64,000 bases of DNA. Source: Mangrovivirga cuniculi (GTDB taxonomy: Bacteria > Bacteroidota > Bacteroidia > Cytophagales > Cyclobacteriaceae). The stretch spans positions 1,986,001 through 2,050,000 of the forward strand of contig NZ_CP028923.1 of NCBI RefSeq assembly GCF_005166025.1, in the 5' to 3' direction. Position numbers and translations under genes: made by a program. How positions within the stretch are numbered: the first letter of the stretch is position 1; each line of letters begins with the position of its first letter. A model generated the notes under the pieces. That model did not search any database. It worked only from the letters and a program-made list of their open reading frames with translations, and was not told where the DNA came from. Shown here one piece after another: positions 1 to 64,000 of this stretch.

Positions 1-105
1 GAGATTTCTGAGGGTACATCTAAATCGCAATTTGCAAGGGCAAGACAATTGTTGAAGGAGATGGCTCGTCAGAGAGATATTTTTAAAAATGAAAGAGCAA
101 GATAG
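1..105 (+). CDS. ECF RNA polymerase sigma factor, C-terminal end (partial)
   Basis: The first codons read in frame from base 1 to the stop at 103-105. They contain EISEGTSKSQFARARQLLKE, the DNA-recognition helix of sigma region 4 typical of ECF sigma factors in Bacteroidota. The rest of the gene lies upstream of the window. It overlaps the next gene by 17 bases, so the two are almost certainly co-transcribed and translationally coupled. By position the downstream protein could be a regulator or partner of this sigma factor. The family is clear; the subgroup is not. Confidence 0.85.
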   Translation, partial: EISEGTSKSQFARARQLLKEMARQRDIFKNERAR

Positions 106-1573
106 CGACCATAACAGAGAATATTGGGTAAACAGACTCAATGATTTGGAAGTAACACCTCCACCATCTGCCTGGAGAGGTGTTAAATCTGCTATGGATG
201 CTGACAGGGCCTCTAAATATAGAAAGACAGCCTATTTTTATCGTAGAATAGCAGCCAGTTTATTACTTTTATTAATAGGTCTCGGAGGCTTAGGAGGTTA
301 TCTGTTCAACCAGAATTCTCAGCTTAAAGATGAATTGGCTTATTTGAATGCAGAACAACCTCAATTGGCTGTTTCTGAAATTGAGTATGATAATAATAAA
401 TCTGAAAGCCTCATTGAACCTAATAAAGAGGTTAATCTGGATGATTTAAAGGTAGAAAATGATAAAATTGCTTCACGAACTTCTGAAACTGGAAATAAAA
501 ATAAAGTTTCTGTATATAAGGAATCAGATCAATTTTTAGCTTCAAGTTTAAAAACTAATGCCAGTGACGAATTAAAACATGAAGGAGGTTCTGGTGATAA
601 TAGTTCAAATAGCAATGTCTTTTCTTCTAATAGTATTTCTGAAGCAAGCCATGATTTATATTCTGACAGTGAAGATCAACAACAACTTGACTATTTATCA
701 GGAAGATCATTCGCATATAGTCTGAATGTTAATGCCGATGAGCCTGAGCTCAACGGAATTGTTGTTTTAAATTGGGATAAAGTTACCAGGCTGAAACCTA
801 AGAGCATTAGAAAACCAAATGGTAACAATGTAGAGGATGTATGGATCGGGTTTAATATGGGATCAGGATCTGTTAATCAGAACTTTTCGCAAAGCGAATT
901 GACATTAACAGAGTTAATGGAGGAAAATATTGAACCAATGGTTTTAACAGAAACATCTGGATTTAATACAGATGCTATTCCCGGACCGAGTTACATGGCC
1001 GGTCTTGAACTTGGTGGTAAATTAACTGATAGATTAGTGCTCCAGGGAGGAATGAATTATTTATATCAGGAGGCCATAAGTTCTTCTAATGTTGCTTTTT
1101 CAAGAGATCTGAATAGTATTTCAGAAACTTTAAATATTACTAATATCAGGGATTTGAAAGAGCAAAGAAACACCACTGAACTTTCTTATATTCCGGATAC
1201 TGAATTAACCACTACATATGAATATATCAGTTTTCCTTTAGAGGCTGGTTATATTTTGATGGATAAAAGATTTTCTATTACAGGAAATGCCGGTTTAATT
1301 ACTGATGTTTTCATGGCTGGTAAAGTTACAGCTCGTCAGGGATTATTCGAGGTTACTCGATTTGGGAATGATGGTGATTCTCCTTATAATTCGTTTAATT
1401 TCAGAGCTTCAGGAGCATTAATGTTTTCTTATGATCTGAAAAGTAATTTAAAGGTTCTTTTAAAACCTCAATATACACATGCAATTTCATCCTATACCAA
1501 AGTAGGAACCAACCTTAATTCAAACCCTTATTCACTTTTATTATCTGCGGGGTTGAAATACAAATTTAAGTAA
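89..1573 (+). CDS. Single-TM protein with C-terminal outer-membrane barrel-like domain; possible ECF partner
   Basis: A 494-residue protein overlapping the sigma gene. Residues 1-47 are charged and cytosolic-looking, with a conserved-type element (EVTPPPSAWRGVKSAM). Residues about 50-70 form one hydrophobic helix. A Ser/Asn/Glu-rich linker follows to about residue 235. The last about 240 residues alternate hydrophobic and polar residues, with GLELGGKL and GGMNYLY strands, and resemble porin-family or PorT-like barrels. Related Bacteroidota proteins are usually annotated as outer-membrane beta-barrel proteins. The N-terminus looks like an anti-sigma anchor; that role is inferred from shape and position. 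It has no lipobox or ordinary cleaved signal peptide. Confidence 0.6.
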   Translation: MKEQDSDHNREYWVNRLNDLEVTPPPSAWRGVKSAMDADRASKYRKTAYFYRRIAASLLLLLIGLGGLGGYLFNQNSQLKDELAYLNAEQPQLAVSEIEYDNNKSESLIEPNKEVNLDDLKVENDKIASRTSETGNKNKVSVYKESDQFLASSLKTNASDELKHEGGSGDNSSNSNVFSSNSISEASHDLYSDSEDQQQLDYLSGRSFAYSLNVNADEPELNGIVVLNWDKVTRLKPKSIRKPNGNNVEDVWIGFNMGSGSVNQNFSQSELTLTELMEENIEPMVLTETSGFNTDAIPGPSYMAGLELGGKLTDRLVLQGGMNYLYQEAISSSNVAFSRDLNSISETLNITNIRDLKEQRNTTELSYIPDTELTTTYEYISFPLEAGYILMDKRFSITGNAGLITDVFMAGKVTARQGLFEVTRFGNDGDSPYNSFNFRASGALMFSYDLKSNLKVLLKPQYTHAISSYTKVGTNLNSNPYSLLLSAGLKYKFK

Positions 1574-1693
1574 GCTTACAACTATTTTTTCTTTAAAAGT
1601 GTCCTATATGAAACGGATACAATTATTTAATTATAATTTTTATTGGTAAAATTATATTTATTGTTTACCAACTATATCGAAAAGAATTTTAAT

Positions 1694-2101
1694 ATGAAAA
1701 AGGGCTTTACGGCAATACTGGCATCAGTTGTTCTAATAATTATATTAGATACAATTTTTAATATCACTTCGGGAAAAGTATATCCGGAATTCGGAACTTA
1801 TACCGGAGTCTTATATAAAGTTTCTGGTGAAGATAGATCCAGAGAAGAAACTTTTGAAGTATCATTTAACTCAGGTAATTATGAGCTTATTATGGAAGGT
1901 CAAAAAATCGCAGATGGTAAATATCGACTAATAAATAACAAAATTAAGTTTATAAACTCTATAGAGGAAGTAAGTGATATAAGTCAAGTTTTCGATGGTT
2001 CATTTGAACGAATAAATTCAGGCACACTTTTTGTTTTAGAAAGAACACTAGATGAAATAGTGTACAGATTACACTTAGAAAAAAATAACTTGAATGAATA
2101 A
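1694..2101 (+). CDS. Small membrane-anchored hypothetical protein
   Basis: A 135-residue protein starting at the ATG at 1694 (MKKGFTAIL). A TTG 51 bases upstream is possible, but the ATG puts the hydrophobic segment (residues about 5-22) at the N-terminus, as expected for a signal anchor. The remaining about 110 residues are soluble and beta-rich, with repeated Tyr, Gly and Glu (for example GTYTGVLYKVSGED). I do not recognise the family. It ends 6 bases from the convergent ABC-F gene, with no visible terminator between them. Confidence 0.55.
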   Translation: MKKGFTAILASVVLIIILDTIFNITSGKVYPEFGTYTGVLYKVSGEDRSREETFEVSFNSGNYELIMEGQKIADGKYRLINNKIKFINSIEEVSDISQVFDGSFERINSGTLFVLERTLDEIVYRLHLEKNNLNE

Positions 2102-2107
2102 ATATAA

Positions 2108-4045
2108 TTATATATCGCCCGAGTTTTCCAGCTCTTCTACTAATACAAGCCAGGTGTCACTTAACGATTGTAGTTTATCTTTAACTTCTTCATATCGTTC
2201 AGTTAATGCTGTCGACTTTTCTTCATCAGAGAAGTTTTCAGGTTTCGCTAATTCCCTTTCTAATTTTTCCTTTTCAGATTCCAGAACAGAAATTTCTTTT
2301 TCAGCATCATCTACTTCCTTTTGAAGTTTTTTTAAAGATCTTTGTTTCTCTTTAAAAGAATTTTGATCTGTTGTATTTTGTCTTTCTTTTTTGGTCTCTA
2401 CCTTTTTCTTATCTAATGGTGAAGGCTTTGTTTGTTTATCAAGAGTAATATCATTTTCCTTCAGCCACAATTCAAATTCTTCATAAGTACCAGGATACTC
2501 TTTTAATTCTCCCTGATCTATATACCAGATTTTGTTAGCTACCGATTTTATAAAGTGCCGGTTGTGACTTACAGTAACAAAAGTTCCTTCATATTGATTA
2601 AGTGCCTGGATAAGCATGTCGACTGAAAAGAAATCTAAATGGTTTGTCGGTTCATCCAGGAGTAGGAAATTGGCTTCAGAAATAATAGTTTTAGCTAACG
2701 CAACTCTTGATTTTTCTCCTCCTGATAATACTTTAATGGGTTTATGGACATCGTCGCCTGTAAATAAAAAGCAGCCTAATAAATTTCTTAATTCAAGTTC
2801 ACTTTTACCACTACCGCTTTCCATTAACTCCTGTATGATAGTGTTTCTAAGGTTTAATGCCTCAAGCTGATGCTGGGCAAAGAAGGCCAGGTTAACATTA
2901 TGTCCTTCATTTCTTTCACCCTTAAAATTCTCATCGTTTGCAATGATGCGTAGCATAGTCGATTTCCCCTTTCCATTTGCTCCAATCAGTGCAATTTTAT
3001 CACCTCTTAGAATATGTTGGGTTGCATCTTTAATTACCTCTTTCTCACCATAGCTTTTTTCTACTTCATTAAATGACATGACCTGTTTACCGGATGGTCT
3101 TGACAGCGAAAAGGAGAAATTTATATCGACTGTTTCGTCTTGCACCTCTTCGATCATATCCATTTTTTCCAGGGCTTTCACTCTGGATTGAACTTGTTTT
3201 GCTTTGGTTGCCTTAGCCCTGAAACGCTCAATAAACTTTTCAGTTTGTTTTATTTTTTGTTGCTGATTTTCATATGCATTTTGCTGTAATTCCTTTCTTT
3301 GTTCCTTTTCTTCAAGGAAAAAAGAATAATTACCATTATAGACATTTAATTGTTGCTGGGAGATCTCAACTGTTTTACTTGTTGCACGGTCGAGAAATTC
3401 TCTATCGTGGGATACAATGATCACCGCACCTGAATAATTCATTAGATAATTTTCCAGCCATTGAATTGATGGCAGGTCGAGGTGGTTGGTGGGCTCATCC
3501 AGCATTAATAAAGAGGGCTTCTCCAGAAGCAGTTTGGCCAGCATCACTCTCATTCTCCAACCTCCGGAAAACTCTTTAAGCGGTCGTTGAAGATCGGAAG
3601 TTTTAAAACCAATACCTTCTAAAACCTCCTCTGCAGAGGATTGCAAAGAGTATCCATTATTGCTTTCGAATACATCTTGTAACTTACTGTATTCATTGAG
3701 GACTTCTTCACTATAATCTGTCTCCATTCTTTTAGCTAATTCATCCATTTTATGTTTTACATGGATCAGATCACTAAAAGCCTGCATAGCGACATCAAGG
3801 ATCGGATCATCACTGACAAATGAGAGAAGATCCTGGTTTAGATATCCAATCGTACATTCCTTACTTTTAGAAATTGAGCCTTCATCAGGAGTTAGATCAC
3901 CATTAATTAATTTTAATAATGTTGATTTTCCTGTTCCATTAAGCCCTACCAGGGCTATTTTATCTTTTGAATAGATATGAAGCGAAGAATTTTTGTATAA
4001 AGCTCTGTCTCCGAGAAAATAAGATAGTTCCGAAATTGAAATCAT
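2108..4045 (-). CDS. ABC-F family ATPase (Uup/YheS-like)
   Basis: A 645-residue soluble protein with two fused ABC domains and no membrane segments. Walker A motifs are GLNGTGKST (about residue 35) and GANGKGKST (about residue 355). The signature motifs are SGGWRMR and LSGGEKSR, and both halves have LLLDEPTNHLD-type Walker B motifs. A charged linker of about 80 residues with RFRAKATKAKQVQSR lies between the domains. A Lys/Glu-rich coiled coil occupies the last about 90 residues, as in the Uup and YheS branches. ABC-F proteins act on the ribosome; some protect against antibiotics, and nothing here points specifically to resistance. A promoter lies directly upstream and may give a leaderless message. 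Confidence 0.93.
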   Translation of the reverse strand: MISISELSYFLGDRALYKNSSLHIYSKDKIALVGLNGTGKSTLLKLINGDLTPDEGSISKSKECTIGYLNQDLLSFVSDDPILDVAMQAFSDLIHVKHKMDELAKRMETDYSEEVLNEYSKLQDVFESNNGYSLQSSAEEVLEGIGFKTSDLQRPLKEFSGGWRMRVMLAKLLLEKPSLLMLDEPTNHLDLPSIQWLENYLMNYSGAVIIVSHDREFLDRATSKTVEISQQQLNVYNGNYSFFLEEKEQRKELQQNAYENQQQKIKQTEKFIERFRAKATKAKQVQSRVKALEKMDMIEEVQDETVDINFSFSLSRPSGKQVMSFNEVEKSYGEKEVIKDATQHILRGDKIALIGANGKGKSTMLRIIANDENFKGERNEGHNVNLAFFAQHQLEALNLRNTIIQELMESGSGKSELELRNLLGCFLFTGDDVHKPIKVLSGGEKSRVALAKTIISEANFLLLDEPTNHLDFFSVDMLIQALNQYEGTFVTVSHNRHFIKSVANKIWYIDQGELKEYPGTYEEFELWLKENDITLDKQTKPSPLDKKKVETKKERQNTTDQNSFKEKQRSLKKLQKEVDDAEKEISVLESEKEKLERELAKPENFSDEEKSTALTERYEEVKDKLQSLSDTWLVLVEELENSGDI

Positions 4046-4049
4046 TTTG

Positions 4050-4081
4050 CAAAACTACATTAATTAGCTCATATGGAACAA
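4050..4081 (-). promoter_or_regulatory. Bacteroidota-type promoter for the ABC-F gene
   Basis: On the minus strand TAGTTTTG (4050-4057) matches the -7 consensus TAnnTTTG. A TTG (4079-4081) lies 21 bp further upstream, within the usual 17-23 bp. The -7 box ends only 4 bases before the ATG at 4045, which would place the transcript start at or next to the start codon. Confidence 0.5.
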
Positions 4082-4139
4082 TAATCATTTGAAAGAGTTT
4101 ATTACATTACAGTACATAACACCATTAAAAACCAGCAAC

Positions 4140-5321
4140 ATGAAAATTAAACTATTTAACAATCTATTTATAGCTGTATTATTAGTCAGTGGTTTTTCTT
4201 GTAGTAATGATGAAGATAGTGATACTATAAAAGGTACAGTTGAAGCGACCGTAAATGCTCCAGAAGAATGGTCAGACGAAGATGGCCTGAAACTGGATGA
4301 ATTAAATCTGCCTGAAGGCTTTGAGATTTCAGTATATGCGAGGGTGGAAAATGCCAGGTCAATGGATATGGCAGAAGGTATCCTTTTTGTCGGTTCAAGA
4401 AGTGCTGAGAAAGTATATGCTGTGGAAGATAAAGACAATGACGGGTATGGAGAAACTGTTCACGTCATTGATGAAGAACTATTGCAGCCCAACGGGGTAG
4501 CCTTCAGGAAAGGTGATCTGTATGTCGCTGAAATCAACAGGATTTTAAAATATCCTGATATACTTAATAATCTTGAATCTCCTCCTGAGCCGGAAGTAGT
4601 GTATGATGAATATCCTGAAAAAGCCGATCATGGATGGAAATACATCGCTTTTGGCCCTGATGATAAATTATATGTACCAGTGGGGGCGCCTTGTAACATC
4701 TGTAAAAGCGAAGATGAGATTTTTGCGACCATTACAAGAATGAATCCCGACGGCACTGATATGGAGATATTTGCTGAAGGAGTGAGAAATACTGTCGGTT
4801 TTACCTGGCATCCGGATACTAAAGAAATGTATTTTACGGATAATGGCAGAGACCATTTAGGGGATAATTTCCCTCCTTGTGAATTGAACTACGCACCTGA
4901 GAAAGGCATGCATTTTGGATATCCGTATTGTCATGGTGGAGATATTGCTGATCCTGAATTTGGAGAGAAAAGACCTTGTTCTGATTTTGTCAGACCAGCT
5001 CAAAACCTTGGTCCTCATGTAGCTCCTTTGGGATTAACCATTTATTCAGGAGAAAATTTTCCTGATGAATATAAAGGTAAAGCACTGATAGCCGAGCATG
5101 GAAGCTGGAATCGCAGTAAAAAAATAGGCTATCGAATAACTATGGTTGATCTGAAAAACGGAGAAGGCACAAGCTATAAACCTTTTATTGATGGCTGGTT
5201 AAATGAGGAAGAACAAACCGTTTGGGGAAGGCCAGTTGATGTGATCGAACTAGAAAATGGATCCCTGATGATTTCGGATGATTATTCCGGAACAGTTTAT
5301 ACCATTAACTATGGTAAATAA
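4140..5321 (+). CDS. Sorbosone dehydrogenase-like beta-propeller lipoprotein
   Basis: A 393-residue secreted lipoprotein. I chose the ATG at 4140 because it gives a clean lipoprotein signal (LLVSGFSC, with the lipid-bearing Cys at about residue 20); a TTG at 4089 would bury it. The body is a beta-propeller of the PQQ-dependent sugar dehydrogenase / L-sorbosone dehydrogenase superfamily. Typical stretches are LPEGFEISVYA, PNGVAFRKGDLYVAE, HPDTKEMYFTDNGRD and AEHGSWNRS. Several Cys residues (CNICK, PPCE, PYCHG) may pair in the periplasm. The real substrate and cofactor cannot be read from the sequence. Its 3' third is duplicated at 6093-6553. Confidence 0.8.
   Translation: MKIKLFNNLFIAVLLVSGFSCSNDEDSDTIKGTVEATVNAPEEWSDEDGLKLDELNLPEGFEISVYARVENARSMDMAEGILFVGSRSAEKVYAVEDKDNDGYGETVHVIDEELLQPNGVAFRKGDLYVAEINRILKYPDILNNLESPPEPEVVYDEYPEKADHGWKYIAFGPDDKLYVPVGAPCNICKSEDEIFATITRMNPDGTDMEIFAEGVRNTVGFTWHPDTKEMYFTDNGRDHLGDNFPPCELNYAPEKGMHFGYPYCHGGDIADPEFGEKRPCSDFVRPAQNLGPHVAPLGLTIYSGENFPDEYKGKALIAEHGSWNRSKKIGYRITMVDLKNGEGTSYKPFIDGWLNEEEQTVWGRPVDVIELENGSLMISDDYSGTVYTINYGK
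5181..5242 (+). repeat. 62-bp perfect match between dehydrogenase gene and its truncated copy
   Basis: Bases 5181-5242 are identical to 6407-6468. They are followed, after one mismatch, by another 29 identical bases. Elsewhere the two copies differ at many third codon positions (for example TATCCG against TACCCG), so this patch is unusually similar. It fits local gene conversion between the two copies. Confidence 0.75.
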
Positions 5322-5381
5322 TTTTAGAAAAGATTACGGCAAAGCATATTGTATCGTTTAATAGCTTTTAATAATGATATT

Positions 5382-5415
5382 AAACTAGGCTGTTAGTCAA
5401 TAACAGCCTAGTTTT
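5382..5415. terminator. Terminator between convergent genes
   Basis: A perfect 14-bp stem (AAACTAGGCTGTTA at 5382-5395 with its complement at 5401-5414) has a 5-base loop. It lies between the dehydrogenase gene (plus) and the cysteine-rich lipoprotein gene (minus). T-runs on both sides suggest it serves both strands. Confidence 0.8.
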
Positions 5416-5458
5416 ATTCATAAAATGTAGCTCAAAATTTGTAATTTTAATATAAATA

Positions 5459-5965
5459 TTAACAACAGTATCCGCATTCACAATATTCAAACCAATCAGT
5501 AAGAAAAATGAATGATTTTACGTAGCAGTATCTAATTGCTCCACCATTAGCCCCACCTCTCGGTTTCCAATCTGTACAATGAACTTCTGGTGGAGCCATT
5601 CTGACATTTGTTTGGTCTTTCATAGGATTAACATCTGCAAATTCTTTAGCAAATCGCTTTTCTACTAATTTTAGAATTTTAATTTTCTCATTACTTGAAT
5701 TCATTGCGATTTTTAAATATCCTTTTCTTGTAGGAATAGGAATGAATAAATAACTACCGAGGTTTCCTTCTAATTCTTTTGGATTTTCTTTAATTAACTT
5801 TGATATGTCTCCAGGCAAAATTTCTGCACTAAATACACGTTCCTCTAGCGTTTTTTTCTCTAAAGTTTGTTTAGAAATATCTTCATCCGTGCAATTTATT
5901 AATCCAAATATTATTAATAAAAAAAAGAATAATTTGAAATGATTTTTAATTTTTAAATTAAGCAT
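5459..5965 (-). CDS. Cysteine-rich hypothetical lipoprotein
   Basis: A 168-residue protein with a lipoprotein signal (FGLINC, Cys at about residue 25). The middle is basic and contains PTRKGYLKIAMNSS. The C-terminus holds five cysteines: CTDWKPRGG and YCYV, then a tail ending YCECGYCC. The tail suggests disulfides or metal binding outside the cytoplasm. The gene is AT-rich, is read against its neighbours, and sits between the full and truncated dehydrogenase copies. I do not recognise the family. The C-terminal Cys cluster after a Gly-rich stretch recalls small secreted peptides, but no processing enzyme is nearby. Confidence 0.6.
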   Translation of the reverse strand: MLNLKIKNHFKLFFFLLIIFGLINCTDEDISKQTLEKKTLEERVFSAEILPGDISKLIKENPKELEGNLGSYLFIPIPTRKGYLKIAMNSSNEKIKILKLVEKRFAKEFADVNPMKDQTNVRMAPPEVHCTDWKPRGGANGGAIRYCYVKSFIFLTDWFEYCECGYCC

Positions 5966-6092
5966 AGTTATAAATAATTATTTAGTTGATATCCTTTTAA
6001 AATAATTAAAAAAAGATTTAATAATCAAATTATTTGTAAATTTTATTATTATAATATTTTCTAACCTATTCTTGGAAATATGCCTTGAAGGT

Positions 6093-6553
6093 GATTTCCC
6101 CCATGTGAGTTGAATTATGCACCTGAGAAAGGCATGCATTTTGGATACCCGTATTGCCATGGTGGAGATATTGCTGATCCTGAATTTGGGGAACAGAGGC
6201 CTTGTTCTGATTTTGTCAGACCTGCTCAAAATCTGGGGCCTCACGTAGCGCCTTTAGGATTAACCATTTATTCAGGGGAGGATTTTCCGGATGAGTATAA
6301 CGGTAAAGCACTAATTGCTGAACATGGAAGCTGGAACCGAAGTAAAAAAATAGGCTATCGAATTACCATGGTAGACCTTAACAATGGAGAGGGAACAAGC
6401 TACGAGCCTTTTATTGATGGCTGGTTAAATGAGGAAGAACAAACCGTTTGGGGAAGGCCAGTTGATGTAATCGAACTAGAAAATGGATCCCTGATGATCT
6501 CAGATGATTATTCAGGAACAATATACAAGGTATCTTATAATGAAGAAGGATAA
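6093..6553 (+). pseudogene. 5'-truncated duplicate of the sorbosone dehydrogenase-like gene
   Basis: The reading frame from about 6104 matches the last about 145 residues of the protein at 4140-5321 with few changes (shared NYAPEKGMHFGYPYCHGG and AEHGSWNRSKKIGYR). Similarity begins abruptly at about 6093; upstream sequence is AT-rich and unrelated. About 245 N-terminal residues, including the signal sequence, are missing. A five-C run at 6098-6102 appears one base short relative to the parent. No start codon with an export signal is present, so this is a gene remnant. The C-terminus differs slightly (KVSYNEEG against TINYGK). Confidence 0.8.
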
Positions 6554-6557
6554 AAAA

Positions 6558-6580
6558 AGCCCGGTTTTCCGGGCTTTTTT
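6558..6580. terminator. Rho-independent terminator
   Basis: A 7-bp GC-rich stem AGCCCGG (6558-6564) pairs with CCGGGCT (6569-6575) around a TTTT loop. It is flanked by A and T runs. It sits between the convergent duplicate fragment and the DUF2911 gene and can work in both directions. Confidence 0.85.
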
Positions 6581-6583
6581 ATA

Positions 6584-7123
6584 TTATTCTGATATTTGAA
6601 AATCGATTGGGATGCTTACTTTCGTTTTATCCCAGCTCATGGTCATATATGTTTTATCCTGTCTTTGTTCAAAATCGATTGTAAATGCTTCCCAGGTTTC
6701 TTTAGTTTCTGAGGTCGGCACATCAAATCTCATAAGATCATTTTCTTTATTATAATTGTATGCTCCCCACAGACCAAGTTCCTTATTTACTATTATTGTC
6801 CACTTATCTTCCTGAGGAATAGCGAATAAAGAGTAAGTTCCGGCTTCAAGATCTCTTCCTGCCATTTTTATGTCTTCGGTAATTGTGATCTCTGTTGCTT
6901 CGTTTGCGCCTAATCTCCAGACTTTACCATAAGGCACGAGATCTCCAAAAATTATCCTATCCCGTTTATGAGGGCGAGAATAAGTTACTTTTACATATGA
7001 ATCTTCATTTTTAACTGTTTTGACCTCTAGAGGACTTAATCTGGGGGTAACAGCTTCCTGAGCAAAGACGTTCAGGGTCGAAGAAAATAAAAAGATTAAA
7101 AAGACAGTGGTTAATTGGTTCAT
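6584..7123 (-). CDS. DUF2911 family secreted protein
   Basis: A 179-residue protein with a cleavable signal peptide (hydrophobic residues 5-20, cleavage likely after FAQ). The body carries the hallmarks of DUF2911: VTYSRPHKRDRIIFG, VPYGKVWRLGANEAT, AGTYSLFAIP and GLWGAYNYN. The family is common in Bacteroidota and its biochemical role is unknown. The protein probably folds as a beta-sandwich in the periplasm. A good promoter lies just upstream, divergent from the dCMP deaminase gene. The length is normal for the family. Confidence 0.88.
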   Translation of the reverse strand: MNQLTTVFLIFLFSSTLNVFAQEAVTPRLSPLEVKTVKNEDSYVKVTYSRPHKRDRIIFGDLVPYGKVWRLGANEATEITITEDIKMAGRDLEAGTYSLFAIPQEDKWTIIVNKELGLWGAYNYNKENDLMRFDVPTSETKETWEAFTIDFEQRQDKTYMTMSWDKTKVSIPIDFQISE

Positions 7124-7151
7124 TTGTTTTTGTTTTTATTCTTAATATTGC

Positions 7152-7184
7152 CAAATATACACAATAAATGTGCTTAATTTCCAA
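7152..7184 (-). promoter_or_regulatory. Bacteroidota-type promoter for the DUF2911 gene
   Basis: On the minus strand TATATTTG (7152-7159) matches TAnnTTTG, with TTG (7182-7184) 22 bp upstream. It would give a leader of about 25 bases before the ATG at 7123. Confidence 0.5.
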
Positions 7185-7194
7185 AACTCTATAA

Positions 7195-7677
7195 ATGGAA
7201 CGACCACAATTTGATGATATTTTTATGGAACTTGCCGTAAATCTGGCAAAACGTTCTCATTGTATCCGCCGACACGTAGGCGCGGTACTCGTAAAAGAAA
7301 CCAGAATAATCAGTATTGGTTATAATGGCCCGCCAGCAGGAACGCACAATTGTGACGAAGAATTTCCGGAAAACGGATGTGGTAAAGATAGTAAGGGTAG
7401 TTGCACCTTAGCTTTGCATGCAGAACAAAATGCAATAATTTATGCGGTTAAGAATAATGCCTCCGTTTCAGGATCCACTCTATATGTCACTTTATCACCC
7501 TGTATTGCCTGTGCAAGAATTATTTACAGTATGGGTATAAAGAAAGTGATTTTCCTTAAATCTTATGCAGAATATAAAGGCTTAGCTACTGATGAAGGGG
7601 TCGACTTCTTAAGCAAGTTTGGAGTAGAAACGGAACAGTATAGTGGTGACCTGAGTAATGTTACTCATATGATCTAG
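7195..7677 (+). CDS. dCMP deaminase family protein
   Basis: A 160-residue zinc deaminase. The ligand and catalytic motifs are H75-A-E77 and P102-C103-x-x-C106, as in deoxycytidylate deaminases. The N-terminal stretch ICR-like CIRRHVGAV and GYNGPPAGTHNCDE match the ComEB/dCMP deaminase branch rather than tRNA or cytidine deaminases. It would convert dCMP to dUMP to feed thymidylate synthesis. The stop codon shares the palindrome CTAG (7674-7677) with the stop of the convergent murB gene, so the two genes overlap by 4 bases tail to tail. Confidence 0.92.
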   Translation: MERPQFDDIFMELAVNLAKRSHCIRRHVGAVLVKETRIISIGYNGPPAGTHNCDEEFPENGCGKDSKGSCTLALHAEQNAIIYAVKNNASVSGSTLYVTLSPCIACARIIYSMGIKKVIFLKSYAEYKGLATDEGVDFLSKFGVETEQYSGDLSNVTHMI

Positions 7678-8693
7678 ATAATATTTACTTCTCGTTCAAG
7701 GTTTATGCCAAATTTATCCCGGACACTTTTTAGTATTTGTTCCGATAGGTCAAATATTTCCTGTCCTTTTGCATTTCCGTAATTAACGAGAACAAGAGCC
7801 TGATTTTTATGGGCACCAGTATTTCCAACTTTTTTGCCTTTCCATCCACATTGCTCTATTAACCAGCCAGCAGGAACTTTTACAGTTTCATCAGGCTGAG
7901 AGTAACCCGGCATATTCGGGAATTGCATTTTTAACTTTTCGTAAGCTTCATTAGGTATGCTTGGATTCTTAAAAAAGCTCCCTGCATTACCGATCTTACT
8001 TGGATCAGGAAGCTTAGAACTTCTTATGTGAATAACAGCCTTGCTGACGTCTTCAGGAGTAGGAGAGGAGATTCCCATTTCATTCAGCGTTTGGGAAATA
8101 GCACCGTAAGAAATATTCAATTCAGGAACTTTAGATAATACGAAATTCACCCTTGCAATTATATATTTATCACGTTGAGTAGTTTTAAAAACACTGGTCC
8201 GATAGCCAAACTGACATTCCTCATTGTTAAATCTTTCTAATTCTTTGGTTTCCCTGTGAACAGCATCAAGATGTTTGAATACCTCTTTGATTTCTACGCC
8301 ATAAGCACCGATGTTCTGCATCGGTGCAGCTCCGACTGTACCTGGTATCAGGGAGAGGTTTTCGATTCCATAATATTTATGATCAAGGCAATAGAGAACA
8401 AAGTCATGCCATATTTCTCCGGCACCTACACTTAATTCAACTTCTTTTTCGGTTTCCCGAACTACTTCTACTCCGGTAATTTTGTTTACAACAGTCAGTC
8501 CTTTTGGATTGGTTTTGAAAAGAACATTGCTACCACCGCCGAACACATTTAATTTTAGATTATTGGATCGGGCGTAATCTATTGCCTCTCGAATATCTTC
8601 TATTGAATGAACTTCAGCCAGGTATTCAGCAATGGCCGGCACACCAAATGTATGATAGTTCTTTAAATCTGCCTGTTGTTTAATTTCGATCAT
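7674..8693 (-). CDS. murB: UDP-N-acetylenolpyruvoylglucosamine reductase
   Basis: A 339-residue FAD enzyme that reduces UDP-GlcNAc-enolpyruvate to UDP-MurNAc in cytosolic peptidoglycan synthesis. The FAD domain has GGGSNVLF and SLIPGTVGAAPMQNIGAYG. The C-terminal domain has the serine motif GNAGSFFKNP (proton donor region), and the conserved Glu lies near the end (LEREVNII). The ATG at 8693 fits the family start better than an upstream ATG at 8714. It is separated from the upstream phosphohexomutase gene by a terminator and is therefore probably monocistronic. Length is normal. Confidence 0.95.
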   Translation of the reverse strand: MIEIKQQADLKNYHTFGVPAIAEYLAEVHSIEDIREAIDYARSNNLKLNVFGGGSNVLFKTNPKGLTVVNKITGVEVVRETEKEVELSVGAGEIWHDFVLYCLDHKYYGIENLSLIPGTVGAAPMQNIGAYGVEIKEVFKHLDAVHRETKELERFNNEECQFGYRTSVFKTTQRDKYIIARVNFVLSKVPELNISYGAISQTLNEMGISSPTPEDVSKAVIHIRSSKLPDPSKIGNAGSFFKNPSIPNEAYEKLKMQFPNMPGYSQPDETVKVPAGWLIEQCGWKGKKVGNTGAHKNQALVLVNYGNAKGQEIFDLSEQILKSVRDKFGINLEREVNII

Positions 8694-8743
8694 ATTAGAA
8701 TATATCAACCACAATTATAAGAAAAATTGAAGTGATACCATTA

Positions 8744-8773
8744 AAAAAGAGAGACATGATGGCCTCTCTTTTT
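8744..8773 (-). terminator. Terminator of the phosphohexomutase gene
   Basis: A 10-bp stem AAAAAGAGAG (8744-8753) pairs with CTCTCTTTTT (8764-8773) around a 10-base loop. It lies just downstream of the stop of the gene at 8796 on the minus strand, followed by T residues on that strand. Confidence 0.75.
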
Positions 8774-8795
8774 AACTTTATTTTTTTTATCAGAT

Positions 8796-10523
8796 TTATA
8801 ATCCGAGATCTTTTTTAATCTTTTCAGCTTTTTGATTAAGTGAATCCAGAGAATTATCAAATTCAGATATTTCTGCTAAACCTTTCTTTACACTAATGTA
8901 AAATTTGATTTTAGGTTCGGTTCCTGAAGGTCTTGCTGAAACCTTAGAGCCATCTTCTAAGAAAAATTGTAATACATTGGACTTAGGCAGATCGATAGAG
9001 GTAGTCTTACCGCTAACCAGATCTGTAGACTCTTGAGCGAGATAATCGCTTACTTTTATCACCTTGATACCACCTAATGTGTCAGGAGCCTTCTTTCTCA
9101 TGTCTTCCATCATTTTACTGATCTCTTCTGCACCTGACTTTCCTTTTTTAGTCAATGAAAATAGATATTCATTATAATGACCGAATTCTTTATAGATTTC
9201 CAGCAATAAATCAAAAAGTGATTTATTTTCACTTTTAGCCCATGCAGTCATTTCTGCAATTAATGCACATGAAGCAATCGCATCTTTGTCTCTTACTGCA
9301 TCTCCAATCAGGTAACCATAACTTTCTTCTCCACCAACAAGATATTTTTCTTTGCCTTCAAGTTTTCTGATTAAAGCAGCTATATGCTTAAATCCTGTTA
9401 ACGTATCATATGATTGGACTCCAAACCTATCAGCTATATCTTTGATTAATTCTGTCGTTACGATAGTTTTAACAATGAACTCATTTCCTTCGAAACCATT
9501 TTTTTCTTTATATGCCTGAAGGACATAATAGATCAAAAGAGCTCCTGTTTGATTACCATTGAGTAGTTGCCATTCATTTTTATGATTTTTTACTGCGATA
9601 CCTACTCTGTCACTATCAGGATCAGTGGCCATAAGAAGATCAGCATCTATTTCTTTAGCCTTGGCAAGACCTTTTGAAAGTGCTTCTGACTCTTCAGGAT
9701 TTGGATAGACGACAGTTGGGAAATTCCCATCCGGTTTCGCTTGCTCTTCTACAACATGAACAGAATTAAATCCGAATCTTTCCAGAATCTCAGGTACGAG
9801 TGTTACTCCGGTTCCGTGAAGAGGTGAATAAACAATTTTCATTTCTGAATTGCTCTTGATGGCCTCTTGATTCAATGAAAGAGATTTTATTTGATCAAGA
9901 TATTTATTGTCAACATCTTTTCCGATCGGAATGATGAGATCTGTATTTCCCTCAAATTTAACCTGACTGAAATCTGTGATCTTGTTTACTTCTGCAATAA
10001 TGTTTTTATCATGTGGTGCGATAACTTGTGCGCCATCATCCCAGTATGCTTTGTAACCATTATATTCTTTTGGGTTATGAGAGGCAGTTAATACTACACC
10101 ACTCTGACAGCCAAATTCCCTAATTGCAAATGATAATTCCGGTGTTGGTCTAAGATCTTCAAAAAGGTAAACTTTAAAGCCGTTTCCACTGAATACATTA
10201 GCAGTAATCTCAGCGAATTTTCTGCTGTTATTTCTTGAGTCATGTGCAATGGCTACTTTAATTTCCTGATCACCAAAACTCTGTCTAAGATAATTTGCTA
10301 ATCCCTGAGTGGCCATTCCAATGGTATATTTGTTCATCCGGTTCGTTCCCGGCCCCATTATACCTCTAAGTCCTCCGGTGCCGAATTCGAGATCCCTGTA
10401 AAATGAATCTACCAGTTCATCATTGTTACCATTACTCATTAGTTTTTCGATCTGGGATTTCAGGTCCTGATCGATATTGCTTTCTAACCAATGATCTATT
10501 TTTCGTTGAATTGACTGCTCCAT
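8796..10523 (-). CDS. Phosphoglucomutase/phosphomannomutase family protein
   Basis: A 575-residue alpha-D-phosphohexomutase. The catalytic phosphoserine loop is TASHNP (about residue 145). The metal loop is DPDSDR (about 303). The sugar-specificity loop is GGEES (about 397). The phosphate-binding loop is RPSGTEPKIKFY near the C-terminus. The about 575-residue length and the N-terminal FGTGGLRG motif match the PgcA-like branch that usually interconverts glucose-1-P and glucose-6-P; mannose specificity cannot be excluded. It acts in the cytosol, feeding nucleotide-sugar synthesis. It has its own terminator downstream and follows the hpd terminator. Confidence 0.93.
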   Translation of the reverse strand: MEQSIQRKIDHWLESNIDQDLKSQIEKLMSNGNNDELVDSFYRDLEFGTGGLRGIMGPGTNRMNKYTIGMATQGLANYLRQSFGDQEIKVAIAHDSRNNSRKFAEITANVFSGNGFKVYLFEDLRPTPELSFAIREFGCQSGVVLTASHNPKEYNGYKAYWDDGAQVIAPHDKNIIAEVNKITDFSQVKFEGNTDLIIPIGKDVDNKYLDQIKSLSLNQEAIKSNSEMKIVYSPLHGTGVTLVPEILERFGFNSVHVVEEQAKPDGNFPTVVYPNPEESEALSKGLAKAKEIDADLLMATDPDSDRVGIAVKNHKNEWQLLNGNQTGALLIYYVLQAYKEKNGFEGNEFIVKTIVTTELIKDIADRFGVQSYDTLTGFKHIAALIRKLEGKEKYLVGGEESYGYLIGDAVRDKDAIASCALIAEMTAWAKSENKSLFDLLLEIYKEFGHYNEYLFSLTKKGKSGAEEISKMMEDMRKKAPDTLGGIKVIKVSDYLAQESTDLVSGKTTSIDLPKSNVLQFFLEDGSKVSARPSGTEPKIKFYISVKKGLAEISEFDNSLDSLNQKAEKIKKDLGL

Positions 10524-10547
10524 AGAAATAATTTAATCTAAAAAAAT

Positions 10548-10578
10548 AAAGACAACCTGAAATTAACAGATTGTCTTT
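10548..10578 (-). terminator. Terminator of the hpd gene
   Basis: A stem AAAGACAACCTG (10548-10559) pairs with CAGATTGTCTTT (10567-10578) with one C-A mismatch. On the minus strand it is followed by a T-rich tract. It lies downstream of the hpd stop at 10605. Confidence 0.65.
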
Positions 10579-10604
10579 AAAATAGTAAAATTTTTATTTA
10601 AAAA

Positions 10605-11704
<1,100 letters not shown>

Positions 11705-11904
11705 ATTTATTTATTGGTTAATGTTACACAAATTTAAGGCTTTTGTCATAGAATTTAAAGCTTTACAATAACACTTCACTTTAGAAATATAACAGATTAG
11801 AATGTTACATTTAACAGGTAAGAAAAGGGTACTAAAATATCTTATTATTTCTTGCGTTAGTCAGGCTCAATGAGGAAGTTTGTATAAGATAAACCCAAAA
11901 AATC

Positions 11905-12327
11905 ATGGAAATAGAAAAGCTAAATGAGGCGATAACTGAGATAGCTGAAAAAAGGGCTGCTCTGACAAAACTCAAGAAAGGTGATGAACGGTATGATCTT
12001 GTGAGAAATGATCTGGATCATTTGGAGGCTGAATTTAAAGAGAATTATTATGCCGACATGAATGAGATACTTTATCACGTTCATGATGAATTTTGTCCTG
12101 ATAATGAAGTTTGGAGTCCGATAAAATATTTTGCAGAAGAATATACCATAGGTGATGGTGGTAAATATACCGCTGCCAAAGATCAAGGACTGAAGGTTCA
12201 GGTAGATGACTTTAATGGCAAAGAATGTCGTTTGGTTATTTTGCCATCACCTGCACGTATAGAATTAAGGGTAGATGGTGAACCAACAATAGTTGCCTGG
12301 CATATGGATAAGGAAAAGACAGTGTGA
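11905..12327 (+). CDS. Conserved hypothetical protein
   Basis: A 140-residue cytosolic protein with no signal or membrane segment. Residues 1-55 form a charged helical, coiled-coil-like segment (KLNEAITEIAEKRAAL). The remainder looks alpha/beta with VHDEFCPDNEVWSPIKY and RLVILPSPARIELRVDG. I do not recognise a named domain; the sequence has the look of a family restricted to Bacteroidota. It stands alone, with a strong terminator shared with the convergent trpS. Confidence 0.65.
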   Translation: MEIEKLNEAITEIAEKRAALTKLKKGDERYDLVRNDLDHLEAEFKENYYADMNEILYHVHDEFCPDNEVWSPIKYFAEEYTIGDGGKYTAAKDQGLKVQVDDFNGKECRLVILPSPARIELRVDGEPTIVAWHMDKEKTV

Positions 12328-12335
12328 CAAAATAT

Positions 12336-12362
12336 AAAAAAGGGGCTCGAAACCCCTTTTTT
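12336..12362. terminator. Bidirectional terminator
   Basis: AAAAAAGGGG (12336-12345) pairs with CCCCTTTTTT (12353-12362) around a 7-base loop. It separates the convergent hypothetical gene and trpS and overlaps the trpS stop by two bases. Confidence 0.85.
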
Positions 12363-13332
12363 ATTTATATCCTAAAACCTTTCTGACTTTATCCAGAGTC
12401 GGTCTGGCAATTTCTCTGGCTTTTTCTTCTCCTTTCTCAAGTTCTGCATGAAGTTCCTCAAGATTCTCCATGTAGTAATTATACTTTTCTCTCTCCTCAC
12501 TAAATTTATCCAATATCAATCCGAGAAGCTCTTTTTTAGCATGGCCGTATCCAAAATTTCCAGCCAGGTATTTTTCTCTCAATTGTTTAGTTTCCTCTTC
12601 AGTACCTAATAGACTATAAATACCATAAACGTTACAGGTATCCGGATCTTTGGGTTCTTCTAATGGAGTACTATCAGTGATAATTGACATTACCTGTTTT
12701 TTCAGTTGTTTTTCAGGTAAAAATATATCGATAGTATTACCGTATGATTTACTCATTTTCTGACCATCGGTACCTGGAATAGTCATTACTTTTTCATCAA
12801 TAATTGCTTCCGGTAATACGAATACTTCACCATACCTGGCATTAAATGAAGAAGCAATATCTCTGGTCATTTCCAAATGCTGCTTTTGGTCTTTACCCAC
12901 CGGTACATATTCGGCATCGTACAGAATAATATCACAAGTCATTAATACCGGATAAGTAAATAATCCTGCGTTTACATCACTCAATCTATCAGATTTATCT
13001 TTAAATGAATGAGCATTTGCTAACATTGGAAATGGCGTGAAACAATTCATATACCATGTTAACTCGCAAACTTCAGGAATTCTGGATTGACGGTAAAAAA
13101 GATTTTTATCAGTATCAAATCCGCAGGCTAGCCAGGCTGCAGCAACAGCATCGACATTGTTCACTCGCTCTTCGCCGTCTTTAATGGAGGTTAATGAATG
13201 TAGATCTGCTATAAAAAACAGAGAATCGTTATTTTCTTTTTTCGAAAGTGCAATAGCTGGTTTGATCGCACCTAATATGTTCCCCAGATGCGGTTTTCCT
13301 GAACTTTGGATTCCCGTTAATATTCTTGGCAT
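12361..13332 (-). CDS. trpS: Tryptophanyl-tRNA synthetase
   Basis: A 323-residue class I aminoacyl-tRNA synthetase charging tRNA-Trp. The HIGH-type motif is PHLGN (about residues 14-18, after GIQSSGK) and the KMSKS motif is intact (GQKMSKSYGN, about residue 195). Length is normal for bacterial TrpRS. Upstream on the minus strand TATCTTTG (13364-13371) fits the -7 promoter consensus, but no clear TTG lies at the right distance. It is monocistronic, ending in the shared terminator. Confidence 0.96.
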   Translation of the reverse strand: MPRILTGIQSSGKPHLGNILGAIKPAIALSKKENNDSLFFIADLHSLTSIKDGEERVNNVDAVAAAWLACGFDTDKNLFYRQSRIPEVCELTWYMNCFTPFPMLANAHSFKDKSDRLSDVNAGLFTYPVLMTCDIILYDAEYVPVGKDQKQHLEMTRDIASSFNARYGEVFVLPEAIIDEKVMTIPGTDGQKMSKSYGNTIDIFLPEKQLKKQVMSIITDSTPLEEPKDPDTCNVYGIYSLLGTEEETKQLREKYLAGNFGYGHAKKELLGLILDKFSEEREKYNYYMENLEELHAELEKGEEKAREIARPTLDKVRKVLGYK

Positions 13333-13479
13333 GATATTATCTTCTATTGTTATTTAAAGGTGCCAAAGATAACTAAGGATTATTTAAAAATGTAATTTGT
13401 TTTTTAATAACAATTGTTAATTAAATGTTCTTTTTGGTATTAATGATTAGATTTACAATGATTTTAAAATTTTTTAAAT

Positions 13480-14558
13480 ATGAATAGGTCAGTTGCTATT
13501 TTGTGTTTTGCGATCTTTTTAGCCATGGATGTGTTTGGCCAGGCTCAAATAGAATTTCGTAACACGAAACATAATTTTGGAGAGATAGAAGAGGAGGGAG
13601 GACCGGTGAAGTACACCTTTGTTTTTGAAAATACAGGTGACGACACACTGAAAATAAATAACGTCAGAGCTAGTTGTGGTTGTACTACCCCGGCCTGGAC
13701 TAAACAAAATATTCTTCCTGGAGATACAGGTTATGTTATTGCTCAATATAATCCATTTAACAGACCTGGTGGGTTTAATAAATCTCTTACAGTAAGCACT
13801 AATGCTGAAAAGCAGGTAACAACATTACAAATTAGTGGTAAAGTAAAACCAAAGCCAAAAGGCCCAAAGGACGACTTCCCGACTCCAATGGGAGATTTAA
13901 GAGTTAAATATCGAGCTTTGCCTTTAGGAAATATCACTAACCAGGGGTGGTTAAAAAGGAATTTGAAATTTATAATCAGGGTGAAAAGGAAATAGTTTTT
14001 GATCCGAATTTAATAGAGACTCCTGAGCATATTACTGTTTCATTTAATCCTGCTAATCTTGCTGCTAAGGAGAGAGGAAAGCTGGTTGTTTCTTATGATA
14101 CTCAGAATAAAGACGATCTGGGTTATTTTACTGAACCGGTGAGTTTTATTACTTCAGAAGACTCTGACAGCCTGAAAACTTTATATGTAACTACTTTCAT
14201 AAAGGAGTATTTTCCTCCAATGACAAAGGAAGAATTAGCAGATGCCCCTAAAATATCTGTATCTAATCGCAAGCACGATTTTGGAGCATTAAATGAAGGA
14301 GAAACTTCTGAATATGAATTTACTATTTCAAATTATGGTAAGGAGCCCCTTTTGATTCGTAAAATTCTTGCCAATTGTGGTTGCATAGAAACTGAAATTA
14401 GAAAGGAAAAGATAAAACCCGGGCAAAGTACAACTGTGAAAGTGAAATTAGATAGTGAAGGAAGGGTTGGTTACCTGACTAAGAACCTGACTATTTTCAG
14501 TAATGATCCACGTAAAAGTACTATACAGGTAACTATAAAGGCAAAAATTGACAATTAG
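13480..14558 (+). CDS. DUF1573 double-domain exported protein, frame interrupted once
   Basis: A secreted protein with a signal peptide (LCFAIFLAMDVFGQA) and two DUF1573 (immunoglobulin-like) domains. Domain one has NFGEIEEEGG and ASCGCTTP; domain two has DFGALNEGE and ANCGCIET. The paired Cys-Gly-Cys motifs are typical of the family. The first frame stops at 13995; the second domain is read in another frame to 14558. A four-G run at 13944-13947 is the break: one extra G gives ITNQGVVKKEFEIYNQGEKE and a 359-residue protein. The function of DUF1573 is unknown; it is common in Bacteroidota surface and periplasmic proteins. Confidence 0.85.
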
Positions 14559-14586
14559 TATAAAGAATAAAGATTTTATTAGCAAG

Positions 14587-14611
14587 AGGCCTTATTGTAA
14601 GGCCTTTTTTT
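14587..14611 (+). terminator. Terminator of the DUF1573 gene
   Basis: AGGCCTTA (14587-14594) pairs with TAAGGCCT (14598-14605) around a 3-base loop, followed by a T-run. It lies 28 bases after the stop codon. Confidence 0.88.
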
Positions 14612-14681
14612 ATTGTTTTAGCTTGAATTTTGTTTACAATTTGCGTAAATAAGGTTATCACAAATTTATAAAAGGCTAAAA

Positions 14682-15262
14682 ATGAAAAATCAATTTAAGA
14701 CGATCTTATTATTTTTTGTTACTGTATTTGTTTTTGCAGCATGTGGAGGCAATTCAGGGACGAAACTACTGAAGAAAGTGAAGCAGAGGTTGAAGTTCCT
14801 GAAATGGAAACTGAAGAGCCAAATTTCTGGGAAACAACTATACAGGATATTGATGTATACAAAATAGAAAATGAGGATGGTTCGCCATTATCTCTTGAAA
14901 GTTTTTTAGAAGAAGTAGGTCCGTCAATTTCGAACGCTGCAGAAATTGAATCTGTTAAAATAATAGCGTTAAAGGAAATGGGAGATTGTCGTCTTCTTGC
15001 TTTCAAAACCCTTTCTGGAACCAGATCTCAGATCGGATTAGTTACCGTTAATAAAAACTTTGAAGCCGGTGTGTTAAATTGGTATCCTGAGAAGGATGAA
15101 GGAGGTGAAGTTTCACCATCTTCAGATACATTATCTAACATTTTATATACTCCAAATGGAGTCAGAGTAGAAATGTACCATTCTGCAGATACAACCAATG
15201 CATTTAATATTGAAGAATTAGAATTGACGGAAGATTGTAATCTTGTAGTTAAAGAAGACTAA
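14682..15262 (+). CDS. Small hypothetical lipoprotein, frame interrupted once
   Basis: The ATG at 14682 gives a lipoprotein signal with lipobox FVFAAC (Cys at about residue 23) followed by GGNSG. The frame then fails at a three-G run (14757-14759). One extra G joins it to an acidic stretch (DETTEESEAEVEVPEMETEE) and the remaining about 155 residues, ending CNLVVKED, for 193 residues in total. The soluble part contains FWETTIQDIDVYKIEN and MGDCRLLAFKTLSGT. I do not recognise the family. It has its own terminator and no operon partner. Confidence 0.65.
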
Positions 15263-15286
15263 TAAAAGTTTAAAACCGATAATTGG

Positions 15287-15315
15287 AGCAGCGGATTTTC
15301 ATTCGCTGCTTTTTT
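15287..15315 (+). terminator. Terminator of the small lipoprotein gene
   Basis: AGCAGCG (15287-15293) pairs with CGCTGCT (15304-15310) around a 10-base loop, followed by TTTTT. It runs into the stop codon of the convergent META gene. Confidence 0.75.
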
Positions 15316-16381
15316 AATCTACTTTTTTAAATGTTAGTTTCCCTCTTTTATTCTGAAGAGTCATATTTCGTTTATCAAAATTATAATCTAACACTCCAAA
15401 AGTAAGGATTTCCGAAAATTGGGTTTCCAGACTTTCTGCCTGGCAGCTCATTTTTGTTCCTGAAATATCCGTTACAATTAATGAGGATTGATTAAAACTT
15501 AAATTTCCTTTTACCCTGTTGCAACCAGTGAATCCCGTCAGGTGTCTTTGGGTAAGATTCAATTCCAGAAATGGAGACTGTTTAAATACTATGCCCGGAT
15601 CCAGTGGTTTGTTATTGATCTCAGTTAAAACCCAAATATCATGAAGCCTGTAGTCTCCCAAAAATCTTCCGCAACCTTCAAGAGTAACTGGCTCATTCAT
15701 GCTAATTAACTTAAGTGTAGCTGTAATTGAGTAATCAAATGTTTCTTTTAATTGATCATCAAAGCATTCTTGCTTATTTAATGTCAAAGTTAATTCACTT
15801 TTCTCGGATTCAACCACATAGATCAGGGTATTCCCACTATTGTCGGCAACATTTTCAGGAATCGGTGTTGAATAATCAATCCTTTTGTCAGGATATTGAA
15901 TATGAATGTTTTCATCAAAATCTATATCAATTTCCCATTGAGGGTGATGGCCCGAACCAGTAAAATCAATTCCTTTTATAGCTTTATTGATATAATAGCT
16001 TGAAGTACGGGGTTTAGAAGATTTTTCCAATGATTCATTTTTTGGACCTGTCAGTAGTAATTTTTCATTATCAACTTCGAGCGTTTTATACTCATCCTGA
16101 CTATTCGAAGCATAAAGTGTCAGTATATCTCCTTTTAATCTCCATTCACCCTTTTTTATTAATTCGTTACCGGCTTTATCCTGATGGACAATCAATTCAT
16201 AATATTTGTTATTTTCAAGGAGTGTAAGTTCATAATTAATTCCACTACATTCATCACAACCAATAGCTCCAACCCATGTGGCTAGAACATCCTGTTCTGA
16301 GATTTTTTCGCCAGTTTTTTGGCTGGTTTTACATCCGGAAAAGAGAATAATAGCAAAAGATAAATAGTAGAAATATTTCAT
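15314..16381 (-). CDS. META-domain lipoprotein with NlpE-like N-terminus
   Basis: A 355-residue lipoprotein (lipobox LFSGC, Cys at about residue 17). Residues about 30-115 resemble the NlpE barrel (WVGAIGCDECSGINYELTL), which in E. coli senses surface and envelope stress. The middle has a membrane-lipoprotein-like segment (HPQWEIDIDFDE, CGRFLGDYRLHDIWVL). The last about 105 residues are a META domain (FTGCNRVKGN, SGTKMSC, FSEIL). Such fusions are common in Bacteroidota and are linked by annotation to envelope stress or heat shock (HslJ-like). The function here is inferred from domains only. Confidence 0.82.
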   Translation of the reverse strand: MKYFYYLSFAIILFSGCKTSQKTGEKISEQDVLATWVGAIGCDECSGINYELTLLENNKYYELIVHQDKAGNELIKKGEWRLKGDILTLYASNSQDEYKTLEVDNEKLLLTGPKNESLEKSSKPRTSSYYINKAIKGIDFTGSGHHPQWEIDIDFDENIHIQYPDKRIDYSTPIPENVADNSGNTLIYVVESEKSELTLTLNKQECFDDQLKETFDYSITATLKLISMNEPVTLEGCGRFLGDYRLHDIWVLTEINNKPLDPGIVFKQSPFLELNLTQRHLTGFTGCNRVKGNLSFNQSSLIVTDISGTKMSCQAESLETQFSEILTFGVLDYNFDKRNMTLQNKRGKLTFKKVD

Positions 16382-16414
16382 TTTAATTTCTAATAATTAG
16401 TAAGGGATGATAAG

Positions 16415-17497
16415 TTATTTTAATTGTTCATAATCTTCAGGCCACATTGGTATCTTTTTATTATAAACTTTATCGATAATTATGTTCCTTATTTTTAAAC
16501 CATTCGAAGAATTGGTGAAATAAACAAAACCAAGATCATTGTTTTTATCATATATCAAATATGATTTGAATGAGCCATTATCTCCCCAATGGAATAAATA
16601 TTCGGCGCCTTGATTATTATCCATAATGCCTATACCCGGAGCCCATTTAATTTGGAAATTGTCCAAAGTATCAACCTCTATAACCGGATCCATTAAAGAA
16701 GATTCATCAGTTATGTAATGCTGAAACATCTTTGCATATTCTACTGCATTGGAATGTAAAGATGCTGAAGCTAATGTCACATTTATTATTTGTTTACTGA
16801 CTCTTTCATTGTCTTCATTATAAGGAATGGAGGCGTTTTTATCAATTTTTGGATAAATAAACGTTGAGCTATTAGCTTTAGCCATAGCAAAGATTGTTTC
16901 AGAGGCAATTTGTTGAAATGGCTTATCTGAAACTTTTTCTATTGCTCCCTGAAGCCATATATATCCTTCACCGGAGTAACCGAATTTACTTCCAGGTTCG
17001 AATTTGAAGTTCAGGCTATCTGTTTTTTTAAATACTTCAGATAGTGATTTTGCTTTAGTATCCGGCATTGCTCTCCAATTTGGTAATCCGGATTGGTGGC
17101 TTAGGACATGAAATGGAGAAACCTTCTCAAGGTAATCAGTATTGTTTGTTATAGATTGATCATAAAAGCTAAGTAAAGATGTATCCAGGGGAATTTCATC
17201 TTTAAAGTGTTTCAGATAAATATGTGCCAGAATGGGTTTCGATAAAGAGGCAGCTTCAAAGTTTGTAGTTTCCTTGACTTTAACTGAATCACTTAAATTA
17301 GCATATCCTGATGTATGAACCATTATAATTGAGTCCCTGGTAAAAACACTCATCGATATACCTGGAGTGATTCCAGCAGTTGTTAAAGAATCAAGTGTGT
17401 TTTTCAGACCAGAAAATGGGTCATCAATATTTTGTTTTTGTTTACCACATGCAGAGACAATAAATAGAAGTGAAATATATATTAATGTTTTTTTCAT
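16415..17497 (-). CDS. Serine beta-lactamase-fold hydrolase lipoprotein (class C-like)
   Basis: A 360-residue lipoprotein (lipobox FIVSAC). The catalytic SxxK is SLSK (about residue 88), in the context NFEAASLSK. The Tyr motif is YSG (about 173). The third motif region is HWGDNGSF (about 310), where HxG replaces KTG. This fits the serine hydrolase / penicillin-binding family of beta-lactamase fold (esterases, D-aminopeptidases, PBPs). The native substrate cannot be told, and the gene is not evidence of resistance. Its start codon overlaps the stop of the DUF1835 gene by one base (TAATG), so the two are coupled. Confidence 0.88.
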   Translation of the reverse strand: MKKTLIYISLLFIVSACGKQKQNIDDPFSGLKNTLDSLTTAGITPGISMSVFTRDSIIMVHTSGYANLSDSVKVKETTNFEAASLSKPILAHIYLKHFKDEIPLDTSLLSFYDQSITNNTDYLEKVSPFHVLSHQSGLPNWRAMPDTKAKSLSEVFKKTDSLNFKFEPGSKFGYSGEGYIWLQGAIEKVSDKPFQQIASETIFAMAKANSSTFIYPKIDKNASIPYNEDNERVSKQIINVTLASASLHSNAVEYAKMFQHYITDESSLMDPVIEVDTLDNFQIKWAPGIGIMDNNQGAEYLFHWGDNGSFKSYLIYDKNNDLGFVYFTNSSNGLKIRNIIIDKVYNKKIPMWPEDYEQLK

Positions 17498-18219
17498 TAT
17501 TTAATATTATCTAATAAATACGCTACCTGAGCTTCTTCGTAGCCATAAATAGGGGCTGAGCTTTTAAATTTTTCAATTAGCTTCAGGTCATCTTCTTTTT
17601 TATCACCACGTATTTTATCAAGAACTTTTCTGGCATATGTATAATCTTTGTGATCAGCTTCAATCACTCGGATTACCTCAGAAAGAAGAGGAAGTATGGA
17701 AGAAAGCGGACGAGATAATTTATGCATAGCAGCAAAATTTTTCTCACAGTATGCAGTCCATAAATTCTGAAGTGCTGTAAACTGATGATAGGTTAAGTTT
17801 ATTTTATTTTTGAATGTCTTTGCTATTTGAAGCTTATTCATATTCTCAAAACCATTTTGATGCCCTACCGATGGTAATACCAATGATAATTCTTTGATGG
17901 AATTAAAATTTATTAAGGAACACGTAAACCAAAGATTCACCTGGCTTACTATATCATGCTCAAACCAAAGGTTTACCTTTGAAAATCTTTTAATTGCCGG
18001 TAATTTCATTATTTCAGGCATTGATTCGCCAAAATACACTTCTTCAGAAATTGAATAAGCATCCTTGAAAAATTGTGCTCTTTCTTCAAATAACTTTGGC
18101 AAAGTGTCATTAGACACAGGACCTTGCGATAAAGTTTCTTTTATAACTATTTTTTTTCCTGAAGCCTCTTTGGGCAATCTTTCTAATAGTTTATAACTGT
18201 TTATTATATGAACATTCAT
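17497..18219 (-). CDS. DUF1835 family protein
   Basis: A 240-residue cytosolic protein. MNVHIINSYKLLERL, LSQGPV and LWFEHDIVSQVNLW are typical of DUF1835, whose core carries an F/W-E-H-D motif. The family is widespread but uncharacterised. It is the first gene of a two-gene operon with the beta-lactamase-fold hydrolase, sharing one base of stop and start. No signal peptide is present, so the two products act in different compartments. Confidence 0.85.
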   Translation of the reverse strand: MNVHIINSYKLLERLPKEASGKKIVIKETLSQGPVSNDTLPKLFEERAQFFKDAYSISEEVYFGESMPEIMKLPAIKRFSKVNLWFEHDIVSQVNLWFTCSLINFNSIKELSLVLPSVGHQNGFENMNKLQIAKTFKNKINLTYHQFTALQNLWTAYCEKNFAAMHKLSRPLSSILPLLSEVIRVIEADHKDYTYARKVLDKIRGDKKEDDLKLIEKFKSSAPIYGYEEAQVAYLLDNIK

Positions 18220-18304
18220 GTTATGGCAGATTTAATGAAAAGTATATGATCCTTTCTATGTGGAAATGATGGCAAATTACCTTCAAAACGCAGATTTAAC
18301 AAGT

Positions 18305-19345
18305 TTAATTTTTGATCATATTATTTTCTTCCATTTGCTCAACCATATCTTTCATAGTTGTATTAAAAGGCCTGTAATCTATTTCTAAATTTTTAATACT
18401 TTTTGAATTATTAAAACGCAGAGGATATCCGATATTCTTTTTGACGAAAGAAGAGTTGATTCCAAACAGTGGTCCTACTATGTATAAAAGCCATTTTGGA
18501 CTCAAGGATTTTGGTAGCTTGTATTTTTTATCAGATTCTATTCTCACAGCTTCAGCCATTTCAAGTACTGATACACTTTTATTGGATAGAATATGTCTGC
18601 CAGTAACGTCTTCCATCTCAACTGCACTGGCATGAGCTTTAGCTACATCCCTGACATCAACCACTCCGAAAACAAGGTCAGGAGCCCCAACTTGCATTTT
18701 ACCTTTTAGCATGTCGCTCATAAATTTGAGACTCTCCGAATTAGAGATTTTTGTTAGTGAAGGACCCATGACGAAACTTGGATTAATCACAGCTAAAAAC
18801 CATTGCTCCTGTTTATCATGTAATTCCCAGGCTTTTCTTTCAGCGAGAGTTTTGGAATATGGATATGGCTGATGGTCTTTATTGCTTGTCGTATTCCAGT
18901 TTTCTTCCGTAAATTCATTAAGTCCCTGATCCTGCATATCTTTTGCGTCACCATAAATCGCTGCTACACTTGAAGTGAGAATAACCTTTTTAACAGTTGC
19001 GGCTTTTGAGGCAGATGCCAATACATTTTCAGTCCCTTCTAATGCCGGCTTTACCAGTTCTTCAATTGGATCTTTAACATCAAGGATAAAAGGAGAAGCC
19101 ATATGAACTACAGTGTCACAATCTTTAATAGCTTCATCATATGAGCCGAATTTCAACAGATTTGCTTCATAAACTTCCAACTCTCCAGGACTTTGATTTG
19201 CTATTTCCTGTAGGAAATTATATTTCTCTTCTTTAGACTTATCTCTTACAGTAAGTTTAACAATATGTCCTCTTTCAAGAAGTTCTTTGACAACCCATGA
19301 ACCAATATAGCCGGTTCCACCTGTTACCATTATTTTTTTCGCCAT
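18305..19345 (-). CDS. NAD(P)-dependent extended SDR, dihydroflavonol-reductase-like
   Basis: A 346-residue extended short-chain dehydrogenase. The nucleotide-binding motif is TGGTGYIG at the N-terminus. The catalytic Tyr-Lys is YSKTLAE (about residue 166), and TSSVAAIYG supplies the Ser. HMASPF and NPSFVMGP match the dihydroflavonol-4-reductase / cinnamoyl-CoA reductase-like group, often annotated as aldehyde reductases. The substrate in bacteria is unknown. It appears to be a single gene between DUF1835 and the histidine kinase, with no visible terminator on either side. Confidence 0.88.
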   Translation of the reverse strand: MAKKIMVTGGTGYIGSWVVKELLERGHIVKLTVRDKSKEEKYNFLQEIANQSPGELEVYEANLLKFGSYDEAIKDCDTVVHMASPFILDVKDPIEELVKPALEGTENVLASASKAATVKKVILTSSVAAIYGDAKDMQDQGLNEFTEENWNTTSNKDHQPYPYSKTLAERKAWELHDKQEQWFLAVINPSFVMGPSLTKISNSESLKFMSDMLKGKMQVGAPDLVFGVVDVRDVAKAHASAVEMEDVTGRHILSNKSVSVLEMAEAVRIESDKKYKLPKSLSPKWLLYIVGPLFGINSSFVKKNIGYPLRFNNSKSIKNLEIDYRPFNTTMKDMVEQMEENNMIKN

Positions 19346-19401
19346 AGCTCGAATATATGTTTAATGACTTAATTTAATCATTAAACTTAAGAGTTTTGGT
19401 T

Positions 19402-20910
19402 TCAGGCACCTGATATCTGTTGATAAGATTTTAAATTAAAGCTGAAAGCACTGCCTTTTCCGGGTCCTGATTTTATGCTTATAGCAGTATCATGTAATTC
19501 CATTATTTTTTTGACTATAGCAAGACCCAAACCTACGCCTTCCTGCCTGACATTATTTTCTGTTTGTCTGTACCTGTCAAAAACAATAGCTTGTTCCTTT
19601 TCACTCATACCCGGACCTGAATCAGCAATTGTTACTTTTACTCCATCATCAGTTCTGGAGAGTAAAAGCTTAATTTGACCATTTTCAGGGGTAAATTTGA
19701 GTGCATTTTCTACGAGGTTTTGAATAGCTCGTTCTACCAGGCTAATGTCGGCAAACACCATTGGCAATTGTTCAGAGGTTTTCTCTATGGAAATTTCAAT
19801 GTTTTTACTTTCTGCCTTGAGTTTAAATTTATTGATAATATCCATGGCGAGATCAGTGATTCCAAATGGTTCCTTTTCGGGCTCTATCTGCTTAGATTCA
19901 AGTTTTGAATATTCGAAAAGTTGAGTAATAAGATTTGAAAGTTTGTCGGAACTCTCCTGGATTATCATTAAATAATTTTCTTTATCGGAGTCACTCAGCG
20001 ATTCTTTTTTGATTTGTAGTGTTTCCACATAACCTTTCATAATAGAAAGTGGGGTTCTAAGATCATGAGATACATTTGCTATTAATTCCCGCCTTAAATT
20101 ATCCACAGACTTTATTTCCTCCATGTTTCTAACTATCGTATCCGCCATCGAATTAAAGTTTGTAGCGAGTACAGAAAGATCAGAGTTTTCAGCATTTTGA
20201 ATTCTGATTTTATAATCTCCTTCAGAAAATCTTTTAACTGTATTAGTTATGTTTCTTAAATTTCGTGTGAGATAATAAAGAGCAGCAAAGCCTACAATAA
20301 GAGTTAAAATCATGGTTATTATTGTTGCTCCAATACTCATTCGGGTGAAATATCCTGTAACTAAAGACCCATAAACGGCTTCCTGCTCACGGCCCTCAAG
20401 TACTATGTAGATATAACCCTCACGTCCATCGACATTAAATTCTGCTGCGGAGAAGATTTTCTTTTTATTTATATTTCTGGGATCATCGCCGGTAATATAA
20501 CTGCTGCCATTTGTAGAAATAAACTTTTTGATAGGATTCACATCTACTTTTTGTGAAGGAGCATCGGGGTCAGAATGATCAAGCACTACAGAATACAATA
20601 TAGTTCCTGATTTATCGAGAAGGTAAACTTCAATAGATCTGTTAACAGCCATCATATCATGCATGATGTCACCAAATAATTCTTTATTTACGCTTCCGTC
20701 GGGTAAAAATGGAGCTTGATCTTTGAATTTTTCTTCTATCAGGTGATTTGCAACATTAGCGTTTAGCTTTTGAGTCGTTTCATCATAGAGTTTAGAAGTA
20801 AAATAGAAGGAAAAAAAGACGTAAATACTTCCCATCAGGATGATCAGGAAGAAAAAGGTTAGCATCAATTTTTTTATAAACCGAATCGAAAGTGTGTCTT
20901 TGATATTCAT
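19402..20910 (-). CDS. Sensor histidine kinase (two-component system)
   Basis: A 502-residue membrane kinase. TM1 is at about residues 13-32 and TM2 at about 190-215. Between them lies a periplasmic sensor domain of about 155 residues. A HAMP domain follows (LRNITNTVKRFSEGDYKIRI), then the dimerisation H-box with the phosphorylated His (ANVSHDLRTPLS). The ATPase domain shows N-box, DSGPGMSEKEQ (G1), FDRYRQ (F) and GVGLGLAIVKK (G2). All catalytic motifs are intact. The start overlaps the response regulator stop by 4 bases. The signal sensed is unknown. Confidence 0.95.
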   Translation of the reverse strand: MNIKDTLSIRFIKKLMLTFFFLIILMGSIYVFFSFYFTSKLYDETTQKLNANVANHLIEEKFKDQAPFLPDGSVNKELFGDIMHDMMAVNRSIEVYLLDKSGTILYSVVLDHSDPDAPSQKVDVNPIKKFISTNGSSYITGDDPRNINKKKIFSAAEFNVDGREGYIYIVLEGREQEAVYGSLVTGYFTRMSIGATIITMILTLIVGFAALYYLTRNLRNITNTVKRFSEGDYKIRIQNAENSDLSVLATNFNSMADTIVRNMEEIKSVDNLRRELIANVSHDLRTPLSIMKGYVETLQIKKESLSDSDKENYLMIIQESSDKLSNLITQLFEYSKLESKQIEPEKEPFGITDLAMDIINKFKLKAESKNIEISIEKTSEQLPMVFADISLVERAIQNLVENALKFTPENGQIKLLLSRTDDGVKVTIADSGPGMSEKEQAIVFDRYRQTENNVRQEGVGLGLAIVKKIMELHDTAISIKSGPGKGSAFSFNLKSYQQISGA

Positions 20911-21611
20911 ATTGTTACTTCTTCGTTAAACTTATAACCGATCCCCCATGTGGTTTTTATATATTTAGGGTTGTTCATGTCAGGTTCGATCTTGGCTCTT
21001 AACCGATTAATATGAGAATTAACGGTATGCTCATAACCATCAAAATCATATCCCCAGATTAGTTTAAGCAGATCAGACCTTGAATAACTTCTGCCGGGAT
21101 GAGCAGCCATAAGGGTCAGGAGTTCAAATTCTTTTGGAGATAATTCGACCTTATCATTTCTTACTATTACTTTTCGTTTTTCAATATCGATTGTAAGCTC
21201 ATCAAAACGAAAAGTTTTGGATTCCGGACTGGTTATTCTGTCTTCGATCATTTTTGTCCGGCGAAATATTGCTTTTACTCTTGCGATGAACTCACGGATA
21301 CTAAAAGGTTTGGTAATGTAATCATCAGCACCCATTTCAAGGCCCAGGACCCTATCAATTTCTTCAGATTTGGCTGTAAGCATAATAATTGGTGTGCCCT
21401 GATGTGCCCGGACTTCTCTACAGACATTCAAACCATCTTTTTCCGGAAGACTTAAATCAAGAATGATGAGATCCGGATCATGAGATAGAGCTTTATCGAC
21501 ACCTGTATTACCATCATAAGCTTTTAATACCTCACAATTGAGGTCCTTAAGATGTATTTCAAGTAAATTGACTATCTCGGGATCGTCTTCAATGACCAGT
21601 ACCTTTTTCAT
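20907..21611 (-). CDS. OmpR/PhoB-family response regulator
   Basis: A 234-residue DNA-binding regulator. The receiver domain has the acidic pair E8-D9-D10, the phosphorylated D52 (ILDLSLPEKDG), T79 and K101 (ITKPF). The C-terminal winged helix carries LSPKEFELLTLMAAHPGRSYS and INRLRAKIEPD, typical of OmpR/PhoB. It is first in the operon with the kinase gene (4-base overlap), so the two form a cognate pair. The targets are unknown; the adjacent MscS gene is separated by about 150 bases. Confidence 0.95.
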   Translation of the reverse strand: MKKVLVIEDDPEIVNLLEIHLKDLNCEVLKAYDGNTGVDKALSHDPDLIILDLSLPEKDGLNVCREVRAHQGTPIIMLTAKSEEIDRVLGLEMGADDYITKPFSIREFIARVKAIFRRTKMIEDRITSPESKTFRFDELTIDIEKRKVIVRNDKVELSPKEFELLTLMAAHPGRSYSRSDLLKLIWGYDFDGYEHTVNSHINRLRAKIEPDMNNPKYIKTTWGIGYKFNEEVTI

Positions 21612-21763
21612 TGTTATAAAGAAAAATAAAATGTATCACAGATTTATCACAGGAGTTTTACATTTCCCTGTCTTTTAAAGTATACAATTATGGTTGAGCA
21701 GATTAGATATCAATTACAATAATGTACTAAGTGTCGCCTAGCCGTCTATTTCTGATGTTTAGG

Positions 21764-22648
21764 TTATTTATCAGTACTTGCGGTTTTAAGTTCAAAAGGC
21801 TGAGAATCATAATTTTTCAACTCAAGAATATTGCCAGGCATATTAAAACCGGATTCATCTAGGGCATTCCAAACCCTCCGCATTGCATCTGTTTTTATGT
21901 CAAATCTCCTGTGTTTTGTATCAAAGAGGTCGACCCAGATCGTATAAACCAGGTTTGCAGTATTCGAACCATATTCTGTAAGGTAGACCGTGGGTTTTGG
22001 CTCTTTAAGCACTCCATCAACTTCTTCAAGAGTTTTAAGGATTATCTCTGCTACTTTACCGAGGTTCGAGCCGTAATCAATTCCAAGTGGGATCTCATAT
22101 CTGAGATAACCATCTACTGTGTAATTAATGAGATTATCTTTTATGATTCGTGCATTTGGAATATATACATCTTTTCCGTCATAAGTTTTGATCCGAGTTA
22201 ATCTTAAACTCATTTCCTGAACCCGTCCTTTTTGATCACCAATCTGAATTAAATCGCCATGCTTGAAAGGACGATTGAATGCCATTATCAGTCCTGCTAT
22301 GAAATTTTCGCCAATATCTTTAAAAGCGAAGCCAAATACTATTGCAACTACCCCTGCTCCTGAAAAAATACCAATGATCACATTGCCGTAACCCATCACC
22401 CGAAGGAAAACCAGGATACCAATAAGGAATATTGTATAAAAGATTATATCTGTGATGAATTTAGCCATCACAAAATCCTGTATCCGCTTTTGAAGTCGGG
22501 GTCCGATAATTCGTTTAATTCCCCTGGCTACAAAATAAAACACCAGGAAGAGGATTATAGCAACAGTGAGTTTTGGAATGATTTCTACCAATTCTTCATA
22601 GTAGATACTGATTTGCTCGTTAAATGAATTACGAATCTTTTCGAACAT
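21764..22648 (-). CDS. MscS-family small-conductance mechanosensitive channel
   Basis: A 294-residue inner-membrane protein. Three hydrophobic segments lie at about residues 22-44, 65-88 and 95-120. The last runs into the pore-lining helix and the family hallmark (AGVVAIVFGFAFKDIGEN). The cytosolic beta domain follows (FKHGDLIQIGDQKGRVQEM, VYIPNARIIKDN), then the lower alpha/beta cap. It would relieve osmotic downshock by opening under membrane tension. The length matches canonical MscS, not the larger paralogues. It looks monocistronic. Confidence 0.93.
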   Translation of the reverse strand: MFEKIRNSFNEQISIYYEELVEIIPKLTVAIILFLVFYFVARGIKRIIGPRLQKRIQDFVMAKFITDIIFYTIFLIGILVFLRVMGYGNVIIGIFSGAGVVAIVFGFAFKDIGENFIAGLIMAFNRPFKHGDLIQIGDQKGRVQEMSLRLTRIKTYDGKDVYIPNARIIKDNLINYTVDGYLRYEIPLGIDYGSNLGKVAEIILKTLEEVDGVLKEPKPTVYLTEYGSNTANLVYTIWVDLFDTKHRRFDIKTDAMRRVWNALDESGFNMPGNILELKNYDSQPFELKTASTDK

Positions 22649-22739
22649 AGCTTTTTATTTAATTAGGAAAGGAGCGAGTTTAAATTAATAAATTAGTTTT
22701 TAAGAATAGCTATGAGAGGAGGGAAAACAATTCATAAAA

Positions 22740-22759
22740 AAAAGGGCCGAAGCCCTTTT
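22740..22759 (-). terminator. Terminator of the carbonic anhydrase gene
   Basis: AAAAGGGC (22740-22747) pairs with GCCCTTTT (22752-22759) around a CGAA tetraloop. On the minus strand it is followed by a long T-run. It lies 10 bases past the stop of the carbonic anhydrase gene. Confidence 0.85.
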
Positions 22760-22769
22760 GATAATTTAT

Positions 22770-23396
22770 TTAATCCAGATTATAAATTTCCATTATTTCA
22801 TCCAGAATTTTTTTGAAGTCGATTTCAAGGTCAATAAGTTTACCGGTCTTGATATCAAAAACCCATCCGTGAACCTGAATGCCTCTATCTTTGTTAGCTA
22901 CCTGAACATCTGCAGTTTTAAGAACATTTACACATTGTTCCTGAACATTCAATTCTACCAGCCTTTTATATCTTTCTTCTTCGTCATGAATACCGTCCAG
23001 TTCTTCTTGATGTAGTCTGTAAACATCCCGAATATTTCTTAACCAAGGATTCAATATTCCAAGATCGGCTGAATCCATTGCTGCTTTAACCCCGCCACAA
23101 TAATAATGACCACAAACCACTACGTGGTTGACTTTAAGATGAGAAACAGCATAGTTTATAACTGAGGCACTGCTTATGTCTAAGTTGGACACTACGTTAG
23201 CTATATTTCTATGAACAAAGACATCCCCAGGGCCTAATCCCATAAGTTCTTCAGCCGTAACACGACTGTCAGAACAGCCTATGTATAAAATCTCAGGGCT
23301 TTGACCTTTTGCCAGGTTATCAAAATAATCAGAATCAACATTCAATTTTTCCTTGATCCAGGATTCGTTGTTTTTAAATATTTGCTTTATGTCCAT
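22770..23396 (-). CDS. Beta-class carbonic anhydrase
   Basis: A 208-residue enzyme interconverting CO2 and bicarbonate. The zinc and catalytic residues are C41, D43 and R45 (CSDSR), H97 and C100 (GHYYCGG). No signal peptide is present, so it is cytosolic, consistent with supplying bicarbonate for carboxylases. Upstream on the minus strand TAAATTTG (23420-23427) fits a -7 box, but no TTG lies at the usual distance. It is monocistronic, with a strong terminator. Confidence 0.95.
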   Translation of the reverse strand: MDIKQIFKNNESWIKEKLNVDSDYFDNLAKGQSPEILYIGCSDSRVTAEELMGLGPGDVFVHRNIANVVSNLDISSASVINYAVSHLKVNHVVVCGHYYCGGVKAAMDSADLGILNPWLRNIRDVYRLHQEELDGIHDEEERYKRLVELNVQEQCVNVLKTADVQVANKDRGIQVHGWVFDIKTGKLIDLEIDFKKILDEIMEIYNLD

Positions 23397-23479
23397 TATT
23401 AATTTTATTTATGTATAGTCAAATTTAATTATCAAGGCCTAAACATCGTAGGAAAATAACAATTAATACCTTAAAGGAA

Positions 23480-23920
23480 TTAGTCTTCAATATAACTTTT
23501 GATGTTGTTAAGGGTATCATTCCAGCCCTTTACGCAAGCATTATAAAATTCATTTCCTTTCTCATTTTCCGGAAAGCCATGATGTTCAACAGTTAAAAGG
23601 GTATGGTTATCATGATCGTATAATTTAAAAACTACCGTAAAGCCCCGACTAAAATCAGGCATGCTTCCATCTGCAGAGTATTTATAATTTTCTAACTTAA
23701 ACGATTCATTAATTATGAAATCTTTTATTTCAGCAACACTGGTATATTCTGGATTATCTATATCTTTTCCCCATGAAACTATGTAATAGCCTTCCCTTTG
23801 AGGTTGAATCATTGCATAATCTGCTTCCCACCATTTTATAATGTCAGAAGGCGTTAATAAAGTTTTAAATACAGAAGATCGCTTTTCTGCTATCAGAATA
23901 GATTTTTCAATAGATTTCAT
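23480..23920 (-). CDS. SRPBCC / AHSA1-like domain protein
   Basis: A 146-residue single-domain cytosolic protein of the START-like helix-grip fold. The N-terminal KSIEKSILIAEKRSSVFKTL and WWEADYAMIQPQ, plus the C-terminal FYNACVKGWNDTLNNIKSY, match the AHSA1 group of SRPBCC proteins. The family binds hydrophobic ligands or modulates partners; the ligand here is unknown. It lies downstream of the acyl-CoA dehydrogenase gene but is separated from it by a terminator. Confidence 0.8.
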   Translation of the reverse strand: MKSIEKSILIAEKRSSVFKTLLTPSDIIKWWEADYAMIQPQREGYYIVSWGKDIDNPEYTSVAEIKDFIINESFKLENYKYSADGSMPDFSRGFTVVFKLYDHDNHTLLTVEHHGFPENEKGNEFYNACVKGWNDTLNNIKSYIED

Positions 23921-23936
23921 AATTTATAGAATTAAA

Positions 23937-23960
23937 AAAGTCCCGTTTTAGCGGGACTTT
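23937..23960 (-). terminator. Terminator of the acyl-CoA dehydrogenase gene
   Basis: AAAGTCCCG (23937-23945) pairs with CGGGACTTT (23952-23960) around a 6-base loop, with a T-run on the minus strand. It lies immediately downstream of the stop at 23965. Confidence 0.88.
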
Positions 23961-23964
23961 AACA

Positions 23965-25177
23965 TTATTCGAATGCCGGAATGCCGGTAATTTCTTTTCC
24001 AAGTATCAGAAGATGAATATCATGGGTTCCTTCGTAGGTGATGACTGATTCGAGATTTGCCATGTGCCTCATAATTGGATAGTCACCCGTAATTCCCATA
24101 CCACCATGTATTTGCCTTGCTTCTCTTGCAATTTTCAATGCCATTTCAACATTGTTTCTTTTAGCTAAAGATATCTGCGAAGTTGTTGCCTTGCCTTCAT
24201 TGAATAATTGTCCTAATCTTAAATTCAGCAGTTGTGCTTTCGTGATTTCTGTTAGCATCTCAGAAAGTTTCTTTTGGGTAAGCTGGAATCCTCCGATCGG
24301 TTTACCGAACTGAATTCTTTCTTTAGAATATCTCACTGCAGAATCATAGCAATCCATTGCAGCACCAATTGCCCCCAGGCTATACCATATCTTGCTGAAT
24401 CAAGGCACATCATTGGAGCTCCGAGTCCGCTTTTTCCTGGAAGGAGGTTTTCCTTTGGTACTTTAACGTCATTAAAAACCAATTCACCGGTTGTTGATGC
24501 TCTTAAACTCCATTTTCCATGGGTTTCCGGAGTGGTGAAGCCTTCCATCCCTCTTTCAACTATGAGTCCGTGAATTCTTCCTTCTTCATTTTTAGCCCAA
24601 ACTACAGCTATATCTGCTTTTGGTGAATTAGAGATCCACATTTTGGCACCATTTAAAAGATAATGGTCGCCCATGTCTTTGAAATTTGTGACCATACCAC
24701 TCGGATTAGAACCGTGGTCAGGTTCTGTTAATCCAAAGCAACCCAGCATTTCACCAGATGCCAGTTTCGGTAAAAACTTCTTTTTTGTTCCTCAGAACCA
24801 AACTTATAAATAGGATACATTACCAGAGAACCCTGAACTGATGCTGTTGATCTCATGCCAGAGTCACCTCTTTCTATTTCCTGCATGATCAGGCCATAAC
24901 TGATATAATCAAGTCCGCCACCTCCGTATTCCTCTGGAACCGTTGGACCAAATGCACCAATATCACCAAATTTCTTTACTATCTCGTAAGGGAAATGAGC
25001 TCTTTCTGCCCAATCTTCGATAAATGGAGTGATTTCTTTCTTAACAAAATCCCTGATAGAAGACCTGATAAGCTTGTGTTCTTCAGTTAGCAAGTCGTCG
25101 ATATTGTAAAAATCAGGTGATTCAAACAGATCCTGTTTTACTGCTTTTTTGTTTTCTGCAGTTGTTTCGGTATTCAT
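23965..25177 (-). CDS. Acyl-CoA dehydrogenase, glutaryl-CoA dehydrogenase-like; frame interrupted twice
   Basis: Three adjacent frames together make one 404-residue flavoenzyme. Segment one (25177 to about 24787) has the helical N-terminus and EEYGGGGLDYISYGL. Segment two (about 24786-24377) has CFGLTEPDHGSNP and HGKWSLRASTTGELVF. Segment three (to 23965) has the FAD-binding KERIQFGKPIGGFQLTQ, IHGGMGITGDYPIMRH and YEGTHDIH. The breaks are a six-T run (24781-24786) and a five-C run (24372-24376), each one base short. EPDHGSNP and YEGTHDIH resemble glutaryl-CoA dehydrogenase; the catalytic Glu is in YEGTHD. Probably functional in the real genome. Confidence 0.88.
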
Positions 25178-25209
25178 GAGTTTAAAGGTTTGTTGTTTAT
25201 CAAGTTCAT

Positions 25210-25237
25210 CAAATTTACAAAGACATTTTTATTTCAA
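25210..25237 (-). promoter_or_regulatory. Bacteroidota-type promoter for the acyl-CoA dehydrogenase gene
   Basis: On the minus strand TAAATTTG (25210-25217) matches TAnnTTTG and a TTG (25235-25237) lies 17 bp upstream. It is placed about 33 bases before the ATG at 25177. Confidence 0.55.
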
Positions 25238-25406
25238 TTATATTCTTTAAAATAAAAGTCAGCCAGACGGACTTATTTAACTAAACTTAAATCATTTAAA
25301 TGGCTGTAATAATGGTTTTGCCTTAATATTCATTCTTCTTCTTATTTATATAGATGACTATGCGTATTTTTGCAGTTAAATTTAAGGATAACTCCCTTAC
25401 AGCAAC

Positions 25407-26972
25407 ATGGTTAAAGAATTATCATTAAAACTACCACCTCATCTGGCATATCAGGAGGAGGAGTTAAAAAAGATCGTTTCATCTGAAACAGGGTTTGATA
25501 TTAAAAATATTGAATTTCTAATCAGGAAAAGATCGATAGATGCACGTAGAAAGCAAATAGTTATTAATGTAAACCTGGAAGTTTATATTAATGAGCCCGC
25601 TCCCGATCCTGTTCCAACGCCAAAAGAATATCAGGATGCTACTGGCAAACCAGAAGTTGTTATTGTCGGTGCCGGTCCGGCAGGCCTTTTTGCTGCTTTA
25701 AGAGCGATCGAATTAGGTTATCGACCAATCGTTTTCGAAAGAGGCAAAGATGTCAGGACCCGAAGGCGAGATCTGGCAGCTATAAATAAGCATGATATTG
25801 TAAATCCCGAGAGTAATTATTGCTTTGGAGAAGGTGGTGCAGGGACCTATTCCGATGGCAAGTTATATACCAGGAGTAAAAAAAGAGGAGATATTATGAG
25901 GATTCTGGAGATCCTTGTTGCTCATGGAGCACGAGAAAATATCCTTTACGAAGCACATCCTCATATTGGAACTAATAAATTGCCTCCACTTGTTGCCTCA
26001 CTAAGAGAAAGTATTTTAAAAGCTGGCGGTGAAATTCATTTTGAAACTAAGGTTGTAGATTTTATTCTTGATAAAGGAAGAATGAAAGGAGTGGTTACCG
26101 AGGAAGGTAATTCTTTTGAGGGAATAGGCGTTGTGCTGGCTACAGGTCATTCAGCAAGAGATATATTTATTTTGTTACATAAAAGAAATATAGAAATTGA
26201 ATTTAAGCCTTTTGCTTTAGGAGTCAGGATAGAACACGACCAGGAATTGATAGATAGCATGCAGTATCATGCGAAAAGCAGAGGTCCATATTTACCACCG
26301 GCTGCATACAGTATTAAAACCCAGGTTGATCTTAAATCAGGCAGACATGGAGTGTTTAGTTTTTGCATGTGCCCGGGTGGATTTATAGTGCCATCTGCGA
26401 CAGCTCCCGGGGAACAAGTAGTAAACGGAATGAGTCCAAGTAGAAGAGACGGGCGGTATGCAAACTCAGGAATGGTTGTTACTGTATCTGAAAACGATCT
26501 TGCAGAGTATCACGAACACGGTCCGCTGAAAGGAATGGCCTTTCAGTCAGAAGTCGAGAAAAAAGCCTTTAAAACTGGAGGTGAAAGTCAAAAAGCACCG
26601 GCTCAAAGAATGGTAGATTTTGTGAATCGAAAAGTAAGCCCTACATTAAGGGATACATCGTACCAGCCGGGACTTGTTTCTTCTGATCTGAGAGAATATC
26701 TCCCTGATTTTGTGAGTGAGTCATTAAGGCAGGGATTTTTAAATTTTAAGAGGAAAATGCCTGCATATTTTACGAATAGTGCTCAATTGATAGGTGTTGA
26801 AAGCAGGACATCATCTCCGGTTAGAATCCCTCGCGACAAAGAAACGTTAGAACATATAAATGTTAAAGCGCTTTATCCTTGCGGGGAAGGAGCAGGATAT
26901 GCAGGAGGAATTATGTCTGCTGCAATGGATGGTGAAAGATGTGTAGAAAAACTTATTGAATCTTATGGATAA
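25407..26972 (+). CDS. FAD-dependent dehydrogenase (COG2509-like)
   Basis: A 521-residue cytosolic flavoprotein. After an about 90-residue N-terminal cap comes the Rossmann motif VIVGAGPAGLFAALRA. Then come GGAGTYSDGKLYTR, LATGHSARDIF and a C-terminal FAD-binding element (PCGEGAGYAGGIMSAAMDG). This combination marks the uncharacterised FAD-dependent dehydrogenase family. The substrate is unknown. Upstream TATTTTTG (25365-25372) resembles a -7 promoter box. It overlaps the CoA-binding protein gene by 8 bases, so the two are translationally coupled. Confidence 0.9.
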   Translation: MVKELSLKLPPHLAYQEEELKKIVSSETGFDIKNIEFLIRKRSIDARRKQIVINVNLEVYINEPAPDPVPTPKEYQDATGKPEVVIVGAGPAGLFAALRAIELGYRPIVFERGKDVRTRRRDLAAINKHDIVNPESNYCFGEGGAGTYSDGKLYTRSKKRGDIMRILEILVAHGARENILYEAHPHIGTNKLPPLVASLRESILKAGGEIHFETKVVDFILDKGRMKGVVTEEGNSFEGIGVVLATGHSARDIFILLHKRNIEIEFKPFALGVRIEHDQELIDSMQYHAKSRGPYLPPAAYSIKTQVDLKSGRHGVFSFCMCPGGFIVPSATAPGEQVVNGMSPSRRDGRYANSGMVVTVSENDLAEYHEHGPLKGMAFQSEVEKKAFKTGGESQKAPAQRMVDFVNRKVSPTLRDTSYQPGLVSSDLREYLPDFVSESLRQGFLNFKRKMPAYFTNSAQLIGVESRTSSPVRIPRDKETLEHINVKALYPCGEGAGYAGGIMSAAMDGERCVEKLIESYG

Positions 26973-27342
26973 GAAAAACAAAAAAACAGTGATAATCGGT
27001 GCAACGCCAAATCCAGCGAGATTTGCCTTTAAAGCTGCGGATATGTTTAATGATTACGAAGTTCCTTTTGTACCGGTAGGTATAAAACAAGGGGAAGTCT
27101 TTGGGGAGTCCATTCGCGATATAAGGCAAAAACCGGAAGTTGATGATGTTCATACAGTGACCATGTATATCGGGCCCAGGCATCAGGATGAATGGATCGA
27201 TTATATAATTTCATTAAAACCTGAAAGAATAATTTTTAATCCCGGGACAGAAAATTACGAGTTTTATAAGAAGGCAGAAAGTGCTGGAATTGAACCTGTT
27301 GAGGCCTGTACGCTGGTAATGTTGTCAACCGGTCAATTTTGA
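26965..27342 (+). CDS. CoA-binding domain protein (CoA_binding_2)
   Basis: A 125-residue single Rossmann-like domain. KKTVIIGATPNPARFAFKA, a nucleotide-binding loop, is followed by VPFVPVGIKQGEVFG and IIFNPGTENYEFYKKA, typical of the YccU/CoA_binding_2 family. The ATG at 26965 fits the domain start; a TTG three codons earlier is less likely. It overlaps the FAD dehydrogenase gene. CoA or a related nucleotide is the presumed ligand; the biological role is unknown. Confidence 0.85.
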   Translation: MDKKNKKTVIIGATPNPARFAFKAADMFNDYEVPFVPVGIKQGEVFGESIRDIRQKPEVDDVHTVTMYIGPRHQDEWIDYIISLKPERIIFNPGTENYEFYKKAESAGIEPVEACTLVMLSTGQF

Positions 27343-27430
27343 TTAAATAGTATAAATATTATTTTTGAAAATATAGTTTGAATAAATCTGTTTTTAGCAC
27401 TTTATTACGTATTTTTGAACGTTTGTATAA

Positions 27431-29395
<1,965 letters not shown>

Positions 29396-29426
29396 TTGAT
29401 GAAAATAAGACTTTAATTCGTAATTT

Positions 29427-29454
29427 AAAGCCCCGCTCAACTGGGGCTTTTTTT
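29427..29454 (+). terminator. Terminator of gyrB
   Basis: AAAGCCCC (29427-29434) pairs with GGGGCTTT (29443-29450) around an 8-base loop, followed by TTTT. It lies 31 bases after the gyrB stop. Confidence 0.88.
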
Positions 29455-29477
29455 GTTCACTGAAACCCGATCTACTA

Positions 29478-31624
29478 ATGGCAACTATTCATTCTAAAAA
29501 GATTGAAGAGTTAATACAGGAATCTAAATATATTAGCCGCGATCTTAGCTGGCTACAATTTAATTATCGAGTTCTGGATCAAGCCCGTAAGGATAATAGA
29601 ACCTTGATCGATCGGCTGAAATTTTTGGCTATTACCAGTTCAAATCTCGATGAATTCTTTATGATAAGAATAGGGAGTTTATACAATTATATAGACTTCG
29701 GAAAAGAACGGATTGATTATTCAGGTTTAAGTGAATATCCATTCAGAGATAAGCTATTTGATGAGTCTCATAAGTTCTTTAATCTTCAGATGAAGGCTTA
29801 TACTAAAGAACTTGCTCCTAGTTTTAAAGATTACGGAATAAAGGTCCTGAAATTTAGTGGTCTGCATAAAAAGGAGAAGGAAAAGGTTACAGATTACTTC
29901 AAAGAAACGGTGTTTCCGATGTTAACACCAATGACCTATGATGGTATGCATTCTTTCCCAATCCTTATGAATAAGGTACTGATATTCGGAGTGGTGACTC
30001 AGAGTAGCGGCAATGGTATTCAAATGAGTAAGAAGAATACCTCACGGAGTAAAATATCTTTTATTCAGATACCAAATAACCTACCTCGCTTTTTTGAGAT
30101 CAGAAGAGAAAGTGAAATAGTTTTCATTCCTATTGAGGAAATTGTCAGAGAACATATAAGCTGGTTATTTAGAAATGTTGAGATCATATCAGCTGACTTG
30201 TTCAGATTGACTCGTAATGGAGATTTCACACTTGAAGAAAGTGATGATATTGAGACAAACTTTTTAGATGAACTTAAGAGTAAGCTTAAAACACGTCAGA
30301 CCGGAAGGGTTGTGCGAATTGAAGTCGAATCGAAGTACAATAAAAACTTACTCAGGTTTCTAAAGAAAAGATGGAACCTGGAGGACTTTAATATTTTCAA
30401 AGCTCCAGCGGGGGAATAATTGATTTCACCAGTTTCTGGCAAGTCATTAAGCATAACGAATTCAAGCATTTACTTCCGAAATCACCTCCGCCAAGAGACC
30501 CTATAAACTATCATGCCAGTGAAAATGAGGATTTGATGGAAGTGCTCAAGGAAAAGGATGTGCTATTGCATCACCCATATAATAGCATCAGTCCATTGAT
30601 CGAATTACTAGAACGATCAGCTGAGGATCCGCAGGTACTATCGATTAAAATGACAATATATCGTCTTGCGAAAGATAGCCGGATAGTAGAAGCATTATTG
30701 AAAGCCGCAGAGAATGGTAAAAACGTAGCCGTTCTTTTCGAAGTTAAGGCACGATTTGACGAAGAAAACAATATCAGGCAAGCCAACAGGCTTAGAAAGG
30801 CAGGTTGTTATGTAATTTATGGTCTGAGTGCTGTTAAAACTCATACGAAATTACTGAATATCGTGCGTCAGGAAGGTAAGAAGGTTACTAGTTATGTTCA
30901 CCTTGCCAGTGGTAATTACAATGAAGATACTGCAACTCTTTATACTGATATAGGCATTTTAACCACTAAAAATGAATATGCTCACGACGTATCTGAATTC
31001 TTTAATGTAATTACAGGGCACTCTGTACCTGGAGGTTACGAGACATTATTGACAGCCCCGAGAGATATGAGGGAGCAGTTGATATCATTAATCCGTAATG
31101 AAGCTGATAATGCTAAAAAGGGTGTTGGCTCCGGAATCGTGATCAAAATTAATTCACTTCAGGATGATGTTATTATTGATGAGCTTTATGAGGCTTCAAA
31201 AGCTGGTGTGCCAATTCGATTAATTGTCAGGGGAATCTGCTGCCTGAAACCTGGAGTGAAAGGATTGTCGGAGAATATTAAGGTGATCTCAATTGTAGGT
31301 AATTATCTTGAGCATTCGAGAATTTATTATTTCCACAATTCCGGAGATCCTAAACTATATGGTGGCAGTGCAGATGTTATGGTAAGATCACTTGATCGTC
31401 GCCTTGAATCGCTTTTCTTAATTAAAGATGATGTGATAAAGAATTACCTGGTAAACGTTCTTTATTTTAATCTGATTGATAATGTTAATTCATATAAAAT
31501 GAACAGTGATGGTACTTATATTATGAAGCAGCCATTAGATAAAGAAGAACGAATTAGTGTTCACGAAGCGTTTTATAGTTTAACTGAAGAGAAACTTGAA
31601 GAAGTAGATTTGTTGAGTATATAA
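29478..31624 (+). CDS. ppk: Polyphosphate kinase 1, frame interrupted once
   Basis: Makes long-chain polyphosphate from ATP. Frame one (29478 to about 30411) holds the N-terminal domain (YISRDLSWLQFNYRVLDQA, SSNLDEFFMIR). Frame two, to 31624, holds the catalytic core: HHPYNSISPLIELLERSAED, the autophosphorylated His in VKTHTKLLNIVR, ASGNYNEDTA, and a second His in YLEHSRIYYFHN. The break is at a five-G run (30410-30414); one extra G gives FKAPAGGIIDFTSFWQVI and 715 residues, a normal length. It probably lacks only a base in the assembly. It is followed one base later by the ppx-like gene. Confidence 0.93.
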
Positions 31625-31625
31625 T

Positions 31626-32531
31626 ATGAAATTAGCTGTTATCGATATAGGCTCAAACGCAATACGTTTTCAGGTTAATACTGTCAAAGTTTTTAGAGGT
31701 TCTGTTTATAGTAAAAAGCTTGAATATGTCAGGTTTCCATTGCGTCTCGGTAAGGATGTGTTTAAGCATGGCAGGATTAAAAAAAAGAAAGTTGAAAAAT
31801 TTGTGGAGCTGATGTCAGTTTATAAAAGTCTGATGGATCTTTATGAGGTAGATGATCATATGATCTGTGCAACTTCAGCTATGCGCGAAGCAGATAATGG
31901 CCCTGAAATAGCTAAAAAAGTCAGAGATACCTCCGGATTGAAGATTAAAATAATTGATGGTGATGAAGAAGCATCCATGATCAATAATGCACTTAAGCAA
32001 TATATCGCCGATGAAATGGTAATTCACGTGGACGTTGGTGGAGGTAGTACCGAACTTAATATTTATAAAAACAGGAAAAAAATTGTTGCTCATTCGTTTA
32101 AACTGGGTTCAGTCCGTAGCCTGGGTCATCATGACAATCCTAAGACCTGGGAAAAGATACACTCATGGATTGGGGAGCAATTAAAGAAATATAACAAGAA
32201 AGATCTTCCTGTTTCAGCTGTGGGTACTGGTGGAAACATAAATAAAATAATGGATATTTCTGAAGGTGGTGAAAAAGGATTTGTTACTGCAGATCAAATC
32301 AAAGAAGTTAAATCCAGACTTTCTGAAATGACCTATGAAGAACGAGTTTATTTATTAAATCTTAATGAAGATCGCGCCGACGTGATATTGCCTGCTGCCG
32401 ATATTTACCTTGCTGCAATGGAATGGGCCAGGGCAGATAAAATGGTTGTGCCTACAGTTGGACTTAAAGATGGAATGATTCAAAAATTGATCGATAAATA
32501 TTTTGAGGAGGAAATGGCCTTAAAAATATAA
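31626..32531 (+). CDS. ppx: Exopolyphosphatase / GppA-family phosphatase
   Basis: A 301-residue actin-fold phosphatase of the Ppx/GppA family. The phosphate loops are DIGSNAIRFQV at the N-terminus and HVDVGGGSTEL (about residue 135). At about 300 residues it has only the two actin-like subdomains and lacks the long C-terminal HD region of E. coli Ppx, as usual in Bacteroidota. It directly follows ppk with one spacer base. The pair therefore makes and breaks polyphosphate, though pppGpp hydrolysis cannot be excluded. Confidence 0.88.
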   Translation: MKLAVIDIGSNAIRFQVNTVKVFRGSVYSKKLEYVRFPLRLGKDVFKHGRIKKKKVEKFVELMSVYKSLMDLYEVDDHMICATSAMREADNGPEIAKKVRDTSGLKIKIIDGDEEASMINNALKQYIADEMVIHVDVGGGSTELNIYKNRKKIVAHSFKLGSVRSLGHHDNPKTWEKIHSWIGEQLKKYNKKDLPVSAVGTGGNINKIMDISEGGEKGFVTADQIKEVKSRLSEMTYEERVYLLNLNEDRADVILPAADIYLAAMEWARADKMVVPTVGLKDGMIQKLIDKYFEEEMALKI

Positions 32532-32628
32532 ATAGTTATTATTAATGATTTTAATAGAATGGCAAAGGAATTAAAAATCTCTTAAAAGTTTTATTATTTC
32601 CTTATCATTTGTTTATTTTGTTTAATGC

Positions 32629-32759
32629 TTATCAAGAAAGACAGAGGGATTGGGCCCTGCGAAGTCTTAGCAACCTTGGTTAAACTTGGTGCTACTTCCC
32701 ATCTCGGCAAGACCGGGAAAAGATAAGTTTCAAGCCCGTCTGAAACTCTTTCTTGATAA
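32629..32759 (+). ncRNA. SAM-I (S-box) riboswitch
   Basis: A 13-bp perfect P1 stem pairs TTATCAAGAAAGA (32629-32641) with TCTTTCTTGATAA (32747-32759). Inside, GAGGGATTGGGCCCTGCGAA, then AGTCTTAGCAACC and TGGTGCTA, match the conserved core of the S-box leader in order and spacing. Further hairpins (ATCTCGGCAAGACCGGGA and GTTTCAAGCCCGTCTGAAAC) form the later helices. It lies 22 bases before the first methionine synthase gene, as expected for feedback by S-adenosylmethionine. I see no strong terminator with a T-run between P1 and the start codon, so control may be at translation. Confidence 0.93.
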
Positions 32760-32781
32760 CTAAGTTGTAAATTAAGATAGA

Positions 32782-33789
32782 GTGGATATAAAACTAGCAT
32801 TACAAAAACGGATATTAATTCTCGATGGAGCCATGGGTACCATGATCCAGCGGTATAATCTTGATGAAGAAGATTTCAGAGGTGAAAGATTTAAAAACCA
32901 CACTTCTTCATTAAAAGGTAATAATGATCTTCTCAGTATTACCCGGTCGGATATAATAGAAACTATTCACAAGGAGTATCTGGATGCCGGAGCTGATATA
33001 ATTGAAACGAATACTTTTAGCAGTACTTCCATCGCACAGGATGATTATAATCTTAGTGAGCTTGCTTATGAACTGAATTATGAATCAGCTAAAATAGCAA
33101 AAACTGCTGCAGAAGAATTTACCAGGGCTAACCCGGAAAAGCCCAGATGGGTGGCTGGTTCGGTAGGACCGACCAATAAAACAGCGAGCCTTTCACCAGA
33201 TGTGAATGATCCCGGTTTTAGGGCAGTTTCTTTTAATGATCTTGTTAAAGCATATAAAGAACAAATTAAGGGACTTGTGGAGGGTGGCTCTGATGTGTTA
33301 TTAATTGAGACTGTTTTTGATACGCTTAATGCTAAAGCAGCCCTTTTTGCCGCCCAGGATTATTTTGAGGATGGAGGAAGAACGGTGCCAATCATGGTAT
33401 CCGGAACAATAACTGATGCATCTGGCAGAACATTAAGTGGTCAGACTACCGAGGCATTTCTAGTATCTGTTTCTCATGTTGATCTTTTATCTATCGGATT
33501 AAATTGTGCACTAGGAGCTAAACAGTTACGTCCGTACTTACAAATATTGGCCAAAAAGTCACCTTTTGCAGTAAGTGCCCACCCCAATGCAGGTTTGCCA
33601 AACGAATTTGGTGCTTACGACCAGACACCGGAATCAATGAAAAATGAAGTTGAAGTGTTTTTAAAAGAAGGCCTCTTAAATATTTTAGGGGGATGTTGTG
33701 GCACAACGCCAGAACATATAAAACAACTTGCTCAATTGGCTGAAAAATATCAGCCAAGAAAAGAAAGTGAAGAAAATTTAGCCGTTTGA
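32782..33789 (+). CDS. metH: Methionine synthase, homocysteine-binding half (split MetH)
   Basis: A 335-residue protein matching only the N-terminal module of MetH, the zinc-dependent homocysteine S-methyltransferase barrel. The start is a GTG ([21 protein letters not shown]). Zinc ligands are the Cys in GLNCALG (about residue 240) and the pair in [11 protein letters not shown] near the C-terminus. In many Bacteroidota MetH is encoded as two proteins, so this is not a broken gene. It sits under the SAM riboswitch, and its stop overlaps the next start (TGATG). Confidence 0.93.
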
Positions 33790-36500
33790 TGAGTGAAAAT
33801 AACTTTACATATAAGCCATTAAGATTAAGTGGCCTGGAGCCATTGTACGTAACTCCTAATGCTAATTTTATCAATATCGGAGAAAGAACGAACGTAACAG
33901 GGTCCAGGAAATTCCTCCGATTGATTCGGGAGGATAAATATGAAGAAGCCCTGGATGTAGCCCTCGACCAGGTAAGGGGTGGAGCCCAGGTGATAGATGT
34001 CAATATGGATGAAGCCATGATCGACGGAAAGGCGGCAATGGTTAAGTTTTTACACCTCATGGCATCTGAACCTGAAATTGCCCGGATACCGATAATGATC
34101 GATTCTTCCAAATGGGAGATCATTGAAGCTGGGCTGCAATGTATCCAGGGAAAAGGGATTGTAAATTCCATCTCTTTAAAGGAAGGAGAAGAACAATTTT
34201 TAGAGCAGGCCCGATTGATTAAAAAATATGGAGCTGCTGTAGTTGTTATGGCTTTCGATGAGGACGGTCAGGCTGATAATTATCATCGAAGAATTGAAAT
34301 CTGCGAACGGTCCTACAAGCTACTCACTGAAATAGCTGACTTTCCTGCTCAGGATATAATTTTTGACCCGAATATTTTTCCTGTAGCCACAGGTATGGAA
34401 GAACACCGGAGAAATGCACTTGATTTCTTTGAAGCTACGGCATGGATCAAGCAACACCTACATGGGGCAAAAGTTAGTGGAGGGGTCAGTAATGTTTCAT
34501 TTAGCTTCCGGGGTAATAATAAAGTCAGGGAAGCGATGCATGCTGCTTTTTTATATCATGCGATCAAGCATGGAATGGATATGGGTATTGTAAATCCGAC
34601 AATGCTTGAGGTTTACGATGAGATTCCGGATGACCTTCTTGAAAGAGTTGAAGATGTATTACTAAACAGGAGGGAAGATGCTACAGAGCGATTACTTGAA
34701 TTTGCAGAGACAGTTAAAAACGATAAAAGGGAAGATAAAAAGGCAGAAGAATGGCGGTCAGGGACTGTTGAAGAACGATTGTCTCATGCTCTTGTAAAAG
34801 GGATAATTGATCATATTGAAGAAGATACAGAAGAAGCATTTCAGAAACTAGGCAGGCCTCTTAAAGTAATTGAGGGTCCTCTAATGGATGGAATGAATAT
34901 AGTAGGAGATCTTTTTGGCTCTGGTAAAATGTTTCTTCCTCAGGTAGTGAAGAGTGCCAGGGTTATGAAAAGGGCTGTTGCCTATTTGACTCCTTATCTC
35001 GAAGCTGAGAAAAAAGCTAATCCTAATCAAAAGCCCAAAGCAAAAATTCTTCTAGCTACCGTAAAAGGTGATGTTCACGATATTGGTAAAAATATTGTAA
35101 GCGTTGTCTTGGCCTGTAATAATTTCGATGTAGTAGATCTGGGAGTTATGGTCCCTGCAGAAAAAATCCTTCAGGCTGCGATTGATGAAAAAGTAGATGC
35201 CATTGGCTTAAGTGGACTAATCACACCTTCATTAGATGAGATGGTTCATGTGGCTAAAGAAATGGAAAGGTCGGGATTTGATATGCCTCTTTTGATTGGA
35301 GGAGCAACAACATCCAGAATCCATACAGCTGTAAAGATCGACCCTCATTATTCCGGTGTTGTCACACACGTTTTAGATGCGAGCCGGTGTGTTTCAGTTT
35401 GCACTAATGCCCTTTCTGATGAGAGAAAAGAAGAATTTAAGCAAAATCTGAAAGAAGAATATGAAAAAGCAAGGGCAGATCATGCGAATAAAAAGCAAAT
35501 CAAAAAATACATAAGTTACGAGGAAGCGGTTCTAAATGCAGAGAGGCAGGACTGGGAAGGGTATGAACCTCCTGCCCCGAATAAAACCGGTACATTCGTT
35601 TTTAATGATATCAATATTGAAGAGTTAATTCCATATATTGACTGGACTCCTTTTTTCTCTGCATGGATGCTTAAAGGGAAATTCCCACAAATATTAAATC
35701 ATGAGGTAGTGGGGGTGGAAGCTTCAAAATTGTATTCTGATGCTCAGGATATGCTGGCTGAGGTGGTTGAAAATCGAAGTCTAAAGGCACATGGTGTGGT
35801 TGGTATTTATCCGGCAGTTAGAACTGGAGCAGACACAGTTAGTGTTATGGATGAATCGGGAAAACCTCATTTCAATTTTGAATTCCTGCGCCAGCAAGGT
35901 CAAAAAGGTAAAGGACTGCCAAATTTGTCGTTAGCCGATTTTATTTCACCTTCTGATGCAGGAAAAACAGATTATATTGGAGGATTTGCAGTTACAGCCG
36001 GTGATGGTATCGAAGATCTAATTCAGGAATATGAATTAGATGATTACAAGCAAATAATGATAAAAGCATTAGCAGACAGGCTTGCTGAGGCTTTTGCTGA
36101 ATATTTACATGAAAAAGTCCGTAAAGAAATTTGGGGCTATGCTGCAGGAGAGAATTATGAGAACGAGGAACTAATTAAGGAAAGATATATTGGGATAAGA
36201 CCAGCGCCTGGTTATCCGGCATGTCCTGATCATACAGAGAAAATCAAGTTATTCGATTGGCTAAAAGTACCTGAAAATACGGGTATAACATTGACTGAAA
36301 GCATGGCTATGTATCCGACTGCAGCAGTATCAGGTTATTATTTTAGTCACCCTGAATCGAGATACTTTGGACTTGGGAAAATCGAAAGAGATCAGGTAGA
36401 AGAATATTCAAAAAGAAAAGGATGGGATATAGAAACTACAGAAAAGTGGTTAGCGCCAAATTTAAACTATGATCCCGAAAAACTGGTTATACAAAATTAA
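33789..36500 (+). CDS. metH: Methionine synthase, folate/cobalamin/activation half (split MetH)
   Basis: A 903-residue protein completing MetH. Residues about 20-270 are the pterin-binding barrel ([34 protein letters not shown]). The cobalamin module at about 340-560 carries the axial His in [13 protein letters not shown] and a following [13 protein letters not shown]. The last about 330 residues form the SAM-binding reactivation domain ([15 protein letters not shown]). Together with the upstream protein it transfers methyl from methyltetrahydrofolate to homocysteine through B12. I use the ATG at 33789; a TTG one codon earlier is possible. Confidence 0.95.
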
Positions 36501-36526
36501 ACTGAAGGCATTTTTACATATATAAT

Positions 36527-37480
36527 ATGAAAGTTACTGAGCATTTCGAGAAGGCTGATAAAACACTTTTTACGTTTGAGATTCTCCCACCATTAAAAGG
36601 AGAGAATATTCAAAAGCTTTACGATCATTTAGATCCTTTAATGGAGTTTAAACCACCTTTTATTGATGTTACTTATCACAGAGAGGAATTTACCTATAAA
36701 AAAAGAGAAAACGGCTTGCTTGAACGGCAGATCATCAGAAAACGGCCGGGTACTGTTGGAATATGTGCTGCTATAAAAAACAAATACAATGTAGATACAG
36801 TGCCACACCTGATTTGTGGTGGGTTTTCGAAAGAAGAAACAGAAAATGCTCTGATAGATCTTCATTTTTTAGGTATAAATAATGTTTTAGTTCTACGCGG
36901 TGATGCCATGTCAAGTGAACCAAAATTCAGAGCTGAAGAAAACGGACATAACTTTGCTTCTGAGCTTTTAGAGCAGGTTAAAAATATGAATGACGGCATT
37001 TATCTTGATGAAGATTTGACAAATGCCGAGCATACTGACTTTTGTATTGGTGTGGCAGGCTACCCTGAAAAGCATTTTGAGGCACCTAATATGGCTACGG
37101 ATTTAAAATACCTCAAACTTAAAGTCGATATGGGGGCCCAATATATCGTTACCCAAATGTTTTTTGACAATAAAAAGTTTATCAAATTCGTCGAGGATTG
37201 TAGAAAAATGGACATAAATGTTCCTATTATTCCGGGCTTAAAGCCAATCACAACGCTTAATCATCTAAGTTCACTACCAAGGCATTTTTATATTGATCTT
37301 CCGGATGACCTGGTAAATGAAGTTGAAAAGTGTAAAAATAATACCGATGTAAGAGAAGTAGGGGTAGAGTGGGCTATTCATCAGTCGAAAGAATTACTGG
37401 ATTTTGGCGTTCCCAGTTTACATTTTTATAGTATGGGCAAGGCAGAACCTGTGAGAAGGATTGCTTCAGCTTTATTTTAG
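36527..37480 (+). CDS. metF: Methylenetetrahydrofolate reductase
   Basis: A 317-residue FAD-dependent TIM-barrel enzyme making 5-methyltetrahydrofolate, the methyl donor for the upstream MetH. Motifs include FEILPPLKGENIQ at the N-terminus, DVTYHRE, VPHLICGGFSKEE, NVLVLRGDAMSSE, AGYPEKHFEAPN and the FAD/folate-site QMFFDNKKF and PIIPGLKPI. It lies 26 bases after metH and is therefore probably on the same SAM-controlled transcript. Length is normal for bacterial MetF. Confidence 0.95.
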   Translation: MKVTEHFEKADKTLFTFEILPPLKGENIQKLYDHLDPLMEFKPPFIDVTYHREEFTYKKRENGLLERQIIRKRPGTVGICAAIKNKYNVDTVPHLICGGFSKEETENALIDLHFLGINNVLVLRGDAMSSEPKFRAEENGHNFASELLEQVKNMNDGIYLDEDLTNAEHTDFCIGVAGYPEKHFEAPNMATDLKYLKLKVDMGAQYIVTQMFFDNKKFIKFVEDCRKMDINVPIIPGLKPITTLNHLSSLPRHFYIDLPDDLVNEVEKCKNNTDVREVGVEWAIHQSKELLDFGVPSLHFYSMGKAEPVRRIASALF

Positions 37481-37528
37481 TCTGTAGGGTTGTACGTTGA
37501 AACTGCTTATGCTATTTTAGAAAAAAAA

Positions 37529-38374
37529 ATGCAAATTGTAGAGTGCCCTAGAGATGCCATGCAAAGCTGGCATTCATTTATCCCTACTGAGAAAAAAGTT
37601 GAATATATTAATCAATTATTAAAAGTAGGATTTCATACAATTGATTTTGGGAGTTTTGTTTCTCCTAAAGCTATTCCTCAGATGAAAGATACTAAAGAGG
37701 TTTTATCTCAATTAGATCTCTCAGAAACCAGTTCAAAGCTTTTGGCTATTGTAGCAAATGTTAGGGGAGCTAATGATGCTGCCGAACATGAAGAGATTGA
37801 TTACCTTGGTTTTCCTTTATCTTTATCTGAAACTTTTCAACTCAGGAATACAAACAAGACAATACAACAAGCGAAAGACAGCCTCAAGGAGATCCAGGAT
37901 ATTTGTAAGAAAACCGATAAAACATTGGTGACTTACCTGTCCATGGGTTTTGGTAACCCGTATAACGATCCTTACAATGCAGATTATTTATTGCAATTCA
38001 CTGAAGAATTGAATGAAATTGAAGTGGAAATCATTAGTCTGGCCGATACTGTAGGAAGTGCAAAGCCAGAGGATATTGATTTTGCATTTAAAAACACGAT
38101 TAATACTTTTCCGGATATTACTTTCGGTGCACACTTTCACAGTACTCCTGAAAAAGCTCCTGAAAAATTAAAAGCTGCTTACGAGGCCGGATGCCATAGA
38201 TTTGATACGGCAATGAAAGGTTTTGGTGGTTGTCCTATGGCTAAAGATGACCTGACAGGTAACATTGCTACAGAAATTTTGATGAAATTTCTCGATAAAA
38301 ATGACGTGGATATTGAGATCGATAAAACTCATTTTCAGGCTTCAGAAGCACTTGCAAGTAAGGTATTTATATAA
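37529..38374 (+). CDS. Hydroxymethylglutaryl-CoA lyase
   Basis: A 281-residue TIM-barrel lyase cleaving HMG-CoA to acetoacetate and acetyl-CoA, in leucine breakdown. The start MQIVECPRDAMQSW is the family's usual N-terminus, so I prefer the ATG at 37529 over a TTG at 37490. The catalytic Cys is in GFGGCPMAKDD, and the metal ligands are in GAHFHST. It follows metF by about 48 bases with no terminator, so it may be read through from the methionine operon, though its pathway is unrelated. Confidence 0.9.
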   Translation: MQIVECPRDAMQSWHSFIPTEKKVEYINQLLKVGFHTIDFGSFVSPKAIPQMKDTKEVLSQLDLSETSSKLLAIVANVRGANDAAEHEEIDYLGFPLSLSETFQLRNTNKTIQQAKDSLKEIQDICKKTDKTLVTYLSMGFGNPYNDPYNADYLLQFTEELNEIEVEIISLADTVGSAKPEDIDFAFKNTINTFPDITFGAHFHSTPEKAPEKLKAAYEAGCHRFDTAMKGFGGCPMAKDDLTGNIATEILMKFLDKNDVDIEIDKTHFQASEALASKVFI

Positions 38375-38480
38375 AAAATTGATAGAAGTGATTTAATCTT
38401 ACATATAGGATTTATGGGATTAGGTCACTATTTGTATAATAAAGGTATATACTTTTACTGGTCAATAAACTAACTTTTTT

Positions 38481-39095
38481 ATGAAACGACTATCTTATTT
38501 TTTAATAATCGTTCTAACAGCGTTTAGCCTTCAGGCAAAAAATAATAGCGCTAAGGAAATCACCGAAGAGGGGATGAAATATTTTGAAGCCCGAAATTAT
38601 AGGGAGGCTTTAAAACTTTTCAATAAAGCGATCGAAGTAGATGAGAATTTTGATCCGGCATTTTTTAACCGTGGTAAGGTGAAGAAAATTTTACAGGATT
38701 ACAAAGGTGCTATGCTTGATTTTAACAGGGTAATTGATATTAATCCTGAGGCTCATGAAGCTTTTTATGAAAGAGGAGGTGTTAAGTTTGAGATGCAGGA
38801 TTATTATGGAGCCATTGCTGATTTCACTAAAGCTATTGAACTTAACCCAAGTTTCGTAGATGCTTACTATATGAGAGGTCAGGCAAAACTTGAGCTTGAA
38901 GCATACAAAGATGCAATTAATGATTGCTCAAGAATTATCGAAATGGAACCAAAGAATCCGGATGCATATTATTTAAGAGGTGTTCTGAGAGTAGAATATG
39001 GACAAAAAGAAGATGGATGCCTTGATTTAAGTAAGGCCGGTGAGCTTGGTGATTTCAATGTGTATGAAGTTATTAGAGAAAAATGTAATAAATAA
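38481..39095 (+). CDS. Exported TPR-repeat protein
   Basis: A 204-residue protein with a signal peptide (FLIIVLTAFSLQA). It has four consecutive tetratricopeptide repeats, for example NYREALKLFNKAIEVDENFDPAFF and the following DYKGAMLDFNRVIDINPEA, each about 34 residues. The repeats cover most of the mature protein. TPRs mediate protein contacts in the periplasm; no catalytic domain is present. It is a single gene with a terminator right after it. Confidence 0.88.
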   Translation: MKRLSYFLIIVLTAFSLQAKNNSAKEITEEGMKYFEARNYREALKLFNKAIEVDENFDPAFFNRGKVKKILQDYKGAMLDFNRVIDINPEAHEAFYERGGVKFEMQDYYGAIADFTKAIELNPSFVDAYYMRGQAKLELEAYKDAINDCSRIIEMEPKNPDAYYLRGVLRVEYGQKEDGCLDLSKAGELGDFNVYEVIREKCNK

Positions 39096-39120
39096 AGTTT
39101 TTTGTAATTCAGTACAAATA

Positions 39121-39147
39121 AAAAGCCGCGTCAAGCGGCTTTTTTTA
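39121..39147. terminator. Terminator shared by the TPR gene and dprA
   Basis: AAAAGCCGC (39121-39129) pairs with GCGGCTTTT (39135-39143) around a 5-base loop. A and T runs on either side suit both the plus-strand TPR gene and the convergent dprA. Confidence 0.88.
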
Positions 39148-40263
39148 TATCGTAAAGGTTTTACCCGGTAAGGCTTTTATAATACCCTGTAATTCAAGAG
39201 ATAATAAAATTGATGCTATTTTAGGAAGAGGTACCTGGCTTCTCCAACTCAATTCATCTATGTGTAATCCATTTGGATTATCCTGAAGAACTGAAATAAG
39301 TTGCCTCTCTTCAGCATCAAATATTGAAAGGTCTAAGGATTGTGGGACCATTTTTTCAGTCATTTCTTCCAGATCCCAGTTGAGTGCCTCAATGATATCC
39401 TCTGCTTTGGTAATTATCGCTGCCGTATTTTTTCTGATTAACTCATTGCAACCGATGCTATAATTAGATGTTAAATTGCCGGGTATGGCAAAAACATCCC
39501 GACTATAACCTTGTGCTAAGTCTGCAGTAATAAGGGCTCCGCCTTTTGCAGCTGCTTCAACTACTAACACTGCATCTGCGATCCCTGCTACTATTCTGTT
39601 TCTCATAGGAAAATTATGATTATCAGGTAGAGTACCAGGTGGATATTCAGATAGTAAGCAACCATTTTCTGTCATTTCCCTGGCTAAGTTTTTATGAGAT
39701 GCCGGGTAAATCATGTCCAGTCCATGACCCAATACACCCACAGTTGGTACATTACTACTTAATGATGCTCTGTGAGCCTTAGCATCGATTCCTTTTGCCA
39801 GGCCGCTGATGGTTATAATTTCATTCTGGCCTGAGAGATCTTTTATGATGTTTTCAGTTATCTGAAGTCCATATGGAGAAGCGTTTCGGGTTCCTACAAT
39901 TGCTAGAGCTTTATTGCTTTTTAAGCAGGGAAAATTTCCTTTATAGTATAAAATCAAAGGAGCGTCAACACATTCCTTTAGCCTAAGAGGATAATCATCA
40001 TCGTAAAAAGAACAAATCCCGATATTCAGTTTTTTGCATTTTAAAATGAGATCATCAGCTTTTTTAAGAGCTTTTTCTTTTGCTTCTCTGGTTATTCTTT
40101 TAATAAATGCGTCACCTATCCCGGGTATGCTTTTTAGTTTGCCTCTGGGCATAAAGAACAACTTCTCAGCTGATCCAAGATAGCTGATCAATAATTTAGC
40201 TGTTTTTGAGCCAATACCAGGGATATACTGCAATGCAATAATATATTGCAGGCTATCCTTCAT
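39145..40263 (-). CDS. dprA: DNA-processing protein A
   Basis: A 372-residue protein that loads RecA on incoming single-stranded DNA during transformation. Residues about 1-70 form a helix-hairpin-helix/SAM-like region (IPGIGSKTAKLLISYLG). The central Rossmann fold carries AIVGTRNASPYG, SGLAKGIDAKAHRASL and YPPGTLPDNHNFPMRNRIVAG. The C-terminal about 60 residues are a winged helix (QDNPNGLHIDELSWRSQV), as in full-length bacterial DprA. It is 28 bases downstream of the MerR-type gene and probably co-transcribed with it. Confidence 0.94.
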   Translation of the reverse strand: MKDSLQYIIALQYIPGIGSKTAKLLISYLGSAEKLFFMPRGKLKSIPGIGDAFIKRITREAKEKALKKADDLILKCKKLNIGICSFYDDDYPLRLKECVDAPLILYYKGNFPCLKSNKALAIVGTRNASPYGLQITENIIKDLSGQNEIITISGLAKGIDAKAHRASLSSNVPTVGVLGHGLDMIYPASHKNLAREMTENGCLLSEYPPGTLPDNHNFPMRNRIVAGIADAVLVVEAAAKGGALITADLAQGYSRDVFAIPGNLTSNYSIGCNELIRKNTAAIITKAEDIIEALNWDLEEMTEKMVPQSLDLSIFDAEERQLISVLQDNPNGLHIDELSWRSQVPLPKIASILLSLELQGIIKALPGKTFTI

Positions 40264-40291
40264 AAGTAAAAAATAATTAAGTCAATAAATC

Positions 40292-40630
40292 TTAATCCAG
40301 TTTCCTTTTTAGTTCAGTAAGAAATGATCGGATGTCTTTTAACTTTCCGATAACTTCTAACCTGGAAACTACATCCTGGTTGTTATTTTTTAAAGCATCT
40401 TTTGCTCCCTGTAAAGTATATCCTTTTTCCTTTACGAGATGATAAATCATTTTAATGCTTTCAATGTCTTTTCTGGTGAAAATTCGGTTGCCTTTTTTAT
40501 TTTTTTTTGGCTTGATCACATCAAACTCAGATTCCCAGAATCGGATGAGGGAGGGTGCTACATTGATAATTTCAGCAACTTCTCCGATTGAAAAATATTT
40601 TTTTTCTATTTCTTTTTCCTTATATGGCAC
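40292..40630 (-). CDS. MerR-family transcriptional regulator
   Basis: A 112-residue protein with an N-terminal winged helix-turn-helix (YFSIGEVAEIINVAPSLIRF, then WESEFDVIKPKKN and RIFTRKDIESIKMIYHL). The last about 30 residues are helical. It lacks a ligand-sensing C-terminus and has no metal-binding cysteines. Short MerR proteins of this kind are common in Bacteroidota beside dprA and M23 peptidases. The target is unknown. It lies between dprA and the CapA-like gene, all on the minus strand with short gaps. Confidence 0.9.
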   Translation of the reverse strand: MPYKEKEIEKKYFSIGEVAEIINVAPSLIRFWESEFDVIKPKKNKKGNRIFTRKDIESIKMIYHLVKEKGYTLQGAKDALKNNNQDVVSRLEVIGKLKDIRSFLTELKRKLD

Positions 40631-40657
40631 TATCTGATGATCTTTTTATCCGGTTTT

Positions 40658-41839
40658 CTAAAATCCAAAATAAGTAATTTTTCCTGAATCATCAATGAAT
40701 ATTTTTGATTCGGGAAAATCTTCTGCAGTTAATTGTTGTAACCGTCTGATTACTCGTTTATCAGGATCAACTTTAGGAATTCCTCTTCCTTCCTGAATTA
40801 TTGGAACAATATCACCAAATAAAAACTCTCCGTTTCTTGTTGTATAAACTTTTACTAAAGGCGCAATACCATTTACACCTCTGAGGTTAAAGCGATTGTA
40901 CGTGGCAAAGTTACCTAATGAATAAGAAATAAATCGGTTGTTGTAAACTTCCATCGCTCTTGTAACATGTGGGCCATGGCCAAAAACGATATCAGCACCA
41001 TTGTCGATTACCCAATGAGAGAACTTATATACGTTACCTCTGTTTTCACCATAGAATGTCTCAGTTTCTCTCGTTACATGTTCATGTTTTGATCCTTCAG
41101 CTCCACCGTGGAAACTTACAATGACTATATCATTCAGGCTATCGAGGTGTTGTATTATTCTTGCAGCAGCTTCGTAATCAGTAATGCTCTGCGTAGCCGT
41201 ATTTGGAGCAAAGGCAGCAAAGCCATATTTGATGCCTTCTTTTTCAAACATAGTGTATGGTTTTACAGACTGCCCTGCGTGTTGTATCCCATGTTGGTCG
41301 AGAGTCTTCATGGTGGTCAGGCGACCGGTATTGCCGAAGTCACCTGCATGGTTGTTAGCCGTACTCATTACATCTATACCTGCATCGACGAAGTGCTGGG
41401 CATAGTATTCCGGGGATCTGAATAAATAACAAATGCTCGGGTCTTTGCAATATTTAGGTTCACCACCATCATCGAGTAGTACACCTTCTAAGTTCCCGAA
41501 TGTTATATCAGCATCTTTTAAATACTCCTTTACATGAGCCAATTGATATTTTCCGCTATCAGAAGGTAGGTATTCGGGTTCAGGGAAATTAGTGCCGATC
41601 ATAATGTCCCCGACTCCAATAATGCTTATCGTATCAAGTAAAATATTGATTTCATGAGCTGCATATTGTGCTTTTATCAGAGCATCGTTATTGTTTAATG
41701 CAAGATTTCCTAATAAAACAGGAGTTTCACTCAAGTCTTTCTTTACCAATGGAGCAGGAGGGGTTATTCGCTTGGTTCCTGCACAAGATGATAACAAAAC
41801 AATAAGAACTGTAAAAATTGACAAAAGCTGGTTTCTCAT
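40658..41839 (-). CDS. CapA family lipoprotein (poly-gamma-glutamate synthesis-like)
   Basis: A 393-residue lipoprotein (lipobox VLLSSC). The body is the CapA metallophosphoesterase-like fold: IGVGDIMIGTNFPEP, ADITFGNLEGVL, MSTANNHAGDFGNTG, VIVSFHGGAEGSKHE and DIVFGHGPHVTRAMEV. Conserved Asp, Asn and His residues suit a two-metal site. CapA homologues affect capsule or polyglutamate anchoring in Bacillus; in Bacteroidota the substrate is unknown. It lies upstream of the MerR gene on the same strand and has a terminator just before it. Confidence 0.9.
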   Translation of the reverse strand: MRNQLLSIFTVLIVLLSSCAGTKRITPPAPLVKKDLSETPVLLGNLALNNNDALIKAQYAAHEINILLDTISIIGVGDIMIGTNFPEPEYLPSDSGKYQLAHVKEYLKDADITFGNLEGVLLDDGGEPKYCKDPSICYLFRSPEYYAQHFVDAGIDVMSTANNHAGDFGNTGRLTTMKTLDQHGIQHAGQSVKPYTMFEKEGIKYGFAAFAPNTATQSITDYEAAARIIQHLDSLNDIVIVSFHGGAEGSKHEHVTRETETFYGENRGNVYKFSHWVIDNGADIVFGHGPHVTRAMEVYNNRFISYSLGNFATYNRFNLRGVNGIAPLVKVYTTRNGEFLFGDIVPIIQEGRGIPKVDPDKRVIRRLQQLTAEDFPESKIFIDDSGKITYFGF

Positions 41840-41864
41840 AATTTGAAGCTGAATAAGTTTAAAA

Positions 41865-41897
41865 AAAGCAACACATTAAATGAAGGTGTGTTGCTTT
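41865..41897 (-). terminator. Terminator of the M23 peptidase gene
   Basis: AAAGCAACACA (41865-41875) pairs with TGTGTTGCTTT (41887-41897) around an 11-base loop, with a T-run on the minus strand. It lies between the M23 gene stop and the CapA gene start. Confidence 0.82.
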
Positions 41898-41920
41898 AAA
41901 ATATTGTATATGACTATCTA

Positions 41921-42898
41921 TTACCCAAGAGATTGGTTTTCGATAGACGCAAGATCAAGTAATTTTTGATATTCTTCGTCGGTTACATCCATGATCATAT
42001 ATAAGATCGGATCGACTTTTTTACCATCTTTCATGATTTCGTAGTGACAATGTGGAGCAGTAGATCCACCGGTATTACCAACTTTTCCGATAGTTTCACC
42101 TCTGCTTACCTTTTGTCCAACTCTCACAGATATAGTCTGCATATGAGCATACCGGGTTTTAAATCCGTATCCATGATCGATTTCTACATAATTACCGTAA
42201 CCAGTTCTTTTATTAGATCGGACAACTCTGGATATTTTACCATCTCCTGTAGAATATATTGGCGTTCCTCTTGGTGCTGAGAAATCGATACCCCAGTGCA
42301 TTTTACGTACTTTGTAAATAGGATGCATTCTCAAACCATAACCCGAAGCCAGTCTGGTTAACTCTTTGTTACGAATAGGCTGAATTGCCGGAATGCTGGC
42401 CAGCATTTTATTTTTATTTTCTGCCAGTTCCTCAATTTCATCAAAAGAAAGAGACTGAGCATACATTTCCTTATTAAGCTTATCGATCTTTTTCCTAGTG
42501 TCAGTAAGAACTTCCGGCAGATCTAGTTCTCTGTATTTTTTATATCGATCGGCACCGCCCATTCCCATTTCCCGAACCGAAGATGGTAGAGGATCAGCTT
42601 CCATGATTTGCCTGTAAATTCTTTCATCTCGCTGCTGAAGATAAGCTACGTAATCTCTCTGCAGGCTTATTTCTCTTTGCCAATTGTTAAGAGAATCACG
42701 CAGAGCACGGTTTTCCTGTTTTAATATTTGCTCCTTAGGAGAGTCAAAAATAAAAAAGTATGCTAATACGAGCCCGAAAGCGATCAATACTGAAACGAAC
42801 ATGAAACCCATAAAATTCAGCACCACATCCCAAGTTGACACTTTCACACGCTCGTACTTACAGGTTTCTGTGTCGTAATAATATTTTATTCTAGCCAT
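41921..42898 (-). CDS. M23-family (LytM) murein endopeptidase, membrane-anchored
   Basis: A 325-residue protein. One TM helix at about residues 30-50 (FMFVSVLIAFGLVLAYFF) is followed by a coiled coil to about 180. The C-terminal LytM domain has zinc ligands in HWGIDF and HCHYE and the extended PHCHYEIMKDGKKVDP. It cleaves peptidoglycan cross-links or acts as a regulator of cell wall turnover; all catalytic residues appear present. It is divergent from alaS and has a strong terminator downstream. Confidence 0.93.
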   Translation of the reverse strand: MARIKYYYDTETCKYERVKVSTWDVVLNFMGFMFVSVLIAFGLVLAYFFIFDSPKEQILKQENRALRDSLNNWQREISLQRDYVAYLQQRDERIYRQIMEADPLPSSVREMGMGGADRYKKYRELDLPEVLTDTRKKIDKLNKEMYAQSLSFDEIEELAENKNKMLASIPAIQPIRNKELTRLASGYGLRMHPIYKVRKMHWGIDFSAPRGTPIYSTGDGKISRVVRSNKRTGYGNYVEIDHGYGFKTRYAHMQTISVRVGQKVSRGETIGKVGNTGGSTAPHCHYEIMKDGKKVDPILYMIMDVTDEEYQKLLDLASIENQSLG

Positions 42899-42931
42899 TT
42901 GTCGTATACAATTTTAAAACTTGTATTTTTG
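42899..42931 (+). promoter_or_regulatory. Bacteroidota-type promoter for alaS
   Basis: TATTTTTG (42924-42931) matches TAnnTTTG. TTG (42899-42901) lies 22 bp upstream, within the usual 17-23 bp. The alaS start is about 145 bases downstream, so the leader would be long, and a nearer promoter cannot be excluded. Confidence 0.4.
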
Positions 42932-43074
42932 CCCGACATGTTAAATAATGATTAACAGAATCGTTGGTCAATTAACAGTAACGGCAAATATCGGTAAAAA
43001 ATAATTAAATATTAAATTAGATTTTTGCCAAAAGTCATTATATGTACGATTTTAAGAAAAATTAAAGGTTATTC

Positions 43075-45699
43075 ATGAATTCCGCAGAAATAAGGCAGCA
43101 ATTTTTAAATTTTTTCGAGGGAAAGCAGCATAAAATAGTTCCTTCTGCACCAATGGTAGTAAAAAATGACCCTACCTTGATGTTTACTAACGCGGGGATG
43201 AACCAGTTCAAAGATTATTTTCTGGGGAATACAGATCCACAGGATAAACGTGTTGCAGACACTCAAAAGTGTTTAAGAGTATCAGGAAAGCACAATGACC
43301 TGGAAGAAGTAGGGATGGATACTTACCACCATACCATGTTCGAAATGCTGGGTAACTGGTCTTTTGGAGATTATTTCAAAAAAGAGGCTGTGGCATGGGC
43401 TTGGGAACTGCTGACGGAAGTATATAAATTGCCGAAGGACAGACTCTATGTAACGGTTTTCGGTGGAGATAAAGAAGATAACCTTGATTTTGATAAAGAA
43501 GCATTCGACCATTGGAAGGAATGGATAAGTGAAGACAGGATTTTATCTGCTGGTAAAAAAGATAACTTCTGGGAAATGGGAGAAACCGGGCCTTGCGGAC
43601 CATGTTCTGAAATTCATATTGACCTTCGGTCTGATGATGAGAGAAAACAAAAGGATGGTAAGGGACTAGTTAATGAAGACCATCCTCTGGTAGTTGAAAT
43701 CTGGAATCTTGTTTTCATGGAATTCAACAGAAAAGCTGATGGATCTCTGGTTGACCTTCCGAATAAACATATTGATACAGGAATGGGATTTGAAAGACTT
43801 TGTATGGCGATCCAGAACAAAGCTTCAAATTATGATACTGATGTTTTCATGCCGCTTATTAACCACCTGGAGAAAAAAGCCGGAGTGAAATACGGGGCTG
43901 ATGAAAAAACTGATATTGCAATCAGAGTTATTGCCGATCATATCAGGGCAATCTCTTTTGCTATTGCTGATGGACAGTTGCCTTCAAATAATAAGGCAGG
44001 ATACGTTATCAGAAGAATCCTGAGAAGAGCTGTTCGATACGGTTATACTTTCCTTAATTTTTCATCTCCATTTCTATTTGAATTGGTTGATGTTCTTGCT
44101 AAGCAATTCAAAGGTGTTTTTTCTGAGCTTGAGCAACAGCAGGCATTCGTTAGTAAAGTGGTGAAAGAAGAGGAAACAAACTTTCTTCGTACTCTTGAAA
44201 ATGGTCTTAAGCGTCTGGAACAAATAACTTCTAATCTTAACAAAGGAGAAGTAATCAGTGGAAAGGCGGTCTTTGAACTTTACGACACCTACGGTTTTCC
44301 TGTTGATTTAACTGCATTGATTGCTCGTGAAAAAGGTTATTCTATAGATGAGCCAGGATTTGAGGCTGAAATGAAGATCCAGAAGGACAGGTCCAGACAA
44401 GCTGCAGTACAGGAAAAAGGTGACTGGATGGTAGTTGAAGAAGGGGAAGAAGTAACTTTTACCGGTTATGAAGAACTCGAAACTAACTCAAGATTATTAA
44501 GATACAGAGAAGTAAAAGATAAAAAGAACACTATTTATCAGCTGGTATTTGAAAAGACTCCTTTTTATGCTGAGTCAGGTGGACAGGTGGGAGATAAAGG
44601 CATAGCAATTGGTGCAGATGAAAAGATTCCAATTTTCGATACTAAGAAAGAAAATGAACTGATCATACACTTTTCTAAAAAGCTTCCTGAAAACCTGAAT
44701 GCAGAATTTACACTAAAAGTGGACAGGGAGAAGCGAGTGAAGACAATGAACAATCATTCTGCAACCCATTTACTTCATGCTGCACTGAGAAAAGTACTGG
44801 GAGATCATGTTCAGCAACGTGGATCATTAGTTTCTCCTGAAGTATTGCGATTTGACTTTTCCCATTTCCAAAAAGTTACTGAGGAAGAAATCAGAGAGAT
44901 AGAGAAAATAGTCAATGATAAAATCAGGGCTAATATTGAACTAAGCGAAAAACGTAACGTACCGATAGAAGAAGCTAAAGAGGCAGGTGCAATGGCTCTT
45001 TTTGGTGAGAAATACGGTGATTTTGTCAGGGTCATAACTTTTGACAAAGATTATTCGGTAGAGCTTTGTGGTGGAACTCACGTTCCGTTTACCGGGCAGA
45101 TCGGAATTTTTAAAATCATATCAGAAGGGTCTGTTGCTGCTGGAGTGAGAAGGATTGAAGCAATAACTGGCTCTGCAGCCCAGGAATATATAGAAAAGGA
45201 ACTCCAGCTTTTAAATGAAGTCAGGGAGTTACTTAAAAATCCTAAGAATCTCGTTCAGGGATTGACCAATGTTATCGAAGAAAAGAATAAGCTTTCAAAA
45301 GCGGTTGAAGAAGCAAATAAAGAGAAAGCACAGATTGTAAAAAAACAACTTTTCGAAAAGATCGAAGATAGAAATGGGACGAAAATCCTTGCTGAAAAGG
45401 TTTCGCTGCCAGATGCTGACTCTTTAAAGAATCTTGCATTTCAGCTTAAGAACGAACATGGTCCGATCATAGCAGTGATCGCAGCAGATATTTCTGGTAA
45501 ACCACAGATCGCAGTTGTGATTAGTGAGGAACTCACCAATGATGAAAGAAATGCCGGACAGTGGGTTCGTCAATTAGCTCAAAATATTAAAGGCGGAGGA
45601 GGTGGACAGCCATTTTTTGCTACAGCCGGTGGAAAAGATGTCAATGGGTTGGATAATGCTGTTACCGAAGCCAAAAAACTGATTCAGGAAAAAATATAA
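43075..45699 (+). CDS. alaS: Alanyl-tRNA synthetase
   Basis: An 874-residue class II synthetase. The N-terminus has RQQFLNFFEGKQHKIVPSAP and MFTNAGMNQFKDYFLG. The catalytic core has MFEMLGNWSFGDYFKKEA and GPCGPCSEIHIDLR. The editing domain has HSATHLLHAALRKVLG and the zinc motif ELCGGTHV. The C-terminal DHHA1-type region carries KGGGGGQPFFATAGG. All parts are present at normal length. It is 5 bases upstream of gatB, so the two are co-transcribed. Confidence 0.97.
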   Translation: MNSAEIRQQFLNFFEGKQHKIVPSAPMVVKNDPTLMFTNAGMNQFKDYFLGNTDPQDKRVADTQKCLRVSGKHNDLEEVGMDTYHHTMFEMLGNWSFGDYFKKEAVAWAWELLTEVYKLPKDRLYVTVFGGDKEDNLDFDKEAFDHWKEWISEDRILSAGKKDNFWEMGETGPCGPCSEIHIDLRSDDERKQKDGKGLVNEDHPLVVEIWNLVFMEFNRKADGSLVDLPNKHIDTGMGFERLCMAIQNKASNYDTDVFMPLINHLEKKAGVKYGADEKTDIAIRVIADHIRAISFAIADGQLPSNNKAGYVIRRILRRAVRYGYTFLNFSSPFLFELVDVLAKQFKGVFSELEQQQAFVSKVVKEEETNFLRTLENGLKRLEQITSNLNKGEVISGKAVFELYDTYGFPVDLTALIAREKGYSIDEPGFEAEMKIQKDRSRQAAVQEKGDWMVVEEGEEVTFTGYEELETNSRLLRYREVKDKKNTIYQLVFEKTPFYAESGGQVGDKGIAIGADEKIPIFDTKKENELIIHFSKKLPENLNAEFTLKVDREKRVKTMNNHSATHLLHAALRKVLGDHVQQRGSLVSPEVLRFDFSHFQKVTEEEIREIEKIVNDKIRANIELSEKRNVPIEEAKEAGAMALFGEKYGDFVRVITFDKDYSVELCGGTHVPFTGQIGIFKIISEGSVAAGVRRIEAITGSAAQEYIEKELQLLNEVRELLKNPKNLVQGLTNVIEEKNKLSKAVEEANKEKAQIVKKQLFEKIEDRNGTKILAEKVSLPDADSLKNLAFQLKNEHGPIIAVIAADISGKPQIAVVISEELTNDERNAGQWVRQLAQNIKGGGGGQPFFATAGGKDVNGLDNAVTEAKKLIQEKI

Positions 45700-45704
45700 T
45701 TTTT

Positions 45705-47153
45705 ATGGAGATTTCCGGACAACAATATGAGCCTGTGATCGGACTTGAGGTCCATGTTCAGTTGAACACAAAAAGTAAAATATTTTGTGAAGATCCGGTG
45801 AAGTACGGAGCAGATCCAAATACATTAGTAAGCCCCGTTTCCCTGGCACATCCCGGAACTTTACCGGTGGTGAACAGGGCTGTTTTAGGCAAAGCCGTAA
45901 AGCTAGGTATGGCATTAGACTGCAAGATTGCTAAACGGATGTATTTCGATAGAAAAAACTATTTTTATCCTGATTCTCCAAAAGGGTATCAGCTAACCCA
46001 GGACAGGACTCCTATTTGTAAAGGAGGGGGAGTGAATATAAAGACCGAATCCGGAGATAAATTTGTTTCGCTCGATAAAATTCACATGGAAGAAGACGCC
46101 GGGAAATCAATTCACGTTGAGGGAGAAGATTTCTCTAAAATTGACCTTAACAGAGCCGGAACCCCTTTATTGGAGGTCGTAACTGATCCATGTATGGCTA
46201 CTCCAGCAGAAGTAGCCTTGTTTTTAAACTACTTACGAAGACTGGTTCGATGGCTGGATATCTCGGATGCTAATATGGAAGAAGGTTCTTTGCGTTGTGA
46301 TGCCAATGTTTCGATTAAACCGATTGGGTCTGAAAAGCTCGGAAACAAGGTCGAGATCAAAAACATGAATTCTGTCAGAAATGTCCAGAAAGCAATCAAT
46401 GCGGAACTAAAAAGGCAGGCAGAATTAGTTCGTTCAGGCGAAACTATCATTTCTGAAACAAGATTATACGATCTTGAAAAGAATCAGACGCGATCTATGC
46501 GAACTAAAGAAGCATTAAATGATTATCGGTATTTTCCAGATCCCGACCTTTCTGAAATTGAACTCTCTCAGGATTTTCTCAATGAGATAAAAACAGCAAT
46601 GCCCGAGTTGCCTGAGCAGAGAGAGCAAAGGTTTATAAATGATTTTGGTATTGAGCAGGAAAAAGCCCGGATAATATGTGAAGAAATATCTCAAGCTGAA
46701 TTTTTCGAATCCTTGTTAAAAGCTGGCACAGAACCAAAAGTTGCCTCTAATTGGTTTGTAGGGCCAGTTAAAGGATTTATAAATCAAAATACCGAAATCA
46801 AGCTTGAAAACATAAACCCAAAAGCTCTTAGCTCGTTAATCGAATTAAGTACCTCTGGTAAGGTAAATCAGCATATAGCTGTAAGAGAACTTTTGCCAGG
46901 GGTTATTGTAAATGGTGATATGCCTGAGAAACTGGCTGCCGAGAAAGGCTTACTTATAGAATCTAATAAAAATGAATTATTAGATTGGGTCGATGAAGCT
47001 ATTTCTCAAAATCCCGAAAAGGTAAAAGCCTGGAAAAATGGTAAGAAGGGCTTGTCAAAATTTTTTATGGGCGAAGTAATGAAGAAAAGTAAAGGTAAGG
47101 CTGATCCCAGACAAACAATTTCTTTGATAGAAGAACAATTGAAAAATCAATAA
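45705..47153 (+). CDS. gatB: Asp-tRNA(Asn)/Glu-tRNA(Gln) amidotransferase subunit B
   Basis: A 482-residue subunit of GatCAB, which amidates misacylated tRNAs. The N-terminal cradle domain has YEPVIGLEVHVQLNTKSK, YFYPDSPKGYQLTQ and MEEDAGKS; AGTPLLEVVTDP is also present. The C-terminal tail domain has NWFVGPVKGFIN and the ending MGEVMKKSKGKADP. Catalytic-core contacts are all preserved. It lies between alaS and tlpA with gaps of only 5 and 7 bases, suggesting one transcript. gatA and gatC are not in the window. Confidence 0.96.
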   Translation: MEISGQQYEPVIGLEVHVQLNTKSKIFCEDPVKYGADPNTLVSPVSLAHPGTLPVVNRAVLGKAVKLGMALDCKIAKRMYFDRKNYFYPDSPKGYQLTQDRTPICKGGGVNIKTESGDKFVSLDKIHMEEDAGKSIHVEGEDFSKIDLNRAGTPLLEVVTDPCMATPAEVALFLNYLRRLVRWLDISDANMEEGSLRCDANVSIKPIGSEKLGNKVEIKNMNSVRNVQKAINAELKRQAELVRSGETIISETRLYDLEKNQTRSMRTKEALNDYRYFPDPDLSEIELSQDFLNEIKTAMPELPEQREQRFINDFGIEQEKARIICEEISQAEFFESLLKAGTEPKVASNWFVGPVKGFINQNTEIKLENINPKALSSLIELSTSGKVNQHIAVRELLPGVIVNGDMPEKLAAEKGLLIESNKNELLDWVDEAISQNPEKVKAWKNGKKGLSKFFMGEVMKKSKGKADPRQTISLIEEQLKNQ

Positions 47154-47160
47154 ACAACTT

Positions 47161-48300
47161 ATGAAACTATCTAAATTTAGTTTTTTACTAATTTTTTTAT
47201 CAGCACTAATATCTTGTGATGAAAATGGACAGGAAACTGAAAATTCCAGTGGAAATTATTCGGGTTCAGTTCAGGGCGAAATAAATAATGGTACTGATGT
47301 TAACCAAATTACTGTTTCACGACAGGAAAATAACAGGTTTATCGTTATTGATACCCTGGAAGTTGATGAAGATGGTAATTTCGGTGGAACAATAACAGTG
47401 TCTCAGCCTGCTTTTGTGGCATTTAATTTTGGAAATAACGAACAAATTTTTGTCCCATACGATGGAGATGATATAGAAATCACTATTGATATGGAGAATC
47501 CTAAAGAGTCTGTCAAAGTAGAGGGTTCTGATGATTATAACTACTATAATGAGGTGAGCGAAATGGTTAGAGAATTCCAGATGGAAAATCGCGACCTCAT
47601 GCTGGCTTATCAAAAGAATGCGTCTGAGAAAAATATGCAGGAGGCAGATTCCCTGGCTGAAGTTATAAAAGAAAAACAACAGGCCTTTCAGGAGGAATTG
47701 AAAAATAAAATCAACGATATTCTTCCTTCAATTGTCGGCATAGAGGCTGCCAGGTTATTACCGGTAGGAGAAAATGTTGAATTTATGAGAAATTTAGTGG
47801 CTCAATATGAAGAGGCATATCCTGATGCTGATTTTTATATGCCATTTAAAGACCAGGTAAGTAAAGAAGCCAAATTGGCTATTGGAGCTGAGGCCCCGGA
47901 TTTTGCGTTGCCAACCCCGGATGGTGATACAGTTAACTTGAGTGATTTCAGGGGAGAATATGTTTTAGTTGACTTTTGGGCTCAGTGGTGTAAACCATGT
48001 AGAATGGAAAATCCGAATGTTGTCGCTGCCTACGATAAATATAAAGACAGCGGATTTCAGATTCTCGGAGTTTCACTGGACAGGAGCAGAGATAAATGGT
48101 TACAGGCAATCGAGGAAGATAATTTAACCTGGACTCAGGTTTCGGAATTATCAGCGACGCAATCAAAAGTAGCCGATCTGTATAATATTACCGGAATACC
48201 ATTTAGTATTCTTGTAGATCCACAGGGAAAAATCGTAGCTAAGAATCTTCGTGGACAATCTTTACATGATAAGCTTGCAGAGATTTACGATAAAAAATAA
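47161..48300 (+). CDS. TlpA-like thiol-disulfide reductase lipoprotein with DUF4369-like N-terminus
   Basis: A 379-residue lipoprotein (lipobox LISC, Cys at about residue 19). Residues about 35-115 form a beta-rich domain of the DUF4369 type seen in Bacteroidota TlpA proteins, and a helical region follows. The thioredoxin-like domain starts at about residue 245 (GAEAPDFALPTPDGDTVNL) and has the redox motif WCKPC in DFWAQWCKPCRMENP. The cis-Pro is in TGIPFSILVDP. It probably maintains protein thiols in the periplasm. It is 7 bases after gatB and ends at a terminator. Confidence 0.92.
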   Translation: MKLSKFSFLLIFLSALISCDENGQETENSSGNYSGSVQGEINNGTDVNQITVSRQENNRFIVIDTLEVDEDGNFGGTITVSQPAFVAFNFGNNEQIFVPYDGDDIEITIDMENPKESVKVEGSDDYNYYNEVSEMVREFQMENRDLMLAYQKNASEKNMQEADSLAEVIKEKQQAFQEELKNKINDILPSIVGIEAARLLPVGENVEFMRNLVAQYEEAYPDADFYMPFKDQVSKEAKLAIGAEAPDFALPTPDGDTVNLSDFRGEYVLVDFWAQWCKPCRMENPNVVAAYDKYKDSGFQILGVSLDRSRDKWLQAIEEDNLTWTQVSELSATQSKVADLYNITGIPFSILVDPQGKIVAKNLRGQSLHDKLAEIYDKK

Positions 48301-48322
48301 AAAAGAATATAATTTAGATGTG

Positions 48323-48350
48323 AAGGTGGAGTGAAAGCTCCACCTTTTTT
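48323..48350 (+). terminator. Terminator of the alaS-gatB-tlpA unit
   Basis: AAGGTGGAG (48323-48331) pairs with CTCCACCTT (48338-48346) around a 6-base loop, followed by a T-run. Confidence 0.88.
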
Positions 48351-48436
48351 ATTGTCAAAATGGGGGTATTAATATCTGTAAATTAGCAGATGGAATAATA
48401 TTTGTTCTGATTCATTAGAATCAAACTCAATCTACT

Positions 48437-48745
48437 ATGAAATCAGATAAGTACACCAAAATTATTCTTACTGTAATAGCTTTAAACCTGACATTAATTT
48501 CACTGGATAATTTATCAATTTTTGATAAAGCCTATGCAGATGATAGTTCTAATAATCACAATCCCAATAATATAACTCTCCCGCTTAATGAAAATGGGAC
48601 TATCGACGTACGAATTGTTGATAGCGAAGAATTAGATGTAAGCATTACTGATATTAATACCTCTGATAAATTGAAAGTCAGGCTTGAAGAGGTTGACGGT
48701 AGTGCCTTTTTTTTCGCTGATGTTCCGGTTGTTATCCAGGATTAA
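48437..48745 (+). CDS. Small exported hypothetical protein
   Basis: A 102-residue protein with an N-terminal hydrophobic segment (KIILTVIALNLTLISL) and a likely cleavage after AYA. The mature part is acidic and short. It ends in LEEVDGSAFFFADVPVVIQD. Similar short proteins beginning with a K-Y-T-K hydrophobic N-terminus occur in Bacteroidota; I know no function for them. It stands alone between a terminator and the pseudouridine synthase gene. Confidence 0.6.
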   Translation: MKSDKYTKIILTVIALNLTLISLDNLSIFDKAYADDSSNNHNPNNITLPLNENGTIDVRIVDSEELDVSITDINTSDKLKVRLEEVDGSAFFFADVPVVIQD

Positions 48746-48786
48746 ATTATCATTAACTTTGATAAGTAAATATTAGTAAAAATCAT

Positions 48787-49623
48787 ATGGCTGAGATCAT
48801 AGAAGAACATTATGTAGAACATTATAGTCCTCTATTGAGACTTAGTGACTATGTTATTGGTGTTTTTAATGATTTGCCTTCCCGGAAGAGTGTAAAAAAG
48901 GCTATAAAAAATAACCGCGTACTTATTGACAATTCAGTTGCCGGAACCGGTGCCTGGGTTAAAGAGGGAATGAAAATCTCTTTATTAAAAGCTGATGAAG
49001 GTACTTTCAAGGTTTTTGAGCTTGATATTCCTGTTGTCTATGAAGACGATTATTTAGCTGTTGTAAACAAGCCAGGAGGAATACCAACCAGTGGTAATTA
49101 TTTCCGAACACTGGAGAACGCATTACCTTATAATATCAAGAATACGAATAATTATCTACCTAAACCTGTACACAGACTCGATTCTGCTACCTGTGGCCTG
49201 GTGATAGTAGCAAAAAATAAAAGGACTAGAATTGATCTGGGAGAATTATTGAAATCAAGGAAAGTAAAAAAGGTCTATCATGCAGTTGTAACAGGAGAGC
49301 CACCTGAATCTGGCATGATATCAAGTAGGATAGATAATAAACCTGCTGAAACTTTATTTGAAAGAATTTCCAAATCAAAAGACGGCCGCTTTTCATTGAT
49401 ACAATTATCTCCACTCACAGGCCGAACTCACCAACTAAGAATTCATTGTTCAGATATGGGTTTTCCAATAGTAGGGGATAAGCTATACAATGGTTTTGAT
49501 CGGGGAAAAGGTCTGTTTTTATGTGCGAACAGGTTAGAATTTAACCATCCGGTCACTAATGAATTAGTAAATATAAAAATTGATCTTCCGAAGAAATTTA
49601 CAAAGCTATTCTATAGTTGTTAA
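48787..49623 (+). CDS. RluA-family pseudouridine synthase
   Basis: A 278-residue RNA pseudouridine synthase. The catalytic Asp is in VHRLDSATCGLVIVAK (about residue 130). An N-terminal S4-like region (LSDYVIGVFNDLPSRKSVKKAI) precedes it, and GRTHQLRIHCSDMGFPIVGD closes the fold. The family usually has HRLDRDTSG; here SATCG is a mild variant that keeps the Asp. It probably modifies rRNA or tRNA; the position cannot be told. It is followed 24 bases later by the DUF885-like gene. Confidence 0.92.
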   Translation: MAEIIEEHYVEHYSPLLRLSDYVIGVFNDLPSRKSVKKAIKNNRVLIDNSVAGTGAWVKEGMKISLLKADEGTFKVFELDIPVVYEDDYLAVVNKPGGIPTSGNYFRTLENALPYNIKNTNNYLPKPVHRLDSATCGLVIVAKNKRTRIDLGELLKSRKVKKVYHAVVTGEPPESGMISSRIDNKPAETLFERISKSKDGRFSLIQLSPLTGRTHQLRIHCSDMGFPIVGDKLYNGFDRGKGLFLCANRLEFNHPVTNELVNIKIDLPKKFTKLFYSC

Positions 49624-49647
49624 AGCAGAATAATCTATATTTATTAG

Positions 49648-51288
49648 ATGAGAGTATTATATTTAATTTTTGCTTTATTAATTTTTACCACTGAAATAAA
49701 TTCCCATCCTGATTTATCAAATCCAGAAGATAAAAGTCTGACTGATTATTCAGAACTGGAAAAGTTATTTATTGAATGGCGAAATTTTGAGAATCCACCA
49801 TTAAGAAACGGCGCCCCTGATTATACTTCAGAAACCTTTGACAAAAGGTGGGACGAATTTCAAGATTTCAAACAGAAACTGATATCTATTGATACAGCAG
49901 GTTGGAGTGTAAACCAGAAAGTTGACTGGAATATCTTACTTGCCGAAATGAATGGGTTTGACTTTAATTACAATATCCTTAAGCCTTGGGTAAGAGATCC
50001 TGCCTTTTATAAAACCATATGGATGGCCAGGAGCGATGTGCCGGCTCATGAAGGTCCTACTCACCATATGACCACTGAAGTATGGCAATATGATTTTCCA
50101 TTAGATGAGAAGGGCGTAAATACCTTAATTGAGGATCTTAAGATTATACCGCCATTACATGCTCAGGCAAAATTTAATCTTAAAGGTAATGCCCGCGAAT
50201 TATGGATCACAGGAATAAGGACAATTGATAATCAGATTGAAGACTTGAATAGCATTAAAAAATTTCCCGGGGTAAGTAAGAATGGTAAATTAATTCAGGT
50301 CATAGAGGAAGCAATCAGTTCAACCAGGAATTTTTCGCAATGGTTAAAAACTGAGGCAAAGAAAAAGACAGGTCCTTCGGGAATTGGCAAGGAAAATTAT
50401 ACCTGGTATTTGCAAAATGTACATCTTGTTCCGCTGACCTGGGAGGATGAAGTGATGCTTATGAAAAGGGAACTTGCAAGAGCGTGGTCAGCATTAAAAC
50501 TTGAGGAACATAGAAACAGAGATTTACCTGCGATTGAACCGGCATCTTCAGAAGATGAGTATATCGAACTTGCTCGTCGTTCGGCGAAAAGTCTGATTAA
50601 TTTTCTTGAAGAGGAAGAAATTGTTTCAGTTAAAGAATATTTTGAACCTGCACTAAATGTGCATCTTGGAGAGTTTATTCCTGAGGAAAAAAGACATTTC
50701 TTCTGGATTGGAGCTCACTTTGATCCACGGCCGTTGTATTCGCATTTCTATCATTGGTTTGAGCTTGCAAGGATGGACCTGGAGCCCAATGAAAGTATTA
50801 TCAGGCAACAACCATTATTATATAATATTTTCGATTCAAGAAACGAAGGCCTGGCAACAGCAGTAGAAGAAATATTTATGGATGCAGGCCTATATGATGA
50901 AGATCCAAGAGTAAGAGAGATAGTTTACATTATGATTGCTCAACGAGCAGCAAGAGGCCTGGGGTCTTTATATGCCCATGCAAATATGATGACAATGGAG
51001 GAAGCAGGAGGTGTTCATACTGAATATACACCACGTGGATGGATGAAGACAGAAAAAGATTTGATGATCTTTGAACAGCATTTGTACATGAGACAACCTG
51101 GATATGGAACTAGTTACATAACAGGGAAGTATCTGGCTGAAAAAGCAATGATGGAGTATGCAATGCAAAAAGAATTATCAGGAGAGGAATTTAAATTGAA
51201 GGAGTTTTTTGATAAACTCAATTCCATTGGAAATATTCCTATGACACTGGCAAGCTGGGAAATGACAGGAAGTAAACCTGAATTTTAA
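49648..51288 (+). CDS. DUF885-like secreted protein lacking the zinc motif
   Basis: A 546-residue protein with a signal peptide ([16 protein letters not shown]). The overall layout matches DUF885, an M32-like putative peptidase family: helical N-terminus, then [22 protein letters not shown], then [21 protein letters not shown]885 enzymes carry HExxPGH ahead of the EG(L/W)A motif. Here the corresponding place reads [16 protein letters not shown], without a recognisable HExxH. It may be inactive or use other ligands. It lies between a pseudouridine synthase gene and an SGNH hydrolase gene on the same strand. Confidence 0.7.
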
Positions 51289-51320
51289 ATTAGTTACTTC
51301 AGTGGTAATTGATTACAGAA

Positions 51321-52106
51321 ATGAAGCTGAAAAATAACATAAAATATTCTATAGGTGCGGTGTTATCATTGCCATTACTTCCCATACTTATTTACGATGC
51401 CTACAAAATTAGAAGAACAGTTCCCAGACTACCTGAAGCTTCTGATATTGAAGGCGTAGTGGGAGAGAATTATAGAAAGACTATTAATCTACTCACAATA
51501 GGAGAGAGTACTATTGCAGGAGTTGGAGCTAAAAGTAATGCAAGCGGATTTACCGGGGTATTGGCCAGCGAATTGGCCGAACTATATCAATCACGTGTAA
51601 ACTGGAGGGTATATGCTAAAAGCGGCTATACGGTCACTGATGTTAATAGAGTATTGATCCCTGACATTAAGGAAGAAAAAGCAGATATTATTGTTGTTGG
51701 TCTTGGAGCAAACGATGCCTTCAAGTTTAATTCACCATTAAGATGGCAAAACCAACTTAGATTATTAATAAAAAGTCTTAACAGTAAATTTCCTCAGACA
51801 CCAATTTTCTTCAATAACATGCCGCCAATAAAAGAGTTTCCGGCTTTTACCGCTTCACTAAAGTATACAATAGGCAACCTGGTAGAAATGTTAGGTGAAA
51901 CATTAAATGATACCGTAGCGGACTTTGATAATGTTTATTATAATAATGAGGTGATAGAGATAAAAAAGTGGAGAAAAAAATATAGATCCCAAATTAACTC
52001 TGGTACTCAATTTTTTAGTGATGGAGTACATCCTTCCGAATTCACATATAGAATTCTGGCAATTGATATAGCTGAATTTATCAAATTAAAAAATCCATTG
52101 ATGTAA
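51321..52106 (+). CDS. SGNH/GDSL hydrolase
   Basis: A 261-residue hydrolase with an N-terminal hydrophobic segment (SIGAVLSLPLLPILIY) that may anchor it. Block I is TIGESTIAG (GES in place of GDS). The GxND of block III is GANDAF. Block V is DGVHPSEF with the catalytic His. This suits an esterase or deacylase of cell-surface or lipid substrates. The ATG at 51321 is preferred to a TTG four codons upstream. It may share a transcript with the DUF885-like gene (33-base gap). Confidence 0.88.
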   Translation: MKLKNNIKYSIGAVLSLPLLPILIYDAYKIRRTVPRLPEASDIEGVVGENYRKTINLLTIGESTIAGVGAKSNASGFTGVLASELAELYQSRVNWRVYAKSGYTVTDVNRVLIPDIKEEKADIIVVGLGANDAFKFNSPLRWQNQLRLLIKSLNSKFPQTPIFFNNMPPIKEFPAFTASLKYTIGNLVEMLGETLNDTVADFDNVYYNNEVIEIKKWRKKYRSQINSGTQFFSDGVHPSEFTYRILAIDIAEFIKLKNPLM

Positions 52107-52180
52107 AATATTTTATTTATTGGCATCATAATTGATATCAAATTATTCTGAAATCTAATAAAACCTAAGCCAGACTAATT

Positions 52181-52795
52181 ATGAAGCAATTGATTTTTGC
52201 CTTACCGATTATTTTCTCTTCGATTTGTATAACAGCACAAACATCCCCAAATGGGCTAAATATAGGCGTATATTATTCAATCGATCAAAATACAGGAGTA
52301 GATCGATCGCCAACAGGAGATTGGACAGGCTACATTAATGATTATGATGAGTTGAATTATTCTTTTGGATTAAAAATTGAAAAAGCAGTAAATAATCACT
52401 TTACAATAAATAGTGGAATTGGATATTCAGATAAAAGTTATATAGCTACATATTATTGTATGGTCTGTGATTTAAACGCCTTTCCGCCAGAAGAAATAGA
52501 CTTAGAATATCTGGAGATACCCGTAAGTTTAAGATACTATATTTTTGATAATTCAAAATTTAATTTATTTGGAGATATAGGCTTTCTAAATCAGATTGCT
52601 CTAAAAACTGACCAGGAGCAAAACGGGTATATTATTTCCGGGAAAGTCGGAGCTGGAATAGATTATGTTTTTACAGAAAAATTCCGAATTCAATTATCAG
52701 CAGATTATGTTAACGGATTAACTGATGCCTTTAGTGAGCTTAATTATAAAACACAATCTATGGCATATCGATTAGGAATAGATTATTCTTTATAA
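52181..52795 (+). CDS. Outer-membrane beta-barrel protein (PorT-like)
   Basis: A 204-residue protein with a signal peptide (ALPIIFSSICITAQ). Alternating strands follow: YSFGLKIEKAVNNHFTINSG, GYSDKSY, LEYLEIPVSLRYYIF, FNLFGDIGF, GKVGAGIDYVFTEKFRIQL. This is the small outer-membrane barrel family common in Bacteroidota, with an ending SMAYRLGIDYSL typical of a barrel-closing strand. The function is unknown. A lipoprotein gene follows 17 bases later on the same strand. Confidence 0.82.
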   Translation: MKQLIFALPIIFSSICITAQTSPNGLNIGVYYSIDQNTGVDRSPTGDWTGYINDYDELNYSFGLKIEKAVNNHFTINSGIGYSDKSYIATYYCMVCDLNAFPPEEIDLEYLEIPVSLRYYIFDNSKFNLFGDIGFLNQIALKTDQEQNGYIISGKVGAGIDYVFTEKFRIQLSADYVNGLTDAFSELNYKTQSMAYRLGIDYSL

Positions 52796-52812
52796 ATCAG
52801 AAATTATAAACT

Positions 52813-53268
52813 ATGAAAACCATATTTAAACCTATTTTATTTTTATTCCTTTTAATTACATTTAATTCATGTAGTTTAAAAGAAGAATGTCCAAGTTGCT
52901 TTACACCCCCAGTAAATTTTTATTTTGAATTTGTCGATTCAACTACTGGCGAAAATTTAATTACAAATGGAACTTATGATCCGGAGCAAATCCAGATCAT
53001 TAATATTGATGATGAATCTACCATTGAGTATAATTTAGTTACTGAGGATGATTTAAATATTATTAAAGTAAGCTCAATTGGGTGGGAAACAGAAGTTGTT
53101 AATTATCGCTTTGATCTTGCAGGTAACGAATTGTTTACTTTTAGAGTAGACGCAACCAGAAAGAATGAAGATTGTTGTAGTTATACTGAATATAATGAAA
53201 TTGCAGTATCAGGAATTGATTATGAGATCGTAGATGGGACAAACATTTATAAAATAAAACTCGATTAA
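52813..53268 (+). CDS. Hypothetical lipoprotein
   Basis: A 151-residue lipoprotein (lipobox TFNSC, Cys at about residue 20, then SLKEECPSCFTPP). Four further cysteines occur in ECPSC and DCCSY. The remainder is beta-rich with many Asp and Glu. I do not recognise the family. It follows the barrel gene by 17 bases, and the pair probably forms one surface unit. A strong terminator follows. Confidence 0.7.
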   Translation: MKTIFKPILFLFLLITFNSCSLKEECPSCFTPPVNFYFEFVDSTTGENLITNGTYDPEQIQIINIDDESTIEYNLVTEDDLNIIKVSSIGWETEVVNYRFDLAGNELFTFRVDATRKNEDCCSYTEYNEIAVSGIDYEIVDGTNIYKIKLD

Positions 53269-53275
53269 ATCAGAT

Positions 53276-53307
53276 AAAAAAGGTGAGAATTTTCTCACCT
53301 TTTTTTA
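53276..53307. terminator. Bidirectional terminator
   Basis: AAAAAAGGTGAGAA (53276-53289) is complementary to TTCTCACCTTTTTT (53292-53305). It separates the convergent lipoprotein gene and the acidic protein gene. Confidence 0.85.
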
Positions 53308-53922
53308 ATTAAATATTTCTTTTAAACCCTGCCAGAGCTTCATTTTGAGTTCCTTATTAGCTGCTATTTTTTCCAGTTCATCACATAATAAAGACTTAAC
53401 GTCTCCGACGTCATCTACTTCATAGAGATTCTGTCCTGCAAAAGGACCTTGTAAAAGTTCTTCGCTACCAAAACTGATAACTACTTCCTGTGGCTCAATC
53501 ATGAATAATGAATCTATATCAGTAGTAAGAGCAATATCTTCCAGATTCAAATTAACAGCACTTATCACTTTAATTAAAAAGGCTTTTTCAGGATCAGATA
53601 ATTGAGAAGCATAAATGCTAACAGCCTTTTTATTTCCACCTTCAAATAAGGTTGGACTATCTGCCTCCGGAATTTTTGATGAAGATTGATTTACCTCATC
53701 ATCCTGTTCCCCTGTTGAATCGCTACTATCAACTGGTTCCTGAGTTTCTGGTTCAGTAGATTGGCCTTCAGGGTTTTCGTTTATAGTAGTTTCGTTGGAT
53801 TTTTCTTGAGTATCAGGAGCTTCATCTGCACCGGAATTCAGATGAAGGTCAATTTCATCCTCTTTTAAAAAAATGATATCATCAAAAACCAGTGGTAGGT
53901 GTTCGTTTTCCTGATTCTCCAT
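53305..53922 (-). CDS. Acidic-linker protein with C-terminal domain resembling the psi clamp-loader subunit
   Basis: A 205-residue cytosolic protein. Residues about 1-20 are mixed (HLPLVFDDIIFLKEDEID), about 25-90 are a Ser/Glu/Gln/Pro-rich acidic linker, and about 95-205 form a compact domain. That domain has KAVSIYASQLSDPEKAF, then LIKVISAVNLNLEDIAL, a strand PQEVVISFG, and a terminal helix ELEKIAANKELKMKLWQGLK. The order and the closing N-x-x-x-K-x-x-L-W-x-x-L pattern recall DNA polymerase III psi (HolD). The linker makes it longer than E. coli HolD (137 residues). The match is by eye and not a database result. It is followed by thioesterase and pcm on the same strand. Confidence 0.6.
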   Translation of the reverse strand: MENQENEHLPLVFDDIIFLKEDEIDLHLNSGADEAPDTQEKSNETTINENPEGQSTEPETQEPVDSSDSTGEQDDEVNQSSSKIPEADSPTLFEGGNKKAVSIYASQLSDPEKAFLIKVISAVNLNLEDIALTTDIDSLFMIEPQEVVISFGSEELLQGPFAGQNLYEVDDVGDVKSLLCDELEKIAANKELKMKLWQGLKEIFN

Positions 53923-53923
53923 A

Positions 53924-54463
53924 TTAATCTTCTTTAATTGGTTCTAAGTTTTCGAAAAGAGCTTTCAATTCTGTTGCTTCAGCAGGTTTCATTCTTTTTG
54001 CTAAAACTAAACGTAATTGTCTCCTTCTAAGTGCACCTGCATAATGCTCTTTTTCTTCTTCTGTTTCAGGAACTACTTCTGGAACATCAATAGGACGTCC
54101 GCTTTGATCTACAGCAACAAAAGTAAAGAAAGCACTATTACAAGTATAACGTTTATTTGCTGGAATATCTTCTGCAGTAACTTCAATAAATACCTCCATA
54201 GAAGAACTAAAAGCCCTGGTAACCTGTGCTTTTAGTGAAACAACATTACCAAGTTTTATCGGTTTTCTAAACGAGATATTGTCTACTGAAGCAGTAACAA
54301 CTACTCTGTTGGAATGCTTCTGAGCGGCTATTGCTGATACAATATCCATCCAATGCATTAATCTTCCACCCATCAGGTTATTTAATGTATTAGTATCGTT
54401 CGGAAGAACCATCTCAGTCATGGTTACTGCTGAATCCTTAGCAAATTTCTGCTTTTTAGCCAT
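53924..54463 (-). CDS. Acyl-CoA thioesterase, hotdog fold (YciA/BFIT-like)
   Basis: A 179-residue protein with a single hotdog domain. VTMTEMVLPNDTNTLNNLMGG is the family's opening. HWMDIVSAIAAQKH holds the Asp near the active site, and VDNISFRKPIKLGNVVSLKA is a core strand set. The ATG at 54463 avoids overlapping pcm; an ATG at 54484 would overlap its end. It cleaves acyl-CoA, probably medium to long chain, in the cytosol. It lies in a minus-strand run with pcm and the acidic protein gene. Confidence 0.88.
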   Translation of the reverse strand: MAKKQKFAKDSAVTMTEMVLPNDTNTLNNLMGGRLMHWMDIVSAIAAQKHSNRVVVTASVDNISFRKPIKLGNVVSLKAQVTRAFSSSMEVFIEVTAEDIPANKRYTCNSAFFTFVAVDQSGRPIDVPEVVPETEEEKEHYAGALRRRQLRLVLAKRMKPAEATELKALFENLEPIKED

Positions 54464-54471
54464 TGTGTTTT

Positions 54472-55137
54472 TTAATTTCCCCAACCGTGTTTTCCTTTTA
54501 AAGGTACAAAACTAAATAAATCGTATTCTTTTTTCGCTATTTTGTTCTCTTCAATTTTTTTGACTTTTACCATCTTTTGCCTTTCATTATCTCCAACAGG
54601 GATAACTAATATACCTCCAACTTTTAATTGCTCTATTAATGGTTTTGGAACAACCGGAGCTCCGGCTGTAACTATTATCCGATCGAAAGGAGCATGTCGG
54701 GGCACACCTTGAGAACCATCACCTTGTAAAAATGTTGCATGATATCCCATTTTAGGCAAGACTTTTCGTGTTTGTTCGTATAACTTTTTCTGATATTCGA
54801 TGGTGATAACTTTTGCCCCCATTTCTAATAATATACAGGCCTGGTAACCACTTCCTGTTCCTATTTCCAGGATCTTGTTACCTGGTTCAACCTCCAGAAG
54901 TTCTGATTGAAAAGCTACAGTATATGGCTGGGAGATAGTTTGTCCTTCTCCAATTGGAAATGCCTTGTCCTGGTATGCGTGTTCGAGTAAGGCCTGATCG
55001 AAAAAATAATGTCTTGGAACATTATTAATTGCGTCGAGTACCCTGGCATCTCTGATGCCTTTATTTTCAATTTGTTTTACAAGGTTTCTTCTCAAACCTT
55101 TAGTTCTGTAATTATCTTCAAATACTGCAGCAAACAC
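54472..55137 (-). CDS. pcm: Protein-L-isoaspartate O-methyltransferase
   Basis: A 221-residue SAM-dependent repair enzyme acting on isoaspartyl residues. RHYFFDQALLEHAYQDKAFPI, GEGQTISQPYTVA and the SAM motif ILEIGTGSGYQACIL are all present, as is FDRIIVTAGAPVVPKPL. The start is a GTG (VFAAVFEDNY) with an in-frame stop just upstream. Length is normal. It precedes the thioesterase gene by 8 bases and is divergent from the riboflavin synthase gene. Confidence 0.95.
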   Translation of the reverse strand: MFAAVFEDNYRTKGLRRNLVKQIENKGIRDARVLDAINNVPRHYFFDQALLEHAYQDKAFPIGEGQTISQPYTVAFQSELLEVEPGNKILEIGTGSGYQACILLEMGAKVITIEYQKKLYEQTRKVLPKMGYHATFLQGDGSQGVPRHAPFDRIIVTAGAPVVPKPLIEQLKVGGILVIPVGDNERQKMVKVKKIEENKIAKKEYDLFSFVPLKGKHGWGN

Positions 55138-55207
55138 TTATCCGGATATTTAGTATTATTGTAAATATTTACAGTAAAGTTAACTCATTAGATATAGTTT
55201 TGGATAT

Positions 55208-55795
55208 ATGTTTACAGGAATCATAGAAACTCTTGGGAAAGTCATTGAAATTCAGACAGAAGGTTTAAACAAACACTTCTTAATTGAAAGTGAAATTAGT
55301 AATGAGTTAAAGGCAGATGAAAGTGTAAGCCATGATGGCGTTTGCCTGACTGTAACTGAAGTGGAAAAAGGAAAGCATAAGGTTACAGCGGTAGATGAGA
55401 CTTTAAAAAAATCAAACCTCGGAAACTGGAAGCCCGGAGATAAAATCAATCTGGAAAGGGCAATGTTAGCAAAAGGTAGGTTTGATGGTCATGTAGTTCA
55501 AGGTCATGTGGATCAGAAGGCCTTCGTTAAAAATATAGAAAATGCCGAGGGAAGCACAGTTTTTACCTTTCATCTTATTCAACCATCTCCTTTAATGGTA
55601 GAGAAAGGGTCAGTTACTGTAAATGGAATTAGTTTGACATGTTTTGATGTTGCACTGGATTCATTTAAAGTTACTATTATACCATATACAATGGAGCATA
55701 CTAATATGGGAAAGCTAAATAAGGGAGATGAAGTCAATATAGAATTTGATATTATAGGGAAATACGTAAAAAAATTAACAGAATATTACCGCTAA
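55208..55795 (+). CDS. ribE: Riboflavin synthase alpha chain
   Basis: A 195-residue trimer-forming enzyme that dismutates two lumazines to riboflavin. MFTGIIETLGKVIEI opens the first barrel, with SVSHDGVCLTV and RFDGHVVQGHVDQKAF. The second barrel repeats the fold with GSVTVNGISLTCF and NMGKLNKGDEVNIE. Both halves are intact. No other rib genes are in the window. TAGTTTTG (55195-55202) looks like a -7 box, but it is too close to the ATG to be convincing. Confidence 0.95.
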   Translation: MFTGIIETLGKVIEIQTEGLNKHFLIESEISNELKADESVSHDGVCLTVTEVEKGKHKVTAVDETLKKSNLGNWKPGDKINLERAMLAKGRFDGHVVQGHVDQKAFVKNIENAEGSTVFTFHLIQPSPLMVEKGSVTVNGISLTCFDVALDSFKVTIIPYTMEHTNMGKLNKGDEVNIEFDIIGKYVKKLTEYYR

Positions 55796-55852
55796 CAACA
55801 TTGAAGCATTATATTGTAGAAGCGTTCAACTAGTCGAAAGATTTTTTATTAT

Positions 55853-56548
55853 ATGGATTATAGGTGTATGATTGTTGACGATGAGGCATTGTCGAGAGGT
55901 ATTGCCAAAAATTTTGTCGAAAAAACAAAGGGCTTAACATTAACATATGAGTGTAGTAGTGCTATCGAAGCAATAAACTTTCTCCAGGAAGATGATGTAG
56001 ATATTTTGCTGGTGGATATCAATATGCCTGAAATGACCGGCATGGAGCTCATGAAAAGTCTTGATGAGAATTACCAGGTTATTCTGATAACAGGTGATGA
56101 GAATTATGCTATTGAGGCATTTGAGAATAGTGCTACAGATTATCTTGTCAAACCCATTGAATATAGTCGTTTTATAAAAGCAATTAACAAAGCTAAGGCT
56201 AATATTGATGCTTTCAGACAACGAAATGAGCGTTTTGATGAAATTTATGTCAAATCAGATTCGAAGTTAGTGAGGTTGCAACTTGACAATATTTATTTCA
56301 TTGAAGCTCTTGCTGATTATGTGATGATCAATACAGCTAATAAAAAATATATTGTTCATAGTACAATGAAAGGATTGATCAACAGGCTCCCACAGAGTAT
56401 GTTTGTCAGGGTACACCGTTCGTATATAGTGAACACTAAAAAAATAGAATCACTGGAAGATCTCAATATCGTAATAAAAGATAAATACATTCCTGTTGGT
56501 GCTAGCTACAAGGAAAGTTTTATGAAAAGATTGAACATATTAAAATAA
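55853..56548 (+). CDS. LytTR-family response regulator
   Basis: A 231-residue regulator. The receiver has a DDEA acidic pair (residues 8-11), the phosphorylated Asp in ILLVDINMPEMTG (about residue 54) and Lys in LVKPIEYSRF. The C-terminal LytTR DNA-binding domain shows KSDSKLVRLQLDNIYFIEA, TTMKGLINRLPQSM-like STMKGLINRLPQSMFVRVHR and SYIVNTKKIESLEDL. Its partner sensor kinase is not adjacent. Targets are unknown. The terminator follows immediately. Confidence 0.93.
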   Translation: MDYRCMIVDDEALSRGIAKNFVEKTKGLTLTYECSSAIEAINFLQEDDVDILLVDINMPEMTGMELMKSLDENYQVILITGDENYAIEAFENSATDYLVKPIEYSRFIKAINKAKANIDAFRQRNERFDEIYVKSDSKLVRLQLDNIYFIEALADYVMINTANKKYIVHSTMKGLINRLPQSMFVRVHRSYIVNTKKIESLEDLNIVIKDKYIPVGASYKESFMKRLNILK

Positions 56549-56549
56549 A

Positions 56550-56574
56550 AAAAGGCCTGAAATCAGGCCTTTTT
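56550..56574. terminator. Bidirectional terminator
   Basis: AAAAGGCCTGA (56550-56560) is complementary to TCAGGCCTTTT (56563-56573). It separates the convergent LytTR regulator gene and hemF and reaches into the hemF 3' end. Confidence 0.85.
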
Positions 56575-57453
56575 GTTTATCCAGTCAATATCTTTTTTTA
56601 GCAAATCAATAGTTTTTTGTTCTGTTTTGTTGGGCTCATATTTATATGGCCACATGGCATAAGGAGGAAGACTTGCAAGGATTGACTCTGTTCTTCCATC
56701 CGTATCAAGGCCGAATTTTGTGCCTTTATCCCATACCAGGTTAAACTCGACATATCTCCCGCGTCTTAAATTTCTCCATTTTATATTATCATCATTAAAA
56801 TTATCTTGATGATGCTTTTCCATCATTTTTTTATAAAAAGGAGCAAACATCTTTCCAACATCTTTAACGAACTCAAAGATTTCTTCTTTTGGTTTATCAT
56901 TTAACCTATCAAAGAAAATACCGCCAACCCCTCTGGTTTCTTTTCTGTGTTTCACATAAAAATAATCGTCAGCCCAGGTTTTAAACTTATCATAATAGTC
57001 CGGGTCATGTTTGCGGCAAACAGCTTCTAATTCGGTATGGAATTCTCTTGCATCTTCTATATTTACGTAATGAGGTGTAAGGTCAATTCCACCACCAAAC
57101 CACCAGGTTCCATCACTCATTTCGAAATAGCGGACATTCATATGAATGATTGGTACAAATGGATTAAATGGGTGTTGAATAGTTGAAACACCAGTAGCGT
57201 AAAAATCAGCATGATCAAGATTCAAAGCGTCCAGTATTTTCCTAGGCGTTTCTCCATAGACAGCACTAAAATTTACAGCACCTTTTTCAATGATATTACC
57301 ATCAGCAATAATTCTCGTTTTACCGCCACCGCCACCAGGTCTGTCCCAGGCATCTTCAATGAATTTACCTTTTCCATCTGTGTTTTCCAGTATTTCACAG
57401 GTTTCGTCCTGTAGAGAGGTAAACCACTTTGTAATAGAGTTTTTATCAACCAT
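56563..57453 (-). CDS. hemF: Oxygen-dependent coproporphyrinogen III oxidase
   Basis: A 296-residue enzyme converting coproporphyrinogen III to protoporphyrinogen IX in haem synthesis, needing O2. EDAWDRPGGGGGKTRII, TGVSTIQHPFNPFVPIIHMNVRY (shortened here as VSTIQHPFNPFVPIIHMN), WWFGGGIDLTPHYVN and VEFNLVWDKGTKFGL are family hallmarks. I chose the ATG at 57453 (MVDKNSI), which suits the family start better than the one at 57468. The upstream terminator belongs to the TonB-domain gene. Confidence 0.95.
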   Translation of the reverse strand: MVDKNSITKWFTSLQDETCEILENTDGKGKFIEDAWDRPGGGGGKTRIIADGNIIEKGAVNFSAVYGETPRKILDALNLDHADFYATGVSTIQHPFNPFVPIIHMNVRYFEMSDGTWWFGGGIDLTPHYVNIEDAREFHTELEAVCRKHDPDYYDKFKTWADDYFYVKHRKETRGVGGIFFDRLNDKPKEEIFEFVKDVGKMFAPFYKKMMEKHHQDNFNDDNIKWRNLRRGRYVEFNLVWDKGTKFGLDTDGRTESILASLPPYAMWPYKYEPNKTEQKTIDLLKKDIDWINKKA

Positions 57454-57471
57454 ATCACAAAGAAACAAAAA

Positions 57472-57500
57472 AAAACAGGTAGAACTCTTCTACCTGTTTT
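57472..57500 (-). terminator. Terminator of the TonB-domain gene
   Basis: AAAACAGGTAGAA (57472-57484) pairs with TTCTACCTGTTTT (57488-57500) around a 3-base loop, with a T-run on the minus strand. It lies between the TonB-domain gene and hemF. Confidence 0.88.
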
Positions 57501-57522
57501 AAATTTTATTTGGAACTTTTAT

Positions 57523-58458
57523 TTATTTCATTCTAAAAACAATAGGAATTGTAACTTGTTGTCTTACTGTAATACCCTTGTTTTTTGCTGGAATCCAGCG
57601 TGGTGATTTATTCATTACCCTTATTGTTTCCGCATCACAACCATTTCCAAGCCCTTTAAGTATAGTAAATTTACTTAAAGAACCATCTTTTTCTACAATA
57701 AAGGAAATATATACTTTTCCCTGGGTCTTTGTTTTAACAGCTTCTTTTGGGTACTTCAGGTTCTTCCGTAAGAATTTACCAAAAGCTTCAGCTCCACCAT
57801 CGAATTGAGCTTTCTCTTCAGCTGTCAGGTGAACAGAATTGTCGTCTTCTAATTGAATAGACAGATCAACATCACCAATTGCAACTTCAATATCCTCCTC
57901 AGAAATATCTTCTGCGTTATCTTCCGACTGTTCAGTTTCACCTTCTTCAACCTCATCATTCTCTTCAGGAGCAACAGGAGATTGCTCGGTTTTTTCTTCT
58001 TGAGTAACTTCTTCAGAATCATTTTGAACATCTTCTGACTCATTCACGCTAAATGATTCTTCCGGCTGTTCAGATTCATTTGATGGAGTTACATTTTCAT
58101 TAACAACAAAGAAATGCTGATCCTGACCAAAGTAGTCAGATTTCAGAATAGAAAGTTCATTAACTTTTTTCTTGTACTCCTCTTTTTTGTCCTTATTTGG
58201 AGCTTTTAATGACAATAAACGATAAACAAGTTGACCCTTGTCATATAATTCTTCATTCAGTTTGGGAGCATAAAATAACAGCCACTCAAGATGTGGCTTC
58301 GATCCTGCCCAGTCTTTGTTTACCAAAGCCTGATTGAATGAATTCCATTTCTTTTTTGCCTCAGCTTCATCCTCACCCCAGTTCCAGTTGGATTGAGCTG
58401 ATAATGAAAAACTAATTAATAGCACCAATGTTCCGATTAAAATTCTTAAAGTCCCCAT
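57523..58458 (-). CDS. Secreted TonB C-terminal-domain protein
   Basis: A 311-residue protein. A signal peptide (LIGTLVLLISFSLSAQ) appears cleavable rather than a membrane anchor. Residues about 25-110 are a helical, TPR-like segment (DWAGSKPHLEWLLFYAPKL). Residues about 120-200 are a very acidic low-complexity linker. The last about 85 residues are the TonB C-terminal domain (YPKEAVKTKTQGKVYISFIV, WIPAKNKGITVRQQVTIPI). Such proteins are annotated as energy transducer TonB, but without an inner-membrane anchor this one is unlikely to transduce energy as E. coli TonB does. Confidence 0.82.
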   Translation of the reverse strand: MGTLRILIGTLVLLISFSLSAQSNWNWGEDEAEAKKKWNSFNQALVNKDWAGSKPHLEWLLFYAPKLNEELYDKGQLVYRLLSLKAPNKDKKEEYKKKVNELSILKSDYFGQDQHFFVVNENVTPSNESEQPEESFSVNESEDVQNDSEEVTQEEKTEQSPVAPEENDEVEEGETEQSEDNAEDISEEDIEVAIGDVDLSIQLEDDNSVHLTAEEKAQFDGGAEAFGKFLRKNLKYPKEAVKTKTQGKVYISFIVEKDGSLSKFTILKGLGNGCDAETIRVMNKSPRWIPAKNKGITVRQQVTIPIVFRMK

Positions 58459-58465
58459 AAAAAAA

Positions 58466-59059
58466 TTACTTTAAGGTATATATTAAATTATTGAAGTTAA
58501 CAGAGCAGAAACTTTGCCAATCTTCAAAATTTATCACTTCGCAATACTTACCTATTTTTATAAAGTTTTCCGACTGCTTATTAAAAATGTCATCCGTTAA
58601 AACCTCATATTGTATATGCTTGTCCGGAGAAAAATCATGATTCCACGGAGTATTGTCAATACAAAAATAGAAGTTTTTCTCAGATAGAAAACTTTTTTTG
58701 GATTTAATTGTACTTTTTAAGTCGTTTAATGGCTTTCCTTTAAGAATTAGGGTGATGCTTATGAATTTTCCCCACCATATCATTGTCCTTATCGTGAAGA
58801 TATTTTTACGATCAAATATCGCCGGATAGTCCAGAACGAGATAAGGAAGACCTTTATAATTATTGCCTTTTGAAACTTTTCTATGACTACTGGATAAAAA
58901 TTGAATGTTTTGGTTTGAAGACTCAAATAAAATAGATTCATATTCATGTTGAATATCATATAGAAAAGTCTCTAGCTTTTTATTAACCTCTTTGGAGAGT
59001 CTCCAGAACTCAACTTCTTTTAAACAATTAATTTCCTTTTCTGATAAATTAAGGCTCAT
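58466..59059 (-). CDS. Conserved hypothetical protein in fabH cluster
   Basis: A 197-residue cytosolic protein with no signal peptide. The N-terminal 55 residues are helical (LSEKEINCLKEVEFWRLSKE). The rest is mixed, with KGLPYLVLDYPAIFDRKNIF, IWWGKFISITLILKG and NFYFCIDNTPWNHDF. I do not recognise a named domain. Its start overlaps the stop of the upstream 75-residue gene by one base (TAATG), so they are coupled; the upstream gene in turn follows fabH by about 56 bases. Confidence 0.65.
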   Translation of the reverse strand: MSLNLSEKEINCLKEVEFWRLSKEVNKKLETFLYDIQHEYESILFESSNQNIQFLSSSHRKVSKGNNYKGLPYLVLDYPAIFDRKNIFTIRTMIWWGKFISITLILKGKPLNDLKSTIKSKKSFLSEKNFYFCIDNTPWNHDFSPDKHIQYEVLTDDIFNKQSENFIKIGKYCEVINFEDWQSFCSVNFNNLIYTLK

Positions 59060-59286
59060 TAATGATGTTGGTCTGGTCTTTGGATTATTTTAATTACCAC
59101 TTCATGTTTGTCACCATCCTCGTCAGTAAGATGCAGAGTAACCGTTGGATTATCGATTTCCGTGTTTTCTGTAATATGAATTTCTTCATCAATACCAATT
59201 TCTTTAGCTATTTCATTTTTTAACTTAGAAATCGCTTCAGCAATCTTCACTTCGAGTACGCTAGGATTATATTTTGATGTCTTCAT
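59059..59286 (-). CDS. Small acidic conserved hypothetical protein
   Basis: A 75-residue cytosolic protein starting at the ATG at 59286 (MKTSKYNPSVLEVKIAEAIS). An upstream start at 59400 would be inside fabH in another frame and is unlikely. It is helical at the N-terminus, then beta-rich (NPTVTLHLTDEDGDKHEVVI). It sits between fabH and the 197-residue hypothetical gene, coupled to the latter. The function is unknown. Confidence 0.65.
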   Translation of the reverse strand: MKTSKYNPSVLEVKIAEAISKLKNEIAKEIGIDEEIHITENTEIDNPTVTLHLTDEDGDKHEVVIKIIQRPDQHH

Positions 59287-59342
59287 CGTTCTGGTTGGGT
59301 TTAAAAAATGGGGAGGGATTAATAACTCCCTCCGTAAATATA

Positions 59343-60344
59343 TTACCATCTGATCAAAGCGGATGCCCAGGTAAAGCCACTGCCAAATGCAGCAAGGCAT
59401 ACCAGATCATTTTCTTTTATTTTACCTTCTTGTTTAGCTTCACTTAATGCAATCGGAATAGAAGCTGCGGTAGTATTACCATATTTTTGAATATTACTAA
59501 TAACTTTCTCCTCTGGAAGCTTCATCGTATCCTGCACGAACTTCGTGATTCTCAAATTAGCCTGATGAGGTATAAGTACATCAACATCCTGTGGAGAGTA
59601 TCCGTTATGTTTTAATGCTTCTCCTATTACCTCAGGGAAACGTTGTACTGCATGTTTAAATACATAGTTCCCGTTCATGATCGGATAAATCAATCCTCCC
59701 GGCTTCATCATCTCTTCTGTAAGTCTTTCATGTCCGGAACTACTAGGAGCCACCACGCATAGCTCTTTTGCAAATTTACCTTCGGAATGTAAATGAGTGG
59801 AAAGAATTCCCTTTTCATTATTTTCTGACGGGCTTAATACCACAGCACCAGCACCATCACCAAAAATAACAGAAACGCTTCGACCCTCATTGCTGAAATC
59901 TAATCCACTACTATGAATTTCAGAACCAATAACCAGGACATTATTATACATACCTGTTTTGATGAAATTATCACCCACGGACAATGCATAAATGAAACCT
60001 GAACATTGGTTTCTGACATCAAGAGCACCGATTGTATCTATTCCTAATTCTTCCTGAACAGTAACTCCGGGTCCCGGAAAAAAATAGTCAGGAGATAAAG
60101 TGGCAAATACTATGAAATCTATATCTGAAGGTTGTAGTCCGGCATCATCTAAAGCCATTCTCGCCGCTTTAACACCCATGTTTGCTGTAGTATCTTTTTC
60201 AGGGTTATAATATCGGCGTTCTCTGATTCCGGTCCTTTCTCTGATCCATTCATCAGAAGTGTCCATTAGTTTTGCAAGATCATCATTGGTAACTACTTTT
60301 TCAGGGACGTAGTGACCAACTCCTGCTATCCTTGAGTTTTTCAT
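59343..60344 (-). CDS. fabH: 3-oxoacyl-ACP synthase III (FabH)
   Basis: A 333-residue condensing enzyme that starts fatty acid synthesis from acetyl-CoA and malonyl-ACP. The catalytic triad is Cys114 (NQCSGFIYAL), His (LIPHQANLRI) and Asn (YGNTTAASIP). GDGAGAVVL and TGIRERRYYNP are present. Length is normal. Bacteroidota commonly have several FabH-like proteins, some for branched or specialised lipids, so the starter unit is uncertain. It is upstream of the small acidic gene on the same strand. Confidence 0.94.
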   Translation of the reverse strand: MKNSRIAGVGHYVPEKVVTNDDLAKLMDTSDEWIRERTGIRERRYYNPEKDTTANMGVKAARMALDDAGLQPSDIDFIVFATLSPDYFFPGPGVTVQEELGIDTIGALDVRNQCSGFIYALSVGDNFIKTGMYNNVLVIGSEIHSSGLDFSNEGRSVSVIFGDGAGAVVLSPSENNEKGILSTHLHSEGKFAKELCVVAPSSSGHERLTEEMMKPGGLIYPIMNGNYVFKHAVQRFPEVIGEALKHNGYSPQDVDVLIPHQANLRITKFVQDTMKLPEEKVISNIQKYGNTTAASIPIALSEAKQEGKIKENDLVCLAAFGSGFTWASALIRW

Positions 60345-60459
60345 GTTTATTCTTTTAATGTCAATTTAATTAAAAATTAACTGTCAAATTAATCAAAGTG
60401 GGTTAAAAAAGCATTTCTGTTGCCTTTGTTAAATACAATAATTCGAATAATCTAATTAA

Positions 60460-61158
60460 TTATTGAAAAAGGGTATAATTTCCATTCTGATCAACCGGTG
60501 GTGCAGGTTCAATGAGGGCAGGACCATCACTATTTGGTGAATTGATCAGAGGTGTAATAGAATAAAAAGACAGGAGTTCTTCCTCAGGGGCCTTTAGTAA
60601 ATCAATTAATTCTTCAGTAGCAGAGTCAGGGTTAAGCCAGATTTTTTCTTGTTCTTTGTTAAATATTACAGGCATTGAATTGCTGATCTCTGAAATATCA
60701 TCGTTTGAATTAGTTGTGATTATTCTGAAAGTATGGACCATTTCTCCATTATCAGCTTCATATTCATCCCAAATTCCGGCAAAAGAAAATGGCTCATTAT
60801 CGTATCTTATAACTCGATAGGGAATCTGGCTTTTTTTACCTAATTTCTTCCATTCGTAGTATCCATCTGCAGGGATAATGCATCTTCTGTCAGATAAAGC
60901 TTTTTTAAAACTGAACTTTTCAGTCAGGTCCTTATCTGAAGCAGCGTATAACTTAGGACTAACTGATTTGTTTTTAGCCATATCGGGAGTAATTCCCCAA
61001 TAAAACCAACTGATACCTTTCTCTTTTCCCGAAGTTATGACTGGCATGAGTTTAGTCGGTGCTACATTATATGCAGCTAATAAGTCTTTTTTAAATTCTA
61101 CATCAAACCTAACTTCAAGTTTTTCTTTTTCTGATATCAGTGAATATCTACCGCTCAT
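60460..61158 (-). CDS. SRAP (HMCES/YedK)-family protein with degenerate active site
   Basis: A 232-residue protein with the fold marks of the SRAP family: GRYSL start, YNVAPTKLMPVI, WGITPDMAKN, RRCIIPADGYYEWKK and FSFAGIWDEY. In active members Cys2, exposed by Met removal, crosslinks to abasic sites in single-stranded DNA. Here residue 2 is Ser (MSGRYS). The usual Asn of NARAE is Tyr71 (LYAASD), and the His of the IHxRMP motif is Ser159 (ISNSMP). Only the Glu of DGYYEW (E102) is kept. It is the same length as active relatives and has no frameshift, so the change looks inherited. A good promoter lies just upstream. Confidence 0.85.
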   Translation of the reverse strand: MSGRYSLISEKEKLEVRFDVEFKKDLLAAYNVAPTKLMPVITSGKEKGISWFYWGITPDMAKNKSVSPKLYAASDKDLTEKFSFKKALSDRRCIIPADGYYEWKKLGKKSQIPYRVIRYDNEPFSFAGIWDEYEADNGEMVHTFRIITTNSNDDISEISNSMPVIFNKEQEKIWLNPDSATEELIDLLKAPEEELLSFYSITPLINSPNSDGPALIEPAPPVDQNGNYTLFQ

Positions 61159-61180
61159 TAAGAATTTTTTTTGTATAATT

Positions 61181-61210
61181 CAAAACTATTAATTTAACAT
61201 CCAAAATCAA
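61181..61210 (-). promoter_or_regulatory. Bacteroidota-type promoter for the SRAP-family gene
   Basis: On the minus strand TAGTTTTG (61181-61188) matches TAnnTTTG, and TTG (61208-61210) lies 19 bp upstream. It gives a leader of about 20 bases. The -33 element ends 7 bases before the ATG of the divergent peptidase-barrel gene. Confidence 0.55.
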
Positions 61211-61217
61211 ATCCGAA

Positions 61218-64000
61218 ATGGGCAATTATTTCAAGTTATTGTGCTTTTTGTTTTTAACTCAGCACTATTTTCTTTTAGCACAAGAACCCATACTGGAACA
61301 GCATAAACCCGGGCAAAAGTGGCAAGCCAAAAACAAGGGCAATGTTACTTATGTATTTCCTTCGGCTCATAGCCAAAGATTAAAAAGAAGCTTTTTTGTA
61401 TTAGATTCCTTAAAGTCAAGTATTTATTCCGGTATCGACCATGTGCCAAGGCATATTCGATTCATTTATAATAACCGAACCATGGTAAGCAATGGTTTTG
61501 TGACCTTCTTTCCATGGCGATCAGAAATTCAAACTCCTCCATCTCAGGATTTTTCTCTAAGCGGTAATGCACCATGGTTAAATATGGTATCAATACATGA
61601 ATACCGTCATGTAGTGCAATTGGATGCGATTAATAAAGGATTTAATAAGTTTTTATATGTTTTGTTCGGAGATCAGGCTCTTGCTGGTATACGGACCATT
61701 TCTATTCCTGACTGGTTTACGGAAGGTGATGCAGTCTTTATTGAAACTATGCTCACGCCTGGAGGAAGGGGCAGGTTGCCTTCTTTTTATCAGCCCTGGT
61801 TATTGAACCTTAAAGAACTTGGGGATAAATATTATGAAAAACAATACCTTGGTTCATATAAACATAATATTCCGAATCACTATGTTTTCGGTTATCTGAT
61901 GTCAGCCTATTTGTATTCAAATTATGACTATGAAACCGTTGGGTCTGCAATGGTTAACTCAGGTAAAAACTGGTTTTTCCCATTTTCTTATGGACTGGCT
62001 TTAAAAAAGAAAACAGGGAAAAGTTTAAATAAGAATTATAAAGAAATGGCTTCTTATTATAATTCACTGATACCTGAAGAAAAGGAGGTAGATGATTTAG
62101 TGTTTGACAATAATATTAAGCGCTACACAAATTATGATTATCCTAAATACTATAAAGACGGAATTTTATCAATTAGAAACGGTATTGGAGATATTTCACA
62201 GATAGTTTATACTAAAAATGAGAAGACCAGAAAAGTTAAAACAGCCGGACTGGTTTATCAGAATAATCAAATTTCTTTGGCTGATGATAGACTAGCTTGG
62301 GTTGAGTACCTGCCTGGAAGGAGATGGCAAAAGCTAACAAATACCCAGGTCAGAATTCTGGACATCGAATCCGGAGGTACAAAAAGAATAATGAAGAGAG
62401 AGGGAGTAACTAACTTTTTATTTTCTCAATCGGGTGACAGAAGTCTTACATTACATTATTTCCACGATCAGGGCCAGGTATTGAAAGTCCATGACCTACT
62501 AAAAGAAGAAGAAATTTTCCAACTTAAATCTAATGTAGGTCAACAGTGGATATCTCCATTTTGGGTAAATGAAAATCGCATTGGCTTTTTTGAACAGAAC
62601 GGTAAAGAACATGTTCTGGTGATAATAAATATTACAAACGGATTCCGTAAGGAATTAATTATAGGTAACGGTACCCCTGGACCTGCTCATAGCTACAAAG
62701 GATATGTGTTTTTTTCTTATCCGATAGGAAGTGTTGATCATATTATTGCTATGAATAGAGCAAACGGAGAGATAAGGCAAATAACAAATGAAGGGTATGG
62801 TAACTATTTCCCTTACATAGTTAATGGGCGAATGATCTATAATTCATTGACAGCAGCCGGTCGAAATGTTGCTCAAAAGAATGTAAAAAATATAGGTGAA
62901 TTTCCAGTAATAGAACTTAATCCGATAAAGCCCTTTGGTTTAAAAGGTATTGATAAGCAATTTTCTCAAAATAATTCTATTAAAGAATCCGATAACGATA
63001 ATGAAACTAAGAAAAAATCACCGGGAGCTTTAATGCCTTTTGCATGGGGAGTGGAATTTTTAAATGATGATCTTGATATGTCTATCGGGCTTAGTGCCCG
63101 GGATGCATTAATGAGGTATTCTTTGACCGGAGGATACAGGATTTCTACCGACCTGGATGAAAGAGGGTGGTTTTCCAGGTTCAGTTATCAGGCTCTCCCT
63201 ATTATTCTCGATTTTGAATATGAAAATCTACAAAGAAGCCTGGATAGGGCAATTGAAGGTGGTAATGTCAATTTTAACTGGAATGAAGAAATTATTTCTG
63301 CAGGACTAAGATTGCCTTTGAATTTCACCAGTGGTAAATATTTTAATAATTTATTAATGGGGGCCTCATTTAATCAGGCTATAGTTGAAAACTTTAATCA
63401 GGATATCAGATTTTTAGACCAACTGAGCAACGGGACATTTCAATTTACTGATGTGACTTTAAGGTTCAGCCATATTTTAAAAACCTCTCATCGGGATTTT
63501 TTACCTCGCTGGGGATTTCAGGTAAATGCGGGTAACAGAATAAGTTTAGATGAGGATGATTTTTCGGCTTCCCAGGTTTATGGCTGGGGAGATATATTTG
63601 TACCGGGACTATTTAAGCATCATAGTTTTAAAATTAGGGGGTCTGGTTACTGGCAGCAGCTTACAGGAGAGAGTTTATATATTTTTAGTAATCGTGTGCC
63701 GTTGGTTAGGGGATATTCTAATATACTATTTGGTAATTATGGGATGTTTTCGTTGGAATATAGCCTTCCTTTATGGTATCCGGATATTAAGATAGGTCCT
63801 TTTATTTACTTCAAACGATTTCGGGGAAGCATATATTACGATAGGGGAAAAGGAGTAAACAACGAGAATAATTTTATCCTGCACCAGGAAAGTTATGGCG
63901 GAACGATTAAAACAGACCTTAATATTATGAGGTTAAGAAGGGATATGGTTATTGGGGTTGATATTAATTACAGACCTGATACCAAAAATGTGTCATATAA
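61218..64000 (+). CDS. Secreted HExxH metallopeptidase-like / propeller / outer-membrane barrel protein (partial)
   Basis: The frame is open from the ATG at 61218 to the window edge, at least 927 residues, with no internal stop. A signal peptide (LLCFLFLTQHYFLLAQ) leads. Residues about 25-300 include HEYRH (H127, E128, H131) and WFTEGDAVF (E169), the ligand pattern of gluzincin zinc peptidases. Residues about 300-590 show repeated strand blocks with a TolB-like propeller look (LDIESGGTKRIM, NRANGEIRQITNEGYG). From about 610 the sequence turns into barrel strands (AWGVEFLNDDLDMSIGL, GGYRISTDLDERG, VPLVRGYSNIL) like the Omp85/surface-antigen barrel. The 3' end is missing. Confidence 0.8.
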   Translation, partial: MGNYFKLLCFLFLTQHYFLLAQEPILEQHKPGQKWQAKNKGNVTYVFPSAHSQRLKRSFFVLDSLKSSIYSGIDHVPRHIRFIYNNRTMVSNGFVTFFPWRSEIQTPPSQDFSLSGNAPWLNMVSIHEYRHVVQLDAINKGFNKFLYVLFGDQALAGIRTISIPDWFTEGDAVFIETMLTPGGRGRLPSFYQPWLLNLKELGDKYYEKQYLGSYKHNIPNHYVFGYLMSAYLYSNYDYETVGSAMVNSGKNWFFPFSYGLALKKKTGKSLNKNYKEMASYYNSLIPEEKEVDDLVFDNNIKRYTNYDYPKYYKDGILSIRNGIGDISQIVYTKNEKTRKVKTAGLVYQNNQISLADDRLAWVEYLPGRRWQKLTNTQVRILDIESGGTKRIMKREGVTNFLFSQSGDRSLTLHYFHDQGQVLKVHDLLKEEEIFQLKSNVGQQWISPFWVNENRIGFFEQNGKEHVLVIINITNGFRKELIIGNGTPGPAHSYKGYVFFSYPIGSVDHIIAMNRANGEIRQITNEGYGNYFPYIVNGRMIYNSLTAAGRNVAQKNVKNIGEFPVIELNPIKPFGLKGIDKQFSQNNSIKESDNDNETKKKSPGALMPFAWGVEFLNDDLDMSIGLSARDALMRYSLTGGYRISTDLDERGWFSRFSYQALPIILDFEYENLQRSLDRAIEGGNVNFNWNEEIISAGLRLPLNFTSGKYFNNLLMGASFNQAIVENFNQDIRFLDQLSNGTFQFTDVTLRFSHILKTSHRDFLPRWGFQVNAGNRISLDEDDFSASQVYGWGDIFVPGLFKHHSFKIRGSGYWQQLTGESLYIFSNRVPLVRGYSNILFGNYGMFSLEYSLPLWYPDIKIGPFIYFKRFRGSIYYDRGKGVNNENNFILHQESYGGTIKTDLNIMRLRRDMVIGVDINYRPDTKNVSY

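What the first reader, a model, noticed from the sequence alone, without database searches (positions are those of the whole stretch)
60460..61158. SRAP-family protein without its catalytic Cys2, Asn and His
SRAP proteins (HMCES, YedK) form a stable link to abasic DNA through Cys2, helped by conserved Asn, Glu and His. This protein keeps the fold motifs and Glu102 but has Ser2, Tyr71 and Ser159 at the other three positions, as well as Ser161 for the Arg of IHxRMP. It is uninterrupted and has a good promoter, so it appears maintained. It may bind abasic or single-stranded DNA without crosslinking, or have a new role, making it a candidate pseudoenzyme branch.
Basis: partly seen in the sequence, partly recalled or inferred. 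Interest (0 to 1): 0.6.

Follow-up and report, generated by a model that had tools for sequence, protein, structure and literature searches.

The report
Dead SRAP repair protein, conserved tail
In many Cytophagales bacteria a protein of the family that normally glues itself to damaged DNA has lost residues of its gluing chemistry several times over, yet the gene, its fold and a short tail that looks like a hook for the DNA-replication clamp are kept almost unchanged, which suggests a second, non-chemical job for this repair family.

Summary
Confirmed and extended. The 232-aa ORF at 60460-61158 (-) is a full-length SRAP protein (Pfam 182.6 bits) with Ser2, Glu102, Ser159 and Ser161. One correction: the catalytic Asn aligns with Ala72, not Tyr71. 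It is no oddity of one genome. A SRAP lineage of Cytophagales carries a C-terminal tail DQxGN[YLF]xLF. Of 112 such proteins examined, 47 keep the Cys/Asn/Glu/His set, 65 lack at least one of the four, and 54 lack Cys2; 13 more from two other families are all degenerate. Most degenerate and intact members lie at the same syntenic locus, so residues were lost in place, probably repeatedly. The tail (Q, G, L and F in 112/112; N in 111/112) and fold residues stay fixed while active-site columns relax; dN/dS of the window gene is about 0.03. In 15/15 genomes tested the degenerate copy is the only SRAP; in 7/7 genomes of another family a tailless intact copy coexists with a tailed degenerate one. 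The tail resembles the beta-clamp-binding motif with Asn for Gln (NYTLF), and 20/93 other SRAPs end in [QN]xx[LIM]F. Best explanation: a clamp-tethered SRAP pseudoenzyme acting without covalent crosslinking. Clamp and DNA binding are inferred, not shown.

The parts
60460..61158 (-). SRAP pseudoenzyme CDS, 232 aa
   Evidence: 96% and 84% identical orthologues in M. halotolerans and M. pacificum
61153..61155 (-). Ser2 codon (catalytic Cys2 in canonical SRAPs)
60943..60945 (-).
60937..60939 (-). Ser74 codon, aligned with the Arg/Lys of the NAR/NAK motif
60853..60855 (-). Glu102 codon (YedK Glu105), retained here but not in 55 of 65 degenerate tail relatives (window gene counted among the 65)
60682..60684 (-). 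Ser159 codon (catalytic His, YedK His160)
60676..60678 (-). Ser161 codon (Arg of IHxRMP)
60466..60492 (-). C-terminal tail DQNGNYTLF (residues 223-231)
   Evidence: Q224, G226, L230, F231 in 112/112 tail SRAPs, N227 111/112, D223 109/112
60466..60480 (-). candidate beta-clamp-binding motif NYTLF (residues 227-231)
   Evidence: inferred
61181..61211 (-). conserved promoter-like element TTTG-N19-TAGTTTTG
   Evidence: element type recalled
59343..60344 (-). FabH (3-oxoacyl-ACP synthase III), downstream syntenic neighbour, same strand
   Evidence: same-strand downstream FabH in 41 of 70 tail-SRAP loci with flanks; Pfam

Best explanation
The gene encodes a SRAP protein without its crosslinking nucleophile that keeps the SRAP fold and is held at the replication machinery by a C-terminal beta-clamp-binding motif (N-Y-T-L-F). 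It should not be able to make the Cys2 thiazolidine crosslink. It probably works non-covalently at the clamp, by occupying it or by contacting single-stranded or abasic template or a translesion polymerase, as a placeholder or regulator. Shown by computation: SRAP family membership and predicted fold; loss of Cys2, Asn and His; strong purifying selection; synteny with intact members; a near-invariant tail; loss of catalytic residues across many relatives. Inferred: clamp binding, DNA binding and the regulatory role.
For: Columns conserved in intact and tailless SRAPs but relaxed in degenerate ones are C2, G3, I71, A73, F84, E102, H159 and R161, seven of the eight within active-site motifs, while N31, P34, W54, G55, C93, F144, P163, W174 and tail Q224, G226, L230, F231 are fixed in all 65 degenerate members. 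Tail clade SH-aLRT 99, tail arises once. Gene order shared by both states: of 70 loci with flanks, 55 have the upstream hydrolase, 41 FabH, 43 PDH-E2, each always in one orientation, 64 at least one of the three. Sole SRAP in 15/15 genomes tested. In 7/7 genomes of family f5 the tailless copy is intact and the tailed copy lacks Asn, Glu and His. dN/dS 0.028. The tail resembles published clamp motifs, in which Gln to Asn has a modest effect, position 3 is free and Leu-Phe ends the motif. Tailless SRAPs end in [QN]xx[LIM]F in 20/93 against 0/653 background ORFs. A Y-family polymerase of this genome carries QISLF. Model pLDDT is 90.6 overall, but 71 over residues 221-230 and 51 over 231-232, compatible with a free peptide motif.
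Against: No co-complex was modelled and no binding measured. The motif has Asn rather than Gln at position 1 and Tyr at position 2, where an aliphatic residue is usual. Q224 and G226, outside the pentapeptide, are as invariant as the motif, so the ligand may be longer or different. Asn72 is kept in 44 of 65 degenerate members and is not among the relaxed columns. 11 of the 65, and 4 of the 7 tailed f5 copies, keep Cys2 and may keep slow crosslinking: YedK E105A still reached 50% in 1 h and E105D was only modestly impaired. Net charge of the window protein (residues 1-217) is -7, the degenerate mean -1.6, the intact mean +0.8, which does not favour DNA binding. The conserved neighbours are metabolic genes. 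In this genome only the SRAP ends in GN[YF][ST]LF among frames over 60 aa.
Confidence: 0.5

Rival explanations
1. Natural C2S-like enzyme: the window protein still opens abasic sites or forms a transient Schiff base through its N-terminal Ser amine with Glu102, acting as an AP lyase or reversible binder.
For: Glu102 is kept, and Ser at position 2 should allow Met1 removal (recalled rule). YedK C2A and C2S form borohydride-trapped adducts, and without the Cys2 thiol SRAP gives lyase-type cleavage products (PMC9436759, passages).
Against: His159 is lost (H160A and H160Q cost YedK about 10-fold or more), and so is Asn72. 55 of 65 degenerate members lack Glu102, and 30 of 65 have a bulky residue 2 expected, by the recalled rule, to keep Met1, so this chemistry is not what the whole branch conserves.
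Confidence: 0.2
2. Folded pseudoenzyme whose tail binds another partner (a repair or non-DNA protein, or the SRAP domain itself), not the clamp.
For: Conservation reaches beyond the pentapeptide (D223, Q224, G226); N63-K64 and K108-K109, commoner in the tail clade than in tailless SRAPs, are kept in 88-95% of degenerate members; the model gives the tail intermediate confidence, with bridges at residues 222 and 228; hydrolase-SRAP-FabH gene order recurs.
Against: The substitution pattern resembles the clamp motif, and other SRAP lineages end in QxxLF-like sequences.
Confidence: 0.25
3. Relaxed, decaying gene with no function after a canonical paralogue took over.
For: Active-site columns drift; this genome has a canonical SRAP elsewhere.
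Against: dN/dS 0.028; tail and fold residues fixed in the 65 degenerate members, which make up 48 wholly degenerate genera and part of one mixed genus; sole SRAP in 15/15 genomes tested; conserved upstream block.
Confidence: 0.04

Closest known systems
E. coli YedK (SRAP; PDB 6nua, 8d2m)
   Same: Fold (6nua: Foldseek E 6.2e-17, TMq 0.77) and motif framework
Human HMCES SRAP domain (5ko9, 6oov)
   Same: Fold. Recalled: HMCES has a C-terminal PCNA-binding motif, a possible parallel of the tail
   Different: HMCES crosslinks (abstract of PMC9436759); the passages do not describe a PIP motif in HMCES, so that parallel rests on recall
Bacteroides thetaiotaomicron BT_1218 (2f20)
   Same: Best match among solved structures by sequence and by fold
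   Different: Shows LNARAD, EW and HRMP where the window protein has YAASDK, EW and NSMP; its N-terminus and C-terminus were not compared
SRAP-like proteins linked to UmuC-like polymerases (PMC12926913)
   Same: Named there as putative PolY-binding regulatory subunits (passages and section 21)
   Different: The passages seen do not mention loss of catalytic residues or this tail; identity with this branch was not tested

Membership tests
SRAP (PF02586) | Full-length profile match above the gathering score | tested here: met
   182.6 bits against 27.1, profile 1-214/214
SRAP (PF02586) | SRAP fold | tested here: met
   AlphaFold2 model pLDDT 90.6; 21 PDB matches with E<=0.001, led by 2f20, HMCES and YedK
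Catalytically competent SRAP (YedK/HMCES type) | Cys2 after Met removal | tested here: not met
   Ser2 in three species
Catalytically competent SRAP (YedK/HMCES type) | Catalytic Asn | tested here: not met
   Ala72; Ser in the two nearest species
Catalytically competent SRAP (YedK/HMCES type) | Catalytic Glu | tested here: met
   Glu102
Catalytically competent SRAP (YedK/HMCES type) | Catalytic His | tested here: not met
   Ser159
Catalytically competent SRAP (YedK/HMCES type) | Crosslink to abasic single-stranded DNA | not testable with these tools
   needs purified protein
Beta-clamp-binding protein | Motif Q-phi-x-[L/M]-[F/L], Gln to Asn with modest effect (PMC11139829, passages) | tested here: inconclusive
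   N-Y-T-L-F at residues 227-231: positions 4 and 5 fit, position 1 is Asn, position 2 Tyr
Beta-clamp-binding protein | Physical interaction with DnaN | not testable with these tools
   no complex modelling or binding assay

The most novel reading that the evidence does not exclude
Clamp-tethered scaffolding, not abasic-site crosslinking, is the core conserved function of this SRAP lineage: the enzyme activity is an optional layer lost repeatedly, and dead SRAPs act as translesion-synthesis regulators at the clamp, as the inactive polymerase ImuB does in its mutasome. In family f5 the two functions are split between a tailless active copy and a tailed degenerate one.
Probability: 0.35. Interest if true: 0.8.

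Novelty: new variant of a known kind. Interest (0 to 1): 0.62.

Why it matters
As far as I know, SRAP proteins are studied mainly for their covalent abasic-site shield. A lineage in which catalytic residues were discarded, apparently several times, while the gene, mostly its locus, its fold and a clamp-motif-like tail stayed fixed is a natural separation-of-function experiment: it suggests a non-covalent function for the family and names the peptide through which to look for it. Related species with intact and degenerate versions at the same locus, in one case within a genus (g97), make the question directly testable.

Tried and rejected
Single-clade tests: holding all 65 degenerate rows together costs 76.9 lnL (AU p 0.055), holding all 47 intact tail rows together 62.7 lnL (p 0.087); neither is rejected at 0.05. 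The case for repeated loss therefore rests on parsimony on a quick tree with many open forks (at least 9 changes between states; 14 losses if regain is forbidden), on the mixed genus g97 and on mosaics: of 65 degenerate rows 11 keep Cys2, 44 Asn72, 10 Glu102 and 7 His159, and 3 lost only Cys2, so no residue is missing from all of them.

A search for the tail peptide elsewhere in the genome gave 14 DNA hits against 7 in the control; besides the SRAP only two very short frames (10 and 56 aa) end in it. A search for QLxLF plus stop was noise (231 against 220 in the control); only the first 30 of those loci were read for ORFs of 150 aa or more ending in the motif, and none was found. dN/dS to M. 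pacificum was not computable. Terminator-like sites: none found.

Paper searches (open-licence PMC library only): SRAP+HMCES+YedK+Bacteroidetes (0 papers); SRAP domain+inactive+catalytic cysteine+abasic (1 paper, PMC3765255, seen as passages); SRAP+YedK+phylogen+HMCES; SRAP, pseudoenzyme, abasic, any two (18 papers, 17 listed); HMCES, PIP box, PCNA, SRAP, any three; YedK+sliding clamp (a MutL paper by its listing); SRAP+Cytophagales; SRAP, catalytically inactive, SOS response-associated peptidase, any two (13 papers, 12 listed). In these listings (titles and abstract starts) I saw no report of inactive SRAP proteins. This does not show absence from print.

Considered and rejected: alternative start and sequencing error (observation check); dependence on a canonical SRAP in the same cell.

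Full report
What was checked. The ORF at 60460-61158 (-) starts with ATG, is 232 aa long and uninterrupted, and matches Pfam SRAP over the whole profile (182.6 bits). Its closest named relatives in the one scan of named genomes are Mangrovivirga halotolerans (96%) and Marinigracilibium pacificum (84%); the former is a Cytophagales bacterium. The window lies in a 4.66-Mb single-contig genome with two SRAP matches. The second, L002, has the canonical residues: MCGRY, FNIRSE, GFYEW, HHRMP.

Residues. The Asn is misplaced by one: LYAASDK aligns with LINARxE, so Ala72 stands for Asn and Tyr71 for Ile. In YedK, Glu105 is the most important residue after Cys2, His160 comes next, and N75A costs little; without the Cys2 thiol no crosslink forms (PMC9436759, passages). 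The window protein should thus be unable to form the thiazolidine crosslink, mainly through the loss of Cys2.

A family with a tail. Alignment with relatives showed a C-terminal tail DQxGN[YLF]xLF absent from the (recalled) YedK sequence and from the tailless relatives. I searched 295 genomes of the same family (the tool's f1) with a 21-row model (A1): 288 match. The list of places is capped and sorted by score, and its 30 loci favour intact members; one search covered 30 of the weaker or unlisted genomes, and fetched 40 further stretches, mostly one per genus. Of 208 loci aligned, 3 duplicates (L001, L033, L034) were dropped; 112 count as tail-bearing, two of them (L146, L149) assigned by eye because the pattern missed them, and 93 as tailless. 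The set is not random, and the tailless rows were found by similarity to this query or model.

Counts. 'Degenerate' means at least one of C2, N72, E102, H159 changed. Of 112 tail SRAPs 47 keep all four; 4 lost one, 12 two, 36 three and 13 all four; Cys2 is kept in 58 and lost in 54. By genus: 48 only degenerate, 25 only intact, 1 mixed (74 genera sampled). In 112/112: N31, P34, W54, G55, C93, P163, Q224, G226, L230, F231. Among the 93 tailless rows, E102 is Glu in 93, N72 Asn in 92 (1 Thr), C2 Cys in 78 with 15 unaligned, H159 His in 89 with 2 unaligned, 1 Lys, 1 Gln. Relaxation specific to the degenerate set falls on eight columns: C2, G3, I71, A73, F84, E102, H159, R161 (the tailless comparison there used 55 of the 93 rows). 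Asn72 is not among them: 44 of 65 keep it.

In place, probably repeated. In 70 tail loci with flanks (39 degenerate, 31 intact), an alpha/beta hydrolase lies upstream on the same strand in 55 (26 degenerate), FabH downstream on the same strand in 41 (15 degenerate) and a PDH-E2 gene upstream on the opposite strand in 43 (15 degenerate); orientation never varies, and 64 of 70 have at least one of them; 6 have none (4 degenerate, 2 intact) (Pfam identities from one example each). The window gene itself has only the FabH neighbour; its other neighbour recurs in its own genus alone (3 of 70). Most intact and degenerate versions are therefore orthologues at one locus. The quick tree (142 rows: 112 tail and 30 tailless; catalytic and tail columns removed) puts all tail rows in one clade (SH-aLRT 99) and needs at least 9 changes between intact and degenerate, 14 losses if regain is forbidden. 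AU tests do not formally reject a single clade of either state (p 0.055 and 0.087); mosaics and the mixed genus are the stronger argument.

Beyond the family. In the order search 62 of 108 genomes match. Tail copies fetched from two further families are all degenerate: 7 from f5 and 6 from f8, besides L029 from f8, already among the 112. All 7 f5 genomes in that sample also hold a tailless copy with all four residues; of their 7 tailed copies all lack Asn, Glu and His, while 4 keep Cys2. In the class search (62 of 119 genomes match) the only listed matches reaching the tail were three of the window's own family. L238 and L259, without this tail, are further degenerate SRAPs.

Not a passenger. 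dN/dS to M. halotolerans is 0.028 (NG86) or 0.022 (YN00). In 15 genomes chosen because they had a single A1 match, which is degenerate, Pfam SRAP finds exactly one copy in 15 of 15; 13 of these assemblies are at least 90% complete. A canonical partner is thus not needed. A TTTG-N19-TAGTTTTG element stands in a 50-bp block identical in three species.

What the tail is. Known beta-clamp motifs are Q-phi-x-[L/M]-[F/L] (phi aliphatic); Gln to Asn had only modest effects, position 3 is variable, and some motifs are C-terminal (PMC11139829, passages). In tail SRAPs position 1 is Asn in 111/112, position 2 Tyr 89, Leu 20, Phe 3, position 3 Thr 93, Ser 17, other 2, and positions 4-5 Leu-Phe in 112/112. 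Tailless SRAPs end in [QN]xx[LIM]F in 20 of 93, against 0 of 653 other open frames of 200 codons or more from fetched loci; relatedness is not corrected for and some frames may not be genes. A Y-family polymerase of the window genome carries QISLF and a second one ends LQLTIDF. The tail is the least confident part of an otherwise confident model. I take clamp binding as more likely than not, unproven.

Mechanism. Shown: a SRAP protein without the crosslinking nucleophile, under purifying selection, with a near-invariant tail. Inferred: the tail docks on the clamp, and the fold acts non-covalently there. Published genomics names SRAP-like proteins as putative PolY-binding regulatory subunits (PMC12926913, passages and section 21), and the mutasome protein ImuB is described as an apparently inactive polymerase (PMC3765255, passages); both fit such a role. 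The acidic charge of the window protein warns against assuming tight DNA binding, and degenerate relatives that keep Cys2 may keep some activity.

Verdict.

Noticed in passing
L312:2253-2985 (-), L319:634-1353 (+), L333 minus-strand 238-aa ORF: A second lineage of degenerate SRAP-like proteins (MI[ED]IYTIASKPQHI..., Pfam SRAP 55 bits for L319): three strong matches (G459, G416, G469) among 17 of 149 class genomes with any match. It sits directly beside a canonical MCGRY SRAP in L312 and L319. Beside it in L312 lies an ORF with Pfam HHH_6, and in L333 a 486-aa ORF; both look like DnaE C-termini to me (recalled, no DnaE model run).
   Followed up: partly
L238 and L259 (order-level loci): Degenerate SRAPs without the DQxGN tail (MASRY...LNDRMP, ending YSLFD; IQRY...LTKRMP, ending ELTLF), probably further independent losses.
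   Followed up: no
L231, L234-L237, L242: Tailless SRAPs of other families of the order end in PGETFSLF, PGESFSLFD, PGQSLPLFQ or PGESLSLFE, again like clamp motifs; L242 has Pro2 but otherwise intact motifs.
   Followed up: no
flanks of 70 tail loci (within L003-L162): Recurrent gene order alpha/beta hydrolase - SRAP - FabH, often with divergent PDH-E2; any functional link to lipid metabolism is unexplained.
   Followed up: partly
L302 (G000:C1 near 3414214-3414537): A Y-family polymerase of the window genome holds HGNYQISLFDD, whose GNY and SLFD resemble the SRAP tail.
   Followed up: no
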